Origin: an uncultured Sphingomonadaceae bacterium
GTDB lineage: Bacteria > Pseudomonadota > Alphaproteobacteria > Sphingomonadales > Sphingomonadaceae
Direction: 5' to 3'
DNA length: 64,000 bases
NCBI GenBank assembly: GCA_947501695.1
Contig: CANMWO010000002.1
Span: 124,001-188,000 of the forward strand
Below the pieces are notes generated by a model, which was not told the origin of the DNA, searched no databases, and saw only the letters and a program-made list of their open reading frames with translations. This document shows positions 1 to 64,000 of this stretch, one piece after another; position 1 is the first letter of the stretch, and every line of letters starts with the position of its first letter. The translations under genes and the position numbers were made by a program.

Positions 1-2
1 AA

Positions 3-635
3 CTGGGCGTTGGTGACCGCGCTATCTTTATCGCTGGCGATGTTATGCAGCAGGGTTCGGTTGAAGGCTTTATTGACCAGACAGTTGAGAAATATGGGAC
101 GGTAGATATACTCGTCAACAATGCTGGCGGCGCTGGCGCGCTCGCTCCGCTAGTTGACCTGACCGACGAGGCTTTTGACGAGGCAATGAAATGGAATATC
201 TACTCGACATTCTGGGCGACACGCCGGGCATTGAAACCGATGATTGCCCAGCAATCAGGGCGCGTCATCAATATCAGCTCGACAGAGGGCAAGATGGGCA
301 AGCCAACCTTCGCTCCCTATACGATCGCCAAACATGGTATCAACGGCATGACCAAGGCCGTCGCGCAGGAAGTAGGGACAATGGGCATTACGGTCAATTC
401 CATCTGCCCCGGCTTGGTACTCACCGACCTCATACTCGACAATGGCCCCACCACCGCCAAAGGTCTTGGTATGACCTTCGAGGAGATGATCGATATGTTC
501 GCACAGGAAAGCGCCCTCAAGCGTCCCAATACCGTCGAAGAAATAGCGGCCATGGCTTTGCTTTTGGCGTCTGATGCCGGTGCAGGTATTACCGGCGCGA
601 TGCTCAGCGTTGACGGGGGTACAGCACAATATTAA
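3..635 (+). CDS. SDR family oxidoreductase, 5' end cut by window edge
   Basis: NAD(P)-dependent short-chain dehydrogenase/reductase lacking its N-terminus: the frame is open from base 3 (L-G-V-G-D-R), so the TGxxxGxG cofactor motif lies upstream of the window. Visible family motifs are the structural D-I-L-V-N-N-A-G-G near the start, the catalytic serine in V-I-N-I-S-S, the catalytic Y-x-x-x-K in P-Y-T-I-A-K-H, the P-G turn in S-I-C-P-G-L, and a C-terminal S-V-D-G-G-T. The substrate cannot be deduced. The next gene begins 27 bp downstream on the same strand and could share the transcript. The family call is firm; the first ATG in the window at 45 is internal. Confidence 0.88.
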   Translation: MGVGDRAIFIAGDVMQQGSVEGFIDQTVEKYGTVDILVNNAGGAGALAPLVDLTDEAFDEAMKWNIYSTFWATRRALKPMIAQQSGRVINISSTEGKMGKPTFAPYTIAKHGINGMTKAVAQEVGTMGITVNSICPGLVLTDLILDNGPTTAKGLGMTFEEMIDMFAQESALKRPNTVEEIAAMALLLASDAGAGITGAMLSVDGGTAQY

Positions 636-662
636 CAATGCGGCCATGAAAGTCCGATACGA

Positions 663-1058
663 ATGACTATCGGTGCGCTTGAGCTGACCATCGGAGCGAC
701 AATATTGCTGCTGCTTGTCATATGGTGGTTATGGCCAAGTCATGATCATACGGATCTATCGGCACCACCCGCAAATTTTGTGAAAAATGATGACCTACCG
801 GCAGGAATACCCTCGCCACATCAGGAAACTATCGAAACAACGCACCTGAAACCTGATGTCGCCCTAATCTCTAAATGCAGCATTGTCAGGGATGAGAACG
901 ACTATAGCGAGGAGGAATTGATGATACGCGATGTGCGGGCGGCACTGCATCGCGGCAGGAAAATTGAGGCAATCAAACGGGTTCGGCAAAGCAAAAACAT
1001 CGGCCTTGCCGAAGCCCATGCCTTTGTCGAACAAATCGAACAAGCTGATCGCCACTGA
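663..1058 (+). CDS. Membrane-anchored small protein with ribosomal L7/L12 C-terminal-like domain
   Basis: A 131-residue protein. Residues about 8-24 form a hydrophobic segment (ATILLLLVIWWLW) that should anchor it in the inner membrane, followed by a polar linker. The last ~40 residues (D-V-R-A-A-L-H-R-G-R-K-I-E-A-I-K-R-V-R and G-L-A-E-A-H-A-F-V-E) resemble the C-terminal domain of ribosomal protein L7/L12 (consensus K-I-x-V-I-K-x-V-R, G-L-K-E-A-K-x-x-V-E). A second protein with the same layout is at 4990-5274. The function is unknown; a ribosome-factor-like binding module held at the membrane is only inference. Possible cotranscription with the upstream SDR gene. Confidence 0.7.
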   Translation: MTIGALELTIGATILLLLVIWWLWPSHDHTDLSAPPANFVKNDDLPAGIPSPHQETIETTHLKPDVALISKCSIVRDENDYSEEELMIRDVRAALHRGRKIEAIKRVRQSKNIGLAEAHAFVEQIEQADRH

Positions 1059-1117
1059 AATCTGTCGGTATAATTATTAGCGGCAGAGAAAATCTGCTCT
1101 CTCCTCTACATCCAATT

Positions 1118-1342
1118 TCAAGGTAACAGTTCTTCGCGTTTTCTCGCGACATCTTTCATACCTGCCCAGGAGTCAGCAGCTTTTTCAGCTGTCTTACCAG
1201 CGCCGACCTCTTCGTGGGTCGCACTAACAGGCGCTGCTGGCGGCTCTGCAGCAACACAATAGGCAGTCATCAGCACCATGGCTGACCACCACAGCGCATT
1301 ATTGCGACTGGCAAAGACGCGGGTGAGGCGAGGTCCGAACAT
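1118..1342 (-). CDS. Small secreted or membrane protein of unknown function
   Basis: A 74-residue product starting at an ATG preceded by an AGGGG Shine-Dalgarno about 5 nt away. Residues 17-33 are hydrophobic (LWWSAMVLMTAYCVAA) after an Arg-rich N-terminus, so it is either a cleaved signal peptide or a single membrane anchor. The remainder is short, charged and rich in Ala, Lys and Glu. The Cys at the end of the hydrophobic run is preceded by Tyr, so a lipobox is doubtful. No family recognised. Nothing overlaps it and the SD is good, which supports it as real. Confidence 0.5.
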   Translation of the reverse strand: MFGPRLTRVFASRNNALWWSAMVLMTAYCVAAEPPAAPVSATHEEVGAGKTAEKAADSWAGMKDVARKREELLP

Positions 1343-1518
1343 CGCACCCCTCTATCGGACCAAAGTTAACGAACGATAGGTGATGTATTACCAAAACGGT
1401 CGATAACATAATTCCACAAACCAATAGTTAGTATTTTTTCCCATTTATCGGTTTTAAGTAAAATTCTGAAATCAACGAAACTAGATTAACTTATTGTATT
1501 ATAAAGATAATCATAAAC

Positions 1519-1534
1519 TGGCATGAGCTATGCA
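1519..1534 (+). promoter_or_regulatory. Candidate sigma-54-type -24/-12 promoter
   Basis: TGGCATGAGCTATGCA has the GG-N10-GC spacing of sigma-54 promoters (consensus TGGCACG-N4-TTGCA), with GG at 1520-1521 and GC at 1532-1533. It lies 64 bp upstream of the first of three tandem small-peptide genes, in an AT-rich non-coding stretch (1343-1598). The match to the outer bases is imperfect and no activator site was recognised, so this is a suggestion only. Confidence 0.3.
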
Positions 1535-1598
1535 AAGCTACTGACATCTTCGCAAACATAACCGCGAAGGACCAAATTAAACCAAGAAGGAATTAAAT

Positions 1599-1721
1599 AT
1601 GTTGAACGCAAATATCCAAAACCAAGCTCTCGCCGCTTTCGCCGCTTTTTTCTCTGCTGCTGTTTTGATCAGCGCTAGCGTTGGCCCAGCAGTACAAAAC
1701 GCATCGTCTTTCATCGCTTAA
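1599..1721 (+). CDS. Small hydrophobic peptide, tandem family copy 1
   Basis: A 40-residue ORF with ATG at 1599 and AAGAAGG 8 nt upstream. The peptide is a polar N-terminus (M-L-N-A-N-I-Q-N-Q), an Ala/Phe-rich hydrophobic core (residues 10-28) and a tail S-V-G-P-A-V-Q-N-A. It is closely related to the next two ORFs (1754-1873 and 1909-2028); with copy 2 it shares a run of 27 identical nucleotides covering I-S-A-S-V-G-P-A. The A-S-V-G-P-A segment could be a signal-peptidase site or the end of a single membrane helix. No known family recognised. Conservation among the copies and an SD before each support translation. Confidence 0.62.
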   Translation: MLNANIQNQALAAFAAFFSAAVLISASVGPAVQNASSFIA

Positions 1722-1753
1722 TCACTCACTCAGCTTCCAAAGGAAACCTCATC

Positions 1754-1873
1754 ATGACTGCCAATGTTCAAAACCAAGTTCTCGCCGCTCTCGCAGCCCT
1801 TTTCTCCGCCGCCATCATGATCAGCGCTAGCGTTGGCCCAGCAGCACAGAATACCGCATCGCTTATAATCTGA
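1754..1873 (+). CDS. Small hydrophobic peptide, tandem family copy 2
   Basis: A 39-residue ORF beginning 32 bp after copy 1, with AAAGGAAA about 9 nt before the ATG. Same layout as copy 1: a polar start (M-T-A-N-V-Q-N-Q), an Ala-rich hydrophobic core and the tail I-S-A-S-V-G-P-A-A-Q-N-T-A-S. Differences from copy 1 are mostly conservative or synonymous, which looks like purifying selection on the peptide rather than a recent exact duplication. The function is unknown; a secreted or membrane-inserted micropeptide is the most that can be inferred. Confidence 0.62.
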   Translation: MTANVQNQVLAALAALFSAAIMISASVGPAAQNTASLII

Positions 1874-1908
1874 TTAGCAAACTTACCTTCAACCAAAAGG
1901 ATCTTAAG

Positions 1909-2028
1909 ATGCCCCGTAATTTCTCCACCCAAATCTCTGCAGCCATCGCCGCTTTTATCTGCTCTGCCGTATTGATTGGTGCCAGCGTAGTTCCGGCAAC
2001 CCAAAATGCCGCCGCACTCATCATTTAA
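1909..2028 (+). CDS. Small hydrophobic peptide, tandem family copy 3
   Basis: A 39-residue ORF beginning 35 bp after copy 2, with AAAAGGA about 9 nt before the ATG. It keeps the family architecture but is the most diverged: start M-P-R-N-F-S-T-Q, core with one Cys, tail L-I-G-A-S-V-V-P-A-T-Q-N-A-A-A. The positions held in all three copies are the Q near residue 6-8, the Ala-rich core, A-S-V-x-P-A-x-Q-N and a hydrophobic C-terminal pair. All three ORFs probably share one transcript. Confidence 0.6.
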   Translation: MPRNFSTQISAAIAAFICSAVLIGASVVPATQNAAALII

Positions 2029-2124
2029 TCAGATCGACTAATTTTACCTCGCTCTTCCAATTGCAAACCTTCAAAAATTTGATCAACGTTTTCGCCCTAA
2101 AAATAGACTCCATTCGGCAATAGC

Positions 2125-2778
2125 TCATTCCGCAGACCCAGCGCGAGCTCTCGCTCTTTCAAATCCGCGGTTCAACCGCAAAGCGGCGGTCACGAACAAC
2201 GCCGCACCAATTAGCTCCAGCGTTTCTTCGGCAAAGCGCGCCGCTTCCAGAACATCCAGCACCACCGCCAGGCCGATCACCGTCAGCGCCGCTGCAATGG
2301 TTGACCGGCCGTTATCAGCCTTCAACCAAGCAAGCAGCCATACCGCATAGCCAAAGCGATAGACCCATATAGCGATCGATATGGGCAGGATGATCAATGC
2401 CAATCCGATCACCGGTAAAATACCCTGTGCGACCAGCATGCGATAGGCAATCATCACCAGATCCTGCACGCCGTCTAACTCCCCACCGCCTGTCATCGCA
2501 GGCATGGAAAAGCCCAAATGGCGTGCGCCAAAACTAATCTCGCTCAAACAGGCCAACAGAGCGAGGTTGCAAAACGCAAAACCAATCGCTGTTTTATATA
2601 GTCGCCGGTACAACCCGACAATTAGCGCCGCTAAAAACAACAGGGCGGCCGTCAATTCGACCACGCCATCCTCCTTGAAAAATGGCCCATGACGAAAGTC
2701 CGCCGACCATATGGCCAGCATCAGAACGCCCAGCCCAGAGGCAGCGTAAACCGCCAACTCATGTCTCAATGCAATCAT
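2125..2778 (-). CDS. Multi-pass inner membrane protein of unknown function
   Basis: A 217-residue protein with about six hydrophobic segments (near residues 10-25, 40-58, 65-80, 115-135, 140-155 and 160-180), which predicts an integral inner-membrane protein. No catalytic motif or transporter signature was recognised, and the C-terminus is short and Arg-rich. It starts with an ATG at 2778. A perfect 23-bp palindrome sits about 120 bp upstream (2899-2921) and might be its operator. It points the same way as mlaA, but the ~300-bp gap between them argues against tight cotranscription. Confidence 0.7.
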   Translation of the reverse strand: MIALRHELAVYAASGLGVLMLAIWSADFRHGPFFKEDGVVELTAALLFLAALIVGLYRRLYKTAIGFAFCNLALLACLSEISFGARHLGFSMPAMTGGGELDGVQDLVMIAYRMLVAQGILPVIGLALIILPISIAIWVYRFGYAVWLLAWLKADNGRSTIAAALTVIGLAVVLDVLEAARFAEETLELIGAALFVTAALRLNRGFERARARAGSAE

Positions 2779-2898
2779 CGGAGGAGTTTCGTGACAGTTT
2801 TGTGAAATGTAAACCAGTGGTGGCGCGAATTACTCGGAGTCACCCTGAAGCAGCCCCATTTTGTCCGATTTCTTTCCGCCAGAAAACTAACGTTCCCT

Positions 2899-2921
2899 CA
2901 GTTTATAAAGGTTATAAACTG
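2899..2921. repeat. Perfect 10-bp-arm palindrome, possible operator
   Basis: CAGTTTATAA-AGG-TTATAAACTG is a perfect inverted repeat with a 3-nt centre. It is AT-rich with no T-run, so a transcription terminator is unlikely, and the dyad suits a dimeric regulator. It lies in the gap between the end of mlaA (3077) and the start of the membrane protein at 2778, upstream of the latter. The rest of 2779-3076 shows no credible gene. The half-site GGTTATAAA also occurs in the inverted repeat at 6353-6404. Confidence 0.5.
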
Positions 2922-3076
2922 AATCGGCCAAATAAACGCCCCCCTTTGCGATTGCGCCGAGAGCGGACGGGACCCAGTTTAAGCGAAAGAGCGTCCTGTA
3001 GGAAAGCGGTTTTTTGCGAAGCGGAAGAAGGAGAAAGCCGCCAAGTCCATATCGCCGATACCAACGCCCATCGTCG

Positions 3077-4183
3077 TTATTCTTCCGGGCTCTTTCCGCG
3101 CAGCGCATCAATTTCCGCTTGCCGCTTCTGCAAGTAAAGTTCCCGTGTCGCGGCATAGGGGTCGTTTGCTTCCCGCAATTTCCTTAACTGCTCATCCTGT
3201 TCGACGCGAAAATCTAAGGACGTGATAATGCCGGACGGAAGGGTATAGGCCAGGTCGTTAAACGGCTTGCCGATGGCGAAGGGTAATACCGAAAGATCAA
3301 CGATCCGGCCAAACATATCACGAACCGTCGTGGGTCCGATCAGTGGCAGAAACAGGAAAGCCCCTTGCTCCACCCCATAATAGCCAAGCGTATTGGCAAA
3401 ACCATTTATGCGCCGCGGCAGATTAAACGGCGGTTTTTTAGCGACATCAACAAAGCCAGCGACCCCTATGGTCGAATTAATCGCAAACCGGCCCAGCGTC
3501 TCCATCGCTTTGCCCGGTTTGAGCTGCAACAGATAGTTGAGGAAATTGACAGGTTCCCCCAAATTGCTGAGAAAATTGATCAAACCGGTGCGTACCGGAC
3601 TAGGCAAAGCCTTTTCATAAACCTCTGCAACCGGTCCGACGACTGCGTCATCAACGCCTTGAATCGCACCAAAAGCCTCTGCGTTCAGGCTCTGTAACGG
3701 ATCGCTTTTGGGCGCGCGCGGCCGTGCGGTGACGATGATTTCATTACCATCCGCTTGATCAAGCGCAGGATCGGCAGCATTGGGGTCATCCGTCAAAAAC
3801 GGCTCAGTCAATTGCGGTTCCGCAGCCGGTTCTAACGGCATTGAATCCGGCGGCTTGGAGTCTGAAGGTTGGGATTCCGGCGTTATCGGCTCCGGCGGTA
3901 GCGGCGACGACAAAGGCGCTGGCGCGTCAGATGCCGGTTCCGGTTCGGCTTGCCAGCTTACCGCAGCAATAGACCCAAATATCTGTTCGCTGGCCGAGAG
4001 AGTCATTGCAGCCGCGGGAACAACCACGTCTTGAACATCCGCTGCAACCGTATCAAAACCCAGATCGGTGATCGTCGGCGGGGGTGGCGCACTGACTGGC
4101 GCATTCACTAGCGCCATCGCAATCGCAAATTCCGAAAAACTCAAACTTTGGCCTATCTTTTGTTCGTTCCGTCTGAGGAACAT
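3077..4183 (-). CDS. mlaA: MlaA (VacJ) family outer-membrane lipid asymmetry protein
   Basis: The C-terminal ~230 residues carry the MlaA/VacJ domain: N-F-L-S-N-L-G-E-P-V-N-F-L-N, G-R-F-A-I-N-S-T-I-G-V-A-G-F-x-D-V-A, G-Y-Y-G-V-E-Q-G-A-F-L-F-L-P-L-I-G-P-T-T-V-R-D. MlaA removes mislocalised phospholipids from the outer leaflet of the outer membrane and hands them to the Mla retrograde pathway. The N-terminal ~130 residues are an unusually long Pro/Ser/Glu-rich low-complexity region, and no lipobox Cys is visible. The start is uncertain: ATG at 4183 gives a hydrophobic leader; an ATG at 4117 is possible, and the frame stays open to a TTG at 4276. No mla transport genes are adjacent. Confidence 0.85.
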   Translation of the reverse strand: MFLRRNEQKIGQSLSFSEFAIAMALVNAPVSAPPPPTITDLGFDTVAADVQDVVVPAAAMTLSASEQIFGSIAAVSWQAEPEPASDAPAPLSSPLPPEPITPESQPSDSKPPDSMPLEPAAEPQLTEPFLTDDPNAADPALDQADGNEIIVTARPRAPKSDPLQSLNAEAFGAIQGVDDAVVGPVAEVYEKALPSPVRTGLINFLSNLGEPVNFLNYLLQLKPGKAMETLGRFAINSTIGVAGFVDVAKKPPFNLPRRINGFANTLGYYGVEQGAFLFLPLIGPTTVRDMFGRIVDLSVLPFAIGKPFNDLAYTLPSGIITSLDFRVEQDEQLRKLREANDPYAATRELYLQKRQAEIDALRGKSPEE

Positions 4184-4370
4184 TGTTCCGGTGGGCGGCT
4201 GGTCTCGTTTCGTTAGGTCTATAGAACGATGGTCGAGGGAGCAAGACAGCTTGTTTGCCGATCGCAAAATTCTCAAAAACTGGGCAGACTGAGTGATGGC
4301 GCCCTGTTACCGGCACTATTTCGAACAACAAGTTAGTAATTCGCTAAACTCTGTCTGCTAATTATCAGGC

Positions 4371-5003
4371 ATGAGCAATGCACGAATAATTGATAGCTCG
4401 AATTGGGTAGGCATATCTGATGAGCCTCCTGTGGAAGAAGCACAGCGCCCCGCTCCTGCAGGACAGCAACGTGACCTACCGCATATGGCGCAACACTACA
4501 AAATCTTGAACTGGAGCATGTTGTTCCAGAATAATTCCATCTTAGCTGCGATAATTTTTGTGAATGGAAGCTTCGATTGGCAAACCATCGTCACTCTATT
4601 CGTTGGCCTATCCGTCTTAACCATTCTGACAACCGCGTTTTTCAACTGGCTAAGAAGCAGAACCGGACGCCCACCAATTGTGACACTAGATAAAAATGGT
4701 TTGAATGCCAGTGGCTGGACGGGTGGTCCCGTAACATGGGCCGCAGTAGGGCAAGTGACATGGCACGGTCCCAAATGGTTGCGGCAATTGCGCATACAGG
4801 TTGATCCCGAACGGACACCGCCTTTTCGCGCATATGGTTGGACCGAAAAATTATTCGGTACCAAGCAGAAGCCGACGCCGTGCATTTTACTATCGGGATG
4901 GAGTATTGCAGGTATTGATGAAAATTTCGCCCGTATGATCGCGGAATATCGCGATAATTTTTGTGGGAACCAAAAAATGGAGCCTAGCCATGGATGTGAT
5001 TGA
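4371..5003 (+). CDS. Hypothetical membrane protein, YcxB-like layout
   Basis: A 210-residue protein starting at ATG 4371. After a ~55-residue polar N-terminus there are two adjacent hydrophobic segments (about residues 57-70 and 74-92), then a soluble region with V-T-W-A-A-V-G-Q-V-T-W, reminiscent of the C-terminal beta-rich domain of small YcxB/PH-like membrane proteins. That resemblance is weak and is only an inference. Its last 14 bp overlap the start of the L7/L12-tail protein at 4990, so the two are probably translationally coupled. Confidence 0.6.
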   Translation: MSNARIIDSSNWVGISDEPPVEEAQRPAPAGQQRDLPHMAQHYKILNWSMLFQNNSILAAIIFVNGSFDWQTIVTLFVGLSVLTILTTAFFNWLRSRTGRPPIVTLDKNGLNASGWTGGPVTWAAVGQVTWHGPKWLRQLRIQVDPERTPPFRAYGWTEKLFGTKQKPTPCILLSGWSIAGIDENFARMIAEYRDNFCGNQKMEPSHGCD

Positions 5004-5274
5004 AGCACTGAATGCACCCATTTTTCTGTGGACGGTCATTGTTTTTTGGGCCGGCTTTCAAATAGGTTCTCTGCGGAGCGGCATTTCTTCCATCAAGCCA
5101 ATCCCCGTCGAAACAATAACGCCGCAAGCTCAAAGCGAAATTGCCGCAGCCATCAGCAAAGGGCACAAAATCGAAGCGATACGAATATTGCGGGCCAACA
5201 CCAATGCTGGATTAGCGGAAGCCAATAAGACGATCGACAATTGGCCGAAGACGGTTGCCAACCAGCCGCATTAA
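4990..5274 (+). CDS. Membrane-anchored small protein with L7/L12 C-terminal-like domain
   Basis: A 94-residue protein. The ATG at 4990 is preceded by GGAG 7 nt away and gives an N-terminal membrane segment (residues ~9-25, IFLWTVIVFWAGFQIGS) followed by a linker. The C-terminus is A-A-A-I-S-K-G-H-K-I-E-A-I-R-I-L-R...G-L-A-E-A-N-K, an L7/L12 C-terminal-domain-like helix pair. It is a paralogue in layout of 663-1058. It overlaps the end of the upstream membrane protein by 14 bp. The frame is open upstream to 4963, but the internal ATG has the better ribosome-binding site. Function unknown. Confidence 0.72.
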   Translation: MDVIEALNAPIFLWTVIVFWAGFQIGSLRSGISSIKPIPVETITPQAQSEIAAAISKGHKIEAIRILRANTNAGLAEANKTIDNWPKTVANQPH

Positions 5275-5473
5275 CGAACGTTACACCGGTAACCAATATC
5301 ATACGCCCAATCTCCAGTCGCCTGATTGACACGGCCATTTGCGAGAAAAACCCAACACCTCATTTCCGCTTAAACTACCAAAATAATACAATATTTACAT
5401 TCCCTGTTATCGTTACACTTGCTCATCCAAAGCAAAAATGCTGGATTTGAAAAAATTTTCGGGGGAGAATAAA

Positions 5474-6319
5474 ATGACCACGATTTCAACACTGACCGCT
5501 ATTGCCGCGGCCACATGTTTCGCATCGATACCAGCCATGGCGCAAGAGGCGGCCGAGGGCGGGGAAATAGCGGAGACCGCCAAGTCCAGCGCCATCGAAA
5601 TAGTGTTGGACGATAGCAGTCCAAAAGGCGAAGCCGAAAATATTGCGACCCTGCCAGAGCCGCCCGCGCCGACCTATAAACTGGCCGCCGATGGATCAGC
5701 CTGCGAACTGCATGTCTGGCCTACGGAAAACTATATCGGCATTAATACCGGCCTGCTGTCCGGTTTCGGCATTGTCGGCGCGCTGGCCGATCAAGCATCC
5801 CACAAAAACCGGGTCGCGACGGTCAAGGATCTGATGAAGGATTATCTGGGTCCAGACGTCCAGATGGAGGAATTGAACAAGCTGGGCATCAACGAAACGC
5901 TGAAGCTCGACGGTTATAAGATCATCGTGCAAGACCCAACACCGTTTAACGAAGATGCCAAGAAAGACCCCGAACTAAAAGCTAAGATCAAGGCGATGAA
6001 CAAGACGATCAAGGCCAAGCAGCGCCTGACCGATTCCACCGCGCCTTGCTATGCCGAGCTTACCACCACGCATATTTTCTATCACAAGGCGATGATGTAC
6101 GGCAGCAACCTGTTCACCGGTTGGGTCTACCGCGAATTTGACGGCGATACCCAGACCAAGGTCGGCAAGGGTCAGGTGAAAAACCCGCTGGAATATTTTC
6201 CGCCCAAAACGGAGGAAGATATAGAGAAAGCGCAGATCGAATTGCGCGATGCTTATTCGAAGGATTTCACCGAATATGTCGAGAAGAAGGTGTTTAAGGT
6301 ACGGCGCAAAAGACGCTGA
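5474..6319 (+). CDS. Secreted or periplasmic protein of unknown function
   Basis: A 281-residue protein. The start at 5474 is chosen because GGGGGAG lies 6-7 nt upstream and the N-terminus becomes a clean Sec signal peptide (M-T-T-I-S-T-L-T-A-I-A-A-A-T, cleavage likely after P-A-M-A-Q). The mature part is acidic at first, then has a mixed alpha/beta composition with two internal Cys that could form a disulphide, and ends in a basic K-V-R-R-K-R-R tail. No family recognised. It is convergent with the gene at 6426, with an inverted repeat between them. Confidence 0.72.
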   Translation: MTTISTLTAIAAATCFASIPAMAQEAAEGGEIAETAKSSAIEIVLDDSSPKGEAENIATLPEPPAPTYKLAADGSACELHVWPTENYIGINTGLLSGFGIVGALADQASHKNRVATVKDLMKDYLGPDVQMEELNKLGINETLKLDGYKIIVQDPTPFNEDAKKDPELKAKIKAMNKTIKAKQRLTDSTAPCYAELTTTHIFYHKAMMYGSNLFTGWVYREFDGDTQTKVGKGQVKNPLEYFPPKTEEDIEKAQIELRDAYSKDFTEYVEKKVFKVRRKRR

Positions 6320-6352
6320 ACAAGAGGCGCTTTCCAGAGCGGCGGGAACATC

Positions 6353-6404
6353 GGTTATAAAATGGGCCGCGGCGGCAATTTGCCAATAGGCGCATTTTAT
6401 AACC
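6353..6404. terminator. 12-bp-arm inverted repeat between convergent genes
   Basis: GGTTATAAAATG at 6353-6364 and CATTTTATAACC at 6393-6404 are perfect reverse complements around a GC-rich 28-nt loop. The position between two convergent genes (ends at 6319 and 6426) suggests a bidirectional transcription barrier. The arms are AT-rich and no U-tract follows, so it is not a classical Rho-independent terminator. Confidence 0.45.
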
Positions 6405-6425
6405 TGCCGCCATTAGTCTGACCCC

Positions 6426-6941
6426 CTACATCCCTTCATGATCATAGCTGATGATCCGGGTAATCTGCCAGCCCGCGCTATTGCTGGCAGTGCGTTTCCA
6501 CATATGCATGAACACGCCTTTTTCACGGGCAATGCTCGGGCCATCCGGCACGACTTCGTGAAATTCATGCGCGCCCATTTGCATCGCGCCGAAATCACCC
6601 ATCATATGGGTGGTCATGCTGCCCGGTACCAACACTCGCTTGCCACCGGAAGAACCGCTGGCACAATCTTTCTTCACATCGGCAATAAAGGCCGCGCCGG
6701 TGGTGTAGGACAGGCCATCACGGTCATGGTAAAATTCCAAATCATCGGCGAGCAGCTCCTCGACCACCGACATATCACAGGTTTCAAACGCCGCCTTGAA
6801 CAGCCGAGCATCCAGCGCCGCGAGATCGGCAGCCACCGATTCCTGGGTTTCCGCTGGCTTATCCATGGCAGTGGCCGTGGTGGCAGAAAGCGCGCCGGTA
6901 GCCAGAGCGGCGGTAGAAATTATTTTTTGCGTGCGTGTCAT
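6426..6941 (-). CDS. Secreted DUF4440/SnoaL-like (NTF2-fold) protein
   Basis: A 171-residue protein with a signal peptide (M-T-R-T-Q-K-I-I-S-T-A-A-L-A-T-G, cleavage near A-T-A-M-D). It then shows the start of an NTF2-like fold typical of DUF4440: A-A-L-D-A-R-L-F-K-A-A-F-E-T-C-D, L-L-A-D-D-L-E-F-Y-H-D-R-D-G, and a terminal W-Q-I-T-R-I-I-S-Y-D-H. The family includes enzymes and ligand-binding proteins and no specific activity can be assigned. The ATG has AAGGGA 8 nt upstream. A 46-bp inverted repeat lies 32 bp upstream. Confidence 0.8.
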   Translation of the reverse strand: MTRTQKIISTAALATGALSATTATAMDKPAETQESVAADLAALDARLFKAAFETCDMSVVEELLADDLEFYHDRDGLSYTTGAAFIADVKKDCASGSSGGKRVLVPGSMTTHMMGDFGAMQMGAHEFHEVVPDGPSIAREKGVFMHMWKRTASNSAGWQITRIISYDHEGM

Positions 6942-6972
6942 ATTTCTGATCCCTTGATAAGCAGGATCAGAA

Positions 6973-7018
6973 TGATCTTGCTGTATTAGTGTAATATATC
7001 ATCAATACAGCAAGATCA
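6973..7018. repeat. Inverted repeat with perfect 15-bp arms
   Basis: TGATCTTGCTGTATT (6973-6987) and AATACAGCAAGATCA (7004-7018) are perfect reverse complements around a 16-nt AT-rich centre. The element lies 32 bp upstream of the DUF4440 gene start, so it could be a regulatory dyad. It also ends just before the decayed SEC-C sequence at 7023, so it could instead be the footprint of a small mobile element. Confidence 0.55.
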
Positions 7019-7022
7019 AGAC

Positions 7023-7217
7023 TTTCCCAGCGAGACGCAGGCCAAACGTGGACGGCGGACGATCAAGGGCTGGGCCATCGCACGCACCGAGAAACTGGGC
7101 TGCCACGACCCCTGCCCCATGCCTTATTTAGGCGCGGCTCGGGGAAGAGATTTCAAACGCTGCTGCCTGCGCTCCGGTCGCTATGATGGAGCGGAGCGGG
7201 ATGATTATTGGCGGTGA
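7023..7217 (+). pseudogene. Decayed SEC-C-motif gene, copy 1
   Basis: A 64-codon open frame without a start codon: the in-frame stop at 6987 is followed by no ATG, GTG or TTG. It reads F-P-S-E-T-Q-A-K-R-G-R-R, T-E-K-L-G-C-H-D-P-C-P and ends [13 protein letters not shown] with TGA. The copy at 8046-8289 has the same ends but with C-P-C-G-S-G in the middle, the first half of the SEC-C zinc motif. Here that segment is replaced by M-P-Y-L-G-A-A-R, so the zinc site is destroyed. It is a non-functional duplicate. Confidence 0.55.
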
Positions 7218-7365
7218 TGGTGCTAAGCCCTTGACTATAATTTCAACTGATACTAATTCCCGCGCTCCAAACTATTGAGGTGTAAGATGTTTATTCGCGC
7301 ATATTTCACACCTCCGCCCTCCTGCTAAGCAGAGCCCAACCCTTTCATTAGGGCGTGCTCTTCAT

Positions 7366-7410
7366 AGGGGCGCGGAAGGCCCCTGACACAGGACCTGCAG
7401 GCAGCGCCTG
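7366..7410 (+). other. Structured leader upstream of the 7480 gene
   Basis: Between the SEC-C remnant and the gene at 7480 lies a ~260-nt non-coding stretch. It contains two compact hairpins: AGGGGC (7366-7371) with GCCCCT (7379-7384), and CAGGC (7398-7402) with GCCTG (7406-7410). A GC-rich segment and a strong SD follow. This could be a 5' untranslated leader or a small RNA; no known riboswitch class was recognised. The rest of 7218-7479 shows nothing else. Confidence 0.3.
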
Positions 7411-7479
7411 ACGGCTTGTTTCCCTTTGCAATTTCTATTTTCGGCCCCGCTTTTTGCGCGGCGCCGGGAGGGTTTATCT

Positions 7480-7881
7480 ATGTATGTGCGATTTGTTTCG
7501 CCGCTGCGTGCGGGTAACCGTACGGGCGCTTATGGTCTGTTTCGCGGAGCCATGGGGGCGGTCTATCACGAGGACACGCCAACATGCCTGCGCGATGCGA
7601 TCGAGTTGGAACTGGATTGGTTCAACGAACATTTGCCGCGCCCACGCTATCGCGATTTCGAGATACGGTCGCGAAAGCGCTGGTATGCCGATGGCATTTG
7701 CTGGTTCCACGATGACGCGCAGGAGATGATTGCGCGTGCCTTTGTGCTCTCGGCATTGCTGCGCGATTGCGGTGTGAACATCACCAAGCTGGCGACGGAT
7801 CGTCCGGGACAGATTTTATACCGTGATGATTATCAGATTGTCGCCAAGCCAGCGGCAGAAACGCCGGTGGAATGGTGTTGA
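7480..7881 (+). CDS. Conserved hypothetical protein
   Basis: A 133-residue soluble protein starting M-Y-V-R-F-V-S-P. ATG 7480 is chosen because GGGAGGG sits 7 nt upstream; the frame is open back to 7426. Notable segments are R-D-A-I-E-L-E-L-D-W-F-N-E-H-L-P-x-P, W-Y-A-D-G-I-C-W-F and a C-terminal region with G-V-N-I-T-K-L. No membrane segment or signal peptide. I believe similar small proteins occur in sphingomonads, but I cannot name a family. It lies between the two SEC-C copies. Confidence 0.68.
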   Translation: MYVRFVSPLRAGNRTGAYGLFRGAMGAVYHEDTPTCLRDAIELELDWFNEHLPRPRYRDFEIRSRKRWYADGICWFHDDAQEMIARAFVLSALLRDCGVNITKLATDRPGQILYRDDYQIVAKPAAETPVEWC

Positions 7882-7892
7882 TCACGTCAAAA

Positions 7893-8010
7893 CCCCTCCT
7901 CTTCAGAGGAGGGGTTGGGGTGGAGGAATCCACTAGAGAAAATCGCTAACGCGAGCGATGCAAACGCATCGCCCCCACCCCTCAAATTCCCCTCCCCTGA
8001 AGGAGAGGGG
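7893..8010. repeat. Composite GC-rich intergenic repeat of three hairpins
   Basis: Three dyads in 118 bp: CCCCTCCTCT-TC-AGAGGAGGGG (7893-7914, perfect 10-bp arms); GCGATGC-AAAC-GCATCGC (7955-7972, perfect 7-bp arms); and CCCCTC...GAGGGG (7989-8010). Outer segments GGGGTGG and CCACCCC also pair. Similar C/G-rich palindromic units are, to my knowledge, scattered through sphingomonad genomes. A related inverted repeat is at 53396-53473. On the minus strand the first hairpin is followed by TTTT, so it might also terminate transcription arriving from the SIR2-like gene. Confidence 0.6.
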
Positions 8011-8045
8011 CCCAAATAAACAGGAGGATAAAATGAAAAACAATC

Positions 8046-8289
8046 ATGACCCCGACCATTATGACGAAGCCCCAAGCTTTCGAGGTCACAAGCAAACGCC
8101 GCAAAGGCTTCCCCAGCGAGACGCAGGTCAAACGGGGGCGGAGGTCTATTAAAGGCGGCACCATCGCACTCACCGAGAAACTGGGCCGCCGCGATCCCTG
8201 CCCCTGTGGTTCGGGGAAGAGATTTCAAACGCTGCTGCCTGCGCTCCGGTCGTTATGACGGAGCGGAGCGGGATGATTATTGGCGGTGA
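8046..8289 (+). pseudogene. SEC-C-motif protein gene, frameshifted, copy 2
   Basis: The frame from ATG 8046 reads through [24 protein letters not shown], the first half of the zinc-binding SEC-C motif found at the SecA C-terminus and in many small proteins. The second half, [13 protein letters not shown] ending in TGA at 8287-8289, continues in another frame. One extra G in the run GGGG at 8213-8216 explains the break. A strong AGGAGG SD at 8022 serves an ATG at 8033 in a third frame (39 codons). Decay, phase variation or sequencing error are all possible. Confidence 0.6.
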
Positions 8290-8336
8290 TGGAGGGTGGT
8301 GGCGGTTTTTCGGAATCAATAGGCTGTTAGCGTAAT

Positions 8337-9383
8337 TTAACGAGAAAGCACATCAGCATATTCATGCCAGAATTCTTCGCAATTTCCGTCTAACTTCTCT
8401 GCGAACACGCCTTCTGAGTTTGGAACATTCATCATATGCCCCACAGCGTTCTTGTAGATTTCCCAACTCGGCTGAGGTATGCCTTTGGTTGAAGCATAAA
8501 ATCTTATCGTTGATCTAAGCTCACTATGAGGTATTTCCATCACGTCCAAATTTTGCTGATGAAATCCAAATCCCAAGAAGACGATTTGCTTGGCCATAGA
8601 AAGATTGGCCAACATACTGTTCTGGTCTTTTGATTCTTCAACAGACTCAGAATATGTCCGTAACCCTGTGGCAATGGAGATAAGAGTTTCTGGACGGCCT
8701 TGGTCACCAAAGCCCGTATAGTATTCGGCATTCTGATATTTCAGAGGGCCCAAACTACCATAGGGATGATAAATATTGAGCCTGTTGGCAATTTTCGCAG
8801 CATCTTGGTCGGTTAAGTTGTACATCCTCCGAAGCCAATGAAAGCAAAAGTGCTCTATACAACGATCATAATTGAAGTTTATAATAAACAACTTATTGAA
8901 AGCATTATAAAGTTCTTCGGCGGTCAGTCGTCTGGTCGCTCGGGCCATAAACCTTCCCAACCAGCAGCCCTCAATCGCGTCGAAATCGATGTTGTTTTCT
9001 AAATGCTCGTCAAAATAAAGAGAGCTGCTTCTTTCTGCCTTTATTATTGCTGACGCAATTGCCAATTTTGCACATAGCACTCGCATTTTATCATATTGAT
9101 GTCGTTCTACATAGTCATCAATGGACTCCGAAGTAGACATTGATGCTGCTATTTCTCGCCCAACATGGAGTAAATCATTAAATTTAAAAGCAGAATCATT
9201 TTGCTCCAAAGCTCGGAATGCTAAAGCTAATTCTTGTGATCCTGTTTTCAGACCACCATTTTGATTGTCCAAGCGGATGTTCAAATCCGAAGAAATTATC
9301 TTTTTTAAGTCAGAGCCTAGCGGCAATTTAAATCCATAGCTTGCCCCCGCGCCGAGAACAAATACAGTCCTCCTTTCGTGCAT
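8337..9383 (-). CDS. SIR2-like domain protein, candidate defence gene
   Basis: A 348-residue protein with the fold markers of SIR2-like NAD-binding proteins: V-F-V-L-G-A-G-A-S at residues 7-15, S-I-D-D-Y-V near 88, I-I-N-F-N-Y-D-R near 168-174 (equivalent of TTNYD), Y-H-P-Y-G-S-L-G near 205-212 (where the catalytic His usually lies) and V-F-L-G-F-G-F-H near 268. Stand-alone members often act as NAD-depleting anti-phage effectors; that role is inferred here. It is visibly more AT-rich than its neighbours and starts 8 bp after nrdB, so it may ride on that transcript. No membrane segment or second effector domain. Confidence 0.75.
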   Translation of the reverse strand: MHERRTVFVLGAGASYGFKLPLGSDLKKIISSDLNIRLDNQNGGLKTGSQELALAFRALEQNDSAFKFNDLLHVGREIAASMSTSESIDDYVERHQYDKMRVLCAKLAIASAIIKAERSSSLYFDEHLENNIDFDAIEGCWLGRFMARATRRLTAEELYNAFNKLFIINFNYDRCIEHFCFHWLRRMYNLTDQDAAKIANRLNIYHPYGSLGPLKYQNAEYYTGFGDQGRPETLISIATGLRTYSESVEESKDQNSMLANLSMAKQIVFLGFGFHQQNLDVMEIPHSELRSTIRFYASTKGIPQPSWEIYKNAVGHMMNVPNSEGVFAEKLDGNCEEFWHEYADVLSR

Positions 9384-9391
9384 CCGGAAAC

Positions 9392-10450
9392 CTACTCTGC
9401 AGCAACCCCCGCCTGCTCAAACATATCTTCGCCATCGTCATCATTATCGGTCGCTTCGATGCCGATAATCTTGCCGCCTTTGCGCTGGTCAAAGCTGCTC
9501 CACACTTCGTTCCAGTCGCCTTTGGTGGCGCCTTTGCTATATTCGGTGGCGCGGGTTTCGAAGAAGTTGGCGTGCTCGACACCGTTTAGCAGTGGCGCGA
9601 GCCATGGCAGCGGGTGGTCTTCGATCATGTAAATGGGTTGGAAGCCCAGCTGGCCCAGACGCCAGTCGGCGATGTAGCGGATATAGCGCTTAATCTCTTT
9701 TGCGGTCATGCCGGTCACCGGACCGTCGCTAAAGGCGAGATCGATAAACGCATCTTCCAGCCGCACGGTTTTCTGGCAGCAGTCGATAATTTCTTCTTTG
9801 ACATTCTTGGTCAGGCAATCGCGTTCCTGCACAAATGTGTGGAACATTTTGACAATGCCTTCGCAGTGCAGGCTTTCATCGCGCACCGACCAGGACACAA
9901 TCTGCCCCATGCCCTTCATCTTGTTGAAGCGCGGGAAATTCATCAGCATCGCGAAGCTGGCGAACAGTTGCAGGCCTTCGGTAAAGCCGCCGAACATGGC
10001 CAGCGTCTTGGCAATATCTTCGTCGGTATCGACGCCAAATGTGCCCATATAGTCATGCTTGTCCTTCATCTCCTCATATTCGAGGAACATGGAATATTCG
10101 CTCTCCGGCATACCGATCGTGTCGAGCAGATGCGAATAAGCGGCGATGTGGACGGTTTCCATATTGGAAAAGGCGGTCAGCATCATCTTGACTTCGGTCG
10201 GTTTGAACACCCGGCCATATTTGTCGTGATAGCAATCCTGCACCTCGACATCGGCCTGGGTGAAGAAACGGAAAATCTGCGTGAGCAGGTTGCGCTCATG
10301 ATCGGTCAGCTTCTGCGCCCAATCCCGGCAATCTTCGCCCAAGGGCACTTCTTCCGGCATCCAGTGAATCTGCTGCTGCCGCTTCCAGAAGTCATAGGCC
10401 CAGGGATATTCAAAGGGCTTGTAGGTTTTGCGTGCTTCCAGAAGTGACAT
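9392..10450 (-). CDS. nrdB: Class Ia ribonucleotide reductase, beta (radical) subunit
   Basis: A 352-residue R2 protein that holds the diiron-tyrosyl radical used by NrdA to reduce ribonucleoside diphosphates to deoxyribonucleotides. Metal ligands and the radical Tyr are visible: A-D-V-E-V-Q-D-C-Y, then E-T-V-H-I-A-A-Y-S-H, with E, H and Y spaced exactly as E. coli E115, H118 and Y122; a second set lies in D-E-S-L-H-C-E-G. It lies downstream of nrdA with a hairpin in between (10547-10578), which would lower nrdB read-through or stabilise the upstream transcript. The ATG at 10450 gives the usual N-terminus. Confidence 0.97.
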   Translation of the reverse strand: MSLLEARKTYKPFEYPWAYDFWKRQQQIHWMPEEVPLGEDCRDWAQKLTDHERNLLTQIFRFFTQADVEVQDCYHDKYGRVFKPTEVKMMLTAFSNMETVHIAAYSHLLDTIGMPESEYSMFLEYEEMKDKHDYMGTFGVDTDEDIAKTLAMFGGFTEGLQLFASFAMLMNFPRFNKMKGMGQIVSWSVRDESLHCEGIVKMFHTFVQERDCLTKNVKEEIIDCCQKTVRLEDAFIDLAFSDGPVTGMTAKEIKRYIRYIADWRLGQLGFQPIYMIEDHPLPWLAPLLNGVEHANFFETRATEYSKGATKGDWNEVWSSFDQRKGGKIIGIEATDNDDDGEDMFEQAGVAAE

Positions 10451-10546
10451 TTTAACTAACTCCGCTTTCGTGCGCTTATCGCTTATTCCATATGGCCACT
10501 ATAGGCCCGATAATTTGGTGCATCCTTTGGCATTTTGAAGAAAACG

Positions 10547-10578
10547 GCCTCCTCCCAAAAGGAGCAAAGGGAGGAGGC
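10547..10578 (-). terminator. Hairpin between nrdA and nrdB
   Basis: GCCTCCTCCC (10547-10556) and GGGAGGAGGC (10569-10578) are perfect 10-bp arms around a 12-nt loop. In the direction of nrdA transcription the stem is followed by CGTTTTCTTC, a short U-tract. It is therefore a plausible Rho-independent terminator or attenuator after nrdA (stop at 10611) and about 100 bp before nrdB. Confidence 0.68.
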
Positions 10579-10610
10579 AGTGGGCAAACAGCCTAAATAT
10601 TAGCGCCTAG

Positions 10611-12668
10611 TTATTGACAGGCGAGACACTCATCATAGTCGGTGGTCTCTGCCGTCATAAGTTCTACCGTCTTCGGGTCCAGCGTATTGTCCGCCTCGAC
10701 GCCGCTATTCACGGCTTCTTCGTTATTGGCGAAACCAGCGCGCTGGATTGATTTCGAACGCAGATAATAGAGCGACTTGATGCCCAATTCCCATGCGCGG
10801 AAGTGCAGCATCAGCAGGTCCCATTTGTCGACATCGGCCGGAATGAAAAGGTTCAGCGACTGCGCCTGATCAATAAACGGCGTACGATCCGCCGCGAGTT
10901 CGAGCAACCAGCGCTGATCAATCTCAAAGCTGGTTTTATACGCATCTTTTTCCTCAGCCGAGAGGAAGTCGAGATGCTGGACACTGCCGCCCTGCTCCAG
11001 GATGCTGTTCCAGACATTGGTGCTGTCCTTGGATTTCTCCGCGAGCAGTTTTTCCAGATGCGGGTTCTTGACCACGAAGCTGCCCGACAATGTTTTATGC
11101 GTATAAATGTTCGCCGGGATCGGTTCGATACAGGCTGACGCGCCGCCGCAGATGATCGAAATCGATGCGGTTGGTGCGATTGCCATTTTGCAGGAGAAGC
11201 GCTCCATCACGCCCTGGTCTGCTGCATCGGGGCAAGGGCCGCGTTCCTTGGCGAGCATCATGCTCGCTTCGGATGCTTTGGCCGAAACATGCTTGAAGAT
11301 CTTCATATTCCACGATTTTGCCAGCGCGCTTTCAAAGCCGAGCCCGCGTGCTTGCAAGAAGCTGTGGAAACCCATCACGCCCAGACCAACACTGCGTTCG
11401 CGGCTGGCGCTATATTTGGCGCGCGCCATTTCATCCGGTGCGCGGTCAATATAATCCTGCAGAACATTGTCGAGGAAACGCATGATGTCCTCGATAAAGT
11501 CCTTGTCCCCGCTCCACTGATCCCATGTCTCGAGGTTTAGGGAGGACAGGCAACACACTGCCGTCCTGTCCTCGCCCAAATGATCGCGACCCGTCGGCAG
11601 TGTAATCTCGGAACACAGGTTGGATGTGGAAACTTTCAGACCCAGATCACGGTGATGTTTTGGCATCATCCGGTTCACCGTGTCGTTGAAAATAATATAG
11701 GGCTCGCCCGTTGCCAGCCGTGTCTCGACCAGTTTCTGGAACAAGGAGCGCGCATCAACCGTACCACGGACCGAACCGTCTTTCGGTGATTTGAGATCCA
11801 TCTCACGGCCATCGCGCACCGCTTCCATAAACTCGTCAGTCAGGAGAACGCCGTGATGCAGGTTGAGAGCTTTTCGGTTAAAGTCACCGGAAGGCTTTCT
11901 GATTTCAAGAAATTCTTCAATTTCCGGATGATCAATATCGAGATAGCAAGCCGCTGAACCGCGCCGCAAGCTGCCTTGCGAAATGGCCAGTGTCAGGCTG
12001 TCCATCACGCGGACGAACGGAATGATGCCGGACGTTTTGCCGTTCAGGCCAACCGGCTCGCCAATGCCGCGCACAGCGCCCCAATAGGTGCCGATGCCGC
12101 CGCCCTTGGACGCCAGCCAGACATTTTCGTTCCAGGTGTTGACGATCCCGCCAAGACTGTCATCGACGCTATTGAGATAACAGGAGATGGGAAGCCCGCG
12201 ACCGGTGCCGCCGTTGGACAATACGGGTGTCGCTGGCATGAACCAGAGCTTGGATATATAGTCATAAAGCCGCTGGGCATGCTCCTGGTCATCCGCATAG
12301 GCATCGGCCACACGCGAAAAAAGGTCCTGAAAACTCTCGTCCGGAAGCAGATAACGGTCTTTCAGCGTCTCTTTGCCAAAATCGGTCAGCAAATCATCGC
12401 GCGCATCATCCTGAACGATCTTGAACCGGCGTTTTTCGACACTATGGCTGTCGCGTTCCGCTTTCAGTTCTTTCTCGTCATTTTGCTTTTCCGCAGCAGC
12501 TTCAGACGCAGCTTTCTTGCTGATCTCAGGCTCTTTCACCGGGGTCTTTGTTGCGGTGCTTTTAGATTCATCTTTTGGCGTGTCCAAAACTTCGGCGCCC
12601 ATTTCACTCTCACTCATATCTTTATCACTATTCCCGGCATCATCCCGGCTATCTCTAAAATCCATCAA
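10611..12668 (-). CDS. nrdA: Class Ia ribonucleotide reductase, alpha (catalytic) subunit
   Basis: A 685-residue R1 subunit. Catalytic Cys positions match the family: P-I-S-C-Y-L-N-S-V-D-D-S-L, S-N-L-C-S-E-I-T-L-P (thiyl radical) and A-V-C-C-L-S-S-L-N, with the redox pair C-L-A-C at the extreme C-terminus. The first ~85 residues are a Lys/Glu/Ser-rich low-complexity tail with no ATP-cone, so overall dATP inhibition through a cone is not expected. Starts at 12668, 12665 or 12614 are possible. It heads a transcript with nrdB. Candidate NrdR boxes, GANTC sites and a DnaA box lie upstream. Confidence 0.96.
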   Translation of the reverse strand: MMDFRDSRDDAGNSDKDMSESEMGAEVLDTPKDESKSTATKTPVKEPEISKKAASEAAAEKQNDEKELKAERDSHSVEKRRFKIVQDDARDDLLTDFGKETLKDRYLLPDESFQDLFSRVADAYADDQEHAQRLYDYISKLWFMPATPVLSNGGTGRGLPISCYLNSVDDSLGGIVNTWNENVWLASKGGGIGTYWGAVRGIGEPVGLNGKTSGIIPFVRVMDSLTLAISQGSLRRGSAACYLDIDHPEIEEFLEIRKPSGDFNRKALNLHHGVLLTDEFMEAVRDGREMDLKSPKDGSVRGTVDARSLFQKLVETRLATGEPYIIFNDTVNRMMPKHHRDLGLKVSTSNLCSEITLPTGRDHLGEDRTAVCCLSSLNLETWDQWSGDKDFIEDIMRFLDNVLQDYIDRAPDEMARAKYSASRERSVGLGVMGFHSFLQARGLGFESALAKSWNMKIFKHVSAKASEASMMLAKERGPCPDAADQGVMERFSCKMAIAPTASISIICGGASACIEPIPANIYTHKTLSGSFVVKNPHLEKLLAEKSKDSTNVWNSILEQGGSVQHLDFLSAEEKDAYKTSFEIDQRWLLELAADRTPFIDQAQSLNLFIPADVDKWDLLMLHFRAWELGIKSLYYLRSKSIQRAGFANNEEAVNSGVEADNTLDPKTVELMTAETTDYDECLACQ

Positions 12669-12765
12669 AGCCCCCTAATCAAACTACCAAACCATTCATA
12701 TTTACCAGCCAATCGGCCAGCCTTCTGGTGGGTTTAATACCGGGTCATTTGTTCTTGTATTGTTC

Positions 12766-13249
12766 GACTCGGGCAACTGCCTGAAATCGAAGCCCATGAA
12801 CATAACATTTTTACAACCTGGACGGGCATTTATTTTTGCCCAAAAACCCAAAAAAATCGCTTGTGATACAGGCAAAAGGGAGCCATCCACCGAGTCGGCG
12901 TTACTAGCGCGTAATACTATACGTTGGTGTGCCCCCTTGGCCTAACCACAACCTATAGTGGCTGAATCAGAATTATATGCAAGAGGGTAAATGACATTTT
13001 AACGACTCCGTTCGTCGCATAAATGAATCGCTTCGTCGACGGCCGATTCATGGTGCAGCGCAGCGACGCGTGGACCTGCTAGGCCTCAAGAAGAACGCAA
13101 TAGGTTGGATCAAATTTTACAAATAAATTATCCACAATCCATGCACAGGTGTGGATGACGCATTTATGACACCAGATATGGTGTTTGAATGATTCAAAGC
13201 GTTGAAATTATATTTCTCGGAGTAAGCGTCCGATCGAGCGATGAGACTC
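12766..13249. promoter_or_regulatory. nrdA-mreB intergenic region with GANTC cluster and DnaA box
   Basis: The 734-bp gap 12669-13402 between divergent nrdA and mreB carries no credible gene. It holds eight GANTC sites (12766, 12892, 12964, 13004, 13025, 13045, 13191, 13245), where about two would be expected by chance. It also has a perfect DnaA box TTATCCACA (13128-13136) after an AT-rich run, an inverted near-box at 13150-13158, an inverted repeat ATGAATCG/CGATTCAT (13023-13051) with a GANTC in each arm, and ACACCA-GATA-TGGTGT. GANTC is the CcrM methylation site of Alphaproteobacteria, so cell-cycle control of nrd and/or mreB is a reasonable inference. Confidence 0.45.
12914..12961 (-). 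promoter_or_regulatory. Candidate NrdR-box pair upstream of nrdA
   Basis: Two 16-bp sequences, ATACTATACGTTGGTG (12914-12929) and CCACAACCTATAGTGG (12946-12961), resemble the NrdR consensus ACACwATATwTwGTGT at about 10 and 12 of 16 positions. Their starts are 32 bp apart, close to the ~31-bp spacing known for NrdR box pairs. They lie about 250-290 bp upstream of nrdA. The location and spacing are supportive; the matches are imperfect. Confidence 0.33.
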
Positions 13250-13387
13250 TATTGTATGCTACGCACCTTGGTGATCATGGGTCAGCCTATTTTAGGCACA
13301 GTCTGGCTAGACAGCATAGGTTCATTGCTACAGGCTCACTAACGCCGCATTACTTTGTTGTATCGGGGCTACGACCTCTCTTTTTGA

Positions 13388-14437
<1,050 letters not shown>

Positions 14438-14540
14438 AGCCGAGCGTTAGAACATTCCTCTACAATCACAAAAACTTGCTCGCTTGACACATATCAGCCA
14501 AAAGGCTTCCGGATCGCATCCTTAGACACTTTCCGGAGCC

Positions 14541-16070
14541 ATGATGACAGTCACCATTAAAACAGCCGACCTGATTGAGAGCGTCGCCGACGCACTGCAA
14601 TTTATCTCTTACTATCATCCGATGGATTATATCCGGGCACTGGGCGACGCCTATGAGGCGGAGAAATCTCCGGCAGCCAAGGACGCCATTGCGCAGATCC
14701 TGACCAACAGCCGAATGTGCGCCGAAGGTCACCGGCCGATTTGTCAGGATACCGGCATTGTGAACGTCTTTGTCAAATGGGGCATGGATTGCCGGCTCGA
14801 TGAAACTTCCCAGTCCATGCAAGAGATTGTCGATGAAGGGGTGCGCCGTGCTTATCTTCACCCGGAAAACAAGCTGCGCGCCTCGATCCTGACCGACCCT
14901 GCCTTCACGCGGCGCAATACCAAGGATAACACGCCGTCTGTACTCCATGTCGAAATGGTGCCCGGCGACAAAGTGAGCGTCGACGTTGCGGCAAAGGGCG
15001 GCGGGTCGGAGAATAAATCCAAATTCAAGATGATGAACCCCAGCGACAATATTGTTGATTGGGTGCTCGACATGATCCCGCAAATGGGCGCTGGCTGGTG
15101 CCCGCCGGGCATGCTTGGCATCGGTATTGGGGGGACAGCAGAGCGGGCGGTTCTGCTCGCCAAGCAATCACTGATGGACCCGATTGATATGGGGCAGCTG
15201 AAAGAGCGTGGGCCGCGCAATGATATAGAAGAACTGCGCATCACGATTTTCGACAAGGTCAACGCACTGGGTATCGGCGCACAGGGACTTGGTGGATTGT
15301 CGACCATTCTCGACGTAAAGATCAACGACTGGCCCTGCCACGCCGCAGGAAAACCAGTGGCAATGATACCCAATTGCGCCGCCACGCGCCATGCGCATTT
15401 CACATTAGACGGCAGCGGGCCCGCCTATCTCGAAGCACCGAAGCTCGACGAATGGCCAGACGTTAACTGGACGCCATCATCCGAGGCCAAACGCGTCCAT
15501 CTCGATCAGCTCGACGCCGCAGAAGTGGCGAGCTGGAAACATGGCGACCGGCTGCTGCTCAACGGCAAGATGCTCACCGGCCGCGATGCCGCGCATAAAC
15601 GGATCAAGGATATGCTCGACAAGGGCGAAGAGCTGCCGGTCGAGTTTAAGGGGCGTGTTATCTATTATGTCGGCCCGGTCGATCCAGTCGGCGAAGAAGT
15701 GGTCGGTCCCGCTGGCCCAACCACCGCCACCCGAATGGATAAGTTTACCGACATGATGCTCGAACAAGGCCTGCTCGCCATGGTCGGCAAGGCTGAACGT
15801 GGTCTCGACACTGTCGGTTCGATCAAGAAACATAAGAGCGCCTATCTGATGGCCGTAGGCGGCAGCGCCTATCTCGTTTCTCGCGCGATCAAGGGTTCGA
15901 AAGTTGTCGGCTTTGAAGATCTCGGCATGGAAGCGATTTATGAGTTTGAGGTACAGGATATGCCAGTGACCGTGGCGGTCGATGCCGAAGGCCAAAGCGT
16001 CCACCATCTCGCCCCGCTGGTCTGGCAGGAGAAGATCAAGAAAGAGGGATTGCTCCAGCCGGCGGAATAA
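14541..16070 (+). CDS. fumA: Class I (4Fe-4S) fumarate hydratase
   Basis: A 509-residue class I fumarase, converting fumarate and water to L-malate in the TCA cycle; oxygen-sensitive because of its 4Fe-4S cluster. Cluster-Cys contexts R-P-I-C-Q-D-T-G (C68) and I-P-N-C-A-A-T-R-H-A-H-F are visible, with G-I-G-I-G-G-T-A-E-R between them, and the beta domain contains Y-V-G-P-V-D and G-P-T-T-A-T-R-M-D-K-F. Two in-frame ATGs (14541, 14544) follow GGAG at 14534; 14544 has the better spacing. The next gene starts 2 bp after the stop, so it is probably cotranscribed. Confidence 0.95.
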   Translation: MMTVTIKTADLIESVADALQFISYYHPMDYIRALGDAYEAEKSPAAKDAIAQILTNSRMCAEGHRPICQDTGIVNVFVKWGMDCRLDETSQSMQEIVDEGVRRAYLHPENKLRASILTDPAFTRRNTKDNTPSVLHVEMVPGDKVSVDVAAKGGGSENKSKFKMMNPSDNIVDWVLDMIPQMGAGWCPPGMLGIGIGGTAERAVLLAKQSLMDPIDMGQLKERGPRNDIEELRITIFDKVNALGIGAQGLGGLSTILDVKINDWPCHAAGKPVAMIPNCAATRHAHFTLDGSGPAYLEAPKLDEWPDVNWTPSSEAKRVHLDQLDAAEVASWKHGDRLLLNGKMLTGRDAAHKRIKDMLDKGEELPVEFKGRVIYYVGPVDPVGEEVVGPAGPTTATRMDKFTDMMLEQGLLAMVGKAERGLDTVGSIKKHKSAYLMAVGGSAYLVSRAIKGSKVVGFEDLGMEAIYEFEVQDMPVTVAVDAEGQSVHHLAPLVWQEKIKKEGLLQPAE

Positions 16071-16072
16071 CA

Positions 16073-16576
16073 ATGTCAAACTCCGTCAAACTCTTCTCCC
16101 CGCTCGATCCGATCGCGCTGGCGACAAAGCTTAAAGACGAGATGGAAAAGCGGAAAAAGCGCAGAGGCTTTCATGTTTTCGGCCGTGGGACTGAGAAGAA
16201 AATCACGTTAATCTATGGACGTAAGAATATTTCGATGGGCATTGAGCCCAAGCTCGACGGAACGATGCGCGCGCATGATGGTGGAACGTTGATCGAAGCG
16301 GATATCACCAAGCGCGGCAATCCCAAGACATTTTTCATCATCTGGTTCACGTTTCTCATACCGTTCATTGTCATAGGATGTGGTTCATGGTTTTTCGATG
16401 GACCACCATTAATGTTTAAGATCATGTTCACAGGCATACCAGCGATCATGGTCGGCGCAGGAATTTTCTTTCTGCAGGCGTCACGCAAGGACAAATTGGA
16501 CGATTATGGCACCATCCATCACATATTCGATTTCCTCGAAAAAACAGTCGAGGCAAGGCCAGTTAATCGATCCTAA
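16073..16576 (+). CDS. Membrane protein of unknown function, paralogue 1
   Basis: A 167-residue protein beginning 2 bp after the fumarase stop. The N-terminal half is soluble (L-F-S-P-L-D-P-I-A-L-A-T-K-L-K, H-V-F-G-R-G-T-E), followed by two hydrophobic helices (about residues 85-105 and 112-132) and a C-terminal H-H-I-F-D-F-L-E-K-T-V-E-A. The neighbour at 16658 is clearly paralogous, with the same motifs in the same order. No family recognised; the pair is probably a local duplication in the fumarase operon. Confidence 0.75.
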   Translation: MSNSVKLFSPLDPIALATKLKDEMEKRKKRRGFHVFGRGTEKKITLIYGRKNISMGIEPKLDGTMRAHDGGTLIEADITKRGNPKTFFIIWFTFLIPFIVIGCGSWFFDGPPLMFKIMFTGIPAIMVGAGIFFLQASRKDKLDDYGTIHHIFDFLEKTVEARPVNRS

Positions 16577-16657
16577 GCGCTTTCGGTTTCGCATTCTCAT
16601 TCCGCAAAAATGGCGGCAAACGGCCGAGCGGCTCTCGCTGCTACGAGCAGACTGACG

Positions 16658-17170
16658 ATGACCGATTCTATCACGCTATTTTCTCCGCTCGAACCGGTTG
16701 CTCTCGCAACGAAGCTGAAAGAAGAAATGGAAAAGCGCGAAGACCGCGATGATTTTCATGTCTTTGGCGCCGGGACTGAGGATGAAATCACGCTGATTTA
16801 CGGACAGAACAAAAACCGTGCTGGTATCGAACCTAGACTGCAGGGGAAGATGCGCTTCTATGATGGCGGTACCCTGATCGAAGCGGAAGTCGCTAGCGTT
16901 GGTAATCTCGGCGGCCTCAAGGTATTTTTGATTATATGGTGCCTGGCCCTCACACCCTTTCTTGCGATTATCACTGTCTTGTGGTTTACCAGCGACGTAC
17001 CCCTTATAATGAAACTTTTCTTTACTGCGGTCATATTTACCATGCTCGGCATCGGCCTGCTCAAAATGCATGGGCTCAACAAACATAGACAGGAAGACCA
17101 TGGTACTGTTGATCATATACTCGATTTTCTTGAAGAAACGGTCGAGGCCAAACCAACCAACCAAGACTAA
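16658..17170 (+). CDS. Membrane protein of unknown function, paralogue 2
   Basis: A 170-residue protein; the start at 16658 is set by alignment with the upstream paralogue (M-x-x-S-x-x-L-F-S-P-L-x-P). Same architecture: a soluble N-terminal part with H-V-F-G-A-G-T-E-D-E-I-T-L-I-Y-G, two membrane helices (about residues 90-108 and 115-135), and a terminal D-H-I-L-D-F-L-E-E-T-V-E-A. Roughly half of the positions agree with copy 1 by eye. The longer frame from 16610 adds residues with no counterpart in copy 1. Confidence 0.75.
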   Translation: MTDSITLFSPLEPVALATKLKEEMEKREDRDDFHVFGAGTEDEITLIYGQNKNRAGIEPRLQGKMRFYDGGTLIEAEVASVGNLGGLKVFLIIWCLALTPFLAIITVLWFTSDVPLIMKLFFTAVIFTMLGIGLLKMHGLNKHRQEDHGTVDHILDFLEETVEAKPTNQD

Positions 17171-17227
17171 CATCTTTCAATCGGGCATTCGTCCACCTCT
17201 GCCATCTGAATTTGTAGTCCCGTAGCT

Positions 17228-18145
17228 GTGACCTTCCCCATCTGGATACCTGCCGCCTTGCTGGCCGCCTTGTTCCTCGCTTGGCGGATGGCGGTGCAGC
17301 AACGCATCAGAGCCGAAATGTCGGTCAATGCCGCGGCGCTTTCACGCTTTTTCTTTGGCTGGCCGATCGCCTGCATGATGCTCGCCAGCTATATGGCCGT
17401 AACGGGACGCAGCGCCCTGCCCCCGCTCGATGGTTCTTTCTGGTGGTTTGCTTGGGCCGCCGGTTTTGCGCAGATGCTAGCGACAAATCTCATCATCATG
17501 TCTTTCGGTTTTCGCAATCTGGTCAGCGGCACCGCTTATATGAAGACAGAGACCTTGATTGTTGCCTTTCTCGGCTGGCTAATCCTCGGCGAAACACTTG
17601 CCCCGCTCGCATGGCTCGGCATCGCCATTGCCTTTCTCGGCATATTATCCGTTTCGGTCGAAGGCGGCGCGAGAGGATTGTGGCAATGGTTGCGTGGTTT
17701 GAAACAACCTGCGGCTCTAACTGGCCTCAGCGCGGGTTTGCTTTTCGCCCTGACCGCCATTTTCATCAAACAATCAGCCAATGCGATCCCCGATGTTGAG
17801 CGCACTTATGCCGGATTGATCGTACTCACCGCCGTGCTGGGTTTTCAGGCATTGATGCAAGGGCTCTACGTAATCATCCGCGAGCCGGATCAGTTTCGCG
17901 CGATGCTGGTGCGGTGGCGCGTAACGGCACAAGTGGGCGTGCTCGCCGCCACAGCATCGGCGGGTTGGTTCATTGCCTATGCCCACGCGCCGGTTGCTCT
18001 GGTCGGCATCGTTGGTCAGACGCAGATATTGTATACGCTGGGATTTGGCCGCTTTTATTTGAAGGAACCGCTCAGCCGCAGCGAACTAACCGGCATATTG
18101 CTGGTCGGCATCGGTGTTATCATGGCTTTGGTCTCTTCGCTTTAA
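17228..18145 (+). CDS. EamA/DMT family transporter
   Basis: A 305-residue protein with about ten hydrophobic helices arranged as two EamA repeats of five, as in drug/metabolite exporters of the DMT superfamily. The typical repeat ends are visible: A-Y-M-K-T-E-T-L-I-V-A-F-L-G-W-L-I-L-G-E-T-L in the first half and G-Q-T-Q-I-L-Y-T-L-G-F...E-P-L-S-R-S-E-L-T-G-I-L-L-V-G-I-G in the second. It starts with GTG at 17228. The substrate is unknown. It is followed by a convergent GNAT gene. Confidence 0.87.
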   Translation: MTFPIWIPAALLAALFLAWRMAVQQRIRAEMSVNAAALSRFFFGWPIACMMLASYMAVTGRSALPPLDGSFWWFAWAAGFAQMLATNLIIMSFGFRNLVSGTAYMKTETLIVAFLGWLILGETLAPLAWLGIAIAFLGILSVSVEGGARGLWQWLRGLKQPAALTGLSAGLLFALTAIFIKQSANAIPDVERTYAGLIVLTAVLGFQALMQGLYVIIREPDQFRAMLVRWRVTAQVGVLAATASAGWFIAYAHAPVALVGIVGQTQILYTLGFGRFYLKEPLSRSELTGILLVGIGVIMALVSSL

Positions 18146-18178
18146 AAGCGATTCAGACGCTTCCGTTAGATGATCCCT

Positions 18179-18778
18179 CTATCTCGGTTCACGCCACATA
18201 GCCTCAAGCGGCGGGCCACCTTCTCCACAGGCAAAAATCTCGCGCCGTTCAAATCCATGATGGGCGTAGAAGCCGTGATTGTCCGGGTTGCTATTTTCCA
18301 GATAGCAGGGAATATTTTTGGCATCGCAGGTTTTGAGAACTGGAGCCAAGAGCGCTTTTCCAAGACCGGTGCCACGGGCGCTTTTTCGTGTTCCGATGGT
18401 GAACAGATAACAATGGGGCTCGCGGGGATGATGCTTTTCCATGATGTCGCCGGCTGCCATGGCTCGCTTGAGGCCGCCGGCACTGCCGTGAATCAACTGC
18501 CCAACCGCAAAACGGACCATTGCGCGCAAGCCCATATTCCCCGATTGATCCGGCGCGAGCCACATGGTCGCTCCCTCATTGCCCGCAAGGTGGCAAAACC
18601 CATTCCGCGCATAGATTTCGCGTGCGAGTACGCGAAAGGATGCTTGGATGGCCTGTTGGCTGTCGAACATCCATGTGTTTACCGGGTCCTCAGCAAAGGC
18701 CTCGGCGGTGATGTCGGCGAGCTGGCGCCAATCAGCGGGCGTTGCACGGGTTAGCCCATCGGGCAGATCAATATCCAT
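18179..18778 (-). CDS. GNAT family N-acetyltransferase
   Basis: A 199-residue acetyl-CoA-dependent acetyltransferase. Motif A, R-K-S-A-R-G-T-G-L-G-K-A-L-L (R/Q-x-x-G-x-G/A), is clear, preceded by a beta strand H-C-Y-L-F-T-I-G-T and followed by P-C-Y-L-E-N-S-N-P-D-N-H-G-F-Y-A-H-H-G-F, the usual motif-B region. The substrate is unknown. Its ATG overlaps the stop of the upstream SDR gene (TGATG), so the two are translationally coupled and may act on the same compound. Confidence 0.87.
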   Translation of the reverse strand: MDIDLPDGLTRATPADWRQLADITAEAFAEDPVNTWMFDSQQAIQASFRVLAREIYARNGFCHLAGNEGATMWLAPDQSGNMGLRAMVRFAVGQLIHGSAGGLKRAMAAGDIMEKHHPREPHCYLFTIGTRKSARGTGLGKALLAPVLKTCDAKNIPCYLENSNPDNHGFYAHHGFERREIFACGEGGPPLEAMWREPR

Positions 18779-19590
18779 CAGCTTTGCATCTCCGCAAAAA
18801 ATCTCTGCACATCATAAACCTCATCGCCCTCGCTGCGAGGAGCATATTTATCGAAAGCTTTCTTCATTTCATCATAACGCTCGTCGAAGCGAACCACATT
18901 ATAGCCGTGGCTGACGATGTAATATTCGCCTGCCTCAATCTGCGGCGCGATGATCTTCGCATATTCCGCCGTTTCCATCGCCACAGGGATTTTCTGATTG
19001 GCTTCAGACAGTTCGGACTTCACCCAACCGGGAATGATAACCCCTGTTGTCAGCCAGTCGGGCGCTTCCCGGCGCAGGACATCCATCAAACCGAATATCG
19101 CATGCTTGCTGGAAACATAGGCGCCGCCACCAAATGGGAAGGCATTGAACAGGGAATTTTCCGACGCGACGGAGTAGATCGCGGAAGGCTTTTCTTCGGC
19201 CAGAAACCGCCGACCAAATTCTGAAATACCGGCCCACATGCCCCAGAAATTCACCTCGAATATCCGCCGTGCCTCCGCCGGGTCGGTCTTGATCACCGAT
19301 TTCATCGAACCGCCAATGCCGGCATTGTTGATCAGCATATCCGCTCGCCCATTTTCAGCCCATGCGAAATCTGCCAGCGCGGTGAGCGATTGCGGATCGG
19401 TAACGTCTCCTCGAAAAACTTTCACATCAATATTGTCCGTAGCGAGACTGGCAGCAGCTTCGGTAAGGCGTTCCATCCGCGGTTCAAACAGGATCAGCCG
19501 CGCGCCGCGTTTTCCGAGCTCGCGCGCCAAGGCCAGACCGATGCCCGTCGCCCCGCCAGTAATGACAACTGTCTTATCTGCAAAAATCAT
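18778..19590 (-). CDS. SDR family oxidoreductase
   Basis: A 270-residue NAD(P)-dependent dehydrogenase/reductase. T-G-G-A-T-G-I-G at residues 11-18 binds the cofactor, D-M-L-I-N-N-A-G-I is the NNAG motif, and the catalytic Ser and Y-V-S-S-K lie in S-V-A-S-E-N-S...G-G-A-Y-V-S-S-K-H. The end of the protein (D-E-R-Y-D-E-M-K-K-A-F) is charged and longer than in minimal members. The substrate is unknown. It overlaps the downstream acetyltransferase by one base. Confidence 0.9.
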   Translation of the reverse strand: MIFADKTVVITGGATGIGLALARELGKRGARLILFEPRMERLTEAAASLATDNIDVKVFRGDVTDPQSLTALADFAWAENGRADMLINNAGIGGSMKSVIKTDPAEARRIFEVNFWGMWAGISEFGRRFLAEEKPSAIYSVASENSLFNAFPFGGGAYVSSKHAIFGLMDVLRREAPDWLTTGVIIPGWVKSELSEANQKIPVAMETAEYAKIIAPQIEAGEYYIVSHGYNVVRFDERYDEMKKAFDKYAPRSEGDEVYDVQRFFAEMQS

Positions 19591-19620
19591 TTCATCCTCC
19601 CACGGTCTTTAGACTGTCAC

Positions 19621-19962
19621 ATGAAAGCCACCTTGGCGAATATATCGCCAACGGCAACTGACAAAGACATCACAATTGCTTATAAGCAGACCATGTATGT
19701 TTTTATCATCTTTATCTGCGGAATCGGGAATTTTGCCATGCACAAGGCGATGATGGAGAGTAATCATCCTATGATCACAGAGGCGCGCGGCAGCTTTTCC
19801 AAAATTTTGGGCCCCTATGGCAGCTACATACTGGAATTTTTCATGCTCGCCGCCGCGTTGATCTTTGCCAATATGGGAATGCTCAGTGCTGTAATCTTTT
19901 ATGGCATCTATACTTTGGCCAATGGCGCTGGCGCTTACGTCCTATTTTCAAACAAACACTAA
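19621..19962 (+). CDS. Small inner-membrane protein of unknown function
   Basis: A 113-residue protein with two hydrophobic segments (about residues 26-40 and 75-106). The ATG at 19621 avoids overlap with the divergent SDR gene; an internal ATG at 19693, just before the first helix, is also possible. No family recognised. The predicted product is a two- or three-helix membrane protein with a short loop containing K-A-M-M-E-S-N-H-P-M. Confidence 0.55.
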   Translation: MKATLANISPTATDKDITIAYKQTMYVFIIFICGIGNFAMHKAMMESNHPMITEARGSFSKILGPYGSYILEFFMLAAALIFANMGMLSAVIFYGIYTLANGAGAYVLFSNKH

Positions 19963-20130
19963 GATAGAAGAGTTTATAGAGCTGGGACGTAGATTCAGCC
20001 TCCAAAGTTGTTGATCCGACTACAGGTGTAGTTTGTCGAAAGGCGGTATCCCATGTAACCAACCGGTCATAGCTGAACGGCAAGAACGTAATGAAAAATA
20101 TGAATTTGATTCCGTTAAGGGGGGATTATC

Positions 20131-22239
20131 TTGATCAAAACCGACTGGTTATGCCTTAGTGTTGCTATTTCTGCGTTGACTGCATCATATGCAGTCCCAT
20201 CCTCCGTATCAGCGCAAACCGAAACGGCAATCCCGACCGCCGTCAACAATCTGCAACCTCGAACGGAAAACAACAGGCAAATTTATGATGCCGCGCAATT
20301 CTCGCGCTTCAATCCTCGCACCGCCCTCGACATCGTCAACCAAGTACCGGGTTTCATCATAGATACCGGTGATGATGATGCCCGCGGTTTGGGTCAGGCC
20401 GATGAGAATGTGTTGATCAACGGCGCCCGGATTGCTGGCAAGAATAACGACGCTTTCACTGTCCTTGGCCGTATCTCCGCAGCCAATGTCTTAAGAGTTG
20501 AAATTGTCGATGGCGCGACATTGAGTATTTCCGGTCTATCAGGCCAGGTGCTCAATCTGGTTACCAATAGCGATGAATCCACAGGCATTACCGGCAATTT
20601 CAAATGGCGACCACAATGGCGGCGGGCTGGCGAAAACTGGTTAGCTGGTGAAGCATCGATTAGCGGGAAACTATTTAACGGTGATTTCACTATTGCCGTC
20701 GAAAATGATGCCTTTCGCAATGGCGCACAGGGCCCAGAGCGGATTACCAACGGATCAGGCGACCTGCTGTTCATGCGCGATGAAGTTGCGCGAACGCGCG
20801 GTGACGTGCCCTCGATAAACGCGTCTTATAGCCGCACCAGTGCTGCAGGTTCAGTGTTCAACATCACGGGGGAATATGGACTCAACCGCTTTTCCCAACG
20901 GGTCGATACGTTGCGAACGGAAACAGGGGAAGCGGATATTATCGAGCTGTTCACTGGCCGTGAGCAAGAATGGAATGCCGAGTTCAGCGCTGATTATGAA
21001 TTTGCTTTGGGCGGCGGCCGTTTAAAACTGATCGGACTGCAACGGTTGGAGCATAGCCCAACTCAAGATTTTTTCAGTCGCACATTTACAGACGGAGTTA
21101 CACCGACTTTCTCTAGTGGGTTTGACAGGATAGTCGACGAAGGGGAATCTGTGCTCCGAGCGGAATATGGCTGGAAAACCGCCGGCGGTACGGATTGGGG
21201 ATTTAGCCTTGAGGGTGCCTATAATTTCCTCGAAAGCGAAGCCCAATTATCCGGTGGAGCTCTCGACAATTCCAACACGAAAGTAGAAGAGAAAAGGGCC
21301 GAGTTCATAACAACTTATGGTCGCTCACTATCAGACAAACTAACATTGCAAGCCGCTCTCGGCGGTGAATATAGCGAGATTAGCCAAGGCGATCAGAGCC
21401 GCTCTTTCGTTCGCCCAAAAGGATCGGTCACTTTGGCTTGGAAACCAACCGACGATTTTGACCTCAGCTTCAAACTGTCCCGAGAAGTAGACCAACTCGA
21501 CTTTTTCGATTTCGTCGCGTCGGTTGAGGTTTCAAATGATGTTGTCAACGCCGGTAATCCGAATTTGGTACCACCGCAGAAATGGCGCGCCGAATTGGAG
21601 GCAACGAAAAAACTGGGTGCTTTCGGGTCCGCTACAGTTACCTTGTTCGGAGAAAAGATCAGCGACATTGTCGACACGGTTCCAACCAGCCCAACCACGG
21701 AGGCTCGCGGCAATCTTGATAGCGCTGATCGTTACGGACTTTCGCTGGTGTCAACATTGTTACTCGATCCAATTGGCTGGCAGGGAGCAAAAATCGATAT
21801 AGAAGCCGAAGCTGTCAAAAGCAGCGTTCGCGACCCTCTAACCGGTCGGACGAGAAGGATCGGGCAGGACGATATTTACAGTTACGAAATTACCTTGCGA
21901 CACGATATTCCGAATACCGATTGGGCTTGGGGCGCCGGCATTGAAGATTTTGATGATGTCGGGAATATCCGTCTGGATCAAATCGCCGATTTCGACACGC
22001 GCGCACCTTACTCGTGGATTTTTGTAGAGCATAAGAATATTTTCGGACTGACCGTAAACGCCAATCTCGGCAATCTGTTTGATCGCAGCGATCGCTTCGT
22101 ACGCACAGCTTATGGCCTGTTGGATGAAAATACCGGTGAATTCACGAGGGGCCGTCGCGATGGTCCGATTGGATTTATCGAGAACCGTAGCCGCAAATTC
22201 GGCCTCATATACCGGCTAACCGTCAGCGGCAGTTTCTAA
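20131..22239 (+). CDS. TonB-dependent outer membrane receptor
   Basis: A 702-residue receptor. The TTG start at 20131 is supported by GGGGGGA 5 nt upstream and gives a Sec signal peptide cleaved near V-S-A-Q-T. A plug domain follows (R-T-A-L-D-I-V-N-Q-V-P-G-F, N-V-L-I-N-G-A-R, R-I-S-A-A-N-V-L-R-V-E-I-V-D-G), then a long beta-barrel of alternating strands ending in an aromatic C-terminus (V-S-G-S-F), as needed for BAM assembly. A classical TonB box is not obvious. The ligand is unknown; the ATM1-type exporter downstream hints at metal or cofactor traffic, but that is weak inference. Confidence 0.9.
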   Translation: MIKTDWLCLSVAISALTASYAVPSSVSAQTETAIPTAVNNLQPRTENNRQIYDAAQFSRFNPRTALDIVNQVPGFIIDTGDDDARGLGQADENVLINGARIAGKNNDAFTVLGRISAANVLRVEIVDGATLSISGLSGQVLNLVTNSDESTGITGNFKWRPQWRRAGENWLAGEASISGKLFNGDFTIAVENDAFRNGAQGPERITNGSGDLLFMRDEVARTRGDVPSINASYSRTSAAGSVFNITGEYGLNRFSQRVDTLRTETGEADIIELFTGREQEWNAEFSADYEFALGGGRLKLIGLQRLEHSPTQDFFSRTFTDGVTPTFSSGFDRIVDEGESVLRAEYGWKTAGGTDWGFSLEGAYNFLESEAQLSGGALDNSNTKVEEKRAEFITTYGRSLSDKLTLQAALGGEYSEISQGDQSRSFVRPKGSVTLAWKPTDDFDLSFKLSREVDQLDFFDFVASVEVSNDVVNAGNPNLVPPQKWRAELEATKKLGAFGSATVTLFGEKISDIVDTVPTSPTTEARGNLDSADRYGLSLVSTLLLDPIGWQGAKIDIEAEAVKSSVRDPLTGRTRRIGQDDIYSYEITLRHDIPNTDWAWGAGIEDFDDVGNIRLDQIADFDTRAPYSWIFVEHKNIFGLTVNANLGNLFDRSDRFVRTAYGLLDENTGEFTRGRRDGPIGFIENRSRKFGLIYRLTVSGSF

Positions 22240-22293
22240 AGCCCAACAGCACTGCGCATAGACAATTGGGTGCGGCATCCTTACATCCGAGGG

Positions 22294-24102
22294 ATGCCGC
22301 CTGATTATAGCACCAAGGGTCAGATCGACCCACCGATGATCCCTACACTTAAGCGCTTCCTGCCTTATTTATGGCCAAAGGGTGAACCATCTTTGCGCCT
22401 GCGGATAGTGATTGCTGGCTTACTCGTGCTCTGTGCCAAGGCGGCAGTATTATCTATGCCCTTTGCCTATAAGGCTGTGGTTGATGGTATGACCGCAGGC
22501 ACCGAAGCGGCTCTCACTGTGCTGCTTGCTTTGGTCGCGGCCTATGGATTAGCGCGTTTTGGCCAAGTGATGTTCGACAATTTGCGCAACATCGTGTTCG
22601 AAAAAGTCGGCCAAGAGGCAGCGCGGCGTCTAGCCAGCAATGTTTTCACGCACCTACACAACCTCTCGCTACGCTTTCATCTGGGTCGCCGCACAGGCGA
22701 AATCACGAAAGTTATAGAACGCGGAACCAAGAGCATCGACATCATGCTCTATTTCCTACTTTTCAATATCGCACCGACGCTGATCGAGCTAATCGCAGTA
22801 TTAGTCATTTTTCAGGTCAAATTTGGCTTTGGCCTGGTGGCCGCAACCATGGCAATGGTGGTCATCTATATCTTCTTCACCCGCAAGGTCACAGACTGGC
22901 GCAACGCCCTGCGCGCGGAAATGAATGATATGGATACCCGCGCCATTGGCCGGTCCGTTGATGCTTTACTCAATTACGAGACTGTGAAATATTTCACTGC
23001 AGAGGACCGTGAAGCAGCGCGTTACAATGGCGCTATGCAGGATTGGGCCAATGCCGCTGTGAAATCTGAAAATTCACTCGGCATGCTCAATATTGGCCAA
23101 TCACTCATCACTAATCTGACTATGTTCGGGGCAATGAGTTACAGTGTCTATGGCTGGAGCCAGGGACGGTTGACCGTCGGTGATCTGGTGCTGGTCAACG
23201 CGCTATTGATGCAATTGTTCCGGCCGCTGGATCTGCTCGGCATGGTCTATCGTACGATCAGGCAAGGTCTGGTTGATATGGACGCGATGTTCAGATTGAT
23301 CGACACCGATCCGGAGATCAAAGATAAGCCTAATGCTGCAACACTGAATGTCAGCACGGGTCAGGTGGCATTTGAAGACGTTGCTTTTTCCTATGATGAA
23401 GAACGCGCGATACTCAATGGCCTAAGCTTTGCCGTACCGCCAGATGGCACACTGGCGATTGTTGGCCCTTCCGGTGCCGGCAAATCGACTCTCGCCAGAC
23501 TATTGTTCCGTTTCTATGACCCACAGGCCGGGCGCATCCTGATCGATGGTCAGGACATATCAGATGTCACCCAGAACAGCTTGCGTGGCGCAATCGGCAT
23601 CGTCCCGCAGGACAGCGTGCTGTTTAACGACACGATCGGTTATAATATCGGCTATGGACGCAATGGCGCAACACAGGCTGAAATCGAGGCTGCCGCCCAT
23701 GGTGCGGCACTGGATGGCTTTATCGCCAAGCTGCCCGACGGGTACAACACACAAGTTGGCGAGCGCGGACTGAAACTGTCCGGCGGCGAAAAGCAGCGCG
23801 TGGCCATTGCACGTACCTTGTTGAAGAACCCGCCTATCTTGATATTGGATGAAGCAACTTCAGCGCTCGACAGCCGTACGGAAGATGAGATTCAGGCAAC
23901 ACTCGCCAAAATTTCGGAACGGCGTACGACTTTGATCATTGCGCACCGCTTATCGACCATCACACACGCAGACGAGATTATCGTTCTGAACGAAGGCCGC
24001 ATAGCAGAGCGGGGTAGTCATCGCACTTTGCTCGCCAAGAAAGGGCTGTATGCTGATATGTGGCGGCGCCAAGCCGAAGATCGGCAATTAGAAGCGGTTT
24101 AA
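22294..24102 (+). CDS. ATM1/HMT-type ABC exporter, fused permease-ATPase
   Basis: A ~600-residue half-transporter with six membrane helices then an ATPase: Walker A G-P-S-G-A-G-K-S-T, Q-loop I-V-P-Q-D, signature L-S-G-G-E-K-Q-R-V-A-I-A-R, Walker B I-L-I-L-D-E-A-T-S-A-L-D and H-loop I-A-H-R-L-S-T. The permease segment F-H-L-G-R-R-T-G-E-I-T-K-V-I-E-R-G-T-K and N-Y-E-T-V-K-Y-F places it with ABCB7/Atm1 proteins, which export glutathione-linked sulfur, iron-sulfur precursors or metal conjugates. The start is uncertain among GTG 22270, ATG 22294 and ATG 22339. Confidence 0.93.
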   Translation: MPPDYSTKGQIDPPMIPTLKRFLPYLWPKGEPSLRLRIVIAGLLVLCAKAAVLSMPFAYKAVVDGMTAGTEAALTVLLALVAAYGLARFGQVMFDNLRNIVFEKVGQEAARRLASNVFTHLHNLSLRFHLGRRTGEITKVIERGTKSIDIMLYFLLFNIAPTLIELIAVLVIFQVKFGFGLVAATMAMVVIYIFFTRKVTDWRNALRAEMNDMDTRAIGRSVDALLNYETVKYFTAEDREAARYNGAMQDWANAAVKSENSLGMLNIGQSLITNLTMFGAMSYSVYGWSQGRLTVGDLVLVNALLMQLFRPLDLLGMVYRTIRQGLVDMDAMFRLIDTDPEIKDKPNAATLNVSTGQVAFEDVAFSYDEERAILNGLSFAVPPDGTLAIVGPSGAGKSTLARLLFRFYDPQAGRILIDGQDISDVTQNSLRGAIGIVPQDSVLFNDTIGYNIGYGRNGATQAEIEAAAHGAALDGFIAKLPDGYNTQVGERGLKLSGGEKQRVAIARTLLKNPPILILDEATSALDSRTEDEIQATLAKISERRTTLIIAHRLSTITHADEIIVLNEGRIAERGSHRTLLAKKGLYADMWRRQAEDRQLEAV

Positions 24103-24118
24103 ACGCTCTGATGTTCCG

Positions 24119-24886
24119 TCACAACAATTTCATCTTGCGAAAGCTTGACCATTTGTTGCCAGCAATAACGATGTGATCGTGCAAGTTAATTTCAAGCTCC
24201 CGACAAAGTGTTTTAAGCACCATCGTGAATTTTACGTCGGATTGACTAGGCTGCGCACCACCACCGGGATGATTATGAACCAATATGATCGCGCTAGTGT
24301 TCAACTCCAAAGCCCGCTTCAATATGCTCCGTGGTTGCACAATTACTTTTCTTGGAGAACCATGTCCAAAAACCTGATCGTTGATTAGATGGTTAGCATT
24401 ATCCAGAAACAACACACGCATAGTTTCAATGGCAAGTGACCCCATGCTAGCCTGCAAATATCGGATCAGCTTTTCATCTGTTGCCGATATCAGTTTTTTT
24501 GGCAGCTCATTTTGCAATCGCGCCATGAAGAGCCGCTCCGTTGCCATCAGCAGATTGATCACGGCGTAATGCGACCCTATTGTACGCCGTAAAGCCTCTT
24601 CTGATTCAGACAATATCCGGCCTATAGAACCAAATTCCCTAAACAGCGCATCTGATATCGCGGCGGCCTGATTAGGGGCTACCGACGCTATCAGTTGCGC
24701 CAGGGCGGATCGGTCCCGTTGGCTTTCAACCTCTGCTGATGGCAATAGGTTCCTATCGCTAGAGTTATTAACAAGGGATAGGAAGAAGCGACTTGCATTG
24801 TGTAGTAAGCCTGCGGATGAATCGACACGTCCATCAACTTGGCCATATGCGCCGCGAGCGCTATTGTTTGCAACGAAACTACGCAT
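24119..24886 (-). CDS. radC: RadC-like JAB/MPN domain protein with an atypical N-terminus
   Basis: A 255-residue protein. From about residue 66 it follows the RadC/UPF0758 family: F-G-S-I-G-R-I-L, then the MPN core E-T-M-R-V-L-F-L-D-N, F-G-H-G-S, P-R-S-I-L-K-R-A-L and the JAMM motif H-N-H-P-G-G...S-Q-S-D. The C-terminus (G-N-K-W-S-S-F-R-K-M) departs from the usual SFRE-G-L end. The first ~65 residues do not resemble RadC: they are read out of frame from a duplicated piece of the neighbouring membrane-protein gene (24691-24939), so this gene may be a 5'-rebuilt or decaying radC. The true biochemical role of RadC is unsettled. Confidence 0.72.
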   Translation of the reverse strand: MRSFVANNSARGAYGQVDGRVDSSAGLLHNASRFFLSLVNNSSDRNLLPSAEVESQRDRSALAQLIASVAPNQAAAISDALFREFGSIGRILSESEEALRRTIGSHYAVINLLMATERLFMARLQNELPKKLISATDEKLIRYLQASMGSLAIETMRVLFLDNANHLINDQVFGHGSPRKVIVQPRSILKRALELNTSAIILVHNHPGGGAQPSQSDVKFTMVLKTLCRELEINLHDHIVIAGNKWSSFRKMKLL

Positions 24887-24939
24887 AGTGGCCAGAACCT
24901 ATTGGCCCGCAAGGAAATGGCGAGAAATGCGGTCCACAT
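24691..24939 (-). pseudogene. 5'-truncated tandem copy of the 24980 membrane protein gene
   Basis: This frame encodes R-A-N-R-F-W-P-L-C-V-V-S-L-Q-T-I-A-L, then M-D-V-S-I-H-P-Q-A-Y, and ends G-T-D-P-P-W-R-N. It aligns without gaps to the C-terminal ~80 residues of the intact gene at 24980-25420. Homology continues a few codons upstream of its first ATG to a TGA near 24957, so the N-terminal half is missing. The 5' part of the radC-like gene overlaps it in another frame. Translation as an 82-residue protein is possible but unproven. Confidence 0.6.
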
Positions 24940-24979
24940 GGCAAGATCAACCAGTCAAAAAAGTTTAATTCTGCTTGAC

Positions 24980-25420
24980 CTAACTGCTGCGCCAAGATGG
25001 ATCGGTACCGTTGGTTTTCAATCGGCACTGGTGGCGATATGTTCCAATCGCCAATAGAATAAGTACAGGAAAGGATGAAGCGATTTGCATCGTGACATAT
25101 GCTCTCGGAGCAATTGTCACATCCATGAACTTGGCTGAATGTGCCACCAGCGCTATTGTTTGTAATGATACTAAACATAGCGGCCAAAATCTTCTCGCTC
25201 GCATGGCCACCGCAAAAAATGATGCCCAAATGAGGAGATCAATGACCAAGTGAACCGGATCCATTTCTGAGTACTCTGCCGGGTAGACGAAGTTAAGGGA
25301 TCGATCCAATACCCAAATCCCGAAATACGAACCCGCGACTGCACGCTCCGGCGCACCTCCACGCCAAAGAGCGTAGAGTGTGCAGGAGGCAAACAAAAGG
25401 TAGAAGATTGCAATGCGCAT
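24980..25420 (-). CDS. Inner membrane protein of unknown function, intact tandem copy
   Basis: A 146-residue protein with about four hydrophobic segments (residues ~4-16, 28-38, 60-75, 80-95 and 108-125) and a polar C-terminus. The sequence R-R-F-W-P-L-C-L-V-S-L-Q-T-I-A-L and G-T-D-P-S-W-R-S is repeated in the truncated copy immediately downstream. No family recognised. The region 24.1-26.4 kb is more AT-rich than the window average, consistent with acquired DNA. Confidence 0.68.
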   Translation of the reverse strand: MRIAIFYLLFASCTLYALWRGGAPERAVAGSYFGIWVLDRSLNFVYPAEYSEMDPVHLVIDLLIWASFFAVAMRARRFWPLCLVSLQTIALVAHSAKFMDVTIAPRAYVTMQIASSFPVLILLAIGTYRHQCRLKTNGTDPSWRSS

Positions 25421-25467
25421 TTTCTACAAGGACCACGGTAGTGTATTTTAGTCAACATCTTGGTCGA

Positions 25468-25803
25468 TCAGACGACGACGGAAAGTTGAGTTTTGTCTTT
25501 CTTTGTAGCTTGAGCAGGCGGGCAGGTTTGATCTCCATAACCAGCATGCTCCTTACCAATCTTTTTCAACTCACCATGCACACGCAATACATCACTGCTT
25601 GCATCAACCAGCGCCATTTGTGCTTTGGCAAGACGTAGGATCGCAGCCTGACCTGTCGAAGCTGGCACACCGGTGCTCAGACGAGCGTTCACTAACGTGG
25701 ACATAAGGTTTGAAACAGACACAAGTGCCTGATCAATACTATATTCTGTATGCGGCATATCTTGACCGATTTGGTCTTTGGCTTTTTTGATTTCGTAAGA
25801 CAT
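25468..25803 (-). CDS. Small helical protein downstream of a LuxR-type regulator
   Basis: A 111-residue soluble, mostly helical protein. ATG 25803 has AAGGGAG about 6 nt upstream, so the longer frame back to 26016 is rejected. The N-terminal part has S-I-D-Q-A-L-V-S-V-S-N-L-M-S-T-L-V-N-A-R-L-S-T-G and Q-A-A-I-L-R-L-A-K-A-Q-M-A-L-V-D-A-S. The C-terminus is polar with a single Cys (T-C-P-P-A). It lies 65 bp after the membrane-anchored regulator gene and is probably cotranscribed. I believe this pair recurs in sphingomonads, but I cannot name a family or function. Confidence 0.7.
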   Translation of the reverse strand: MSYEIKKAKDQIGQDMPHTEYSIDQALVSVSNLMSTLVNARLSTGVPASTGQAAILRLAKAQMALVDASSDVLRVHGELKKIGKEHAGYGDQTCPPAQATKKDKTQLSVVV

Positions 25804-25868
25804 AAGACTCCCTTTCCGCGAAACGCGAACTCCAAAAAGATAAAATTTAGGGTAGGTCGGGTGTCTGC

Positions 25869-26384
25869 CTAAGCAGCCATCAAACCCGAAAGAGACTGAG
25901 AGACAGCCAGGCCGATCAAAACGATTGCCAAAATACCGACGGTCATGCCGACAATGATAGCAAGTCTCTGAACGGTACTCAGATCGCCACTCGGTTCCTT
26001 CAAGGCTTGCAACCAATGATCCGCTTCATGGGTGGAGTTACCGTCATATGCTATGGTAACTTCTTCCAACATGAACGACTCAGATTGTTCGCCCTGAGAA
26101 GCTTTTGCGGCCATTTCGGGTTCCGATGGAAGATAGGCCGGATCATATATGATCCGATCATAGCCCCCAACGGCGCGGGCATAGACAATCGCGGCCTCAT
26201 CACGTGAGGTTACATCCAATGTGCGCCGGGCGCTATCAAGCCGCTGATCGACAGCCGGTTTTGATATGTTCAAAATGCGGGCAATTTCTTTGGATGATTT
26301 TCGTTGAACAACTAGATGCAGGCATTCTCGCTGCTTCTTAGTTAGCTTTGCAACACGTGCGGCTTCAATTTCGAACTGGCCCAC
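25869..26384 (-). CDS. LuxR-type HTH regulator with C-terminal membrane anchor
   Basis: A 171-residue protein. GTG at 26384 is chosen because GGGGA lies 6-7 nt upstream. An N-terminal LuxR/GerE helix-turn-helix comes first: L-T-K-K-Q-R-E-C-L-H-L-V, S-S-K-E-I-A-R-I-L-N-I-S-K-P-A-V-D-Q-R-L-D-S-A-R-R-T-L. A ~70-residue linker follows, then one C-terminal transmembrane helix (V-Q-R-L-A-I-I-V-G-M-T-V-G-I-L-A-I-V-L-I). Having the DNA-binding domain first and the anchor last is unusual for LuxR proteins and suggests a membrane-tethered regulator, perhaps one sensing envelope state or released by proteolysis. That mechanism is inference. Confidence 0.82.
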   Translation of the reverse strand: MGQFEIEAARVAKLTKKQRECLHLVVQRKSSKEIARILNISKPAVDQRLDSARRTLDVTSRDEAAIVYARAVGGYDRIIYDPAYLPSEPEMAAKASQGEQSESFMLEEVTIAYDGNSTHEADHWLQALKEPSGDLSTVQRLAIIVGMTVGILAIVLIGLAVSQSLSGLMAA

Positions 26385-26598
26385 TAGATATCCCCACAAT
26401 AGGCAATCAATTTAGATTCACATATGAATATAGGCAACCAGCCAAAAAACTAAATATATATTCGATGGAAAACCCTCCAGCGAATGTTTATCAACGGACT
26501 ATAGTTTGGCTAACCATCTGCAATATAGAAAATAGATGCATTTGTTATAGTGTAGCGACGGTGAGAAATTTAATGCCGATCGATCCGTTGGACCAACC

Positions 26599-27756
26599 TT
26601 AATCTGCTAAACCGTCCCAAGCATCCTTGATTTTTGAGAAAAAGCCGCTGCTGTTCGGGCTTTCATCTCCGGTTTCAGTATCCTGAAACTCGCGCAGCAA
26701 TTCCTTTTGCCGGGATGTCAATTTGGTTGGCGTTTCAACTTCAATCTGTACCACCATGTCGCCATGACCGCGGCCGCGCAACACAGGTATGCCCGCGCCG
26801 CGCTGACGAATTTGTTTGCCGGACTGGATGCCCGCAGGGATACGAATTTCGTGCTTAGCGCCATCGAGCCCCGGAATTACAATTTCTCCACCAAGCGCAG
26901 CGACCGAGAAACTAATCGGTGCGCGCGTGAACAAAGTCGTACCTTCACGCTCAAAAATATCATGGCGAGCCAAGTGAATGAAAATATAGAGGTCTCCGGG
27001 AGGCGCTCCACGCGCACCCGCCTCACCTTTGCCAGACAATCGGATGCGGGTGCCGCTATCAACGCCGGCGGGAATTTCGACTTCCAAAGCTTGGGGTTTG
27101 TCGACCCTGCCCTCGCCATAACAGATATGGCACGGGCTTTCGATCACTTCACCGCGCCCCTGACAGCTTGCACAGGTGCGTTCGACAACGAAAAAGCCTT
27201 GTTGCGCCCTCACCTTACCATGACCGTGGCATGTGGCACATGTTTTTACGCCGGTTCCCGGCTCCGCACCTGACCCATCACATTCATCACAGCCTACCGA
27301 AACATCAATTTCAATTTCGGTCTGCTTGCCATGAAATGCGTCTTCCAGAGAGATTTCCATGTCATAGCGCAAATCCGCGCCACGTGCGGGGCCACGCTGT
27401 TGCTGCTGACCGCCAAAACCACCACCGCCGCCACCGCCGCCAAAAATCGTTTCGAAAATGTCGCCAATATCGTTGAACGCCGCGCCGCCAAATCCGCCGC
27501 CACCGCCAGCGTTATTGCCGCCGCCATTGGTGAAGGCTGCATGACCATATTGATCATAGGCTGCGCGCTTCTGAGGATCTTTCAGCACTTCATAGGCTTC
27601 ACTGATCGACTTGAACTTTGTCTCAGCCGCTTCATCACCGGGATTTTTATCCGGATGATATTTCATCGCCAACTTGCGGTAAGATGATTTCAGCGTCGCG
27701 CCATCACAGCCGCGATCGACCTGAAGCTGCTCATAATAGTCTATTTCGGTTGCCAT
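26599..27756 (-). CDS. dnaJ: Co-chaperone DnaJ
   Basis: A 385-residue type I Hsp40. J domain (residues 5-70) with Y-H-P-D-K-N-P-G-D; a long Gly/Phe/Asn-rich linker; four Cys-rich zinc repeats C-D-E-C-D-G-S-G, C-A-T-C-H-G-H-G, C-A-S-C-Q-G-R-G, C-H-I-C-Y-G-E-G; then the substrate-binding C-terminal domains. It delivers unfolded clients to DnaK and stimulates its ATPase. It lies 122 bp downstream of dnaK on the same strand, with a palindromic repeat in the gap. No grpE here. Confidence 0.97.
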   Translation of the reverse strand: MATEIDYYEQLQVDRGCDGATLKSSYRKLAMKYHPDKNPGDEAAETKFKSISEAYEVLKDPQKRAAYDQYGHAAFTNGGGNNAGGGGGFGGAAFNDIGDIFETIFGGGGGGGGFGGQQQQRGPARGADLRYDMEISLEDAFHGKQTEIEIDVSVGCDECDGSGAEPGTGVKTCATCHGHGKVRAQQGFFVVERTCASCQGRGEVIESPCHICYGEGRVDKPQALEVEIPAGVDSGTRIRLSGKGEAGARGAPPGDLYIFIHLARHDIFEREGTTLFTRAPISFSVAALGGEIVIPGLDGAKHEIRIPAGIQSGKQIRQRGAGIPVLRGRGHGDMVVQIEVETPTKLTSRQKELLREFQDTETGDESPNSSGFFSKIKDAWDGLAD

Positions 27757-27798
27757 TACTGTACCTCAGCCCCCCAGAAGCCGAAAAACCACAAAGCC

Positions 27799-27823
27799 GT
27801 TCTTCCTGAACCTGCCGAAGAAC
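27799..27823. repeat. Palindromic intergenic repeat between dnaK and dnaJ
   Basis: GTTCTTC (27799-27805) and GAAGAAC (27817-27823) pair perfectly around CTGAACCTGCC. The unit resembles the widespread bacterial repeat of the form GTTCGTCCTGAGC-TGTCGAAGGAC, a REP-like element often found after genes. It may stabilise the dnaK message or limit read-through into dnaJ. Confidence 0.6.
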
Positions 27824-27878
27824 GTTCCCGTAAAGGGATCGACTTCGATGGGCCCAGTCCGAACGACTTTAGTGATTG

Positions 27879-29825
27879 TTACTCAGCCGCTTTTTCTTTT
27901 GTGTCCGTATCAGCGTCGTCGCTATCATCCACTTCGGAAAATTCGGCATCGACCACATCATCATCGGCCTTGGCGGCTGCGTCAGCGGCCGCTGCATCTG
28001 CAGCATCGCCGCCTTCAGCTTGCTCGGCTTCATAGATTTTCTGGCCCATTTGCATGGAGACCTGTGCCAGCGCTTCTGACTTGGTCTTCATGGCTTCTGG
28101 ATCGCCGCCTTCTATGGCTTCCTTGGTTTCCTTGACTGCTTCTTCGATCTGGCCTTTCAGATCGGCATCAATCTTGTCACCATGTTCGGACAATTGTTTC
28201 TCGGTCGTGTGGACCAAGCTTTCAGCATTGTTTTTGGCTTCTGCCTCTTCACGCCGCTTCTTGTCTTCTTCAGCAAATTTCTCGGCATCTTCAACCATCT
28301 GGTCGATGTCACCATCGCTCAGACCACCAGAAGCCTGGATTTTGATCTGCTGTTCTTTGCCGGTGCCTTTATCCTTGGCCGAGACATTCACAATACCATT
28401 GGCATCAATATCAAACGTTACATCAATTTGCGGCACACCGCGCGGTGCTGGCGGAATACCAACCAGATCGAAATTACCGAGCATCTTATTGTCGGCGGCC
28501 ATTTCACGTTCGCCCTGGAATACGCGGATCGTTACAGCGCCCTGATTGTCATCAGCAGTGGAATAAACCTGTGATTTCTTTGTCGGGATTGTCGTGTTGC
28601 GGTCGATCATGCGGGTAAAAACACCACCAAGGGTTTCGATACCCAGTGACAATGGTGTCACGTCGAGCAACAGAACATCTTTGACATCGCCCTGCAAAAC
28701 GCCTGCCTGAATGGCCGCGCCCATGGCAACAACTTCATCCGGGTTCACACCAGTATGTGGTTCTTTACCAAAGAATTCCTGCACTGTTTCACGAACTTTG
28801 GGCATGCGGGTCATGCCGCCAACCATTACAACATCGTCAATTTCCGATGCACTAATGCCAGCGTCTTTGATCGCTTTCTTACAAGGGTCCAATGTCCGCT
28901 TGATTAATTCGCCAACCAGTTTTTCAAGATCGGAGCGCGTGATCGACTTGACCAAGTGCTTAGGACCATTTTGGTCAGCTGTAATGAATGGTAGGTTGAC
29001 CTCGGTCGTCTGCGCCGAAGACAATTCAATCTTCGCTTTTTCCGCTGCTTCTTTCAAACGTTGCAGCGCCAGCTTGTCCTGTGTCAAATCAATGCTCTCA
29101 GATTTCTTGAAATCTTCAGCCAGCATTTCAACAATCTTAGCATCGAAATCTTCACCGCCAAGGAAGGTATCACCATTGGTAGACTTCACTTCAAAGACGC
29201 CATCGCCGATTTCGAGGATCGAGATATCAAACGTACCGCCACCAAGGTCATAAACAGCAATGGTTTTACCGTCATTTTTCTCGAGACCATAAGCCAAGGC
29301 CGCAGCCGTTGGTTCGTTGATGATACGCAATACTTCAAGGCCGGAAATCTTACCGGCATCCTTAGTTGCCTGACGCTGAGCATCATTAAAATAAGCCGGA
29401 ACCGTGATAACGGCCTGTGTAACAGTCTCACCAAGATAGCTCTCGGCGGTTTCTTTCATCTTCTGAAGCGTGAAGGCAGAAATCTGTGCAGGAGAATAAT
29501 CTTCACCGCCAGCTTTCACCCATGCATCGCCATTGGAACCTTTGACAATTTCATAAGGGACCAGCTTCATATCTTTTTTCGTCATCGGATCGTCGAACCG
29601 GCGACCGATAAGGCGCTTTACCGCAAAAATCGTGCTTTCCGGATTGGTGACCGCCTGGCGCTTGGCCGGCTGTCCAATCAGACGCTCGCCGTCTTTAGCA
29701 AAGGCCACAACCGACGGTGTCGTCCGCGCGCCTTCTGCATTTTCAATAACTTTCGGCTTGCCGCCGTCCATAACGGCAACACAGCTGTTGGTGGTGCCCA
29801 AATCAATACCGATTACTTTAGCCAT
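27879..29825 (-). CDS. dnaK: Molecular chaperone DnaK (Hsp70)
   Basis: A 648-residue Hsp70. Nucleotide-binding domain signatures [22 protein letters not shown] and [12 protein letters not shown] are present. The substrate domain contains [16 protein letters not shown], and the C-terminal lid ends in an acidic, Ala/Asp-rich tail. It folds and protects proteins in the cytoplasm in an ATP cycle driven by DnaJ and GrpE. The ATG at 29825 is preceded by GAGGGAAAA. No CIRCE element was seen upstream, so sigma-32-type control is likely, by inference. Confidence 0.97.
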
Positions 29826-30025
29826 TTTTCCCTCAATTCAATTTTCAAATATTTTCTATAATTAGCAAAATAGCCGCCCGGCCCTTTTCGATTGGCGCCG
29901 TTACAGCTTCGAAATGGGATATAGGAGGCATTTTCTTTGGCACAAGTCTTGGCACAGGCCCGCAGAGGTTGTAGATATTGGTAATCAATCCAAAACCCCA
30001 CAATTTCAGGAGTTTTCTGCGAGTC

Positions 30026-30496
30026 ATGACGAAACAGCTTTCGATAATTTTTGCGAGCCTTGCGGTAATTTTTCTCAGCGCCTGCGGCCAGGGCGATGTG
30101 CTGCGTGTGGACGAAGTCGTGGTCAATCTTTCACCGGTCGATGGAAATCCGTCGTCTGGATATATGACAATCCATGGCGGCCCCGACGATGTATCACTGG
30201 TCAGCGTGGTCGCAGATGACGTAATGCGTATGGAAATGCACGAGACAATTGAGAAAGATGGCATGGCACAAATGCAGTCTTTGACCAAAGTTGCGGTGCC
30301 CGCTGGCGAAACCGTCAAGTTCGAACCTGGTGGCAAGCATTTGATGATATGGGGCGTTGGCGGCGGCTCCGTTCATCGCGGTACATTGCGGATGATTTTC
30401 ATTTTCTCGAACGATGACCGGATTCAAGTAGACGGGATCATTAAACAGGTTGGCGGAGCCAAGGCTGCGACCGAAGAAAAAGACAGCGCGCCATAA
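30026..30496 (+). CDS. PCu(A)C-type copper chaperone lipoprotein
   Basis: A 156-residue protein with a lipoprotein signal (M-T-K-Q-L-S-I-I-F-A-S-L...L-S-A-C), so probably tethered in the periplasm. The DUF461/PCu(A)C copper site is visible as M-R-M-E-M-H-E-T followed by G-G-K-H-L-M-I-W-G, supplying the Met/His ligands for Cu(I) used in cytochrome oxidase CuA assembly. ATG 30026 has AGGAG 13 nt upstream. The next gene begins directly at its stop codon, so they are probably coexpressed. Confidence 0.88.
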   Translation: MTKQLSIIFASLAVIFLSACGQGDVLRVDEVVVNLSPVDGNPSSGYMTIHGGPDDVSLVSVVADDVMRMEMHETIEKDGMAQMQSLTKVAVPAGETVKFEPGGKHLMIWGVGGGSVHRGTLRMIFIFSNDDRIQVDGIIKQVGGAKAATEEKDSAP

Positions 30497-30961
30497 GTGC
30501 CCGCTGAGGTAAATTCAGGGCGTCCGCTCACCGAAGCGGAAGTACATCTATGTCGATCCGTATTTGGCGATGCGATTGACTATCAAGGTGTCCAGATTTT
30601 CAACCGGAAATGGTGGCTCTTTCATCCCAGGAGCGTCACCATGGCACCGGACGGCAATATGTGGTTCCATCCAAAAGGTGGCTTGTTCCGTGACGATTAT
30701 GGTGACAGCGACCTGAATCTACAGGGATTATTCATCCATGAAATGGTCCATATCTGGCAGCATCAGAAAGGCGTATTCCTGCCGCTCTCCCGCCATCCAT
30801 TCTGTCGCTATGATTATGATTTGATGCCGGGCAAGCCATTTGAAGACTATGGTATTGAACAACAGGCCGAGATTGTGCGCCACGATTTTTTGATTAAGCA
30901 AGGCGCTCGATTAAAAAATGGTTTTCAGGCCGAGCAGTTTGTTGGTCTCGTCCCGTTTTAG
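30497..30961 (+). CDS. vgr-related protein with HExxH metallopeptidase-like motif
   Basis: A 154-residue protein that starts with GTG immediately after the preceding stop codon. The segment F-I-H-E-M-V-H-I-W-Q-H-Q contains H-E-x-x-H, the zinc-binding motif of metallopeptidases and of the small DUF4157/eCIS-core-like proteins; P-L-T-E-A-E near the N-terminus and W-F-H-P-K-G are also typical of what sphingomonad annotations call vgr-related proteins. No signal peptide. Catalytic activity is not established for this family. Confidence 0.72.
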   Translation: MPAEVNSGRPLTEAEVHLCRSVFGDAIDYQGVQIFNRKWWLFHPRSVTMAPDGNMWFHPKGGLFRDDYGDSDLNLQGLFIHEMVHIWQHQKGVFLPLSRHPFCRYDYDLMPGKPFEDYGIEQQAEIVRHDFLIKQGARLKNGFQAEQFVGLVPF

Positions 30962-30964
30962 CGA

Positions 30965-31273
30965 CTAATCAAACAAATCTTCCAAAAATGATTTACGGCG
31001 CTTCTTCTTATAACGCCGGTTATCATAGCTATCGCGATAGATGGTTCGGTCCGGCCGGTAGGTCTGCTCCGCTTTCGGTATTTCGGCTGGTCGAGACCTT
31101 TCGATAATCTTGTCTATCTCGCCGCGGTCGAGCCAGACGCCGCGGCATTGTGTGCAAAAGTCGATCTCCACCCCTTGTCTTTCGCTGATAGTCAGGCTGA
31201 CTTGGCAAACCGGGCAAGACATGGTGGGAGTTGGTTGCGTAGTGCTGGAGCCATCGGACGGGTAAGAGGTCAT
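30965..31273 (-). CDS. TFIIB-type zinc-ribbon protein
   Basis: A 102-residue protein with a zf-TFIIB ribbon near the N-terminus: C-P-V-C-Q-V-S-L...G-V-E-I-D-F-C-T-Q-C-R-G-V-W-L-D-R-G-E-I-D-K-I-I-E, giving four Cys ligands. The tail is very basic (R-R-Y-K-K-K-R-R-K-S-F) and ends F-L-E-D-L-F-D. ATG 31273 is favoured by AGGA 8 nt upstream; the frame continues to 31396 without a better site. Molecular function unknown. Confidence 0.8.
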   Translation of the reverse strand: MTSYPSDGSSTTQPTPTMSCPVCQVSLTISERQGVEIDFCTQCRGVWLDRGEIDKIIERSRPAEIPKAEQTYRPDRTIYRDSYDNRRYKKKRRKSFLEDLFD

Positions 31274-31408
31274 AGCATATCCTAAATTGGATTCAGGGTG
31301 AGATTCCAGAAGGTAGAATTTCTGACAAAAATGTTGGGCGATATGCGTTTGTTTCCGGCGGGGACCGGGGAGTGAAACAGAGTACATACCGCCCAACCAT
31401 CTGGCCTG

Positions 31409-31582
31409 TTAGCTTATAACAGGTACCAGTTCGCGCTTTGCAGCAGCGATCCTGTCCTTAATCTTCAAGCGAACACGCTTAAGTTGCTGCATTTCCTGTT
31501 GCCGACCAGCGGCCCGGCAATTGTCGATCAAACGGTTTAACCGGCGGTGGCGTCTCACGAGTTCATTGACATAGTTTTTCAT
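31409..31582 (-). CDS. DUF465/YdcH family small protein
   Basis: A 57-residue, highly basic helical protein, M-K-N-Y-V-N-E-L-V-R-R-H-R-R-L-N-R-L-I-D and M-Q-Q-L-K-R-V-R-L-K-I-K-D-R-I. The spacing of H-R-x-L-x-x-x-I-D and L-K-x-x-R-L-x-x-K-D matches the YdcH/DUF465 family, a coiled-coil hairpin of unknown role. AGGAGG 6 nt before the ATG makes translation very likely. Confidence 0.82.
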   Translation of the reverse strand: MKNYVNELVRRHRRLNRLIDNCRAAGRQQEMQQLKRVRLKIKDRIAAAKRELVPVIS

Positions 31583-31725
31583 AACGGCCTCCTTGGTTTG
31601 ATTTGGTGATCCTTAGCTGCCAAGGATTCCGTGATTGATCCAATCGAAACAATTGCGCATAATTCATAGCTTTTAGCTATTAGCGAATAATGCTCAAATC
31701 ATTGCGCGTTGATGCCGTCGAAAAC

Positions 31726-33114
31726 TTACGGCAGCAACCCGATTCGCTCACGCATCATCCAACGAGCGAGCATCAGAACGGAGACAATACCTAAGCCGCT
31801 AGCAAGTCCCGTCCAAACACCGATACCTTCCCAGCCCTGCCAAAAGGCCAGGCCAGCACCAACACCGATACCAATGAACCAATAGCCCATCAGCGCGAAT
31901 ACCATAGGCACCGTGGTATCATGCAAACCGCGCAACATGCCTGCTCCAACCACTTGTGCGCCATCCACTATCTGGAAGATCGCAGCAATCGCCAGAAAGC
32001 TGACGGCCAAGGCCGCAACCTTCTCATTTCCCGGTGCATTGGCATCTATAAAAATCGCAATCAGGAAATCGGGTGCAAGAACGAACACCATTGCCATCGC
32101 CGCCATGAATGCTGTGCCGAGGACAAAACTGACCCAGCCGGCACGCGTAATCCCGGCGTGGTTGCGGCGGCCATATTGGATACCGACGCGGACCGTCGCG
32201 GCCTGCCCCAACCCCATTGGCACCATGAAAGTGAGCGATGCGAGCTGCAATGCGATAGCATGGGCTGCAACAGATTCAGCATTGATAAGCCCCATCAACA
32301 AGGCCGCAATGCCAAAGACCGAGCCCTCCAACCCCATGGTCACAGCTATGGGCAAACCCAATTTCCAAAGCGCGCGATAACGCTGCCAGTCTGCACGCCA
32401 GAAGCGGCCGAACAAATGATAGCGGCGGAAACGCTTGTGGAGAATGACCACCAAAGCCATGCCACCAAACATCAGTAGATTTGTCATCACGCTGCCGATA
32501 CCAGCCCCCACTACGCCAAATTCAGGCACACCAAATTTCCCGAAAATCAGAGCATAGTTGAATAGTGCATTGGCCAGAACTGCGATCACACTGATAATGA
32601 GTGCCCAAACCGGTTGCTCCAACGCAGAGATAAAATTGCGCAATATAATGAAGCATAAAAACGGCAATATTGACCACATATAGGCCGAAATATAGAGCCC
32701 CGCATTGCGCGCCAGATCAGGTTGTTGACCAAAGAAAACCAAGATGCTCTCAGTATTCCAGAGCAATATCCAAAATGGTATAATGACCGTTACAGCCGCC
32801 CAAATCGCTTGCCGAAATGTCCGGCGAACATCGCGAACACTGTGCCCCATCCGACCAATTTGGCTAGCCATCATCGGTGCTGAGGCCGTCACCAACCCCA
32901 TACAGAAAATGGCGCAACTCATCGCCAGATTAAAGCCCAGCGTCGCCGCCGCCAATTCACGCGCACCCAGCCAACCGATCATCAACACATCGGTCGCACC
33001 AATTAGTGCCATCGTCAGGTTGGACAAGATCAGCGGCCAAGCAAGTTTCAACGTCGTGATCGCTTCGCGGCGCCACGGGTTTGGAGATGAAAAAGAGTGC
33101 GTCGCGCTAACCAT
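31726..33114 (-). CDS. MATE family multidrug/cation antiporter
   Basis: A 462-residue protein with 12 predicted membrane helices in two homologous halves, typical of NorM-type MATE exporters: L-A-W-P-L-I-L-S-N-L, A-T-D-V-L-M-I-G-W-L-G, A-P-M-M-A-S-Q-I-G, and in the second half A-A-H-A-I-A-L-Q-L-A-S-L and V-P-M-G-L-G-Q-A-A-T-V-R-V-G. It exports cationic compounds in exchange for Na+ or H+; the substrates cannot be told. Monocistronic by context. Confidence 0.92.
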   Translation of the reverse strand: MVSATHSFSSPNPWRREAITTLKLAWPLILSNLTMALIGATDVLMIGWLGARELAAATLGFNLAMSCAIFCMGLVTASAPMMASQIGRMGHSVRDVRRTFRQAIWAAVTVIIPFWILLWNTESILVFFGQQPDLARNAGLYISAYMWSILPFLCFIILRNFISALEQPVWALIISVIAVLANALFNYALIFGKFGVPEFGVVGAGIGSVMTNLLMFGGMALVVILHKRFRRYHLFGRFWRADWQRYRALWKLGLPIAVTMGLEGSVFGIAALLMGLINAESVAAHAIALQLASLTFMVPMGLGQAATVRVGIQYGRRNHAGITRAGWVSFVLGTAFMAAMAMVFVLAPDFLIAIFIDANAPGNEKVAALAVSFLAIAAIFQIVDGAQVVGAGMLRGLHDTTVPMVFALMGYWFIGIGVGAGLAFWQGWEGIGVWTGLASGLGIVSVLMLARWMMRERIGLLP

Positions 33115-33370
33115 GGTTGCCCGTTACCTGAGCTTGGTCAAAGGCGCTAGGGAAACTCTATCATAAATTGATCTAAAACGCAGTGCTTCTAATCTGTGCG
33201 AGGGATCGGGATCTTTCATACACACCAACACTAAACTAAATGGGCCAATAGCACGTCATTGGCCGTTACATCCCAAAAAAAGACAATAGGGATTATTGCT
33301 ATCAATCCCATCTCGGACAGCCTTGCGTTCATTATGATGTTGTGCCACGCCTCCAGCGACAGGAGACAAT

Positions 33371-33820
33371 ATGGTATCATCAGTGACAACGACGATTGGG
33401 CGAATCCTGCTCGGGCTCTACTTTTTGGTACCCGGGTTAAGTAAGGTAGCTGGGTCAGCGGATATGGTTGCCTATATGCAGGGGCATGATATTCCATTCG
33501 CAGAGCCACTTCTATGGTTAGCTGCCATCGTGAATATCGTCGGCGGCCTCTTTCTTATCTCAGGGCGCCACGTCAAGTTCGTCGCTTATGGTTTTGTTGT
33601 TTACATTTTGATGGTGAATTTCCTGCTTCACGACTTCTGGACCATGGAGGGCGATGGCGTCGCCCACGAAACCCAAAACTTCGTTAAAAACCTCGCTATC
33701 TTAGCTGGCCTTCTCGTGCTTGCTGGAAGTTCTGCCGCTCGCAATCTGTCGCTATCAGGATGGTGGCGAAGCGACGGCGCAGTCCTTCGTCAACAGCCAG
33801 GGTTTAAAGCACCAAAATAG
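33371..33820 (+). CDS. DoxX family membrane protein
   Basis: A 149-residue protein with four hydrophobic helices and the DoxX start R-I-L-L-G-L-Y-F-L-V-P-G-L-S-K-V, then L-L-W-L-A-A-I-V-N-I-V-G-G-L-F-L and H-E-T-Q-N-F-V-K-N-L-A-I-L-A-G. AGGAGA lies 5 nt before the ATG. DoxX proteins are linked to quinone or thiosulfate redox chemistry in the membrane, but this orphan copy has no diagnostic neighbour. Confidence 0.85.
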   Translation: MVSSVTTTIGRILLGLYFLVPGLSKVAGSADMVAYMQGHDIPFAEPLLWLAAIVNIVGGLFLISGRHVKFVAYGFVVYILMVNFLLHDFWTMEGDGVAHETQNFVKNLAILAGLLVLAGSSAARNLSLSGWWRSDGAVLRQQPGFKAPK

Positions 33821-33933
33821 GCTGCATCTAGGTCTGCCAAATGTCATCTTCGGCCTAAAATATACCGAGAAATACATCCGACAATCCTTCCCAAGGTGGA
33901 ATATGACCTCACTCCAATGGGCAGTCATTTTGT

Positions 33934-34044
33934 GAACTCGTGGACGCTATAGGAAATTGGGCATTTGAGAATTTAGCCACAATCGACGTTGCTCGCGAGA
34001 TCTATGATATTGCGTTAGAAAGGAAAAAGGCGGCAACACCGTAA
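33934..34044 (+). pseudogene. Possible remnant of a coding sequence
   Basis: A stretch reading E-L-V-D-A-I-G-N-W-A-F-E-N-L-A-T-I-D-V and R-E-I-Y-D-I-A-L-E-R-K-K to a TAA looks protein-like in composition but has no start codon and no recognised family. It could be the 3' end of a lost gene. The rest of 33821-34290 holds only the palindromic repeats at 34046-34105. Confidence 0.2.
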
Positions 34045-34045
34045 T

Positions 34046-34105
34046 GTCCGCTTTTGCGCCCATAGCGGACACTAGGGCTGTGTCCGCTTTATCCCGAAAG
34101 CGGAC
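34046..34105. repeat. GTCCGC...GCGGAC palindromic repeat, two units
   Basis: Unit 1: GTCCGCT...AGCGGAC (34046-34070) with a loop containing TTTGCGCCCAT. Unit 2: GTCCGCTTT-ATCCCG-AAAGCGGAC (34082-34105) with perfect 9-bp arms. Related units occur at 35495-35518, 37554-37577 and 58703-58726 in this window, so this is an interspersed REP-like family. Confidence 0.7.
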
Positions 34106-34290
34106 GTCAGAGTTTATGACAGCTCGAGCCGTAGAGGTCTCTAAAGCAATGTTCCCCCGACTTCCTGTTGATCGGCAATGCAAATATCTGCGGCCAGCCA
34201 AACTATCTAAAACATATAATGGTCATCCAGCGACCCTTGCGTTACCAATATTCGCTCTATCAATTAATATCTCCGATGAAAGCAAAGTCT

Positions 34291-35454
34291 ATGGCGACGC
34301 AGGAAGTTTTCAAACATGATGAAAGTCGCAGTCCGGCTGCGTTGATGTCAGACCAAGACATAATTGCGCGGATATTTGATCATATCGACAACAAAACCAC
34401 CGATGTTGGCCAATCCAGCTGGAAGGAGCCGACAAAAAACTATCAATCTGCCGAGCGACTTGATGCAGAGTTGGCATTGTTACGTAAACGTTGGGTCGTC
34501 TTTTGCCCTTCTGCGGCATTGCCCAAATCAGGCGACTATATCGCGAGGGATACAGCAGGAATCCCATTAGTCGTAGTCAGGGGAAGCGAGGGAAAAGTGA
34601 GAGCTTTTCGTAACGCATGCCGGCATCGCGGCGTCCAGGTTGCCAATGGTCAGGGTTGCGCCAACGTGTTTGTATGCCCTTATCATGGTTGGTCCTATGG
34701 CAATGATGGTGCACTTCGCAGCGTGCCCCATAAGGAAGGTTTTCCTGACCTGAACAAGGAAAATCGCGGCCTAGTTTCTGTAGATTGTTTGGAAAAAAAT
34801 GGACTGGTGTTCATAAAGCAAGACCCGAGCACCAATGGCGTCAAAGATGAGACCGATTTGCCCGATTTAATCCCGGACGGATGTCGCGTCATCAAATCGG
34901 AAACATTTGAAATTGAGGCGAATTGGAAGCTTCATCTGGAGAGCGCTTTAGAGGGCTACCATATCCGTTCAACCCACCAGACAACTTTCTTTCCGGTTCA
35001 ATATGACAATTTAACGGTAGTTGAATCATTTGATCAGAACAGCCGAATTGCTTTTCCCTATCAAACCATTGAAGGATTGCGGGATAAACCAAAATCAGCT
35101 TGGTCAACCAACGGCAGGATAACTTTTGTTTATCACCTCTTTCCCAACATCATTATTTCAACCTTCCCAGATTGCATGCAAGTTGTAATCTTGGAACCAC
35201 TCGGGCTTGAATTGACGCGCCAGCATATGTTTCTGTTGTCCGATTGCGCGGAAGAGGGGAAAAAACTGGACGCTATTTTAGAAGGACAGGAATTTGCGAA
35301 AGCGGGCGCTATGGAAGATCGCGAGGTGGTTCTTGGCGCACAGCACGGCTTAAAAAGCGGCGCAAATGAATTTCTGGAATTTGGTTTGTTTGAAAGCGCC
35401 ATTGGCCGATTTCACGCGGCACTAACTGGAGAGTTAGCAAACTCAGCCTCATAA
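34291..35454 (+). CDS. Rieske non-haem iron oxygenase, alpha-type subunit
   Basis: A ~387-residue ring-hydroxylating-oxygenase-like protein. The Rieske 2Fe-2S ligands are in C-R-H-R-G-V...C-P-Y-H-G-W. The mononuclear iron site begins with E-G-Y-H-I-R-S-T-H, with an acidic residue expected near the C-terminus. It would need an external reductase and ferredoxin; none is adjacent and no beta subunit is seen, so it may be an alpha3-type enzyme acting on aromatic, quaternary ammonium or similar substrates. The start is uncertain: ATG 34291, 34276 and 34345 are all possible. Somewhat AT-richer than its neighbours. Confidence 0.88.
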   Translation: MATQEVFKHDESRSPAALMSDQDIIARIFDHIDNKTTDVGQSSWKEPTKNYQSAERLDAELALLRKRWVVFCPSAALPKSGDYIARDTAGIPLVVVRGSEGKVRAFRNACRHRGVQVANGQGCANVFVCPYHGWSYGNDGALRSVPHKEGFPDLNKENRGLVSVDCLEKNGLVFIKQDPSTNGVKDETDLPDLIPDGCRVIKSETFEIEANWKLHLESALEGYHIRSTHQTTFFPVQYDNLTVVESFDQNSRIAFPYQTIEGLRDKPKSAWSTNGRITFVYHLFPNIIISTFPDCMQVVILEPLGLELTRQHMFLLSDCAEEGKKLDAILEGQEFAKAGAMEDREVVLGAQHGLKSGANEFLEFGLFESAIGRFHAALTGELANSAS

Positions 35455-35494
35455 CAAGGCTGAAATTGTTCACCCAATTCCAAGTGTGGTCTGT

Positions 35495-35518
35495 GTCCGC
35501 AATATCCCGAAAGCGGAC
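35495..35518. repeat. GTCCGC...GCGGAC palindromic repeat
   Basis: GTCCGC-AATATCCCGAAA-GCGGAC, another member of the repeat family at 34046-34105, with the same ATCCCGAAAGCGGAC half. It lies in the gap between the Rieske oxygenase and the diguanylate cyclase. Confidence 0.65.
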
Positions 35519-35669
35519 ATTAGCTCTGGTGCTTTGCAACGACTGCAATCGATTAGAGAGCGGCCATCTAGAACAGCTTGAACACCTCCACCCCGTCATA
35601 TTTCGATTTGCAGTCGCGAGCAGTTGATTTTGCAGCCAATTCTGGACAGTATCTTAACCTTTTGGTGGC

Positions 35670-37511
35670 ATGCGGTTTGCAATGAACGAGACTGCAAACA
35701 CAAGTCAGACATGGCCGCAAAACTGCGCACTCGCGTGCGTGATTGGCTTAGTCTATTTTCTGGCGGCCTGTCTTTCTCTCAATCTCACCCAAAGCGCGGG
35801 AGGAATCGCGACGATTTGGCCTGCGAGCGGTGTATTCGTGTCTGCCTTGCTTTTGGCCAGACCCGGTCAGTCTGTACCTCTGGTTTGCGCGGTTGGTTTG
35901 GCTAGTTTTACCTCGAACTCGGTTTTCGATGCGTCGCCCGAAATGGCTCTCGCATTCACATTTGCTAATATTGTAGAGGGTCTTTTGATCAGCCAACTGG
36001 TCATTCGCACATCCGGCGTCCCCCGAATGCTTGACGACACACGCTGGCTCGCGACGTTCTTCGTAGCAACGGTAGTGGGTAGCACGATCAGCGGTGCAAT
36101 CGCTGCTGGATTGGCTGGAGAACCAGCACTTCCATTTTTCATTTCATGGTTCACTACAGTCTGCCTCGGAACTTTGATCGTCACTCCTCTGATCGTGACT
36201 ATAGTGAACGGGCTATATGTGAGGCCTCTCAATGCTCCGCGTCGAACGGTTGTGAGCATATTTCTGTTGGCTTTTTGTCTTGCAACGATAGGTTCGCTGG
36301 TATTCTCAAACGAAGATGGACGTTTCCTATTTCTGCCAGTGATTGGACTAATCGCAGCCACTTATTTTTTTGGCACACGAGGAGCCGCCGTTAGTATCAG
36401 TCTGATCTCGATAATCGCAACCTCACAAACCGATTTCTCTGAACCAGTCGCTGGCGTTTTTGGCCTTCATGCCGATACCCTGTTCTTGCAATTTTATTTG
36501 CTCAGCCTGTTATTCGCTGCCTGGCCACTTTCTTTGCTTATGGCAGAGAAAGCTAAGCTTATTGACCAGTATGCGGAGACAAATACGTTTCTCAAAATGG
36601 CTGAAAGCGCAGCACAGGTTGGGCATTGGTGTTTGGGTAAAGATAATAGTACTTTGCTCTGGTCAGAGGAAGTCTACCGGATACATGGCGTAGAACCGAC
36701 CGACCTGCCAATGGATGATACCATGGCTCTCGAAGAGACCTCTTCGCTCAAACTCTATCACCCAGATGACCGAGCAAGAGTGCGCGCCACGCTTCTGTCG
36801 GCTATGGAACGCCAAGAGGAATTCGCCTATGAAGCGCGAATTGTACGGCCCGACGGCTCAATCCGTTATGTTTCGAGTATTGGCCATCCGCGATACGACA
36901 CATCCGGTGGTTTTGAAGGCGTGTTCGGAACGTTTCAGGACATTACCGAGCAGACCGAAACTCTCGAAGCGTTGCGGATCGCTCGCAGTAATGCATTGAG
37001 CGAAGCTGCGGCCGCTCAATGGCTTGCCGAAACGGATGATCTGACGGGTATAGCCAATCGCAGGAAGGCCTTTACCAGACTTCGTGCTGCGGCTAGTTCG
37101 GCCAAGCGGAACAAGGAGCCGCTCACCATTGCCATCTTGGATATTGATCATTTCAAAACGGTAAACGATCGCTTCGGCCATCATATCGGGGATGAGGTCT
37201 TGAAGCGTGTCGCCAAAATCGTCTCTGATCAGCTACGACCAACCGACCTTGTCGGTCGGGTGGGCGGCGAAGAGTTTCTTGTGATTTTGCCAGGCGAAGA
37301 TGGACGCAATGGTTACAACATAATCGAGCGACTGCGGCTTCGTATTGCGGATGAACGCTGGGCCAAGGCTGGACTCGCTAAGGTCACAGTGAGTGCAGGG
37401 CTTGCTACACTGAGTGACAGTGGCGACATAGAAGATGCTCTGCAGAGAGCAGACGAAGCACTATACAAGGCCAAACGAGACGGAAGAAACTTGCTACAAT
37501 CTGCAGCTTGA
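35670..37511 (+). CDS. MASE1-PAS-GGDEF diguanylate cyclase
   Basis: A 613-residue membrane sensor. About eight hydrophobic helices in residues 20-300 form a MASE1 domain (I-A-T-I-W-P-A-S-G-V). A PAS/PAC domain follows (~315-440: W-S-E-E-V-Y-R-I-H-G...G-T-F-Q-D-I-T-E), then a GGDEF domain with D-D-L-T-G-I-A-N-R-R, D-I-D-H-F-K-T-V-N-D-R-F-G-H and active site G-G-E-E-F. An inhibitory I-site R-P-T-D sits exactly five residues before G-G-E-E-F, so it should make cyclic di-GMP with product feedback. ATG 35682 is an alternative start. Confidence 0.93.
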   Translation: MRFAMNETANTSQTWPQNCALACVIGLVYFLAACLSLNLTQSAGGIATIWPASGVFVSALLLARPGQSVPLVCAVGLASFTSNSVFDASPEMALAFTFANIVEGLLISQLVIRTSGVPRMLDDTRWLATFFVATVVGSTISGAIAAGLAGEPALPFFISWFTTVCLGTLIVTPLIVTIVNGLYVRPLNAPRRTVVSIFLLAFCLATIGSLVFSNEDGRFLFLPVIGLIAATYFFGTRGAAVSISLISIIATSQTDFSEPVAGVFGLHADTLFLQFYLLSLLFAAWPLSLLMAEKAKLIDQYAETNTFLKMAESAAQVGHWCLGKDNSTLLWSEEVYRIHGVEPTDLPMDDTMALEETSSLKLYHPDDRARVRATLLSAMERQEEFAYEARIVRPDGSIRYVSSIGHPRYDTSGGFEGVFGTFQDITEQTETLEALRIARSNALSEAAAAQWLAETDDLTGIANRRKAFTRLRAAASSAKRNKEPLTIAILDIDHFKTVNDRFGHHIGDEVLKRVAKIVSDQLRPTDLVGRVGGEEFLVILPGEDGRNGYNIIERLRLRIADERWAKAGLAKVTVSAGLATLSDSGDIEDALQRADEALYKAKRDGRNLLQSAA

Positions 37512-37553
37512 AATTCTTGGAAACTGCGCGACGGAATCGGCTGTCAGGCAAAT

Positions 37554-37577
37554 GTCCGCTTTTGCGCCCATAGCGGA
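37554..37577. repeat. GTCCGC-type palindromic repeat, degenerate copy
   Basis: GTCCGCTTTTGCGCCCATAG then CGGA matches unit 1 of the repeat at 34046-34070, with the last base of the right arm changed. The whole stretch 37512-37949 has no convincing gene: a 64-codon hydrophobic frame at 37611-37805 (GTG start) lacks an SD and recognisable homology. Confidence 0.6.
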
Positions 37578-37949
37578 AACTGTCCTAACAGAAATTTGCA
37601 GATTAAATAGGTGCTAGGCAAAATCTATCTTTGTTGTTTTGTACTCTTGTCATGCAGCTTGTCTTTGGAGTCGTTCGATAACGGTCGCATCGGTGTTGCT
37701 GTGGTGATGGGAAAGTTGATAATAGGCACGCCGTATCTTGTGATCAGCGTTTCAATCGTTTTTCTGACCGTCAGGTTTTTTTCAGCCATGCAGAAGCCCC
37801 TTTGATCTGCTCTTGCTTTTCCTAATAGCTAAGTTGTTTGCTTCAGCGTCCTCATCAGCAATTTGAACGTAACGATGATTTGGATCGGCAGCCAATACGC
37901 CGGCTATACAGCGCCGCTAGTCGAAGCTTGCCGCTGGAACGCCTCCAAA

Positions 37950-39473
37950 CTACTCGGCATCCAATTTCCGCCATGCAAGGTCGGCAAACTCGCAGAGCAA
38001 GGGACGGGTATCACGCGGGTCAATAATATCCTCAACACTAAATTGCTCAGCCGTGCGGAAAGGCGAGGTTACCAAATTGAGTTTCGCCTTTATCTCCGCC
38101 AGTCGTGCTGCCGGGTCGTCGGCAGATTCGATATCCGCTTTATAAGCCACTTCTAAACCGCCCGCGATCGGAAGTGACCCCCAATCACCACTGGGCCAAG
38201 CAAAGCGATATTGGAAATTTTCTGCATTGGACATAGCGCTACCCGCAATACCATAGGCCCTACGGACGATGATACTAGCCCATGGCACGGTCGCTTTATA
38301 AACCGCATTCATTGCCTGTACGCCATAACGGATGGTTCCGGTGCGTTCGGCTTCTTCGCCAATCATGAAGCCCGGATTGTCAACCAAATGAACCACCGGC
38401 AAACGGAACTGGTCGGCCAGCTTGGCGAAACGCTCAACTTTCTCAGAAGACTTGGCTTCCCAGCTTCCACCAAGAAAACTGGGGTCATTCGCAAGGACAG
38501 CAACAGGATAACCATCTAGTCGGGCAAAGGCGGTGATTGCCGCCCTACCCCAACGTTTACCCATTTCGAAAACCGAGCCTTTGTCGAACACGGATTCCAT
38601 AATCTTGCGCATGGAGTAAACTTCCTTGTCGCCACGCGGCACGGCCGAAAGCAAGGCCTGTTCACGGCGGCCAGCCGGATCACCAGTAACGACGCGCTGT
38701 GAGCACTGGTTGATATTGCTGGGCAGATAGGAAAGGAATTTGCGCGCCGTAACAAAGGCTTCCGCTTCGCTTCCGACCTCTTCATCGACCACGCCGTTGC
38801 GGGCATGGATTTCGCTGCCGCCCAATTCTTCCTTTGTGAGGGTATCACCTATAGCCGCAGCGACAGCGGGACCTGCCGCAAAAATCTGTGATAATTCGCG
38901 CACCATGATGGAGTAGTGACTGGCCACAGTACGCGCCGCACCCATGCCCGCAGTAGGACCCAACGCGAGTGCAACCACAGGAACCGTCTCTTGGTTTTTG
39001 ATAATATCTTCCCAGCCGGGTACCGCTGGCACATAGGTAAAGCCCATATCTTCGAGCGATTTGACCGAACCACCGCCGCCGGTCCCGTCGATCATCCGGA
39101 TCATCGGAATGCCAAGCGTATGGGCCATTTTTTCACACTGCGTGAACTTGCGATGCAGCGCAGCGTCGGCCGCACCTCCACGCACTGTAAAGTCATCTGC
39201 GCTCGCGACAACCGGGCGGCCTTCAATATTGGCGCGGCCAAAAATCAGATTGCTCGGCGCAAAATCTTCAAATTCAGCTTTATCACTATATGTTCCGCGT
39301 CCCGCAATCTTTCCAATTTCGCGAAAGCTGCCTTCATCAACAATTCCGGCGATCCGGGCTCGAGCATCCAGCTTGCCTCGCCCATGCTGGCGAGAGACTT
39401 TCTCGTCCCCGCCCATTTTTTCTGCCAAACGTTGCCGCTCGTGCAGCTCTTCAATTTCCGGTTTCCATGTCAT
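37950..39473 (-). CDS. Acyl-CoA carboxylase beta (carboxyltransferase) subunit
   Basis: A 507-residue carboxyltransferase of the acetyl/propionyl/methylcrotonyl-CoA carboxylase beta family. N- and C-terminal crotonase-like halves are seen: R-G-K-L-D-A-R-A-R-I, D-D-F-T-V-R-G-G-A, G-P-T-A-G-M-G-A-A-R, and P-V-V-H-L-V-D-N-P-G-F-M-I-G, A-Y-G-I-A-G-S-A-M-S. It transfers carboxyl from carboxybiotin to an acyl-CoA. The biotin/biotin-carboxylase alpha subunit is not in the neighbourhood, so the acyl substrate cannot be fixed. ATG 39473. Confidence 0.9.
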   Translation of the reverse strand: MTWKPEIEELHERQRLAEKMGGDEKVSRQHGRGKLDARARIAGIVDEGSFREIGKIAGRGTYSDKAEFEDFAPSNLIFGRANIEGRPVVASADDFTVRGGAADAALHRKFTQCEKMAHTLGIPMIRMIDGTGGGGSVKSLEDMGFTYVPAVPGWEDIIKNQETVPVVALALGPTAGMGAARTVASHYSIMVRELSQIFAAGPAVAAAIGDTLTKEELGGSEIHARNGVVDEEVGSEAEAFVTARKFLSYLPSNINQCSQRVVTGDPAGRREQALLSAVPRGDKEVYSMRKIMESVFDKGSVFEMGKRWGRAAITAFARLDGYPVAVLANDPSFLGGSWEAKSSEKVERFAKLADQFRLPVVHLVDNPGFMIGEEAERTGTIRYGVQAMNAVYKATVPWASIIVRRAYGIAGSAMSNAENFQYRFAWPSGDWGSLPIAGGLEVAYKADIESADDPAARLAEIKAKLNLVTSPFRTAEQFSVEDIIDPRDTRPLLCEFADLAWRKLDAE

Positions 39474-39736
39474 GCGTATAATCGCCCCTTGGCCTGCCCA
39501 TGCGGTTTACTCGAACGGCCCTTTTTGTTCGCTGTACCTTTTGGCCGAAGCCATTGAAAAATTTCCAATTCCATATGCACGATCGAGTTGACAGTGTGAC
39601 CTTTCACAGGCCGGCCCTCATTAAAATGGGAAAAGCGCATATTCATCATCCCGTCTGCATAGCGCGGCGATACGAAGTAGGACAGAGACTTTCGCCTTAG
39701 CTATTTTTTGCAATTATCGTCATCAACAAAAGAATG

Positions 39737-39768
39737 TTTACATCAACTGTATTAGTGATATAAATCAC
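39737..39768 (+). promoter_or_regulatory. Candidate promoter overlapped by a Crp/Fnr-type palindrome
   Basis: TTTACA (39737-39742) and TATAAA (39759-39764), 16 bp apart, form a sigma-70-like promoter 30 bp before the gene at 39794. Overlapping the -10, GTGAT-ATAA-ATCAC (39755-39768) is a perfect dyad close to the Crp/Fnr consensus (GTGA-N6-TCAC; TTGAT-N4-ATCAA). A repressing position is likely. The rest of the 320-bp gap 39474-39793 shows no gene. Confidence 0.45.
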
Positions 39769-39793
39769 CAAAACAACAAACGGGAAAGATGAT

Positions 39794-41032
39794 ATGCGGA
39801 AATTCTTTGCGGCTTTATCGGGCCTATGCGCGCTGTCGCTGGCCGCACCGGCAGCGGCCGAAGAAGTATCAGCTGCGACGGTGATAGAAATACCGATCTG
39901 GAAAATATCGTTCGGGCCGGACGGTCTGTCAGGGCCGGGCGGCGACATTTTGCGCACGGAGATCGCGAAGACGCAGTTTGTTGCGCTGGGCGAGGATCAT
40001 GGCTTCGCGGATTCCCCTCAATTGGGTCGTGGTTTGGCGGCCGAAATGGCGAAACATGGCCGCACCTACCATGTCGCCGAAATTGGCCCGTGGTCGAACA
40101 AGCTGGTGCAGCGAGCGCTACTAACCAATGGCGTTGCCGGTGTTAACGCACTAGTTGCTGGCAAGCCAATCGCACTGCCCTTTGTCAGCAACCGCGAAGA
40201 CGCACGGCTCGCCAGTGATTTTGTCCGGCCCGACGGCACGGTAGACATGTGGGGCATCGATCAGGAATTTATCGGCGCGCCAACAATCATCTTGGAGGAA
40301 CTAAAGGCTATCGCCCCCAATGCCGCGGCGAAAATGGCCGCAGACAAGTTGCTGCAGAAAGATATCACCGCCGTTGCCACCGCTGATCAGGGAAACCTGC
40401 TGATGCTATCGGCCCCGCCCTCAACATTTGCCGAGCTGCGCGCCAAATTTGCCGGTGTCGAACAGGCTGAGGCGATGATTGACGCGCTGGCCGAAAGCGC
40501 GGTCATCTATCAGCATAACAATGCCAAGCGCTATTTCGCCAATAATGATGATCGCATTGCCCTGATGCACCGACTATTTTTGGACAACTATCACGCAACG
40601 GAAGAACAGGCACCGCGTGTATTGCTAAAAATGGGTGCCTTTCACCTTGGTCGCGGGACAACACCGACCAAGATGTTTGATATCGGATCGCTGCTCCCAG
40701 GACTAGCGGCCGCCAATAAGATGCAATCGCTGCACATTGCTTTTAGCGGCCTCGCTGGGGAACAACTGACGATGCGCCCCTCACCAGAGGGCTACACGCA
40801 AGTGAAAGCGGTAGATGACAAGATCATCATGCCTATCCTGAAAGCGGCGCAAGTTGACAGCGCACGGATCGGCGATACCGGCCATTATCTGATTCCGCTT
40901 GATCCGATCCGACGCAAGCTGGAAAGTAAAGGTATTAACGAGCTATCGACCTTCGGTAAATTTGTCGTGCTGGGCTTTGACTATATTGTCACGACAAAGG
41001 CGGTGAAGGCCGCGACGCCTTTGGGGGATTAG
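39794..41032 (+). CDS. Secreted erythromycin-esterase-like protein
   Basis: A 412-residue protein with a signal peptide (M-R-K-F-F-A-A-L-S-G-L-C-A-L-S-L-A, cleavage after A-A-A-E). The segment F-V-A-L-G-E-D-H-G-F-A-D-S-P and Y-H-V-A-E-I-G-P recalls the erythromycin esterase/ChaN/TraB fold, in which G-E-x-H-G and a downstream E-x-G form the metal or catalytic centre. That link is inferred from short motifs and macrolide esterase activity is not claimed. A Crp/Fnr-like palindrome sits in its promoter. It is convergent with the isoaspartyl peptidase gene. Confidence 0.6.
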   Translation: MRKFFAALSGLCALSLAAPAAAEEVSAATVIEIPIWKISFGPDGLSGPGGDILRTEIAKTQFVALGEDHGFADSPQLGRGLAAEMAKHGRTYHVAEIGPWSNKLVQRALLTNGVAGVNALVAGKPIALPFVSNREDARLASDFVRPDGTVDMWGIDQEFIGAPTIILEELKAIAPNAAAKMAADKLLQKDITAVATADQGNLLMLSAPPSTFAELRAKFAGVEQAEAMIDALAESAVIYQHNNAKRYFANNDDRIALMHRLFLDNYHATEEQAPRVLLKMGAFHLGRGTTPTKMFDIGSLLPGLAAANKMQSLHIAFSGLAGEQLTMRPSPEGYTQVKAVDDKIIMPILKAAQVDSARIGDTGHYLIPLDPIRRKLESKGINELSTFGKFVVLGFDYIVTTKAVKAATPLGD

Positions 41033-41038
41033 CTGCCG

Positions 41039-42163
41039 CTACTCTTCATCCCCGTAAATCGAGACGCTCATCACGCCATCACTGGTCGCGCGGCCGCGAT
41101 ACATGCCGGGGGTATTGAAACTATATCCAGCCTGCCCCCAAGGCGTTGCAAAGATAATCCCGCCCGTGCCGCCCAGTTGGCCCAGTTCCGCAATAACTTC
41201 GTCTGCGACTTTCTGGACACTCTCGTCCGGCAAAGCAAACTCGCTAGCGTGAACATAATATTCGGGGACGCCATCCTTGTCCTTGGGAACGGTCGCTTGC
41301 ACTTCATCCCGTGCGATCAGAAAACGCGTCCATATCCGGGTACAGATTTCGTGGGCAACGCCCAGCCGGATGAAATATTCGCCTGCACCGGTCGCGGAAA
41401 TGGCGCAGCTGCGGTTGCGGGCATAGGTACCAGCACCAATGACCGGGCTGTCGCCAATCCGGCCCCATCTTTTGCCGGTCATGCCGCCCGTGGAAGTGCC
41501 AGCAGCCATATTGCCACCGCTGTCCATCGCAACCGCACCTACAGTGCCGAATTTATGGTCGACATCGGCGACGCTGACCTTTTTAGCTAGCACATCCTCT
41601 ATTTGTTTGAGCCGATATGGAGTGGCATAATAGTCCGGCTTTACCTGCTCCAGACCTTGTTCGCGGCTAAACTGATCTGCGCCTTTACCGGATAGCATAA
41701 CATGCGGGCTGTTATCTTTGACGGCGCGCGCCAGCAATATTGGGTTTTTCGTGGTCGTTGCGCCCGCAACCGCTCCGGCCGACAAGTCACTGCCATCCAT
41801 GATGCTGCTATCCAGCTCGTTGGTTTTGTCCCACGTGAAGACCGCGCCTTTGCCGGCGTTGAAATTGGGGTCATTCTCCAAAAGCGTAATGGTTGCCGTG
41901 ATAGCGTCCATCGCGTTGCCACCGTCTTTAAGGATTTTGGAGCCAGCTTCTAACGCCTTGTTCAGCGCAGCCCGGATTTCCGCGTCTTTCTCAGGTGTAA
42001 TCCTGTCACGATTAAGTGTACCAGCGCCGCCGTGAATGGCAATCGACCAGCTTTTTCCACTTTCTCTTTCAGACGCGTTGTCAGAGGCTTGCGCAGTCTC
42101 TGTTCCGTCCAATACCAATGCGGCCATAACAATCATCGTAGTAATGGTAGCGCGTTTGAACAT
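41039..42163 (-). CDS. Secreted isoaspartyl peptidase/L-asparaginase, type III Ntn-hydrolase
   Basis: A 374-residue precursor; ATG 42163 has AAGGAG 7 nt upstream and gives a signal peptide (A-T-I-T-T-M-I-V-M-A-A-L). The enzyme begins W-S-I-A-I-H-G-G-A-G-T-L. The autocleavage site and catalytic Thr are in H-K-F-G-T-V-G-A-V-A-M-D, followed by A-G-T-S-T-G-G-M-T-G-K and S-A-T-G-A-G-E. Such enzymes cleave beta-aspartyl dipeptides and L-asparagine after self-processing into two chains. The periplasmic location is inferred from the leader. Confidence 0.9.
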   Translation of the reverse strand: MFKRATITTMIVMAALVLDGTETAQASDNASERESGKSWSIAIHGGAGTLNRDRITPEKDAEIRAALNKALEAGSKILKDGGNAMDAITATITLLENDPNFNAGKGAVFTWDKTNELDSSIMDGSDLSAGAVAGATTTKNPILLARAVKDNSPHVMLSGKGADQFSREQGLEQVKPDYYATPYRLKQIEDVLAKKVSVADVDHKFGTVGAVAMDSGGNMAAGTSTGGMTGKRWGRIGDSPVIGAGTYARNRSCAISATGAGEYFIRLGVAHEICTRIWTRFLIARDEVQATVPKDKDGVPEYYVHASEFALPDESVQKVADEVIAELGQLGGTGGIIFATPWGQAGYSFNTPGMYRGRATSDGVMSVSIYGDEE

Positions 42164-42286
42164 GATGCGGCTCCTTTTGCCTTGATGTAGCATCAATCAC
42201 TAAGGCCGCAATAGCTGTGCTTTACCACTTGCTTGACCCAGGCGTTGGATATCACCGAAATCCCCTGGAAAATTCGCGCCCCAAAT

Positions 42287-42427
42287 TTACTTAATCTCGT
42301 TGGCTGAAGAGCGGTGGCTTATCATCGCGACCATAACATTCTGTGCTTCGCTAGCGTCTTTGAAACCGGCGAGTTTTTCGTCAGCCTCTGCTCTAATTTG
42401 TAAGTCTCCAGCAGGTGTGCTTGGCAT
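42287..42427 (-). CDS. Possible small protein, 46 residues
   Basis: A short frame M-P-S-T-P-A-G-D-L-Q-I-R-A-E-A-D-E-K-L-A-G-F ending A-N-E-I-K. The composition is protein-like (amphipathic, charged), but no SD is seen and the frame remains open upstream to a TTG. No homology recognised. It is the only thing seen in the gap 42164-42536 between the peptidase and gltB. Confidence 0.25.
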   Translation of the reverse strand: MPSTPAGDLQIRAEADEKLAGFKDASEAQNVMVAMISHRSSANEIK

Positions 42428-42536
42428 AAGCGCAATATTTCTTTTCTCGATTCGCAAAATCTTATCTTCAAAATACGCTAAAATGCATCTAGGAGTATTT
42501 TAATTACAAAAAATATATCGAATGTAAGGACGGATA

Positions 42537-45500
42537 ATGAACTTCCCGCCACGTCAAGGCCTGTACGATTCAAATAACGAGCATGACGCATGCGGCGTAG
42601 GCTTTGTCGCGAATATTGAGGGTGAAAAATCCCACCTCACTGTCAAACGTGGCCTTGAGATTCTGGTCAATATTGATCATCGTGGTGCCGTTGGTGCTGA
42701 CCCACTTTTGGGCGATGGTGCCGGGATATTATTACAGATTCCCGACGCACTTCTGCGGGATTGGGCGGATTCAAAAAGTCTGACCTTGCCTCCAGCTGGT
42801 GATTATGCCGTGGCGATGTGTTTCTTTCCATCGGACCCAAGTGAATGCAATTTTGCGACCACCCATTTTGAACGGTTTATCGCCAAAGAAGGTCAAAACT
42901 TAATCGGCTGGCGTGATGTACCCATCGATACAAAAGGCATTGGCAAAGCCGTGCTTGAACAGATGCCGATGATTCGCCAGGCCATCATTGGCAAAGGCGA
43001 TGCTATTACCGATCAGGATGCCTTTGAGCGCAAGATCTTGGCACTGCGCAAGCAAGTGCATAATCCGCTCGATGGGCACGCCGAAAAAAATGATATGCCC
43101 GGCCTGTCTGAATTTTATATGCCGTCCTTTTCGACACGGACGATCGTCTACAAAGGCCTATTGCTCGCGGATCAGGTTGGATCGTTCTATAAGGACCTGC
43201 AAAATCCGCTGACCACCTCAGCTGTCGCGATGGTTCACCAACGCTTTTCTACCAACACATTCCCATCTTGGAAATTGGCCCACCCTTACCGGTTTATTGC
43301 GCATAATGGCGAGATCAACACTGTACGCGGCAATGTCAATTGGATGAATGCCCGTCGCAGGACAATGGAATCCGATTTGTTGGGCGCCGATCTCGACAAA
43401 ATGTGGCCACTCATCCCGCATGGTCAATCTGACACAGCCTGTCTTGATAACGCTCTGGAACTGCTCGTTGCAGGGGGTTATTCCTTGGCTCATGCCGTCA
43501 TGATGCTTATCCCTGAAGCGTGGGCGGGCGATCGTATGATGGATGCAGACCGGAAAGCATTTTACGAATATCATGCTGCTTTAATGGAGCCATGGGACGG
43601 CCCTGCTGCCGTCGCCTTCACAGATGGCCGCCAGGTGGGCGCGACATTGGACCGCAATGGACTGCGGCCGGCGCGTTTTTGTGTGACCGATGATGGCCAC
43701 GTTATCATGGCGTCCGAATCTGGCGTACTTCCTGTCAAAGAAGATAATATCGTTCGCAAATGGCGATTGCAGCCGGGTAAAATGCTGCTCATCGATATGG
43801 ACCAGGGTCGCATCATCGAAGATGAAGAGATAAAGGCCGATTTGGCCCAAGCGGAACCTTATGCAAAATGGCTGGAATCAACCCAGTATAATTTGAAAGA
43901 TCTCGATCTCAAGGATCTCGACGATGTCGATGCACCGCAAGTCAGTGGAGAGAATAATCCTGCAGCCCTACTAGACCGGCAACAGGCGTTTGGGTTCACA
44001 CAGGAAGATGTAACCAAATTCCTTGAGCCCATGGCAGCCGATGGTCTGGACCCAATTGGATCAATGGGCACCGATACGCCTATCGCTGTATTATCCGGTA
44101 AGCCCAGGTTATTGTTCGATTATTTCAAGCAGAATTTTGCGCAAGTTACAAATCCGCCAATTGATCCCATCCGGGAAGAATTGGTGATGTCACTTGTGTC
44201 CATGATCGGACCGCGCCCTAATCTTTTGGGCCATGACGCAGGAACGCACAAACGGCTCGAAGTAGATCAACCTGTTCTCACCAACTCGGATTTGTTGAAA
44301 ATCCGTTCGGTTGAAGAAGCGCTTGATGGAGCGTTCCGAACCGAAACAATCGACATGACTTGGGATGCCGAAAGCGGCGCTGCTGGTCTGGAAATGGCAA
44401 TTAAAGAAATGTGCTGGGCGGCGACCGAAGCCGTGCTTGCCGACCGGAATATTCTTATTCTTTCCGACCGAACCCAAAGCCCCGACCGCATAGCAATGCC
44501 AGCGTTGCTTGCGACAGCGGCCGTGCACCATCATCTGGTTCGGCAAGGGCTAAGGATGCAAACGGGGCTGGTTGTCGAAACCGGCGAAGCGCGAGAAGTA
44601 CATCACTTCTGCGCACTTGCAGGATATGGAGCCGAAGCGGTCAACCCCTATGTGGCGTTTGAGACGTTGGAAGACGTTCGCGTGCGCCGGGAATTGCCGT
44701 TGACCACGCAAGAGGTCGAACAAAATTATATCAAGGCTGTCGGCAAAGGCATTTTGAAAGTCATGTCTAAAATGGGCATTTCGACATATCAAAGCTATTG
44801 CGGAGCCCAGATTTTTGATGCGGTTGGTTTATCGAGCGAATTTATAGAAAAATATTTTACCGGAACGGCTACAACGATTGAAGGCGTTGGGCTTGCCGAA
44901 GTCGCAGGTGAGACCGTATATCGCCATACAGAAGCCTACGGCAATAATCCGATATATAAGAAAATGCTAGATGTCGGCGGTATCTATGGGTACCGGCTAC
45001 GTGGTGAGGAGCATGCTTGGACCCCTGCCAACGTCGCGAATTTGCAACATGCAGTGCGCGGTAACGACCCAAAAAATTATGAGGAATTCGCAAAATCTAT
45101 CAATGAGCAGAGCGAACGTTTGCTCACCATTCGTGGGCTAATGGAGCTGACGAAGGCGGATGAACCGCTTGATATTGATCAGGTGGAGCCAGCGACGGAG
45201 ATCGTAAAACGCTTTGCAACTGGCGCAATGAGCTTCGGTTCAATCAGCCGCGAAGCACATACAACTCTCGCGATAGCGATGAACCGTATTGGCGGCAAAT
45301 CCAACACCGGTGAAGGCGGCGAAGAACCCGATCGATTCATTCCCAAGGAAAATGGCGATTCAATGCGCTCTGCAATCAAGCAGGTTGCAAGCGGCCGGTT
45401 CGGCGTCACCGCGGAATATCTGGTCAATGCCGATGATATCCAGATCAAGATGGCACAAGGCGCGAAACCTGGAGAAGGCGGACAGCTTCCCGGTAGCAAG

Positions 45501-47189
45501 GTAGACAAAAATATCGGTAAGGTGCGTCACTCAACACCCGGAGTTGGCTTGATTTCACCACCACCGCACCATGATATCTACTCGATCGAAGATCTCGCCC
45601 AACTGATCCACGATCTGAAAAATGTGAATACCGATGCACGCGTGTCAGTGAAACTGGTTTCGGAGGTCGGGGTTGGCACAGTAGCTGCTGGTGTGTCCAA
45701 AGCACGCGCCGATCATCTTACTATATCAGGCTATGACGGCGGCACCGGAGCCTCGCCATTGACGTCACTGACACATGCGGGATCACCATGGGAAATTGGT
45801 CTGGCGGAAACACAGCAAACGCTGCTGTTAAACGGACTAAGGTCGAGAATTTCAGTGCAAGTCGATGGCGGCCTGCGGACCGGTCGTGATGTTGCTATCG
45901 GCGCTCTTTTGGGAGCTGATGAATTTGGTTTTGCAACCGCTCCGTTAATCGCGGCGGGCTGTATCATGATGCGCAAATGTCATCTCAATACCTGCCCTGT
46001 TGGTGTCGCGACCCAAAACCCCGAGTTACGCAAAAAATTCACGGGCCAGCCTGAACATGTTATCAACTATTTCTTCTTTGTAGCCGAAGAGCTGCGCCAG
46101 ATCATGGCTGAAATGGGCTTCCGTACGCTGGAAGAAATGGTTGGACGCGTGGACTTGATCGATATGAACAAGGCTTTGAACCATTGGAAGGCTGAAGGTA
46201 TCGATCTGTCACGCTTGTTGCACAGTGTTGATCTTCCTGAAGGCGAGACGCTCCATCAAACAATAGTGCAAGATCACGGTCTTGATGCTGCGCTGGATCA
46301 AGATTTGATCGCTGCTGCAGCGCCTGCGCTAGAAAATGGGCAGACCGTTAAAATTGAGCGGAAAGTGAAAAACGTCAACCGTACGGTAGGTGCAATGCTA
46401 TCTGGTGAAGTTGCTAAGCTTCATGGACATGCTGGCTTACCGACAAATACGATACAACTGGCCTTTGAAGGCGTTGCGGGTCAGAGTTTCGGAGCATTTC
46501 TGGCCCATGGTGTAACCGCCGAACTGGTTGGTGACGCCAATGATTATGTTGGCAAAGGCCTGTCTGGCGGCCGTGTTGTTGTCAAACAACCCCCTCATGT
46601 CGATCGCAACCCGACGGAAAATATCATTGTAGGAAATACCGTTCTCTATGGCGCAGTTGCTGGTGAAGCCTATTTTAACGGGGTCGCTGGCGAGCGATTT
46701 GCGGTTCGTAATTCTGGTGCTGTGGCAGTCGTCGAAGGCACTGGTGATCATGGCTGCGAATATATGACTGGTGGTGTTGTTGTTGTGCTGGGCCAAACGG
46801 GGCGCAATTTTGCGGCCGGCATGTCAGGTGGTGTCGCTTACGTTTATGACGAGGACAATCTGTTCCGGCAACGTTGTAATATGGCAATGGTCGATATTGA
46901 GAACATTGATGCAGTTGCAGATGATGGAGAGGGTACCTCTCTACCGCAGCAGCTTCCAGTGGATGTGCACGATTATGGCATGGGCGACATGCTTTACCAT
47001 GACGCTGTACGACTGCGCATTCTATTGGAGCGCCACAAGCTCCATACCGGCAGCAAACGGGCAAGCGAGATTCTCGATAATTGGGAAGATTCACTGAGCC
47101 GTTTTGTGAAAGTCATGCCGCGCGATTATGCAACAGCACTAAAGCAGCTGGAAGCAGAGCGTCTCGACACAATCGTTGCTGCAGAATAA
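42537..47189 (+). CDS. gltB: Glutamate synthase (NADPH), large subunit
   Basis: A 1550-residue enzyme. The N-terminal glutaminase domain begins after a short propeptide, [10 protein letters not shown], with Cys19 the expected N-terminal nucleophile. The FMN/synthase domain contains [29 protein letters not shown], and a 3Fe-4S Cys motif [15 protein letters not shown]. The C-terminal GXGXG beta-helix is also present. With GltD it converts glutamine and 2-oxoglutarate to two glutamates. AAGGA precedes the ATG. The operon continues with gltD 21 bp on. Confidence 0.97.
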
Positions 47190-47210
47190 TTGAAAATATT
47201 GGAGTAGACC

Positions 47211-48647
47211 GTGGGTAAAGTAACAGGCTTTCTCGAGATTGATCGCAAAGAAGCGACTTATGCTGATCCTAAGGAGCGGCTGACACATTATAAGGAGTTC
47301 ACCAATCCGTTACCGGAGTCCGAACTCAAGAATCAAGCGGCACGCTGCATGGATTGCGGTATCCCTTATTGCCATAACGGCTGCCCGGTAAATAATATCA
47401 TCCCGGACTGGAATAATCTGGTTTATGAGGGCGATTGGAAAACTGCGCTGGAAACACTGCAATCGACCAATAATTTCCCGGAATTTACCGGTCGCATCTG
47501 TCCCGCCCCTTGCGAAGCCAGTTGCACATTGAATATTGATGATGTGCCTGTGAATATCAAATCCATCGAATGTGCAATCGTCGACCGTGGCTGGGAAGAA
47601 GGCTGGATTGCGCCTCAGGTAGCAGAAGAAAAAACCGGAAAATCAGTAGCCGTTGTCGGTTCAGGCCCTGCAGGCATGGCCTGCGCACAACAGCTTGCTC
47701 GCGCAGGACATAGCGTCACCTTGTTCGAAAAAAATGACCGTATGGGCGGGCTGCTGCGCTACGGCATTCCAGATTTCAAGATGGAAAAACATCTGATCAA
47801 TCGCCGTCTGGTACAAATGGAAGCAGAAGGCGTTGAGTTGCGGACCAGTGCCGAAGTTGGTGTGACCGTTTCAGTGGAATCGCTGCAAGAAAATTATGAC
47901 GCGGTTGTTATGTCTGGCGGTGCTGAAAAACCGCGTATGCTCGAGATTCCCGGCTATGAAATGTCAGGTGTCCGTCTTGCGATGGAATTTTTAGCGCAAC
48001 AAAATAAGCGTAATGCCGGCGATGATGAAATGCGCGCGGCACCTCGGGGGTCTATCACGGCCACGGGCAAGCATGTTATCGTCATTGGCGGCGGCGACAC
48101 GGGATCGGATTGCGTGGGAACTTCCAATCGCCAAGGCGCTGCTTCGGTGACGCAGATCGAAATCATGCCGAAGCCTCCTGTAAAAGAAAACAAGACGACA
48201 TCATGGCCCGATTGGCCCTTGAAATTGCGCACGTCATCGAGCCATCAGGAAGGTTGCGAACGCGACTGGGCGATTTTGGCAAAGCGCGTTGTGGGCACGA
48301 GCGGCAATGTTGAAGGCCTGGAATGTATTCGTCTCGAATGGGTCGATGGCCAAATGCAAGAAATTGCAGGTAGCGAATTCACGCTGAAAGCCGATTTAAT
48401 TCTCCTTGCCATGGGTTTTGTAGGTCCCCGCAAAATGGGACTTGTCGATCAATCGGAAGTGGAACTCGATGCTCGCGGCAACGTGGCGGCTAATGTAACC
48501 AGCTATACGACCAGCAAAAGCGGTATCTTCGCTTGCGGTGATATGCGCCGTGGTCAAAGCCTTGTGGTCTGGGCCATCCGCGAAGGTCGGCAATGCGCCC
48601 GCGCAGTGGACATGCAGCTTATGGGGCAAAGCTCGCTACCTCGTTGA
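47211..48647 (+). CDS. gltD: Glutamate synthase (NADPH), small subunit
   Basis: A 478-residue flavoprotein that passes electrons from NADPH to GltB. The N-terminal ferredoxin-like domain has the 4Fe-4S Cys pattern [14 protein letters not shown] and [13 protein letters not shown]-binding V-V-G-S-G-P-A-G and NADPH-binding [11 protein letters not shown] are present, ending [17 protein letters not shown]. The start is GTG at 47211 with GGAG 6 nt upstream. The gap 48648-48921 after it shows nothing. Confidence 0.97.
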
Positions 48648-48921
48648 TATAGAATCCACTCCTTCAGGACCAATATGATCGCCAATGATTTTCGACGGTT
48701 TCTGGTATGGATATGCGAAAGCTCATCGATGATATGATATGTTGATCATTTGGAACTAGTTACGCCTCAAAACTGTGATATCTTGCCAAAGCTTGAACTG
48801 GTGTTGTTGAGAATCTACCTTACCGCCAGTAACTCGGACGCCTGAATTTGGGGCGGCGTTGGTGAAACTAAGCCATCAAGATCTGATGATTATTCAGATC
48901 CCGATGCCCTTTACAATCATC

Positions 48922-49365
48922 CTATACTTCATGCTTCTCAAGCATCTTCGTCAATGGCTCTGATTCATGAGGGCCAAAAGCCTTGGCTATTTCTGCCAGT
49001 AATTTCTCGCTTGTTTCCGTCCTCAGGTTTTGCCGGATAACCCCCAATGCCCGGGGTGCTGCAACCAGCACCAGTCCCACTTTGGAGTCACGCGCTATCT
49101 GATCAATGCGCTCAGCCGCTTCCCGGGCAAAGCGGTCTTCAGCCTGTTGGTGTAGGTCGGTCTGTTCATAAGCACCTTTGCGCGGGCTTGTGCTCTGGGA
49201 GCTGCGGCCCGGTCGGTCTGTGCCCAGTTCGGATGACCGGGGCGCAGGATCCTGATGTTCTTCCAACAGTTCCAAGGCGGGCTTGAACGCCTCGCCAATA
49301 TTGCGGAAAATCGACATGCGCGATCCATCGACCGCGACGATTAAACTACCATTGCTTATCAGCAC
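48922..49365 (-). CDS. Host attachment family protein (baeRF12-like)
   Basis: A 147-residue protein starting with GTG (AGGA 7-8 nt upstream). It shows the features of the bacterial host-attachment family, related to archaeo-eukaryotic release factor domains: L-I-V-A-V-D-G-S-R-M-S-I-F-R-N, a disordered Ser/Pro middle, D-R-F-A-R-E-A-A-E-R-I-D and L-V-L-V-A-A-P-R-A-L-G-V-I-R. The name comes from plant-associated strains; the molecular function is unknown. The promoter has CTACGTTA (49426-49433), a variant of the motif shared by nearby genes around fixLJ. Confidence 0.75.
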   Translation of the reverse strand: MLISNGSLIVAVDGSRMSIFRNIGEAFKPALELLEEHQDPAPRSSELGTDRPGRSSQSTSPRKGAYEQTDLHQQAEDRFAREAAERIDQIARDSKVGLVLVAAPRALGVIRQNLRTETSEKLLAEIAKAFGPHESEPLTKMLEKHEV

Positions 49366-49425
49366 ATAATTTTCCTGTATTTGAGTTTAAGTCCTATGCT
49401 GTGACTAGATACAATATGTTACAAG

Positions 49426-49433
49426 CTACGTTA
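49426..49433 (-). promoter_or_regulatory. CTACGTTA motif, variant of the fixLJ-island box
   Basis: CTACGTTA (TAACGTAG on the minus strand) lies 60-68 bp upstream of the GTG at 49365, the same distance as the TTACGTAA boxes of neighbouring genes. It differs from the common form at two positions. Confidence 0.3.
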
Positions 49434-49554
49434 CAATAACATTAAATTACGACGACTGGGGCCGTTGTTGCGATAGGTATTGTTACGGATGAAGCGTCAG
49501 AAAGTGATGGATATCAAACGGCCCATCAAGCCTGACGACACCCTCTCCGAACAA

Positions 49555-49562
49555 ATACGTAA
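49555..49562 (+). promoter_or_regulatory. ATACGTAA box upstream of the 49637 lipoprotein gene
   Basis: ATACGTAA, 74-82 bp upstream of the start codon at 49637. It is one of several closely related 8-mers in the promoters around fixLJ and is a possible FixJ binding site, by inference. Confidence 0.38.
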
Positions 49563-49636
49563 AGACATATGGCGCCCGCTCATTGAGATTGGATCATCTG
49601 GTTCTAACCAACAGATTAATCCGATGGGAGAAAATC

Positions 49637-50230
49637 ATGCCCCTCACGCTCGATCTCCGCAAACGCGCTACCAAGACGATGGCGTTGATGCTCACGCTCA
49701 TGCTTGTCGCCTGCGCCATCGCCACACCTTATCAACCCAATCTCTATGGGCAAAAAGTCTCTGGAGGCTATTCCGACAAACGTCTCGCTGATGATCGGTA
49801 CCGGGTTACCTTTATGGGCAATATTTTTACTTCGCGCGACCGAGTTGAGGGCTACTTATTGTACCGAGCCGCTGAGCTTACCCAGCAAAATGGCTTTGAT
49901 TGGTTCATGTTAGTGGATCATCGGACCGAGAGCGAGCGCCGGACCTATGTCGATCGCTCTCCCCGTTATGATCCCTGGTATGGTGTCGGCTATGGCTATT
50001 GGCAACCGCATTGGTGTTATTATCGCGGGCGTAGCTGGACGACCTGGCATCCTCATATTGGTCATCGATTCTGGACTTATGATGTTGATGTCCGGACGGT
50101 CGAAAAATTTGAAGCGCATGCCGAGGTAAAAATGGGCAAAGGGCCGATGCCGGAAGATGGCCAGAGCGCGTTTAATGCCAATAGAGTTCTAGCCGATCTA
50201 GGGCCAACGATTGAGTGGCCGAAAAGCTGA
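49637..50230 (+). CDS. CC0125/CC1285-type lipoprotein
   Basis: A 197-residue lipoprotein: the ATG at 49637 follows GGGAG by 6 nt and gives the leader M-A-L-M-L-T-L-M-L-V-A-C with a lipobox Cys near residue 26. The mature part (Y-Q-P, G-G-Y-S-D-K-R-L-A-D-D-R-Y-R-V-T-F-M-G-N, L-L-Y-R-A-A-E-L-T-Q-Q-N-G-F-D-W-F) matches the alphaproteobacterial family first numbered from Caulobacter. A Tyr/Trp/His-rich stretch (Y-G-V-G-Y-G-Y-W-Q-P-H-W) follows. Function unknown. An ATACGTAA box upstream suggests control with fixLJ. Confidence 0.78.
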   Translation: MPLTLDLRKRATKTMALMLTLMLVACAIATPYQPNLYGQKVSGGYSDKRLADDRYRVTFMGNIFTSRDRVEGYLLYRAAELTQQNGFDWFMLVDHRTESERRTYVDRSPRYDPWYGVGYGYWQPHWCYYRGRSWTTWHPHIGHRFWTYDVDVRTVEKFEAHAEVKMGKGPMPEDGQSAFNANRVLADLGPTIEWPKS

Positions 50231-50257
50231 ATATTTGCCCCTCTCGCCTAGTGGCAA

Positions 50258-50265
50258 TTACGTAA
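50258..50265 (+). promoter_or_regulatory. TTACGTAA box upstream of the 50325 gene
   Basis: TTACGTAA within the 10-bp palindrome ATTACGTAAT (50257-50266), 59-67 bp before the ATG at 50325. Same motif and nearly the same distance as at 49555 and 50938. Confidence 0.42.
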
Positions 50266-50324
50266 TGACCGCGGGTTCTGAGAGGCATATTTTGATCCGC
50301 ACCAACGCAGAAGGAGTGAGAGAA

Positions 50325-50693
50325 ATGATTAAAGAAGCAACGTTAAGCCATCGCCAACATGATCATGATTATGGCAATCAGATCGCCGTCATCCGTAGCG
50401 ACCTAGACCGGCTGCAAAGCGACATTCGCAAATTAAAGGACGATGTTGCGGAAGACGCATCCGAACGGATGAAGCAATTCACTGAACAAGCGACAGAAAC
50501 GCTGAGGGAAAAGGGTGAAATATTGCGCGAGCGTAGCGATCAGCTGCGCGTAGCCGGCGAGCAACAGAAAGAAGCGATTGCCAGTGAAGTGCAAAATCAC
50601 CCCTTTGCCAGTGTCTTGGCCGCAACCGGTGCTGGTCTTGCCATTGGCGCGCTTGCTATGTGGGCCCAAAACGGCGTTAAATCCTCAGAATAG
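50325..50693 (+). CDS. ElaB/YqjD-like membrane-anchored coiled-coil protein
   Basis: A 122-residue protein. The ATG at 50325 has AAGGAG 8 nt upstream; the frame from 50211 overlaps the preceding gene and is rejected. Residues ~20-85 form a long charged coiled coil (L-D-R-L-Q-S-D-I-R-K-L-K-D-D-V), followed by N-H-P-F-A-S-V-L-A-A-T-G-A-G-L-A-I-G-A-L-A, a short C-terminal membrane anchor as in the DUF883/ElaB/YqjD family. In E. coli such proteins bind ribosomes at the inner membrane in stationary phase; that role is not shown here. It is convergent with the Pro-rich gene at 50696, with 2 bp between stops. Confidence 0.78.
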   Translation: MIKEATLSHRQHDHDYGNQIAVIRSDLDRLQSDIRKLKDDVAEDASERMKQFTEQATETLREKGEILRERSDQLRVAGEQQKEAIASEVQNHPFASVLAATGAGLAIGALAMWAQNGVKSSE

Positions 50694-50695
50694 GG

Positions 50696-50875
50696 CTATC
50701 GAGAGGGTTCGTCAGGTGCAGGATATTCCGGCGGATGCTCGGCTGGCTGTTCAGGCTGCGGCGGCGGCATTTCGGGCGCGCCCGGATCGCTAATCCAATC
50801 TGGTTCCATAGGCGGTGTTTCTGATGGTTTCGGTGTCGGGAATTCATCCGGTTTTTGTTGGGTAAAATTGATCAT
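50696..50875 (-). CDS. Proline-rich small protein
   Basis: A 59-residue ORF with AAGGAG 6 nt before the ATG. It starts M-I-N-F-T-Q-Q-K-P-D-E-F-P and is about one third proline, with many Glu (P-P-M-E-P-D-W, P-P-P-Q-P-E-Q-P-A-E-H-P-P-E-Y). It is probably unstructured and acidic. No family recognised. A TTACGTAA box lies 63-70 bp upstream, as for the neighbouring genes, which supports it as a real, coregulated gene. Confidence 0.65.
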   Translation of the reverse strand: MINFTQQKPDEFPTPKPSETPPMEPDWISDPGAPEMPPPQPEQPAEHPPEYPAPDEPSR

Positions 50876-50937
50876 GAGAGGCTCCTTGGGCTTCCCGTAA
50901 CAATGTCTCTAATTCCCTTTTCAAGCTATCCGCAGAT

Positions 50938-50945
50938 TTACGTAA
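50938..50945 (-). promoter_or_regulatory. TTACGTAA box upstream of the Pro-rich gene
   Basis: A perfect 8-bp palindrome TTACGTAA just beyond the fixJ stop codon, 63-70 bp upstream of the ATG at 50875. It belongs to the set at 49555, 50258 and 53220. Confidence 0.42.
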
Positions 50946-50946
50946 G

Positions 50947-51588
50947 TCAGTGCCGGATAGGTTTTGCGTTCACGACTTCGCCAGCTTCTGCTGCAAAGCC
51001 GATACGCAGCGCTTCGGCCAGGCTCCTGACTCGCAGTTTTTCCATCATATTGGCGCGGTAAATCTCTACGGTGCGCGGCGAAATACCCAGGTCATAGGCG
51101 ATAGTCTTGTTAGGATAGCCGGTCATTAAGCCGTCAAGTACATCCCGCTCTCGACCCGTGAGACAAGCTAGGCGGACGGTTGCTTCGGAAGATGCCATTT
51201 CTTTAAGGTCGCTATTTTCGATCCGTTCGAACGCTTCCTCCATTGCCGCCAGTAATGCTTCTTTCTCGTAGGGCTTTTCTAAGAAATTAATTGCGCCAGC
51301 GCGCATTGCCTGTACCGCAATTTCGACATCACCATGTCCCGTTAGTATGACCACTGGCATATCAATGCCTTCTTTGACCATGTGCTGTTGAACCTCTAGC
51401 CCATTCATTTCCGGCATACGGATATCCAAAAGCACGCAACCGCGCTCGGCGTTTTTGGCGAGCTTCAGAAAGGCGACCCCTGATTCAACCGGGCGCACCT
51501 GAAGCCCGGCATGGCGCAGCATGAAGGCTGCGGACCGGCGCACTGCATCGTCATCATCAACAACGTAAACTAAACGTTCATTCGACAT
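50947..51588 (-). CDS. fixJ: FixJ family response regulator
   Basis: A 213-residue two-domain regulator. Receiver: [12 protein letters not shown], phospho-acceptor Asp55 in [19 protein letters not shown] and E-K-P-Y. The C-terminal LuxR-type HTH is [12 protein letters not shown]...[21 protein letters not shown]. Start at 51588 (GGAAG 7 nt upstream), inside the end of fixL, an 11-bp overlap that couples the two. It is expected to activate hypoxia genes when phosphorylated by FixL. No fixK gene is nearby. Confidence 0.93.
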
Positions 51589-53110
51589 CTGGTTCTTCCT
51601 CATTGGCTTTTAACAGAGTGATACGGAAAATCGTGCCCCCTTCCGGGTTGGCTTCGACGCATATAGTACCTTCGTGCGCCTCAATAATTGTACGGCAAAT
51701 TGACAGGCCCAACCCCATGCCGCTGCTCTTGGTGCTCGTGAAAGGGTCAAAAATTTTCTCGGCGACACTCGCTTCAATTCCGCTGCCAGTATCTGATATG
51801 GCAATTTCGACTTTTTTATGGGGTACAGAGCGGACTGAAATATTGAGATGCTTAATCTGACTATCGGCCATCGCTTCAATAGCATTACGCATCAGGTTGA
51901 CCATCACTTGCTGGATCTGCACCCGGTCGGCAAAGACGTGATTAGTATCTGGATCTATCGTGATCGAAAATTTAATGCCCTTGTCATAAGCGCCGACCAA
52001 TCCCAACGTCGTGGCATCCTCAACCACTTGCGCAATGGACAAGAGTTCGCGGTTAATCTCTCCCTTGGCAACAAATTCGCGCAACCGTCTGACGATGGTG
52101 CCGGCGCGCAAGCTTTCCGATACGCTTTCCTGTAACGCTTCGTGAAGAAATTCCTTGTTACCCTCTGCCCCGCTATCGAGCATATCGCGCGCCGCAGAGA
52201 GATAGTTGGTGATCGCAGCAAGCGGCTGGTTAATTTCATGGGCTAGCGCCGATGCCAGGGTTCCAACAGCACTAAGCCGTGAAGAATGTAGCAAGTCGGC
52301 CTGCAAGGACTGCAGTTCTGCTGCGGTATTGCGTTGTTCAGTGAGATCTATGATAAAGCCGGTGAACAGACGATGGTCGCCTGATTTTGCTTCACCAACG
52401 GCCAGTCGCATGGGGAAAATAGTACCATCTTTTTTCTGCCCCTCGACGGTGCGGCCAATCCCGATAATCCGCTTCTCCCCCGTACGGGTATAGCGCTCGA
52501 CATAACTATCATGTTCTGCATGATAGGGCGGTGGCATCAGCATGTTTATATTCTTGCCGACCACTTCGTTTTCCCGATAGTCAAACAGGTCTTCGGCAGC
52601 TGCGCTGAACGAGGTTATTCTACATTTTTCGTCTATCACCACCATCGGATCAGGTACCGTATCCAATATCGACTCCAATATCGAAGTGGATTGTTCGGCA
52701 GCCTCCAACATGTTTTGCCAATCTGATATATCACGGGCGGTAATGACGATGGCGCTGATTTGACCGTCATGCTCTTTCAAAGGCCCGAGCCGAAATTCCA
52801 GGAGATGAGATATGCCATCCAAAGATTGTATTTCGATCTTTAGCGGCTTGCCGACTTGCGTAACATCCCCGCTGAGAACAGACTCAAAAGCATCTTTGAA
52901 AACAGGACGATAGGGTTCAGAAATCAACGACATGGGTTCGCGTTCCGGCAAGTCTTCCAGACGCTTAATTCCAATCAGGTCAAGGCCGGCCTGATTTAGA
53001 TCAATCATCTGCATATCGAGGTCGTTGACGATGACATATTCGGGCAAGGTCGACAGCACAGCTTCTAAATAAGCTGATCGGTCAATCTGATCCAATCCGA
53101 ATGCGCGCAC
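51578..53110 (-). CDS. fixL: Haem-PAS oxygen-sensing histidine kinase FixL
   Basis: A 510-residue kinase. A first PAS domain (~17-130), a second PAS with the FixL haem-pocket sequence [11 protein letters not shown]...[10 protein letters not shown], then [10 protein letters not shown] (phospho-His ~291) and an ATPase domain ([25 protein letters not shown]). The proximal haem His falls at residue 200 and the distal Arg at 220, the same numbers as in the Bradyrhizobium protein. There is no membrane segment, so it is cytoplasmic. GTG start at 53110. Oxygen binding should switch the kinase off. Confidence 0.93.
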
Positions 53111-53219
53111 AGTGCAAAGCTCCTCTCATCCCCGATGCTTCAAACATAGTATGAATTTCCAGTCTTTCCAAAATGTAAAACAGCCCCTGATCTAAGCAGG
53201 ACGAAGAGCGAGGGACGAA

Positions 53220-53227
53220 ATACGTAA
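53220..53227. promoter_or_regulatory. ATACGTAA box between fixL and the stress protein gene
   Basis: ATACGTAA, followed by AACTACCTA, about 110 bp upstream of the fixL GTG and 290 bp upstream of the universal stress gene at 53517. It might serve either divergent gene; the distance is longer than for the other boxes. Confidence 0.3.
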
Positions 53228-53395
53228 AACTACCTAGGGAACACCACTGATTTGCCCAGCTGGACAAAGATAATAATCCGTTTTGGTAACAAAGAACGGA
53301 AGGATATGAGGTTGAAAAAGCAAGCACCGAAGCGCTCTCAAAAGAATGAAAGGTCCCGATCAATACCGCGTAGATAGCGGGTTGAGAAGGTACGC

Positions 53396-53473
53396 AGGTC
53401 GCCCTTCCATCCCCTCAATCACCCCTTCCCCCAAACTCCCCCCGACGGGTGTACAAAGGAGGAAGGGCGGCCT
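53396..53473. repeat. Inverted repeat in the leader of the 53517 gene
   Basis: AGGTCGCCCTTCC (53396-53408) and GGAAGGGCGGCCT (53461-53473) pair with one mismatch. The intervening C-rich segment resembles the GC-rich repeat at 7893-8010. It lies in the 406-bp gap 53111-53516 and would form a long hairpin in the 5' leader of the stress-protein mRNA. Apart from the 53220 box nothing else was seen in this gap. Confidence 0.5.
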
Positions 53474-53516
53474 GAATCCATTTTTTATTCTGACATAATG
53501 GGAAGAATTTCTGCAC

Positions 53517-54359
53517 ATGGCTGATATCAAAACAACACGCAAACCCATCCTTCTCGCGACAGATATGACGGCCCGCTGCGATCGTCCTTATGACCGCGCC
53601 TTGATGTTGGCGAAAATATGGGGAACGCGCTTGATCGTGATCCATGTGCTCGATCCCAAACAGGCAAAGAAAAAAGGGCTGGTCCCGAAAGAGGCGCGGG
53701 TCCAGTTGGAAGAAGAATTGCCTGAAACCGATGTGAATGTGGAATTCATTATCGAAATGGGCAATGTAGGCGAGCTAGTGATTGAGACAGCCAAGCGCGA
53801 GCGCTGTGGGATGATCGTTACGGGCGTGGGTCATTATGACGGTTTTAGCGATATTTTCCTAGGTTCTCCGGTGGACCATATCGTCCGCCATTCCGATATC
53901 CCGGTACTGATCATCAAGCGCAAGCCGGTCAAACCTTATCGTAACATTATGATTGCTACCGACTTCTCCCATTGTTCCCTGACAGCGCTCAACACTGCTG
54001 CAGAAATGTTCCCGGACATACCACTGCATCTCGTCCACGCCTATAACGTGCCCTACAGCGGCTGGCTGAAATCCGATCAGGTCGCGAAGGATATCGGCTC
54101 TGAAGAGGCAAAGTTGATGGAACGTTTTCTGGCTCAAACGACGATCGACAATGCGACGTTTAAACGTTTAGACGCTGCCAATGAAAAGGGTGATCTCGGC
54201 GTTGTCTTATTCAAAAAAATCAGGGAATTGAAATCGGATTTGGTGGTATTGGGAACCCATGGCAAGAGCGGTTTCATGCAGGCTAGCATGGGCAATAATG
54301 CGCGGGTATTATTGGGCTGGCTTAAGCAAGACGTGATGATGGTACGCGACCCTAAGTAA
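53517..54359 (+). CDS. Universal stress protein, tandem UspA domains
   Basis: A 280-residue protein of two Usp domains (about 8-140 and 143-278). Each opens with a strand K-P-I-L-L-A-T-D-M-T or R-N-I-M-I-A-T-D-F-S. The second ends with the ATP-binding loop G-T-H-G-K-S-G-F-M-Q-A-S-M-G-N; the first has G-V-G-H-Y-D-G-F-S-D-I-F-L-G-S. Such proteins are induced by growth arrest and oxygen limitation. Its position beside fixLJ and opposite a second Usp gene fits a hypoxia response. No strong SD before the ATG. Confidence 0.9.
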   Translation: MADIKTTRKPILLATDMTARCDRPYDRALMLAKIWGTRLIVIHVLDPKQAKKKGLVPKEARVQLEEELPETDVNVEFIIEMGNVGELVIETAKRERCGMIVTGVGHYDGFSDIFLGSPVDHIVRHSDIPVLIIKRKPVKPYRNIMIATDFSHCSLTALNTAAEMFPDIPLHLVHAYNVPYSGWLKSDQVAKDIGSEEAKLMERFLAQTTIDNATFKRLDAANEKGDLGVVLFKKIRELKSDLVVLGTHGKSGFMQASMGNNARVLLGWLKQDVMMVRDPK

Positions 54360-54396
54360 AGTCTAGCGTAGCGAAACTGGATATTGCAGAGCTTTT

Positions 54397-55965
54397 CTAG
54401 CGTAATTTTTCTTGCTGATAGCTTTCCAGCGTGCGCTCTAGCGATTTAAGCATTTTTTCGCGATCCTGATCAGACGGCAACGCACGGACTTTTTGTTGCA
54501 CTGACGAGCGCAGGGCAGCCAGCCGGGATGTCCAGTCCCGAGGCGCGATTAGCTGCTCGGCATCACTGCGGGCCGGTGCTTGCAATCGGGCTTCTGCTTG
54601 CGGGCGCAATTCCCATTGCTCTCCGAGAGAGGGTATGACGGGGGCATTATACTGCTTTGTGGTGATCAGATCGCTGGCGAGAGTCTGTAAGCCTTGTTCT
54701 TCGCCATGAACGACAAATATTGTCCCCGAAATCGGCGCATGTTCCTCTATCCACCCAGCAAGCCCCTTACGATCAGCATGATTGGAATAGCCGTCGAGGA
54801 TCGCGATATCAGCATTAACCGTCACATCATTGCCAGAGATGCGCACCATTTTAGCGCCGCTGGTCAACACAGAGCCCAATGTTCCGGCAACTTGAAAACC
54901 AGTGAACAAAACCCGCGATTGCCGCTTGGGCAGGTTGCGTATCAGATGGGGGCGGATCCGCCCACCTTCGCACATTCCAGACCCGGCAATAATCACCGCT
55001 CCTGTTATGTGGTTAAGCTGTTTGGATTCTGTGACAGACTGGACGAAGCGAATATTCGAACGCTTGAGCAGATCTGCTCCGTTGTCGCGATATTTGAGCA
55101 TCGCTCTGGTGACTTTTTGAGCGAGAGGTGCGTCAAGGAAGACATTGACCGGAGACAATCGCCCAGCGTCAAACAACGCCAAAAAATCTTCCAATATGAC
55201 TTGCGTCCGTTCGACAGCAAAAGCCGGAATAAGGAGGTTGCCTCCGGCTCCGAGAGTATCCTCGGTGAAATTAGCTAACGCTTCTCTGCGTTCACTGACT
55301 AACGTCTCTTCCCTCTCTCTCGCACCATAGGTCGCCTCGCAGATGATATGGTCATAACCACCGAGTTCCTGATCCTCGCAATTTATCGCTGTGCCGGAGC
55401 CGATGTCGCCGGATATCAGCAGCCGCTGGCCAGCGATGTTAATCTCCGCCGATGCCGAGCCGACGATATGGCGCGCATCCCATAAGCGAAAGTACACGCC
55501 ATTGCCCAAATCCACTTGCTCACAATAGTCCACAGCAGTGATGTTCTTCATCAGCTTTGTGACATCTGGTCCAGTATAAAGCGGGAAGAATGGCGGCAGG
55601 CCGGCGCGATCCGCGCGTCGGTTGCGCCGCTCCACCGACGCGGCTTGCAATTTCGCTGAGTCAAGCAGCAGCGGCTTCAATATATCGGCTGTGGGCGCAG
55701 TACAGTAAGTCGGGGGCTTACAGCCATGGGCATAAACACAAGGCAGTCGCCCGCTATGATCCAGATGCGCATGAGTGAGAATGATCGCATCGACTGTCCC
55801 GATATCGAACGGCAGCTTTTCGTAATTTAGCCGTTCAAGCGATCGGGTACCCTGAAACAAACCGCAATCAACCAGGATCGTTTTGCCCGCACCCCTAATT
55901 TCAAAACAGGATCCCGTAACTGTACCAGCGGCACCGTGAAATGTGATGTTAGTGGTTTCGGCCAT
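54397..55965 (-). CDS. Metallo-beta-lactamase-fold beta-CASP hydrolase
   Basis: A 522-residue protein. Metal-binding motif T-H-A-H-L-D-H-S-G (H-x-H-x-D-H), further ligands in D-A-R-H-I-V-G-S-A and I-S-G-D-I-G-S, and the beta-CASP insert with C-E-A-T-Y-G, A-F-A-V-E-R-T-Q, S-G-M-C-E-G-G-R and N-H-A-D. The family contains RNA exo/endonucleases (CPSF73/RNase-J-like); an RNA substrate is inferred. Non-enteric bacteria often carry this subtype in hypoxia/Usp clusters. It is convergent with the Usp gene at 53517 and follows another Usp gene by 18 bp. Confidence 0.9.
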   Translation of the reverse strand: MAETTNITFHGAAGTVTGSCFEIRGAGKTILVDCGLFQGTRSLERLNYEKLPFDIGTVDAIILTHAHLDHSGRLPCVYAHGCKPPTYCTAPTADILKPLLLDSAKLQAASVERRNRRADRAGLPPFFPLYTGPDVTKLMKNITAVDYCEQVDLGNGVYFRLWDARHIVGSASAEINIAGQRLLISGDIGSGTAINCEDQELGGYDHIICEATYGAREREETLVSERREALANFTEDTLGAGGNLLIPAFAVERTQVILEDFLALFDAGRLSPVNVFLDAPLAQKVTRAMLKYRDNGADLLKRSNIRFVQSVTESKQLNHITGAVIIAGSGMCEGGRIRPHLIRNLPKRQSRVLFTGFQVAGTLGSVLTSGAKMVRISGNDVTVNADIAILDGYSNHADRKGLAGWIEEHAPISGTIFVVHGEEQGLQTLASDLITTKQYNAPVIPSLGEQWELRPQAEARLQAPARSDAEQLIAPRDWTSRLAALRSSVQQKVRALPSDQDREKMLKSLERTLESYQQEKLR

Positions 55966-55983
55966 TACTCAACTCCCAAAAAC

Positions 55984-56796
55984 CTAGTGGGAGACAATGA
56001 GCGGCACTGGGCAATCCCGGAAAAGACTTCGTGTGACGCCGCCAAAAAGGAATTCTCGGGCCCGGCTGTGGCCATAGGCACCCATCACCATATAGCTGGC
56101 ATGCAGGGCTTCGACAGTCGATAGCAGTACCGCTTCAATAGAAGGTTTTTTCGCCGACATGCTGTGTATTTCAGAGGTGATTCCGTGGCGGGAGAGATAT
56201 TCTGACGCGGCCAGTGGCGGCAGGTCATGGTCTTTGTCCTCATCCACCGTCAGGATATGGACCGCCGTCGCCAAATGCAGCATGGGTACCGCGGCGCGCA
56301 GCGCATTGCCCGCTTCAAAACTGCCGTTCCAGGCGACGACGGCAGTACCGGTAGCATCAAATTTCTTTACATTATTAGGCTGAACAAGTGCTGGCACATG
56401 CGTGCTGAATAGCACATCGCCCAATATACCGAGCGGCAAAACATTATCCTTGTCGCCACTGGCAGAGCTTAAAATCATTATATCAGTAAGCGCGGAATTG
56501 CGCGCCAGACCACGAGCCGGACTGGCATTGGCTTCCTGATAATCCCAAGGAACATCTTCATCTGCCAATCGGCTTTCGATTTCAGTGCGTAATTTTTCGT
56601 CCGCTTCCCGCGTCAATTTCGCGACGTCGTAGACGACCGACATCCCGGTCACGCCATCAAAGGCCATTTGCGGATTATAGGGATTTGCACGCAGGCAGTG
56701 GAGATGGCCACCAATGGCACGGGTCACATCCAGCGCTGCTTGGAGCCTCGCCTCTAAACCGGAGTCGTCGTTGACGTAGAGCAGCACGGATTTCAT
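55984..56796 (-). CDS. Universal stress protein
   Basis: A 270-residue protein. ATG 56796 follows AGGAG by 7 nt and gives the start M-K-S-V-L-L-Y-V-N-D-D-S-G-L. The C-terminal Usp domain has the nucleotide loop G-A-Y-G-H-S-R-A-R-E-F-L-F-G-G-V-T; the N-terminal domain is more degenerate. It lies between the reductase (upstream) and the beta-CASP gene (downstream) in one direction and is probably cotranscribed with the latter. Confidence 0.88.
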   Translation of the reverse strand: MKSVLLYVNDDSGLEARLQAALDVTRAIGGHLHCLRANPYNPQMAFDGVTGMSVVYDVAKLTREADEKLRTEIESRLADEDVPWDYQEANASPARGLARNSALTDIMILSSASGDKDNVLPLGILGDVLFSTHVPALVQPNNVKKFDATGTAVVAWNGSFEAGNALRAAVPMLHLATAVHILTVDEDKDHDLPPLAASEYLSRHGITSEIHSMSAKKPSIEAVLLSTVEALHASYMVMGAYGHSRAREFLFGGVTRSLFRDCPVPLIVSH

Positions 56797-56812
56797 GATT
56801 TTTCTCCTATTT

Positions 56813-56841
56813 TTGATGACCTTCTGCTTGGAAATCATCAA
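56813..56841. promoter_or_regulatory. TTGATGA-N15-TCATCAA dyad upstream of the stress gene
   Basis: TTGATGA (56813-56819) and TCATCAA (56835-56841) are perfect inverted 7-mers 15 bp apart, 17-45 bp before the ATG at 56796. The half-sites resemble Fnr/FixK halves (TTGAT), but the spacing is much too long for one dimer, so this may be an mRNA hairpin or a different operator. Confidence 0.3.
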
Positions 56842-56931
56842 TGGTAGAAGTGTATCCCGATCATTTTGCGCTCTGTATAAGGGATGTTACGGAGCCGGCA
56901 GACACGCGCGAAAACTTACGCAGGCTTTGTT

Positions 56932-57513
56932 TCATTCACCGTTGGCACCGTGCGCGATCATTTTTTTCAGCCACCGCTCACGATGCTTCGCACTGCTGTC
57001 GACATTTCCGATCAAGGAAGTCGCAACCGGATCTATCCCCGCCATCGCCAATATGTTTCGCTTGAAACTGCGCACGCTATGCGAAGCAAAATAAGCGCGA
57101 TAAAAAAAGGCCGGCATGCCCATGGTGACAATCAGCCGCGCCGACCGTCCGTGCAGCAATTTCTTGGGCATGCGTTTTTCTTCTTCATAGCTGAGCGCGA
57201 AACCCGGTCGAAACGCCTGCTCGATAAACGCCTTTAGCAGCGCTGGCATATCGCCCATCCAAAGGGGATAGAGAATGACTATATGTTGTGCCCATTTGAT
57301 CGCATCCTGACCCGGTTTGACATCGGCGGGCATGGGTTCATCCATCCATTGGCTCCGGCTTTGCAATATCGGAATATCTTTCCCCGCCAGCCGGATTTCC
57401 CTCACTTCATGTCCCGCTTCTTTCGCCGCATGGGCATAGGCAGAGACTAGGGCATGTCCAAAACGTCCTGGATCAGGGTCGGGATGAGCGTCAATAATCG
57501 CGATGCGTTTCAT
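56932..57513 (-). CDS. Flavodoxin-fold NAD(P)H oxidoreductase
   Basis: A 193-residue protein of the NQO1/MdaB/KefF-like family. Start R-I-A-I-I-D-A-H-P-D-P for FMN phosphate binding, then I-V-I-L-Y-P-L-W-M-G-D-M-P-A-L-L-K-A-F-I-E-Q-A-F-R-P-G-F-A, the classic quinone-reductase segment, and V-T-M-G-M-P-A-F-F-Y. It probably reduces quinones by two electrons, protecting against redox stress. It lies 12 bp downstream of the secreted protein gene at 57526, in the same direction. Confidence 0.88.
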   Translation of the reverse strand: MKRIAIIDAHPDPDPGRFGHALVSAYAHAAKEAGHEVREIRLAGKDIPILQSRSQWMDEPMPADVKPGQDAIKWAQHIVILYPLWMGDMPALLKAFIEQAFRPGFALSYEEEKRMPKKLLHGRSARLIVTMGMPAFFYRAYFASHSVRSFKRNILAMAGIDPVATSLIGNVDSSAKHRERWLKKMIAHGANGE

Positions 57514-57525
57514 GGCCTTTCTCCG

Positions 57526-58146
57526 CTATTTTTCTTTGCTTGCCGGGCTTTGCCATTGGAACGCTGCTACCAGTTCCATCAAAGCTTCTTGGGCAGATAT
57601 GTCGAGCTCGTGAGGATAGGATGCAATCAGACGGGCGTCCCAATAGCCATAGTCAATCGCAGTCAGGCTCACATGCCACGGCACGTCATCTTTCTGTCCG
57701 TCAAATATACCTTGATAGGCGGTCAGGTCTTCTCGCCCCGATACGAAATAATCGCCTTCCGACTCAATGGAGGCGCTGGCATAATGCGACATGACCGTGG
57801 GCTTGATGATCTGATAATGGTCGCGGGCCGTCAAATCTTCGAGATGGACGACCGCAATATCAACGGCGATGAGCTGCTCACCGATTGTTCGTTCATAGCG
57901 GATCTGGAAATTGTCGCCGGAGAAATCGGTGGTCATTTCACACAGCCGTTTAAACCCAGCCGTTTCGGCGGGAAAAACGAAACCGCTATCCTTGTGGACG
58001 ATAGCGGAGCCGCCCTTATAGGGTGCGAAGGGATCGAAGAGAGGTTCGGAACCGATCACACATTCCGCTGCAACGGGCGTACTGGCGAAGCATAGCAGGC
58101 CTACGCCGATCAAAAGACTGCGAGAAAATTGCGTACGAAAAAGCAT
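57526..58146 (-). CDS. Secreted protein of unknown function
   Basis: A 206-residue protein with a Sec signal peptide (S-R-S-L-L-I-G-V-G-L-L-C-F-A-S-T-P-V-A-A-E). The mature part begins C-V-I-G-S-E-P-L-F-D-P-F and appears to be beta-rich. The Cys directly after A-A-E could be at a lipoprotein position only if cleavage were atypical. No family recognised. It is the second of a probable minus-strand operon 58546-56932. Confidence 0.7.
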   Translation of the reverse strand: MLFRTQFSRSLLIGVGLLCFASTPVAAECVIGSEPLFDPFAPYKGGSAIVHKDSGFVFPAETAGFKRLCEMTTDFSGDNFQIRYERTIGEQLIAVDIAVVHLEDLTARDHYQIIKPTVMSHYASASIESEGDYFVSGREDLTAYQGIFDGQKDDVPWHVSLTAIDYGYWDARLIASYPHELDISAQEALMELVAAFQWQSPASKEK

Positions 58147-58186
58147 GATGGTTCCTCCATTTTAGCCCCCATGGCTGGCGAAAACC

Positions 58187-58546
58187 CTATTCGTGGCAGC
58201 TGACCACTTTAAACGGCAGCTCACTGTCATCGGTTTCCGTGATGGTCAGATATTCACCGACCCTGATCGGATGGTTTTGTAGTCCGAATATCGTTTCGTC
58301 ATCATCATCACCGACCTTGTAGGAAAAGACCCAGCCCTTGTCGGTTGTGATCACGACCCCATTTTGGTCCCGCTGACCGGGCCAGAAACGCCGAACCACT
58401 GGCCGCTTTTCTGCTTTACGGAGCGCAGCGGGATCAATCATTTCTTTATCGTCCAGAGGGACGCGAAACACATAAGCATGAGCTGATGATCCGTTAGGAT
58501 GATCAGCGGTTCGGGCCAGTTCAAGGCGTATTGTTTTCCAAGTCAT
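58187..58546 (-). CDS. Conserved hypothetical soluble protein
   Basis: A 119-residue protein: W-K-T-I-R-L-E-L-A-R-T-A-D-H-P-N-G-S-S-A-H-A-Y at the N-terminus, R-R-F-W-P-G-Q in the middle and H-P-I-R-V-G-E-Y-L-T-I-T-E near the end. I have seen this layout in alphaproteobacterial stress clusters but cannot name a domain. It is the first gene of the minus-strand group leading through the reductase and Usp genes, with a 16-bp perfect palindrome 36 bp upstream of its ATG. Confidence 0.68.
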   Translation of the reverse strand: MTWKTIRLELARTADHPNGSSAHAYVFRVPLDDKEMIDPAALRKAEKRPVVRRFWPGQRDQNGVVITTDKGWVFSYKVGDDDDETIFGLQNHPIRVGEYLTITETDDSELPFKVVSCHE

Positions 58547-58581
58547 ATCCGATATCTGGAGCGAGATGCATCACAGCGCGA

Positions 58582-58597
58582 TACGCAATATTGCGTA
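58582..58597. promoter_or_regulatory. 16-bp perfect palindrome upstream of the 58546 operon
   Basis: TACGCAAT-ATTGCGTA is a perfect 16-bp dyad 36-51 bp before the ATG at 58546. Its ATACGCAA half resembles the ATACGTAA boxes near fixLJ at 7 of 8 positions. It is a likely operator for the reductase-Usp-beta-CASP gene group. Confidence 0.45.
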
Positions 58598-58693
58598 GGT
58601 AAATAGGAATGAACCTATTTCGTAGTTGAGAAGCGGCTTTATCGGAGCTCCACTAAAAACCGGGCTTTGACGGACGGTATCGACACAGCATTC

Positions 58694-58734
58694 ACTAGCG
58701 TTGTGACCGCTATATCCCGAAAGCGGACGCTAGT
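58694..58734. repeat. GTCCGC-type palindromic repeat with outer arms
   Basis: The inner part CCGC-TATATCCCGAAA-GCGG belongs to the repeat family at 34082-34105. Here an additional outer pair, ACTAGCGT (58694-58701) and ACGCTAGT (58727-58734), extends the dyad. A low-confidence 65-codon minus-strand frame follows (58730-58927, TTG start); no other gene is seen between 58547 and 58920. Confidence 0.65.
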
Positions 58735-58920
58735 AAGTTGCGATAGGCTCGCCTCGGATTGGAAACTTAGTAAGTTGCGCGACCAAACTTTCAGACGCTG
58801 CATTGAGTTGTTTGGGATCGATGGTCATTTCGAAAAACAGGTCCATCATGCCAGCGCCGTCGCAAGGAGCCAATTCAGCCTTGCCTCTAGTTCGAAAAAT
58901 ATACGTATTGCCTGATTTGA

Positions 58921-59538
58921 TGGACAATCGACCTCAAGGTTTGGTTCAACAAAACCCAAATTGATTTTTGTGGTTTCGCCAAAGCTCTGATCAGCATGGT
59001 ACCAGCAGCAGGTGATGCTAAACTCATACAGGACCAAATCTATCGACATCAGGACATTGCTGATCGACTACTCCATGGTACCATCATTCAAAAAAGAAAG
59101 GTTTTATTAGACCATAATATCAGCGTTCAAGTGCGCGAGCAGAATATCGAACTAAGCTTCAAGCCAGAGCCTGACAACGAGCCGATGCATGTCTTCGTTG
59201 ATGCCAAACTCGTTAAGCGGGGAAGCGAGTTCAAACTCACTGTTCCACCAACCGGATCACCTCCAAAGTCCGTTCCAAATCCGACGCTCCAGAAACTCGT
59301 TGCGCAAGCTTTTGCTGCTCAAGATCATATGCTTGGCAACAAACCAAATTCCGCGATCGCTCATTACAGCCGTCGTTATTTGGGACAGCTTGTCAGGATA
59401 TCCTGGCTCGCATCGGGTATTGTTGCAGCCATTATGGATGGCACGCAACCACCTGAACTAACGGGCCGCAAGCTTACTCGCGCCAATAGCATTCCGCTCG
59501 ATTGGCCAAGCCAGCGCAAAATGTTCGGGTTCACCTGA
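58921..59538 (+). pseudogene. C-terminal remnant of a serine recombinase
   Basis: About 205 codons, open from just after a TGA at 58918, ending S-R-R-Y-L-G-Q-L-V-R-I-S-W-L-A-S-G-I-V, then D-G-T-Q-P-P-E-L-T-G and I-P-L-D-W-P-S-Q-R-K. This matches the usual C-terminal end of large serine recombinases (L-x-R-L-x-F-L-A-P-x-I...G-x-Q-P-x-x-L...P-L-x-W-x-x-Q). The catalytic resolvase domain and zinc ribbon are missing, so it cannot recombine DNA. It lies next to the 3' end of tRNA-Arg, consistent with the scar of a lost integrated element. An ATG at 58996 could express 180 residues. Confidence 0.68.
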
Positions 59539-59754
59539 ACCGCTGCGCTCGAACTTCCAAAAATAGTCACATGCATCTGACAGCCACAAAAACGGCCTGT
59601 GAGACGGACGGCATATGTTTGCCTATATCGCGACCGCCAAATCGTCCCTAGTCACCATTTTGAATCCCGCAGTTTACCTAACCTTCGGAAGTTCGGGGGC
59701 TAAATCTGGTAATCCAAAGGTTCTTAAGTATTTGATATATATAGTAAAAATTAT

Positions 59755-59831
59755 TGGTGCGCCCGACAGGAATCGAACCTGTGGCCCCCAGATTAGGAAT
59801 CTGATGCTCTATCCGACTGAGCTACGGGCGC
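59755..59831 (-). tRNA. tRNA-Arg (anticodon CCU)
   Basis: A complete cloverleaf on the minus strand: acceptor GCGCCCG/CGGGCGC, D-arm GCTC...GAGC, anticodon loop TTCCTAA with CCT at positions 34-36, T-arm ACAGG-TTCGAAT-CCTGT, and an encoded 3' ACCA. Length 77 nt. It decodes AGG. tRNA-Arg(CCU) genes are common integration sites, which fits the recombinase remnant just beyond its 3' end. Confidence 0.97.
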
Positions 59832-59871
59832 GTTGAGGCTTTTTAGCTGCTGCTATGTCGATAGACCAGCG

Positions 59872-60378
59872 TCAATTTTGCGATTTTGGCGGCGTAACTG
59901 GTAGCGGGAGCGGCATTATCTCTACGCCCTCCTCCTTTAGTTCAGCTACGTCGTCTGTTGATGCCGTACCATGAATCGGAGTCGCATCTTTTTCACCATA
60001 GTGAATCGCACGCGCCTGTTCGGAGAAATCTGCTCCAACCCACTTTGATTTTTCTAGCATCTTCGCTTGGGCATCAGCGACCTTGCCGATCAATTCCTTA
60101 TATTCTGAAGGAATCTCGACAGCCTTGCCTACCGAATGTGTGTCATCCATTGCGTCAGATACGTTCGTTTGCTTCGCTGAAGATATGGCTCCATCGGAAC
60201 GCTGATTGCCTTTGATACCCACGTTAGGTGCCATCGCGGCTTTCTCGATAGTTTTGGCTCCGCAAGTGGGACAGTCAATCAGCCCAGCTAGCTGTTGTTC
60301 TTCATAATCGCGCGAAGAACCAAACCAGCCCTCAAACTGATGCCCACCTTCACGGCAGACAAGATCAAATACGATCAT
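59872..60378 (-). CDS. DUF1178 family protein
   Basis: A 168-residue protein beginning M-I-V-F-D-L-V-C-R-E-G-G-H-Q-F-E-G-W-F-G-S-S-R-D-Y, with a zinc-ribbon-like pair (V-C near residue 7-8, then C-P-T-C-G-A-K) and a helical C-terminus. This matches DUF1178, a conserved alpha/betaproteobacterial family of unknown function that often neighbours nitrilase-family hydrolases and glutaredoxin. Its ATG overlaps the stop of the upstream hydrolase gene by 4 bp (ATGA). Confidence 0.9.
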   Translation of the reverse strand: MIVFDLVCREGGHQFEGWFGSSRDYEEQQLAGLIDCPTCGAKTIEKAAMAPNVGIKGNQRSDGAISSAKQTNVSDAMDDTHSVGKAVEIPSEYKELIGKVADAQAKMLEKSKWVGADFSEQARAIHYGEKDATPIHGTASTDDVAELKEEGVEIMPLPLPVTPPKSQN

Positions 60379-61214
60379 AAAGATGCCTTTGGTGATACGA
60401 ATGGACGGCGATTGGCAATCGCTGGAATACGGCTCCGAATCTTAACAATATCAGCTAGGTCGATTTCACATATCCCGATACCAGTAGCGGTTCCCATGTC
60501 CAACAAGACCTCTCCCCAAGGATTTATTACCATGGAATGGCCATAAGTCGTGCGACCATCTTGATGCAAGCCGGATTGTGCTGCCGCGACCACAAAAACG
60601 CCAGCCTCAATCGCGCGGGCGCGTAACAATATCTCCCAATGGGCTTTGCCGGTCGGGACTGTAAAAGCGGCTGGTATCGAGAGAATATCTGCTCCTGCAT
60701 TGGTCAGCGCCTCAAAGAGCGCAGGAAACCGAAGGTCATAGCAAATGGAAAAGCCGATGGTAGCCTTACCCACCGGCGCTGTGATCGCCTCAGATCCGCC
60801 TTGATAGGCGGCAGATTCGCGCCAAGTCTCGCCTGTATCGAGATCAACATCAAAAAGATGGATTTTATCGTAGCGTACAATGATCTTGCCATCTGGGTCG
60901 ATAAGGAACGATCGATTGACCCATTTGCTCGCATCATTGGCATCATGCCTTATCGCCAGAGAACCAATGGCAACCCAGATTTTTGTTCGAGCAGCTGATA
61001 CGCGGGCTTCTTGCAGAACAAGATCATCATGTTCCTGGCGGATATTTGAAGTTGCGCGATTTCGATCGCGATCAAGAAGGCCGGTCATTTCCGGTGTAAA
61101 CAGGATTTCAGCTCCCTGTTCTGCGGCCTCATTTATTTGATTTCGTAATGACATTGCATTGATAGCGGGATCTATGCCGCTACACATCTGGGCCAAGGCG
61201 ATTCGACTTGGCAA
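60375..61214 (-). CDS. Carbon-nitrogen hydrolase (nitrilase superfamily)
   Basis: A 279-residue enzyme with the Glu-Lys-Cys triad visible: E in L-F-T-P-E-M-T-G, K in R-Y-D-K-I-H-L-F-D-V, and C in G-F-S-I-C-Y-D-L-R-F-P. The D-L-R-F-P sequence and the neighbours (grx, DUF1178) suggest a Nit1/Nit2-type omega-amidase or deaminated-glutathione amidase; this is inference. The start is TTG at 61214, directly after the glutaredoxin stop codon, because the family N-terminus I-A-L-A-Q-M requires it. Confidence 0.9.
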   Translation of the reverse strand: MPSRIALAQMCSGIDPAINAMSLRNQINEAAEQGAEILFTPEMTGLLDRDRNRATSNIRQEHDDLVLQEARVSAARTKIWVAIGSLAIRHDANDASKWVNRSFLIDPDGKIIVRYDKIHLFDVDLDTGETWRESAAYQGGSEAITAPVGKATIGFSICYDLRFPALFEALTNAGADILSIPAAFTVPTGKAHWEILLRARAIEAGVFVVAAAQSGLHQDGRTTYGHSMVINPWGEVLLDMGTATGIGICEIDLADIVKIRSRIPAIANRRPFVSPKASL

Positions 61215-61472
61215 TTATACGGCCAACAGTTCGTCCAATTTTCCGGCATCATTAAGCGACGCAAGATCATCAGAACCACCAATATGATCACCGTTGATAA
61301 ATATTTGCGGCACTGTGGTTCTCCCACCAGCCCGCTGAATCATCTCCTCGCGCTTAGGCCCGCCCATGGTTATGTCGGTTTCCTCAAACACCACGCCCTT
61401 GTCCTTCAGCAAGCCTTTCGCTCGAAAACAATATCCGCACGTGAATTTGGTGTAAATTTCAACTTTTGCCAT
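61215..61472 (-). CDS. grxC: Glutaredoxin 3
   Basis: An 85-residue thiol-disulfide oxidoreductase. Active site T-C-G-Y-C-F (C-x-x-C), T-V-P-Q-I-F-I-N-G-D-H-I-G-G-S-D-D-L for glutathione binding, and a standard length. It uses glutathione to reduce protein disulfides. ATG 61472 gives the canonical N-terminus A-K-V-E-I-Y-T-K; the frame upstream to 61532 is not needed. It is the first of the grxC-hydrolase-DUF1178 operon, probably after comF. Confidence 0.95.
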   Translation of the reverse strand: MAKVEIYTKFTCGYCFRAKGLLKDKGVVFEETDITMGGPKREEMIQRAGGRTTVPQIFINGDHIGGSDDLASLNDAGKLDELLAV

Positions 61473-61560
61473 AGAATTATTCCAATATTTATCGATTACC
61501 CTGCAAATGGCCCCGATCAAGCGGTAAATCAACTCTGATGACAGGAGTGCGTCACTTTAA

Positions 61561-62301
61561 TCAGGCTTTGTCATAATCGCTTAAAACTCTCGCCCAACAG
61601 AAAACCAAAACTCTCTCCGCACCGAATTTTTTTAGTAGTTTGGCACAGGCATTGGCCGTGGATCCAGTTGTATATACGTCATCCACCAATATGATGGTTT
61701 TTCCGGCAACTCGGTCACCCACATTTGATGGTATTAGAAATGCTTCATTGACGATTTTGCGGCGCTTTTTGGCCGGCATTGATCGCAGGGGTGGCGTTGC
61801 ATTCTTACGGACGAGAATATCGCTATGCATCGCAAGACCGATCTGTTTGGAAAGCGCTTTCCCGATAAGTACCGATTGATTAAATCCGCGCGACCATAGA
61901 CGCCAGCGATGCAAGGGCACTGGAATGATAAGCGCATCCGTCGATACCTCATCTGAAAAGCGCTCCATATGTTGGCCGATCAGCTCTGCCAATCCAAGAC
62001 GTGCGCCATATTTCAGTCGCATGGCCAGTAAGCTGCTCTTATCATCATATGCGACCACAGCCCGCACACCATCATGTGCCGGCCGTTCCTTTAGACAAGA
62101 CAGGCATTGAGCGCCTTCGCCTTGAGAGAAAGCGAACGGCTTTCCGCAAGATGCGCACCAAGGTTCATTCAAAAAATTTAGCTTTTGCCAGCATGGCAAA
62201 CAAAACCGATTGTCGGCCTCCACTGTGACGCCACATATCGGGCAGCGCGGTGGCAACGCGAAATCAACGACCATTTTTAGGAGAGCCGACAAAATCCTCA
62301 T
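61561..62301 (-). CDS. comF: ComF family phosphoribosyltransferase-like protein
   Basis: A 246-residue protein. An N-terminal double zinc ribbon (C-P-I-C-G...C-L-P-C-W, C-A-S-C-G...C-L-S-C-L) precedes a PRTase domain with the PRPP loop I-I-L-V-D-D-V-Y-T-T-G-S-T. ComF proteins are linked to DNA uptake in naturally competent bacteria; in other species the role is unclear. The start at ATG 62301 (M-R-I-L-S-A-L-L-K) is preferred over the frame reaching 62358, which overlaps the divergent methyltransferase gene. Confidence 0.9.
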   Translation of the reverse strand: MRILSALLKMVVDFALPPRCPICGVTVEADNRFCLPCWQKLNFLNEPWCASCGKPFAFSQGEGAQCLSCLKERPAHDGVRAVVAYDDKSSLLAMRLKYGARLGLAELIGQHMERFSDEVSTDALIIPVPLHRWRLWSRGFNQSVLIGKALSKQIGLAMHSDILVRKNATPPLRSMPAKKRRKIVNEAFLIPSNVGDRVAGKTIILVDDVYTTGSTANACAKLLKKFGAERVLVFCWARVLSDYDKA

Positions 62302-62341
62302 TAGCTCTTGTCGCCCGTTCCTCTCGAAGGCACAAGACCAT

Positions 62342-63211
62342 ATGCAACAAGCAGACAAGCCAAAGGAGTTATTTGATCGCGAACGCCGTCGCCGTTTTCG
62401 TGATCGTGCTTTTTTCCGCGCTCAAGGAAATGATTTTGTCGGCCAAATTATGGCAAACGAAATATTTGACAGGCTTTCTCTGGTAAAGCGAAACTTCAAT
62501 AGATGCCTGCTGATTGGTCAATCGGGGCATTATCTCGCCTCATCACTGAGAGAAAGAGGCATCGAATCTGTTATTGCCGATTCCGGATTTGCTTCAGTTG
62601 CTGCAATACAGGGCATCCAATGCGATGAAGATCGTGTGCCTTTTGCTGATCACAGCTTTGACCTAGTCATCAATGTCGGGACCCTAGACAGTGTGAATGA
62701 TCTACCGGGAGCGCTAGTTTTGACGCGGCGTCTCTTAAAACCGGACGGTTTATTGCTTGCCTCATTCATTGGAGCAGAGAGTTTTACAACCTTGAAATCC
62801 CTATTGATGCAAGCAGAGGGCGACCGCGTTGCACCGCATATTCATCCGCAGATTGACATACGAACTGTAGGCGACCTTGTATCACGGGTCGGCTTGACCT
62901 TGCCCGTGATAGACAGTGACGGTTTGGATCTACGCTATCGAGAATTCGATAAGCTGATCAATGATATTAGGGATATGGGGGGCAGCAATGTCCTGAATGG
63001 CAACATCCGTCCACTCTCGCGAGCCGTTTACGAGCGTGCAAAAGAGATGTTTCACAAGCAATCTGACGCGGACGGGAAAATAAGCGAGCATGTTGAACTA
63101 ATATATTTATGCGGCTGGGCACCCCATCCCGATCAACCGGCGCCTGCACGCCGTGGTAGCGGTCAGATATCTCTTAAAACAGCCCTCAACAAACCAAAGA
63201 CCGACTTATAG
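62342..63211 (+). CDS. SAM-dependent methyltransferase, BioC-like
   Basis: A 289-residue class I methyltransferase. The N-terminus F-D-R-E-R-R-R-R-F-R-D-R-A and L-L-I-G-Q-S-G-H-Y-L (motif I, with a degenerate Gly-rich loop), then V-P-F-A-D-H-S-F-D-L-V-I-N-V-G-T-L-D-S-V-N-D-L-P-G-A-L and L-L-K-P-D-G-L-L-L-A-S-F are typical of BioC/NDUFAF5-like proteins. NDUFAF5 hydroxylates a complex I subunit; either role is possible. ATG 62342 starts 40 bp from the divergent comF start. The first motif lacks the usual G-x-G-x-G. Confidence 0.85.
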   Translation: MQQADKPKELFDRERRRRFRDRAFFRAQGNDFVGQIMANEIFDRLSLVKRNFNRCLLIGQSGHYLASSLRERGIESVIADSGFASVAAIQGIQCDEDRVPFADHSFDLVINVGTLDSVNDLPGALVLTRRLLKPDGLLLASFIGAESFTTLKSLLMQAEGDRVAPHIHPQIDIRTVGDLVSRVGLTLPVIDSDGLDLRYREFDKLINDIRDMGGSNVLNGNIRPLSRAVYERAKEMFHKQSDADGKISEHVELIYLCGWAPHPDQPAPARRGSGQISLKTALNKPKTDL

Positions 63212-63616
63212 AACCACAAGCAATTGTTCTACTAAAGGCTGATCGGCAGGCGGCATATCAAGATGTCGTAACTCCTGCACAGGAAGCCATTGCATGGCGG
63301 TTGCCTCGAGGTTAACTGCCCGGCCTGTCCACTCATGACACGTATACAGGAGTAGCAGAAGATGTTTGGCGTCCAGAGATTCGCTGGCAAATGCAACCGG
63401 TCTTAAAGCTTCAATTTTGACGACTAGTCCAAGCTCTTCTTCCAATTCACGGACTAGTGCCCCCTCTGGAGTTTCGCCAGCTTCAACCTTGCCGCCCGGA
63501 AACTCCCAAAGGCCTGCCATCGGCTTTCCTTCTGGGCGCTGTTGCACCAGAATATTTCCATCCTGATCCACCAGAGCGGCAGCAACCACAAACAGATATG
63601 TCGGATTATTTTCCAC
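63206..63616 (-). CDS. mutT: (Deoxy)nucleoside triphosphate pyrophosphohydrolase, MutT/Nudix
   Basis: About 136 residues with a complete Nudix box G-G-K-V-E-A-G-E-T-P-E-G-A-L-V-R-E-L-E-E-E-L-G-L. It begins V-V-A-A-A-L-V-D-Q-D-G-N-I-L-V-Q-Q-R-P-E-G-K, the MutT pattern, so removal of 8-oxo-dGTP is the likely role. The start is unclear: GTG 63616 is chosen; TTG at 63676 would add 20 residues that the family lacks. Its 3' end overlaps the convergent methyltransferase gene by 6 bp. Confidence 0.88.
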   Translation of the reverse strand: MENNPTYLFVVAAALVDQDGNILVQQRPEGKPMAGLWEFPGGKVEAGETPEGALVRELEEELGLVVKIEALRPVAFASESLDAKHLLLLLYTCHEWTGRAVNLEATAMQWLPVQELRHLDMPPADQPLVEQLLVVL

Positions 63617-63711
63617 TTTTTTTTGTGATGTAAGGATTTTGTTAATCCCTTTCTGTGAAAACCCAATTGTTCGCAACTTAGCAGAACCTTTGAAGCGTGA
63701 AGAGGGATATA

Positions 63712-63882
63712 ATGAATATATTAAAAAAATTATATCGTTCGGAACAGGGGGCGACGGCTATTGAATATGGTCTGATATTAGCATTAATCGCTGTTGCTGC
63801 AATTGTAGCAATAAGTGGCTTGGCGAATACGACCGTAAACATGTGGAATGATGTGGCCGAAGAGGTCGTCACCAATTCATAA
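63712..63882 (+). CDS. flp: Flp family type IVb pilin
   Basis: A 56-residue prepilin. The prepilin peptidase site E-Q-G-A-T-A-I-E-Y-G-L-I is exact for Flp pilins, with cleavage after the Gly; the conserved E-Y pair lies in the hydrophobic N-terminal helix of the mature protein (A-L-I-A-V-A-A-I-V-A-I-S-G-L). ATG 63712 follows AGAGGGA. Flp pilins build adhesive pili through a tad secretion machine, whose genes would be expected beyond the right edge. Confidence 0.93.
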   Translation: MNILKKLYRSEQGATAIEYGLILALIAVAAIVAISGLANTTVNMWNDVAEEVVTNS

Positions 63883-63996
63883 ACAGCCGTTGCACGTTAA
63901 ACAATTCGAAAGGTTTCTAATTTAGTGCGTTGAACATCGAACCGGAATTTAGGTTTGATTGGGTAAGTGAAGTTAGTCAAATATAGGAGACCAGAC

Positions 63997-64000
63997 ATGA
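63997..64000 (+). CDS. Start of a further gene, cut by window edge
   Basis: An ATG at 63997 with AGGAGA 6 nt upstream, 114 bp after the Flp pilin stop. Only four bases are inside the window. A tad gene (prepilin peptidase or pilus assembly) or a second pilin is the natural expectation, but nothing can be read. Confidence 0.4.

Follow-up and report, generated by a model that had tools for sequence, protein, structure and literature searches.

A short box, TTACGTAA or a close variant, recurs around fixLJ in the 64-kb stretch of sphingomonad DNA analysed here (the window), which raises the question whether it is an operator and for which regulator. FixJ is known mainly as an activator of fixK and nifA. 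In the original prediction, boxes located 59–82 bp before four gene starts, between fixL and a Usp gene, and in a palindrome before 58546 were taken as an operator, most simply for FixJ. We retain FixJ as the probable binder, with a probability of about 0.87 that the dyads of the window are FixJ operators. The unit however is not the 8-mer: most TTACGTAA-like boxes appear to be halves of a 16-bp candidate FixJ operator.

The window encodes a FixL-type kinase and a FixJ-type response regulator (Table 1). The PAS domain of FixL aligns without gaps to FixL of S. meliloti (1d06) and B. japonicum (8js5, 1dp6) through EHDSYVERY...RIIGIGR. It contains what we take to be the axial His and the Arg segment after it, and it is followed by HisKA and HATPase domains; haem binding is predicted from these features. 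The best NCBIfam match of FixL is NF041777, a model named for Rhizobiales, at 484 bits and thus below the equivalog cut-off of 850. In FixJ, the Pfam domains Response_reg and GerE were identified. Its best NCBIfam match is PRK09390 FixJ (243.1 bits, below the equivalog cut-off of 255) and its best full-length PDB match is FixJ 5xso. The HTH region was set against S. meliloti GLPNKSIAYDLDISPRTVEVHRANVMAKM, and this comparison was counted in favour of a FixJ operator.

Table 1. Genes and FixJ-type sites of the window. Core, bases of 18 kept in the relatives named.
Feature	Position	Strand	Basis or score	Location	Core
baeRF_family12/Host_attach gene	48922..49365	-	domain match		
CC0125/CC1285-family lipoprotein	49637..50230	+	family match		
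122-aa protein	50325..50693	+	sll1863 and DUF883_C matches, both sub-threshold, no others		
59-aa proline-rich ORF	50696..50875	-			
fixJ, receiver and LuxR-type HTH response regulator	50947..51603	-	domain and family matches, PDB match		
fixL, PAS-PAS-HisKA-HATPase kinase, FixL-type haem PAS	51578..53110	-	domain and family matches, PAS alignment		
Two-domain universal stress protein	53517..54359	+	domain match		
Second universal stress protein	55984..56796	-	Pfam Usp, 37.8 bits (cut-off 24)		
119-aa protein	58187..58546	-	no Pfam or NCBIfam match; dyad target in 15/57 loci (17 target entries)		
FixJ-type dyad ATAGGTATTGTTACGGAT	49473..49490		20.8 bits	between divergent baeRF12 (start 49365, -) and lipoprotein (start 49637, +)	18 L042, L072; 17 L055
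Weaker dyad CTCCGAACAAATACGTAA, one good half	49545..49562		11.7 bits	75 bp before lipoprotein start	18 L042; 17 L072
One-sided site CTAGTGGCAATTACGTAA, function doubtful	50248..50265		5.5 bits	60 bp before ORF start 50325	18 L042, L072 (flanks 25/40, 20/40)
FixJ-type dyad ATCCGCAGATTTACGTAA	50928..50945		19.0 bits	just past fixJ stop, 53 bp before 59-aa ORF (start 50875, -)	18 L042, L072; 17 L043, L044
FixJ-type dyad ATACGTAAAACTACCTAG	53220..53237		20.0 bits	110 bp before fixL	17 L042, L072, L043, L044
Weak overlapping dyad CTAGGGAACACCACTGAT	53234..53251		12.7 bits	fixL promoter region, as 53220 dyad	
FixJ-type dyad ATAAGGGATGTTACGGAG	56877..56894		16.4 bits	81 bp before second Usp gene (start 56796, -)	18 L042, L072, L043, L044
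FixJ-type dyad ATACGCAATATTGCGTAG	58581..58598		19.6 bits	35 bp before 119-aa gene (start 58546, -)	18 L042, L043, L044, L045, L047; 16 L072

All strings named in the original prediction were located. CTACGTTA was found at 49426–49433 (61 bp from the start at 49365), ATACGTAA at 49555–49562 (75 bp from 49637), and TTACGTAA at 50258–50265 and 50938–50945 (60 bp from 50325 and 63 bp from 50875, respectively). A second copy of ATACGTAA occurs at 53220–53227, and TACGCAATATTGCGTA at 58582–58597. As had been pointed out, the 8-mer is not unique: further copies are present in the window at 17866 and 34480, and the 3.6 Mb genome holds 11 exact copies of TTACGTAA, three of them in the window and two of these within 680 bp. 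Allowing up to one mismatch, 18 occurrences were counted in the window against 13.67 (sd 4.07) in shuffled sequence, which is not significant, as 15 of 100 shuffles reached 18. Only one exact genome copy lies in a strong dyad (50938, 19.0 bits), while the other ten score at most 7.3 bits in either frame. The 8-mer was rejected as the unit on account of both results. The box at 49426–49433 was rejected as a site, being replaced by a gap in L072 and altered in L042. Three of the six named places belong to strong dyads, as one half or in full, namely 50938, 53220 (the box between fixL and the Usp gene) and 58582 (the palindrome before 58546). At 49555 and 50258 a single good half is present, yet L042 and L072 share 17–18 of the 18 bases. 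The proposed constant distance of 59–82 bp from four starts relies in part on the unconserved box at 49426 and on these two one-sided places.

The element itself is a 7-2-7 inverted repeat of the approximate form TMSGKRA-NN-TYMCSKA. It was scored with a matrix derived from 39 fixJ loci of the family outside the genus, the window not being among them. Matches of at least 12 bits in the window are confined to 49473–58598 and comprise five dyads of 16–21 bits and one weak overlapping dyad. These precede baeRF12 and the lipoprotein gene, a small ORF, fixL, a Usp gene and the 119-aa gene; the dyads at 49473–49490 and 56877–56894 come in addition to the places originally named. Order-3 Markov sequence (100 replicates) gave a mean of 0.26 dyads of at least 16 bits per 64 kb, compared to five in the window, and 0.02 of at least 19 bits, compared to four. 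The clustering that had been proposed is not significant for the 8-mer, but with five sites within 9.1 kb it is far above chance for the 16-bp dyad.

The seven FixJ-like positions all keep 16–18 of 18 core bases in the closest relatives (L042 and L072), and the cores at 50928, 53220, 56877 and 58581 are also kept in L043 and L044. Conservation in relatives with fixLJ, as anticipated, was found for these positions and fails for 49426. For the 49473 box, the best matches in L053 (core 11/18) and L045 (core 7/18) were at chance level and were left out of the alignments. The location of ATACGTAAAACTACCTAG upstream of fixL suggests fixL autoregulation.

The distribution of the dyad across the family was investigated with the same matrix. 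Its training on the 39 loci yielded 104 distinct sites, where about 4 were expected, while spacers of N0, N1, N3 and N4 instead of N2 gave 13, 13, 23 and 10 sites. Trained in the same manner on 20 control loci, the matrix delivered 6 sites for N2 and 8–24 for the other spacers. In 20 genomes, 52 sites of at least 15 bits were detected in the fixJ stretches and 3 in equally long control stretches, and 32 against 0 at 17 bits or more; 19 of these 20 fixJ stretches had also served as training loci, which is not the case for the window. One control stretch (L174) contains 3001 masked bases. The 40 fixJ stretches represent most of the best FixJ matches, several paralogues and genomes (e.g. G116, G143, G067, G020) being left out. 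When palindromic EM was started from 150 random seeds on intergenic DNA, three of the top 15 runs converged on the FixJ motif, against none of the top 15 for the controls. AT-rich low-complexity palindromes returned by EM were set aside, though they had more sites (89–106) than the FixJ motif (73–81). Counts of exact 5-mer dyads failed to reveal the motif and were superseded by the EM.

Across 57 loci, 42 of 156 sites fall inside mechanically called ORFs, although coding sequence makes up about 90% of the DNA, and the distances from dyad to start codon peak at 25–100 bp; six loci have no site of at least 15 bits. The dyads recur before usp, fixL, hsp20, baeRF12 and ccoN. A dyad also lies 211–213 bp upstream of a Crp gene in 10 of 16 genus loci; this gene is FixK-like only (NF050806, 148 bits, cut-off 300).

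In the own genome, loose dyad patterns were no more frequent than their backward controls (3 vs 3; 28 vs 31; 49 and 62 vs 51 and 52), so the excess is local. The degenerate pattern HTMSGKRWNNWYMCSKAD was discarded as unspecific; many of the matches listed were rich in GC and resembled what coding sequence would yield anyway. At least 11 sites of 18.5 bits or more exist in the genome; this is a lower bound, as the scoring covered nine places, picked by eye, among those listed from the loosest scan. Two of the 11 sites fall within unrelated genes, a third precedes mraZ and a fourth overlaps a called ORF. Neither the 8-mer nor the loose dyads, counted over the whole genome, are commoner upstream of these genes than elsewhere, but the scored dyad is enriched in the window.

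Across a 47 kb part of pSymA from S. meliloti, the published FixJ site ranked first. It scores 15.9 bits with its real flanks (18.3–20.8 with arbitrary flanking bases) and adjoins fixK, which was located by tblastn. The second match (13.0 bits) lies at the 5' side of fixL and the third (12.6 bits) elsewhere. The site, TAAGTAATTTCCCTTA, displays the same 7-2-7 frame as the sphingomonad dyads (TAAGTAA-TT-TCCCTTA). The SELEX classes GTAMGTAG and GTAGTTTCCC, as cited in the consulted part of PMC4999443, correspond to one dyad half with its flank and to a sequence spanning the junction, respectively. FixJ of Rhodopseudomonas palustris binds the fixK promoter (GTACGTAG) in EMSA and represses nif genes as well, according to excerpts of PMC13327599; this promoter contains a TACGTA-type half-site resembling the sphingomonad boxes.

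Alternatively, the dyads might serve some other NarL/FixJ- or LuxR-type regulator which simply accompanies fixLJ, and in principle the site would suit NarL/FixJ-type regulators other than FixJ. Such regulators are numerous in the family, with at least 11 FixJ matches in each of 149 genomes, and 4 of the 57 loci have response regulators among the dyad targets. We nevertheless regard this explanation as improbable, as the matrix puts the S. meliloti FixJ site first, fixL-like kinases rank second in size among the target groups (23 entries from 21 loci) and the dyad precedes the fixK-like gene. Loose dyad copies point in the same direction, with a mean of 3.08 (n=48) where the FixJ match is E 1e-60 or better and 1.54 (n=101) otherwise (p=7e-5; backward pattern p=0.53), although the mean of 3.08 does not surpass that of the backward control (3.58), and loci used to choose the pattern are part of the counts. 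The reading of the TTACGTAA strings as chance or codon-driven repeats without function agrees with the behaviour of the 8-mer, of which 10 of 11 genome copies lie outside strong dyads, and with the loss of 49426. It is very improbable in view of dyad density, spacing specificity, intergenic bias and the core conservation of the five strong dyads. Least probable of all is control by FnrN or FixK via FNR boxes with the dyads incidental, since the window has no TTGAN6TCAA, even if the own-genome ccoN promoter has an FNR box and Fnr boxes are present at uspA and ccoN of Sphingopyxis granuli (PMC7713065, in part).

The FixJ operator is preferred because the dyads are concentrated at the fixJ loci of the family, fit the S. 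meliloti site, precede fixL and the fixK-like gene and are conserved. We infer the binder, its phosphorylation, the sign of regulation and the oxygen signal as follows. FixL would sense oxygen via its haem PAS domain and, at low oxygen, phosphorylate FixJ. Phosphorylated FixJ dimers would bind the 16-bp inverted repeat, mostly 25–125 bp before start codons. FixJ may in this way activate its own fixLJ operon, the local stress genes (Usp, baeRF12, lipoprotein and small proteins) directly, and the fixK-like regulator elsewhere in the genome.

The promoter of ccoN was typed in 29 of 32 genus genomes, G179 included; ccoN was not found in the remaining three (G150, G152, G183). Sixteen promoters have an FNR box and 13 a FixJ dyad, never both. 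The FixJ type accompanies a nearby fixLJ, which is oriented convergently and begins no more than about 8 kb downstream of ccoN, and mostly occurs without fnrN. The ccoN gene tree, from which G156 was left out because its ccoN is partial, suggests three changes of promoter type. Within 450 bp upstream of ccoN, an FNR-type match is present in six of ten relatives of the order and a FixJ dyad in none; in one (L230) an FNR match lies far upstream. Fnr control of ccoN in S. granuli resembles the 16 promoters and differs from the other 13. In Caulobacterales, FnrN is replaced by FixLJ-FixK, and the proposal is that FixK came to use the FNR sites already present (PMC4999443, in part). The loss of FnrN in favour of a FixLJ system is common to both groups; unlike in Caulobacterales, the operator at the genus ccoN itself is a FixJ dyad.

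DosR is a NarL/FixJ-type regulator. Its mycobacterial regulon and a low-oxygen-activated locus of Burkholderia cenocepacia place Usp, heat-shock and BON-domain proteins under low-oxygen control (PMC6127331, in part), an analogy to the present targets in gene content only. FixLJ has been reported in Caulobacterales and Rhizobiales, and the FixJ targets given are fixK, nifA, fixX and one proline hydroxylase (both from the part of PMC4999443 consulted). The sphingomonad dyads differ from the S. meliloti targets in lying directly at stress genes, fixL and, in some species, ccoN. FixLJ of Sphingobium hydrophobicum is mentioned as possibly acquired (excerpt of PMC6783567). No paper on a FixJ regulon or FixJ-controlled ccoN in sphingomonads was found among the titles listed from the open-licence literature. 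On balance, we lean slightly towards the view that FixJ repeatedly displaced FnrN as direct controller of the cbb3 oxidase by operator exchange and that, with Usp, Hsp20, baeRF12 and BON targets, it heads a DosR-like low-oxygen survival regulon directly, rather than only through FixK.

A common FixJ operator consensus was stated to be lacking (PMC4999443, in the part available). The 7-2-7 dyad learned from sphingomonads, which also recovers the S. meliloti site, offers a usable one. FixJ seems to control stress genes directly here, and a direct FixJ stress regulon is predicted in sphingomonads. In some related bacteria, FixJ appears to have taken over a low-oxygen respiratory enzyme from another oxygen regulator. 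The genus would provide a natural experiment, in which the same respiratory promoter seemingly answers to FnrN in some species and to FixJ in sister species.

According to domain, family and structure matches, the predicted fixL and fixJ genes are genuine, with scores below the curated NCBIfam cut-offs (484 vs 850 bits for FixL, 243 vs 255 bits for FixJ). They are surrounded by a baeRF12 gene, a CC0125-type lipoprotein gene, two small ORFs, two Usp genes, a beta-CASP metallo-beta-lactamase gene and a gene for a 119-aa protein without family. The source genome, a member of the Sphingomonadaceae, is close to Parasphingorhabdus/Sphingorhabdus (FixJ identity of 97% for the most closely related loci, L042 and L072, 92% for L043 and 91% for L044).

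In the original prediction, a TACGTA-type 8-mer was proposed as operator unit, most simply for FixJ. All strings were present where they had been placed. The 8-mer showed no enrichment in the window, and only one of its 11 exact copies in the genome lies within a strong dyad. The box at 49426 was rejected as a site because it is not conserved. The assignment to FixJ was retained for a longer element that fits the published FixJ site: the region upstream of fixL in L042, L072, L043 and L044 is CCCTACGTAGTTTTACGTATTT, parsed as TACGTAG-TT-TTACGTA, a 7-2-7 inverted repeat. At the 57 fixJ loci of the family, TACGTA was counted 89 times vs 21 expected from an order-3 model; 41 of the loci contain it. 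A further 8-mer enriched at these 57 loci, GTAGGAAA (32 vs 6.7 expected), may represent the operator's junction half.

A palindromic matrix that took the 7-2-7 dyad as seed and 39 family loci beyond the genus as training set delivered 104 distinct sites vs about 4 expected. The same training with spacers of 0, 1, 3 and 4 bases gave 13, 13, 23 and 10 sites, and control loci gave 6 sites for the 2-base spacer and 8–24 for the others. In the same 20 genomes, 52 sites scoring 15 bits or more fell in fixJ stretches vs 3 in control stretches, a comparison which is partly circular because 19 of the 20 fixJ stretches were also used in training. The window, the genus loci and S. meliloti pSymA are independent of it. 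Random-seed searches of intergenic DNA recovered the same motif in 3 of the best 15 of 150 runs (81, 80 and 73 distinct sites), ranked behind AT-rich low-complexity palindromes; nothing similar appeared among the best 15 runs on controls.

The six dyads in the table are the only matrix matches of at least 12 bits across the 64-kb window; the mean in Markov sequence of this length is 0.26 for sites reaching 16 bits. The seven FixJ-like positions compared, with the two one-sided ones among them, all keep 16–18 of 18 core bases in L042 and L072, and the four found in L043 and L044 keep 17–18, with 15–38 of 40 flanking bases matched in relatives.

Predicted genes and FixJ-like positions in the window
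Feature	Position	Strand	Score (bits)	Basis
dyad	49473-49490		20.8	matrix
FixJ-like position, one-sided	49545-49562			conserved in L042, L072
FixJ-like position, one-sided	50248-50265			conserved in L042, L072
dyad	50928-50945		19.0	matrix
fixJ	50947-51603	-		domain, family, structure matches
fixL	51578-53110	-		domain, family, structure matches
dyad	53220-53237		20.0	matrix
dyad	53234-53251		12.7	matrix
dyad	56877-56894		16.4	matrix
119-aa protein	58187-58546	-		
dyad	58581-58598		19.6	matrix

Judged from sequence, the dyads are probable FixJ operators. The sphingomonad 7-2-7 frame also accommodates the FixJ site published for S. meliloti, TAAGTAATTTCCCTTA, as well as the SELEX classes, GTAMGTAG and GTAGTTTCCC (PMC4999443). 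The HTH regions of the S. meliloti and window FixJ proteins are nearly identical. Across 47 kb of pSymA, a record without gene table in which genes were located by tblastn, the highest-scoring matrix match (15.9 bits) coincides exactly with the published site at fixK. The second (L308:9963-9980, 13.0 bits) is found at the 5' side of the S. meliloti fixL gene, where it may be an autoregulatory site; the third (12.6 bits) lies elsewhere. The source genome itself carries a 20.8-bit dyad (L201:2731-2748, contig position C2:497230) 196 bp upstream of a FixK-like Crp gene, the product of which has no N-terminal cysteine cluster; a FapF-like gene follows. Of 16 genus loci of the FixK-like gene, 10 have a 16.3–21.4-bit dyad 211–213 bp upstream. 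Family genomes with a close FixJ match contain on average 3.08 copies of a loose dyad pattern vs 1.54 in those without, the former count not exceeding the backward control pattern (3.58). Own-genome pattern counts showed no excess over the backward control. Among at least 11 own-genome sites of at least 18.5 bits, some look spurious, two lying inside genes and one before mraZ.

The 57 fixJ loci yielded 156 sites scoring 15 bits or more, spread over 51 of them; only 42 lie inside mechanically called ORFs, though coding sequence makes up about 90% of the DNA. Downstream genes were grouped by blastp and named after representatives: Usp (30 entries, 23 loci), fixL-like kinases (23, 21 loci), the 119-aa family (17, 15 loci), Hsp20 (9, 8 loci), baeRF12 (8, 8 loci), ccoN (6, 6 loci, the dyad lying 56 bp from the called start each time), BON (5), zinc alcohol dehydrogenases (4), response regulators (4), GNAT (4) and Crp proteins with FnrN-like cysteines (3). 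The 119-aa protein of the window, without Pfam or NCBIfam match, thus belongs to the third largest group. In gene content, these targets are similar to the low-oxygen locus of B. cenocepacia and to the DosR regulon (PMC6127331). The sign of regulation and the oxygen response would follow established FixLJ biology. Elsewhere in the own genome, a 19.9-bit dyad (L202:2600-2617, C3:518099) overlaps the end of an adjoining called ORF, 56 bp upstream of an alanine dehydrogenase gene. A 20-bit dyad (L204:7478-7495, C1:1808477) lies 90 bp upstream of a gene pair, DUF3313 then HdeA-like, and 203 bp upstream of a divergent LuxR gene with autoinducer-binding domain; a 20.3-bit dyad (L200:2939-2956, C3:357938) lies between divergent Tim44-like and secB genes.

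The ccoN promoter was surveyed in 32 genus genomes, at loci absent from matrix training; ccoN was found in 29, and all 29 were typed. Sixteen promoters carry the FNR box TTGAN6TCAA without FixJ dyad, and 13 a dyad (15.2–18.9 bits) without FNR box, an either/or pattern seen at L211:1190-1203 and the other genus ccoN loci (L209-L226, L295-L307). Promoter type tracks fixLJ linkage and, mostly, the presence of fnrN. In FixJ-type genomes fixJ was found in 12 of 13, always convergent to ccoN with 6.3–8.0 kb between matches; in FNR-type genomes it was found in 14 of 16, on the ccoN contig at least 167 kb off in nine and on another contig in five. An FnrN match (E ≤1e-20) was obtained in 16/16 FNR-type vs 3/13 FixJ-type genomes (G153, G179, G180; Fisher p=5e-6 for 28 genomes with G179 left out, the rows not being independent). 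In G179 (L307), ccoN is out of frame near its start, by frameshift or sequencing error, and the promoter is FixJ-type, yet the coding start resembles FNR-type relatives.

The ccoN gene tree requires three promoter-type changes (two in a previous tree without G179), and a single clade for the FixJ type was rejected (p-AU 6e-5). The FNR type is probably ancestral: among ten relatives representing other families of the order, six show an FNR-type match no more than 450 bp from the ccoN match, and a FixJ dyad was found there in none. Recombination is a possible source of the pattern, since the ccoN leader of G182 resembles FixJ-type leaders and the tree is that of one gene, not of the species. For Caulobacterales, the available text of PMC4999443 proposes loss of FnrN, with FixK taking over old FNR sites; in the genus, by contrast, the switch at ccoN appears, from promoter sequences, to be an exchange of the operator itself.
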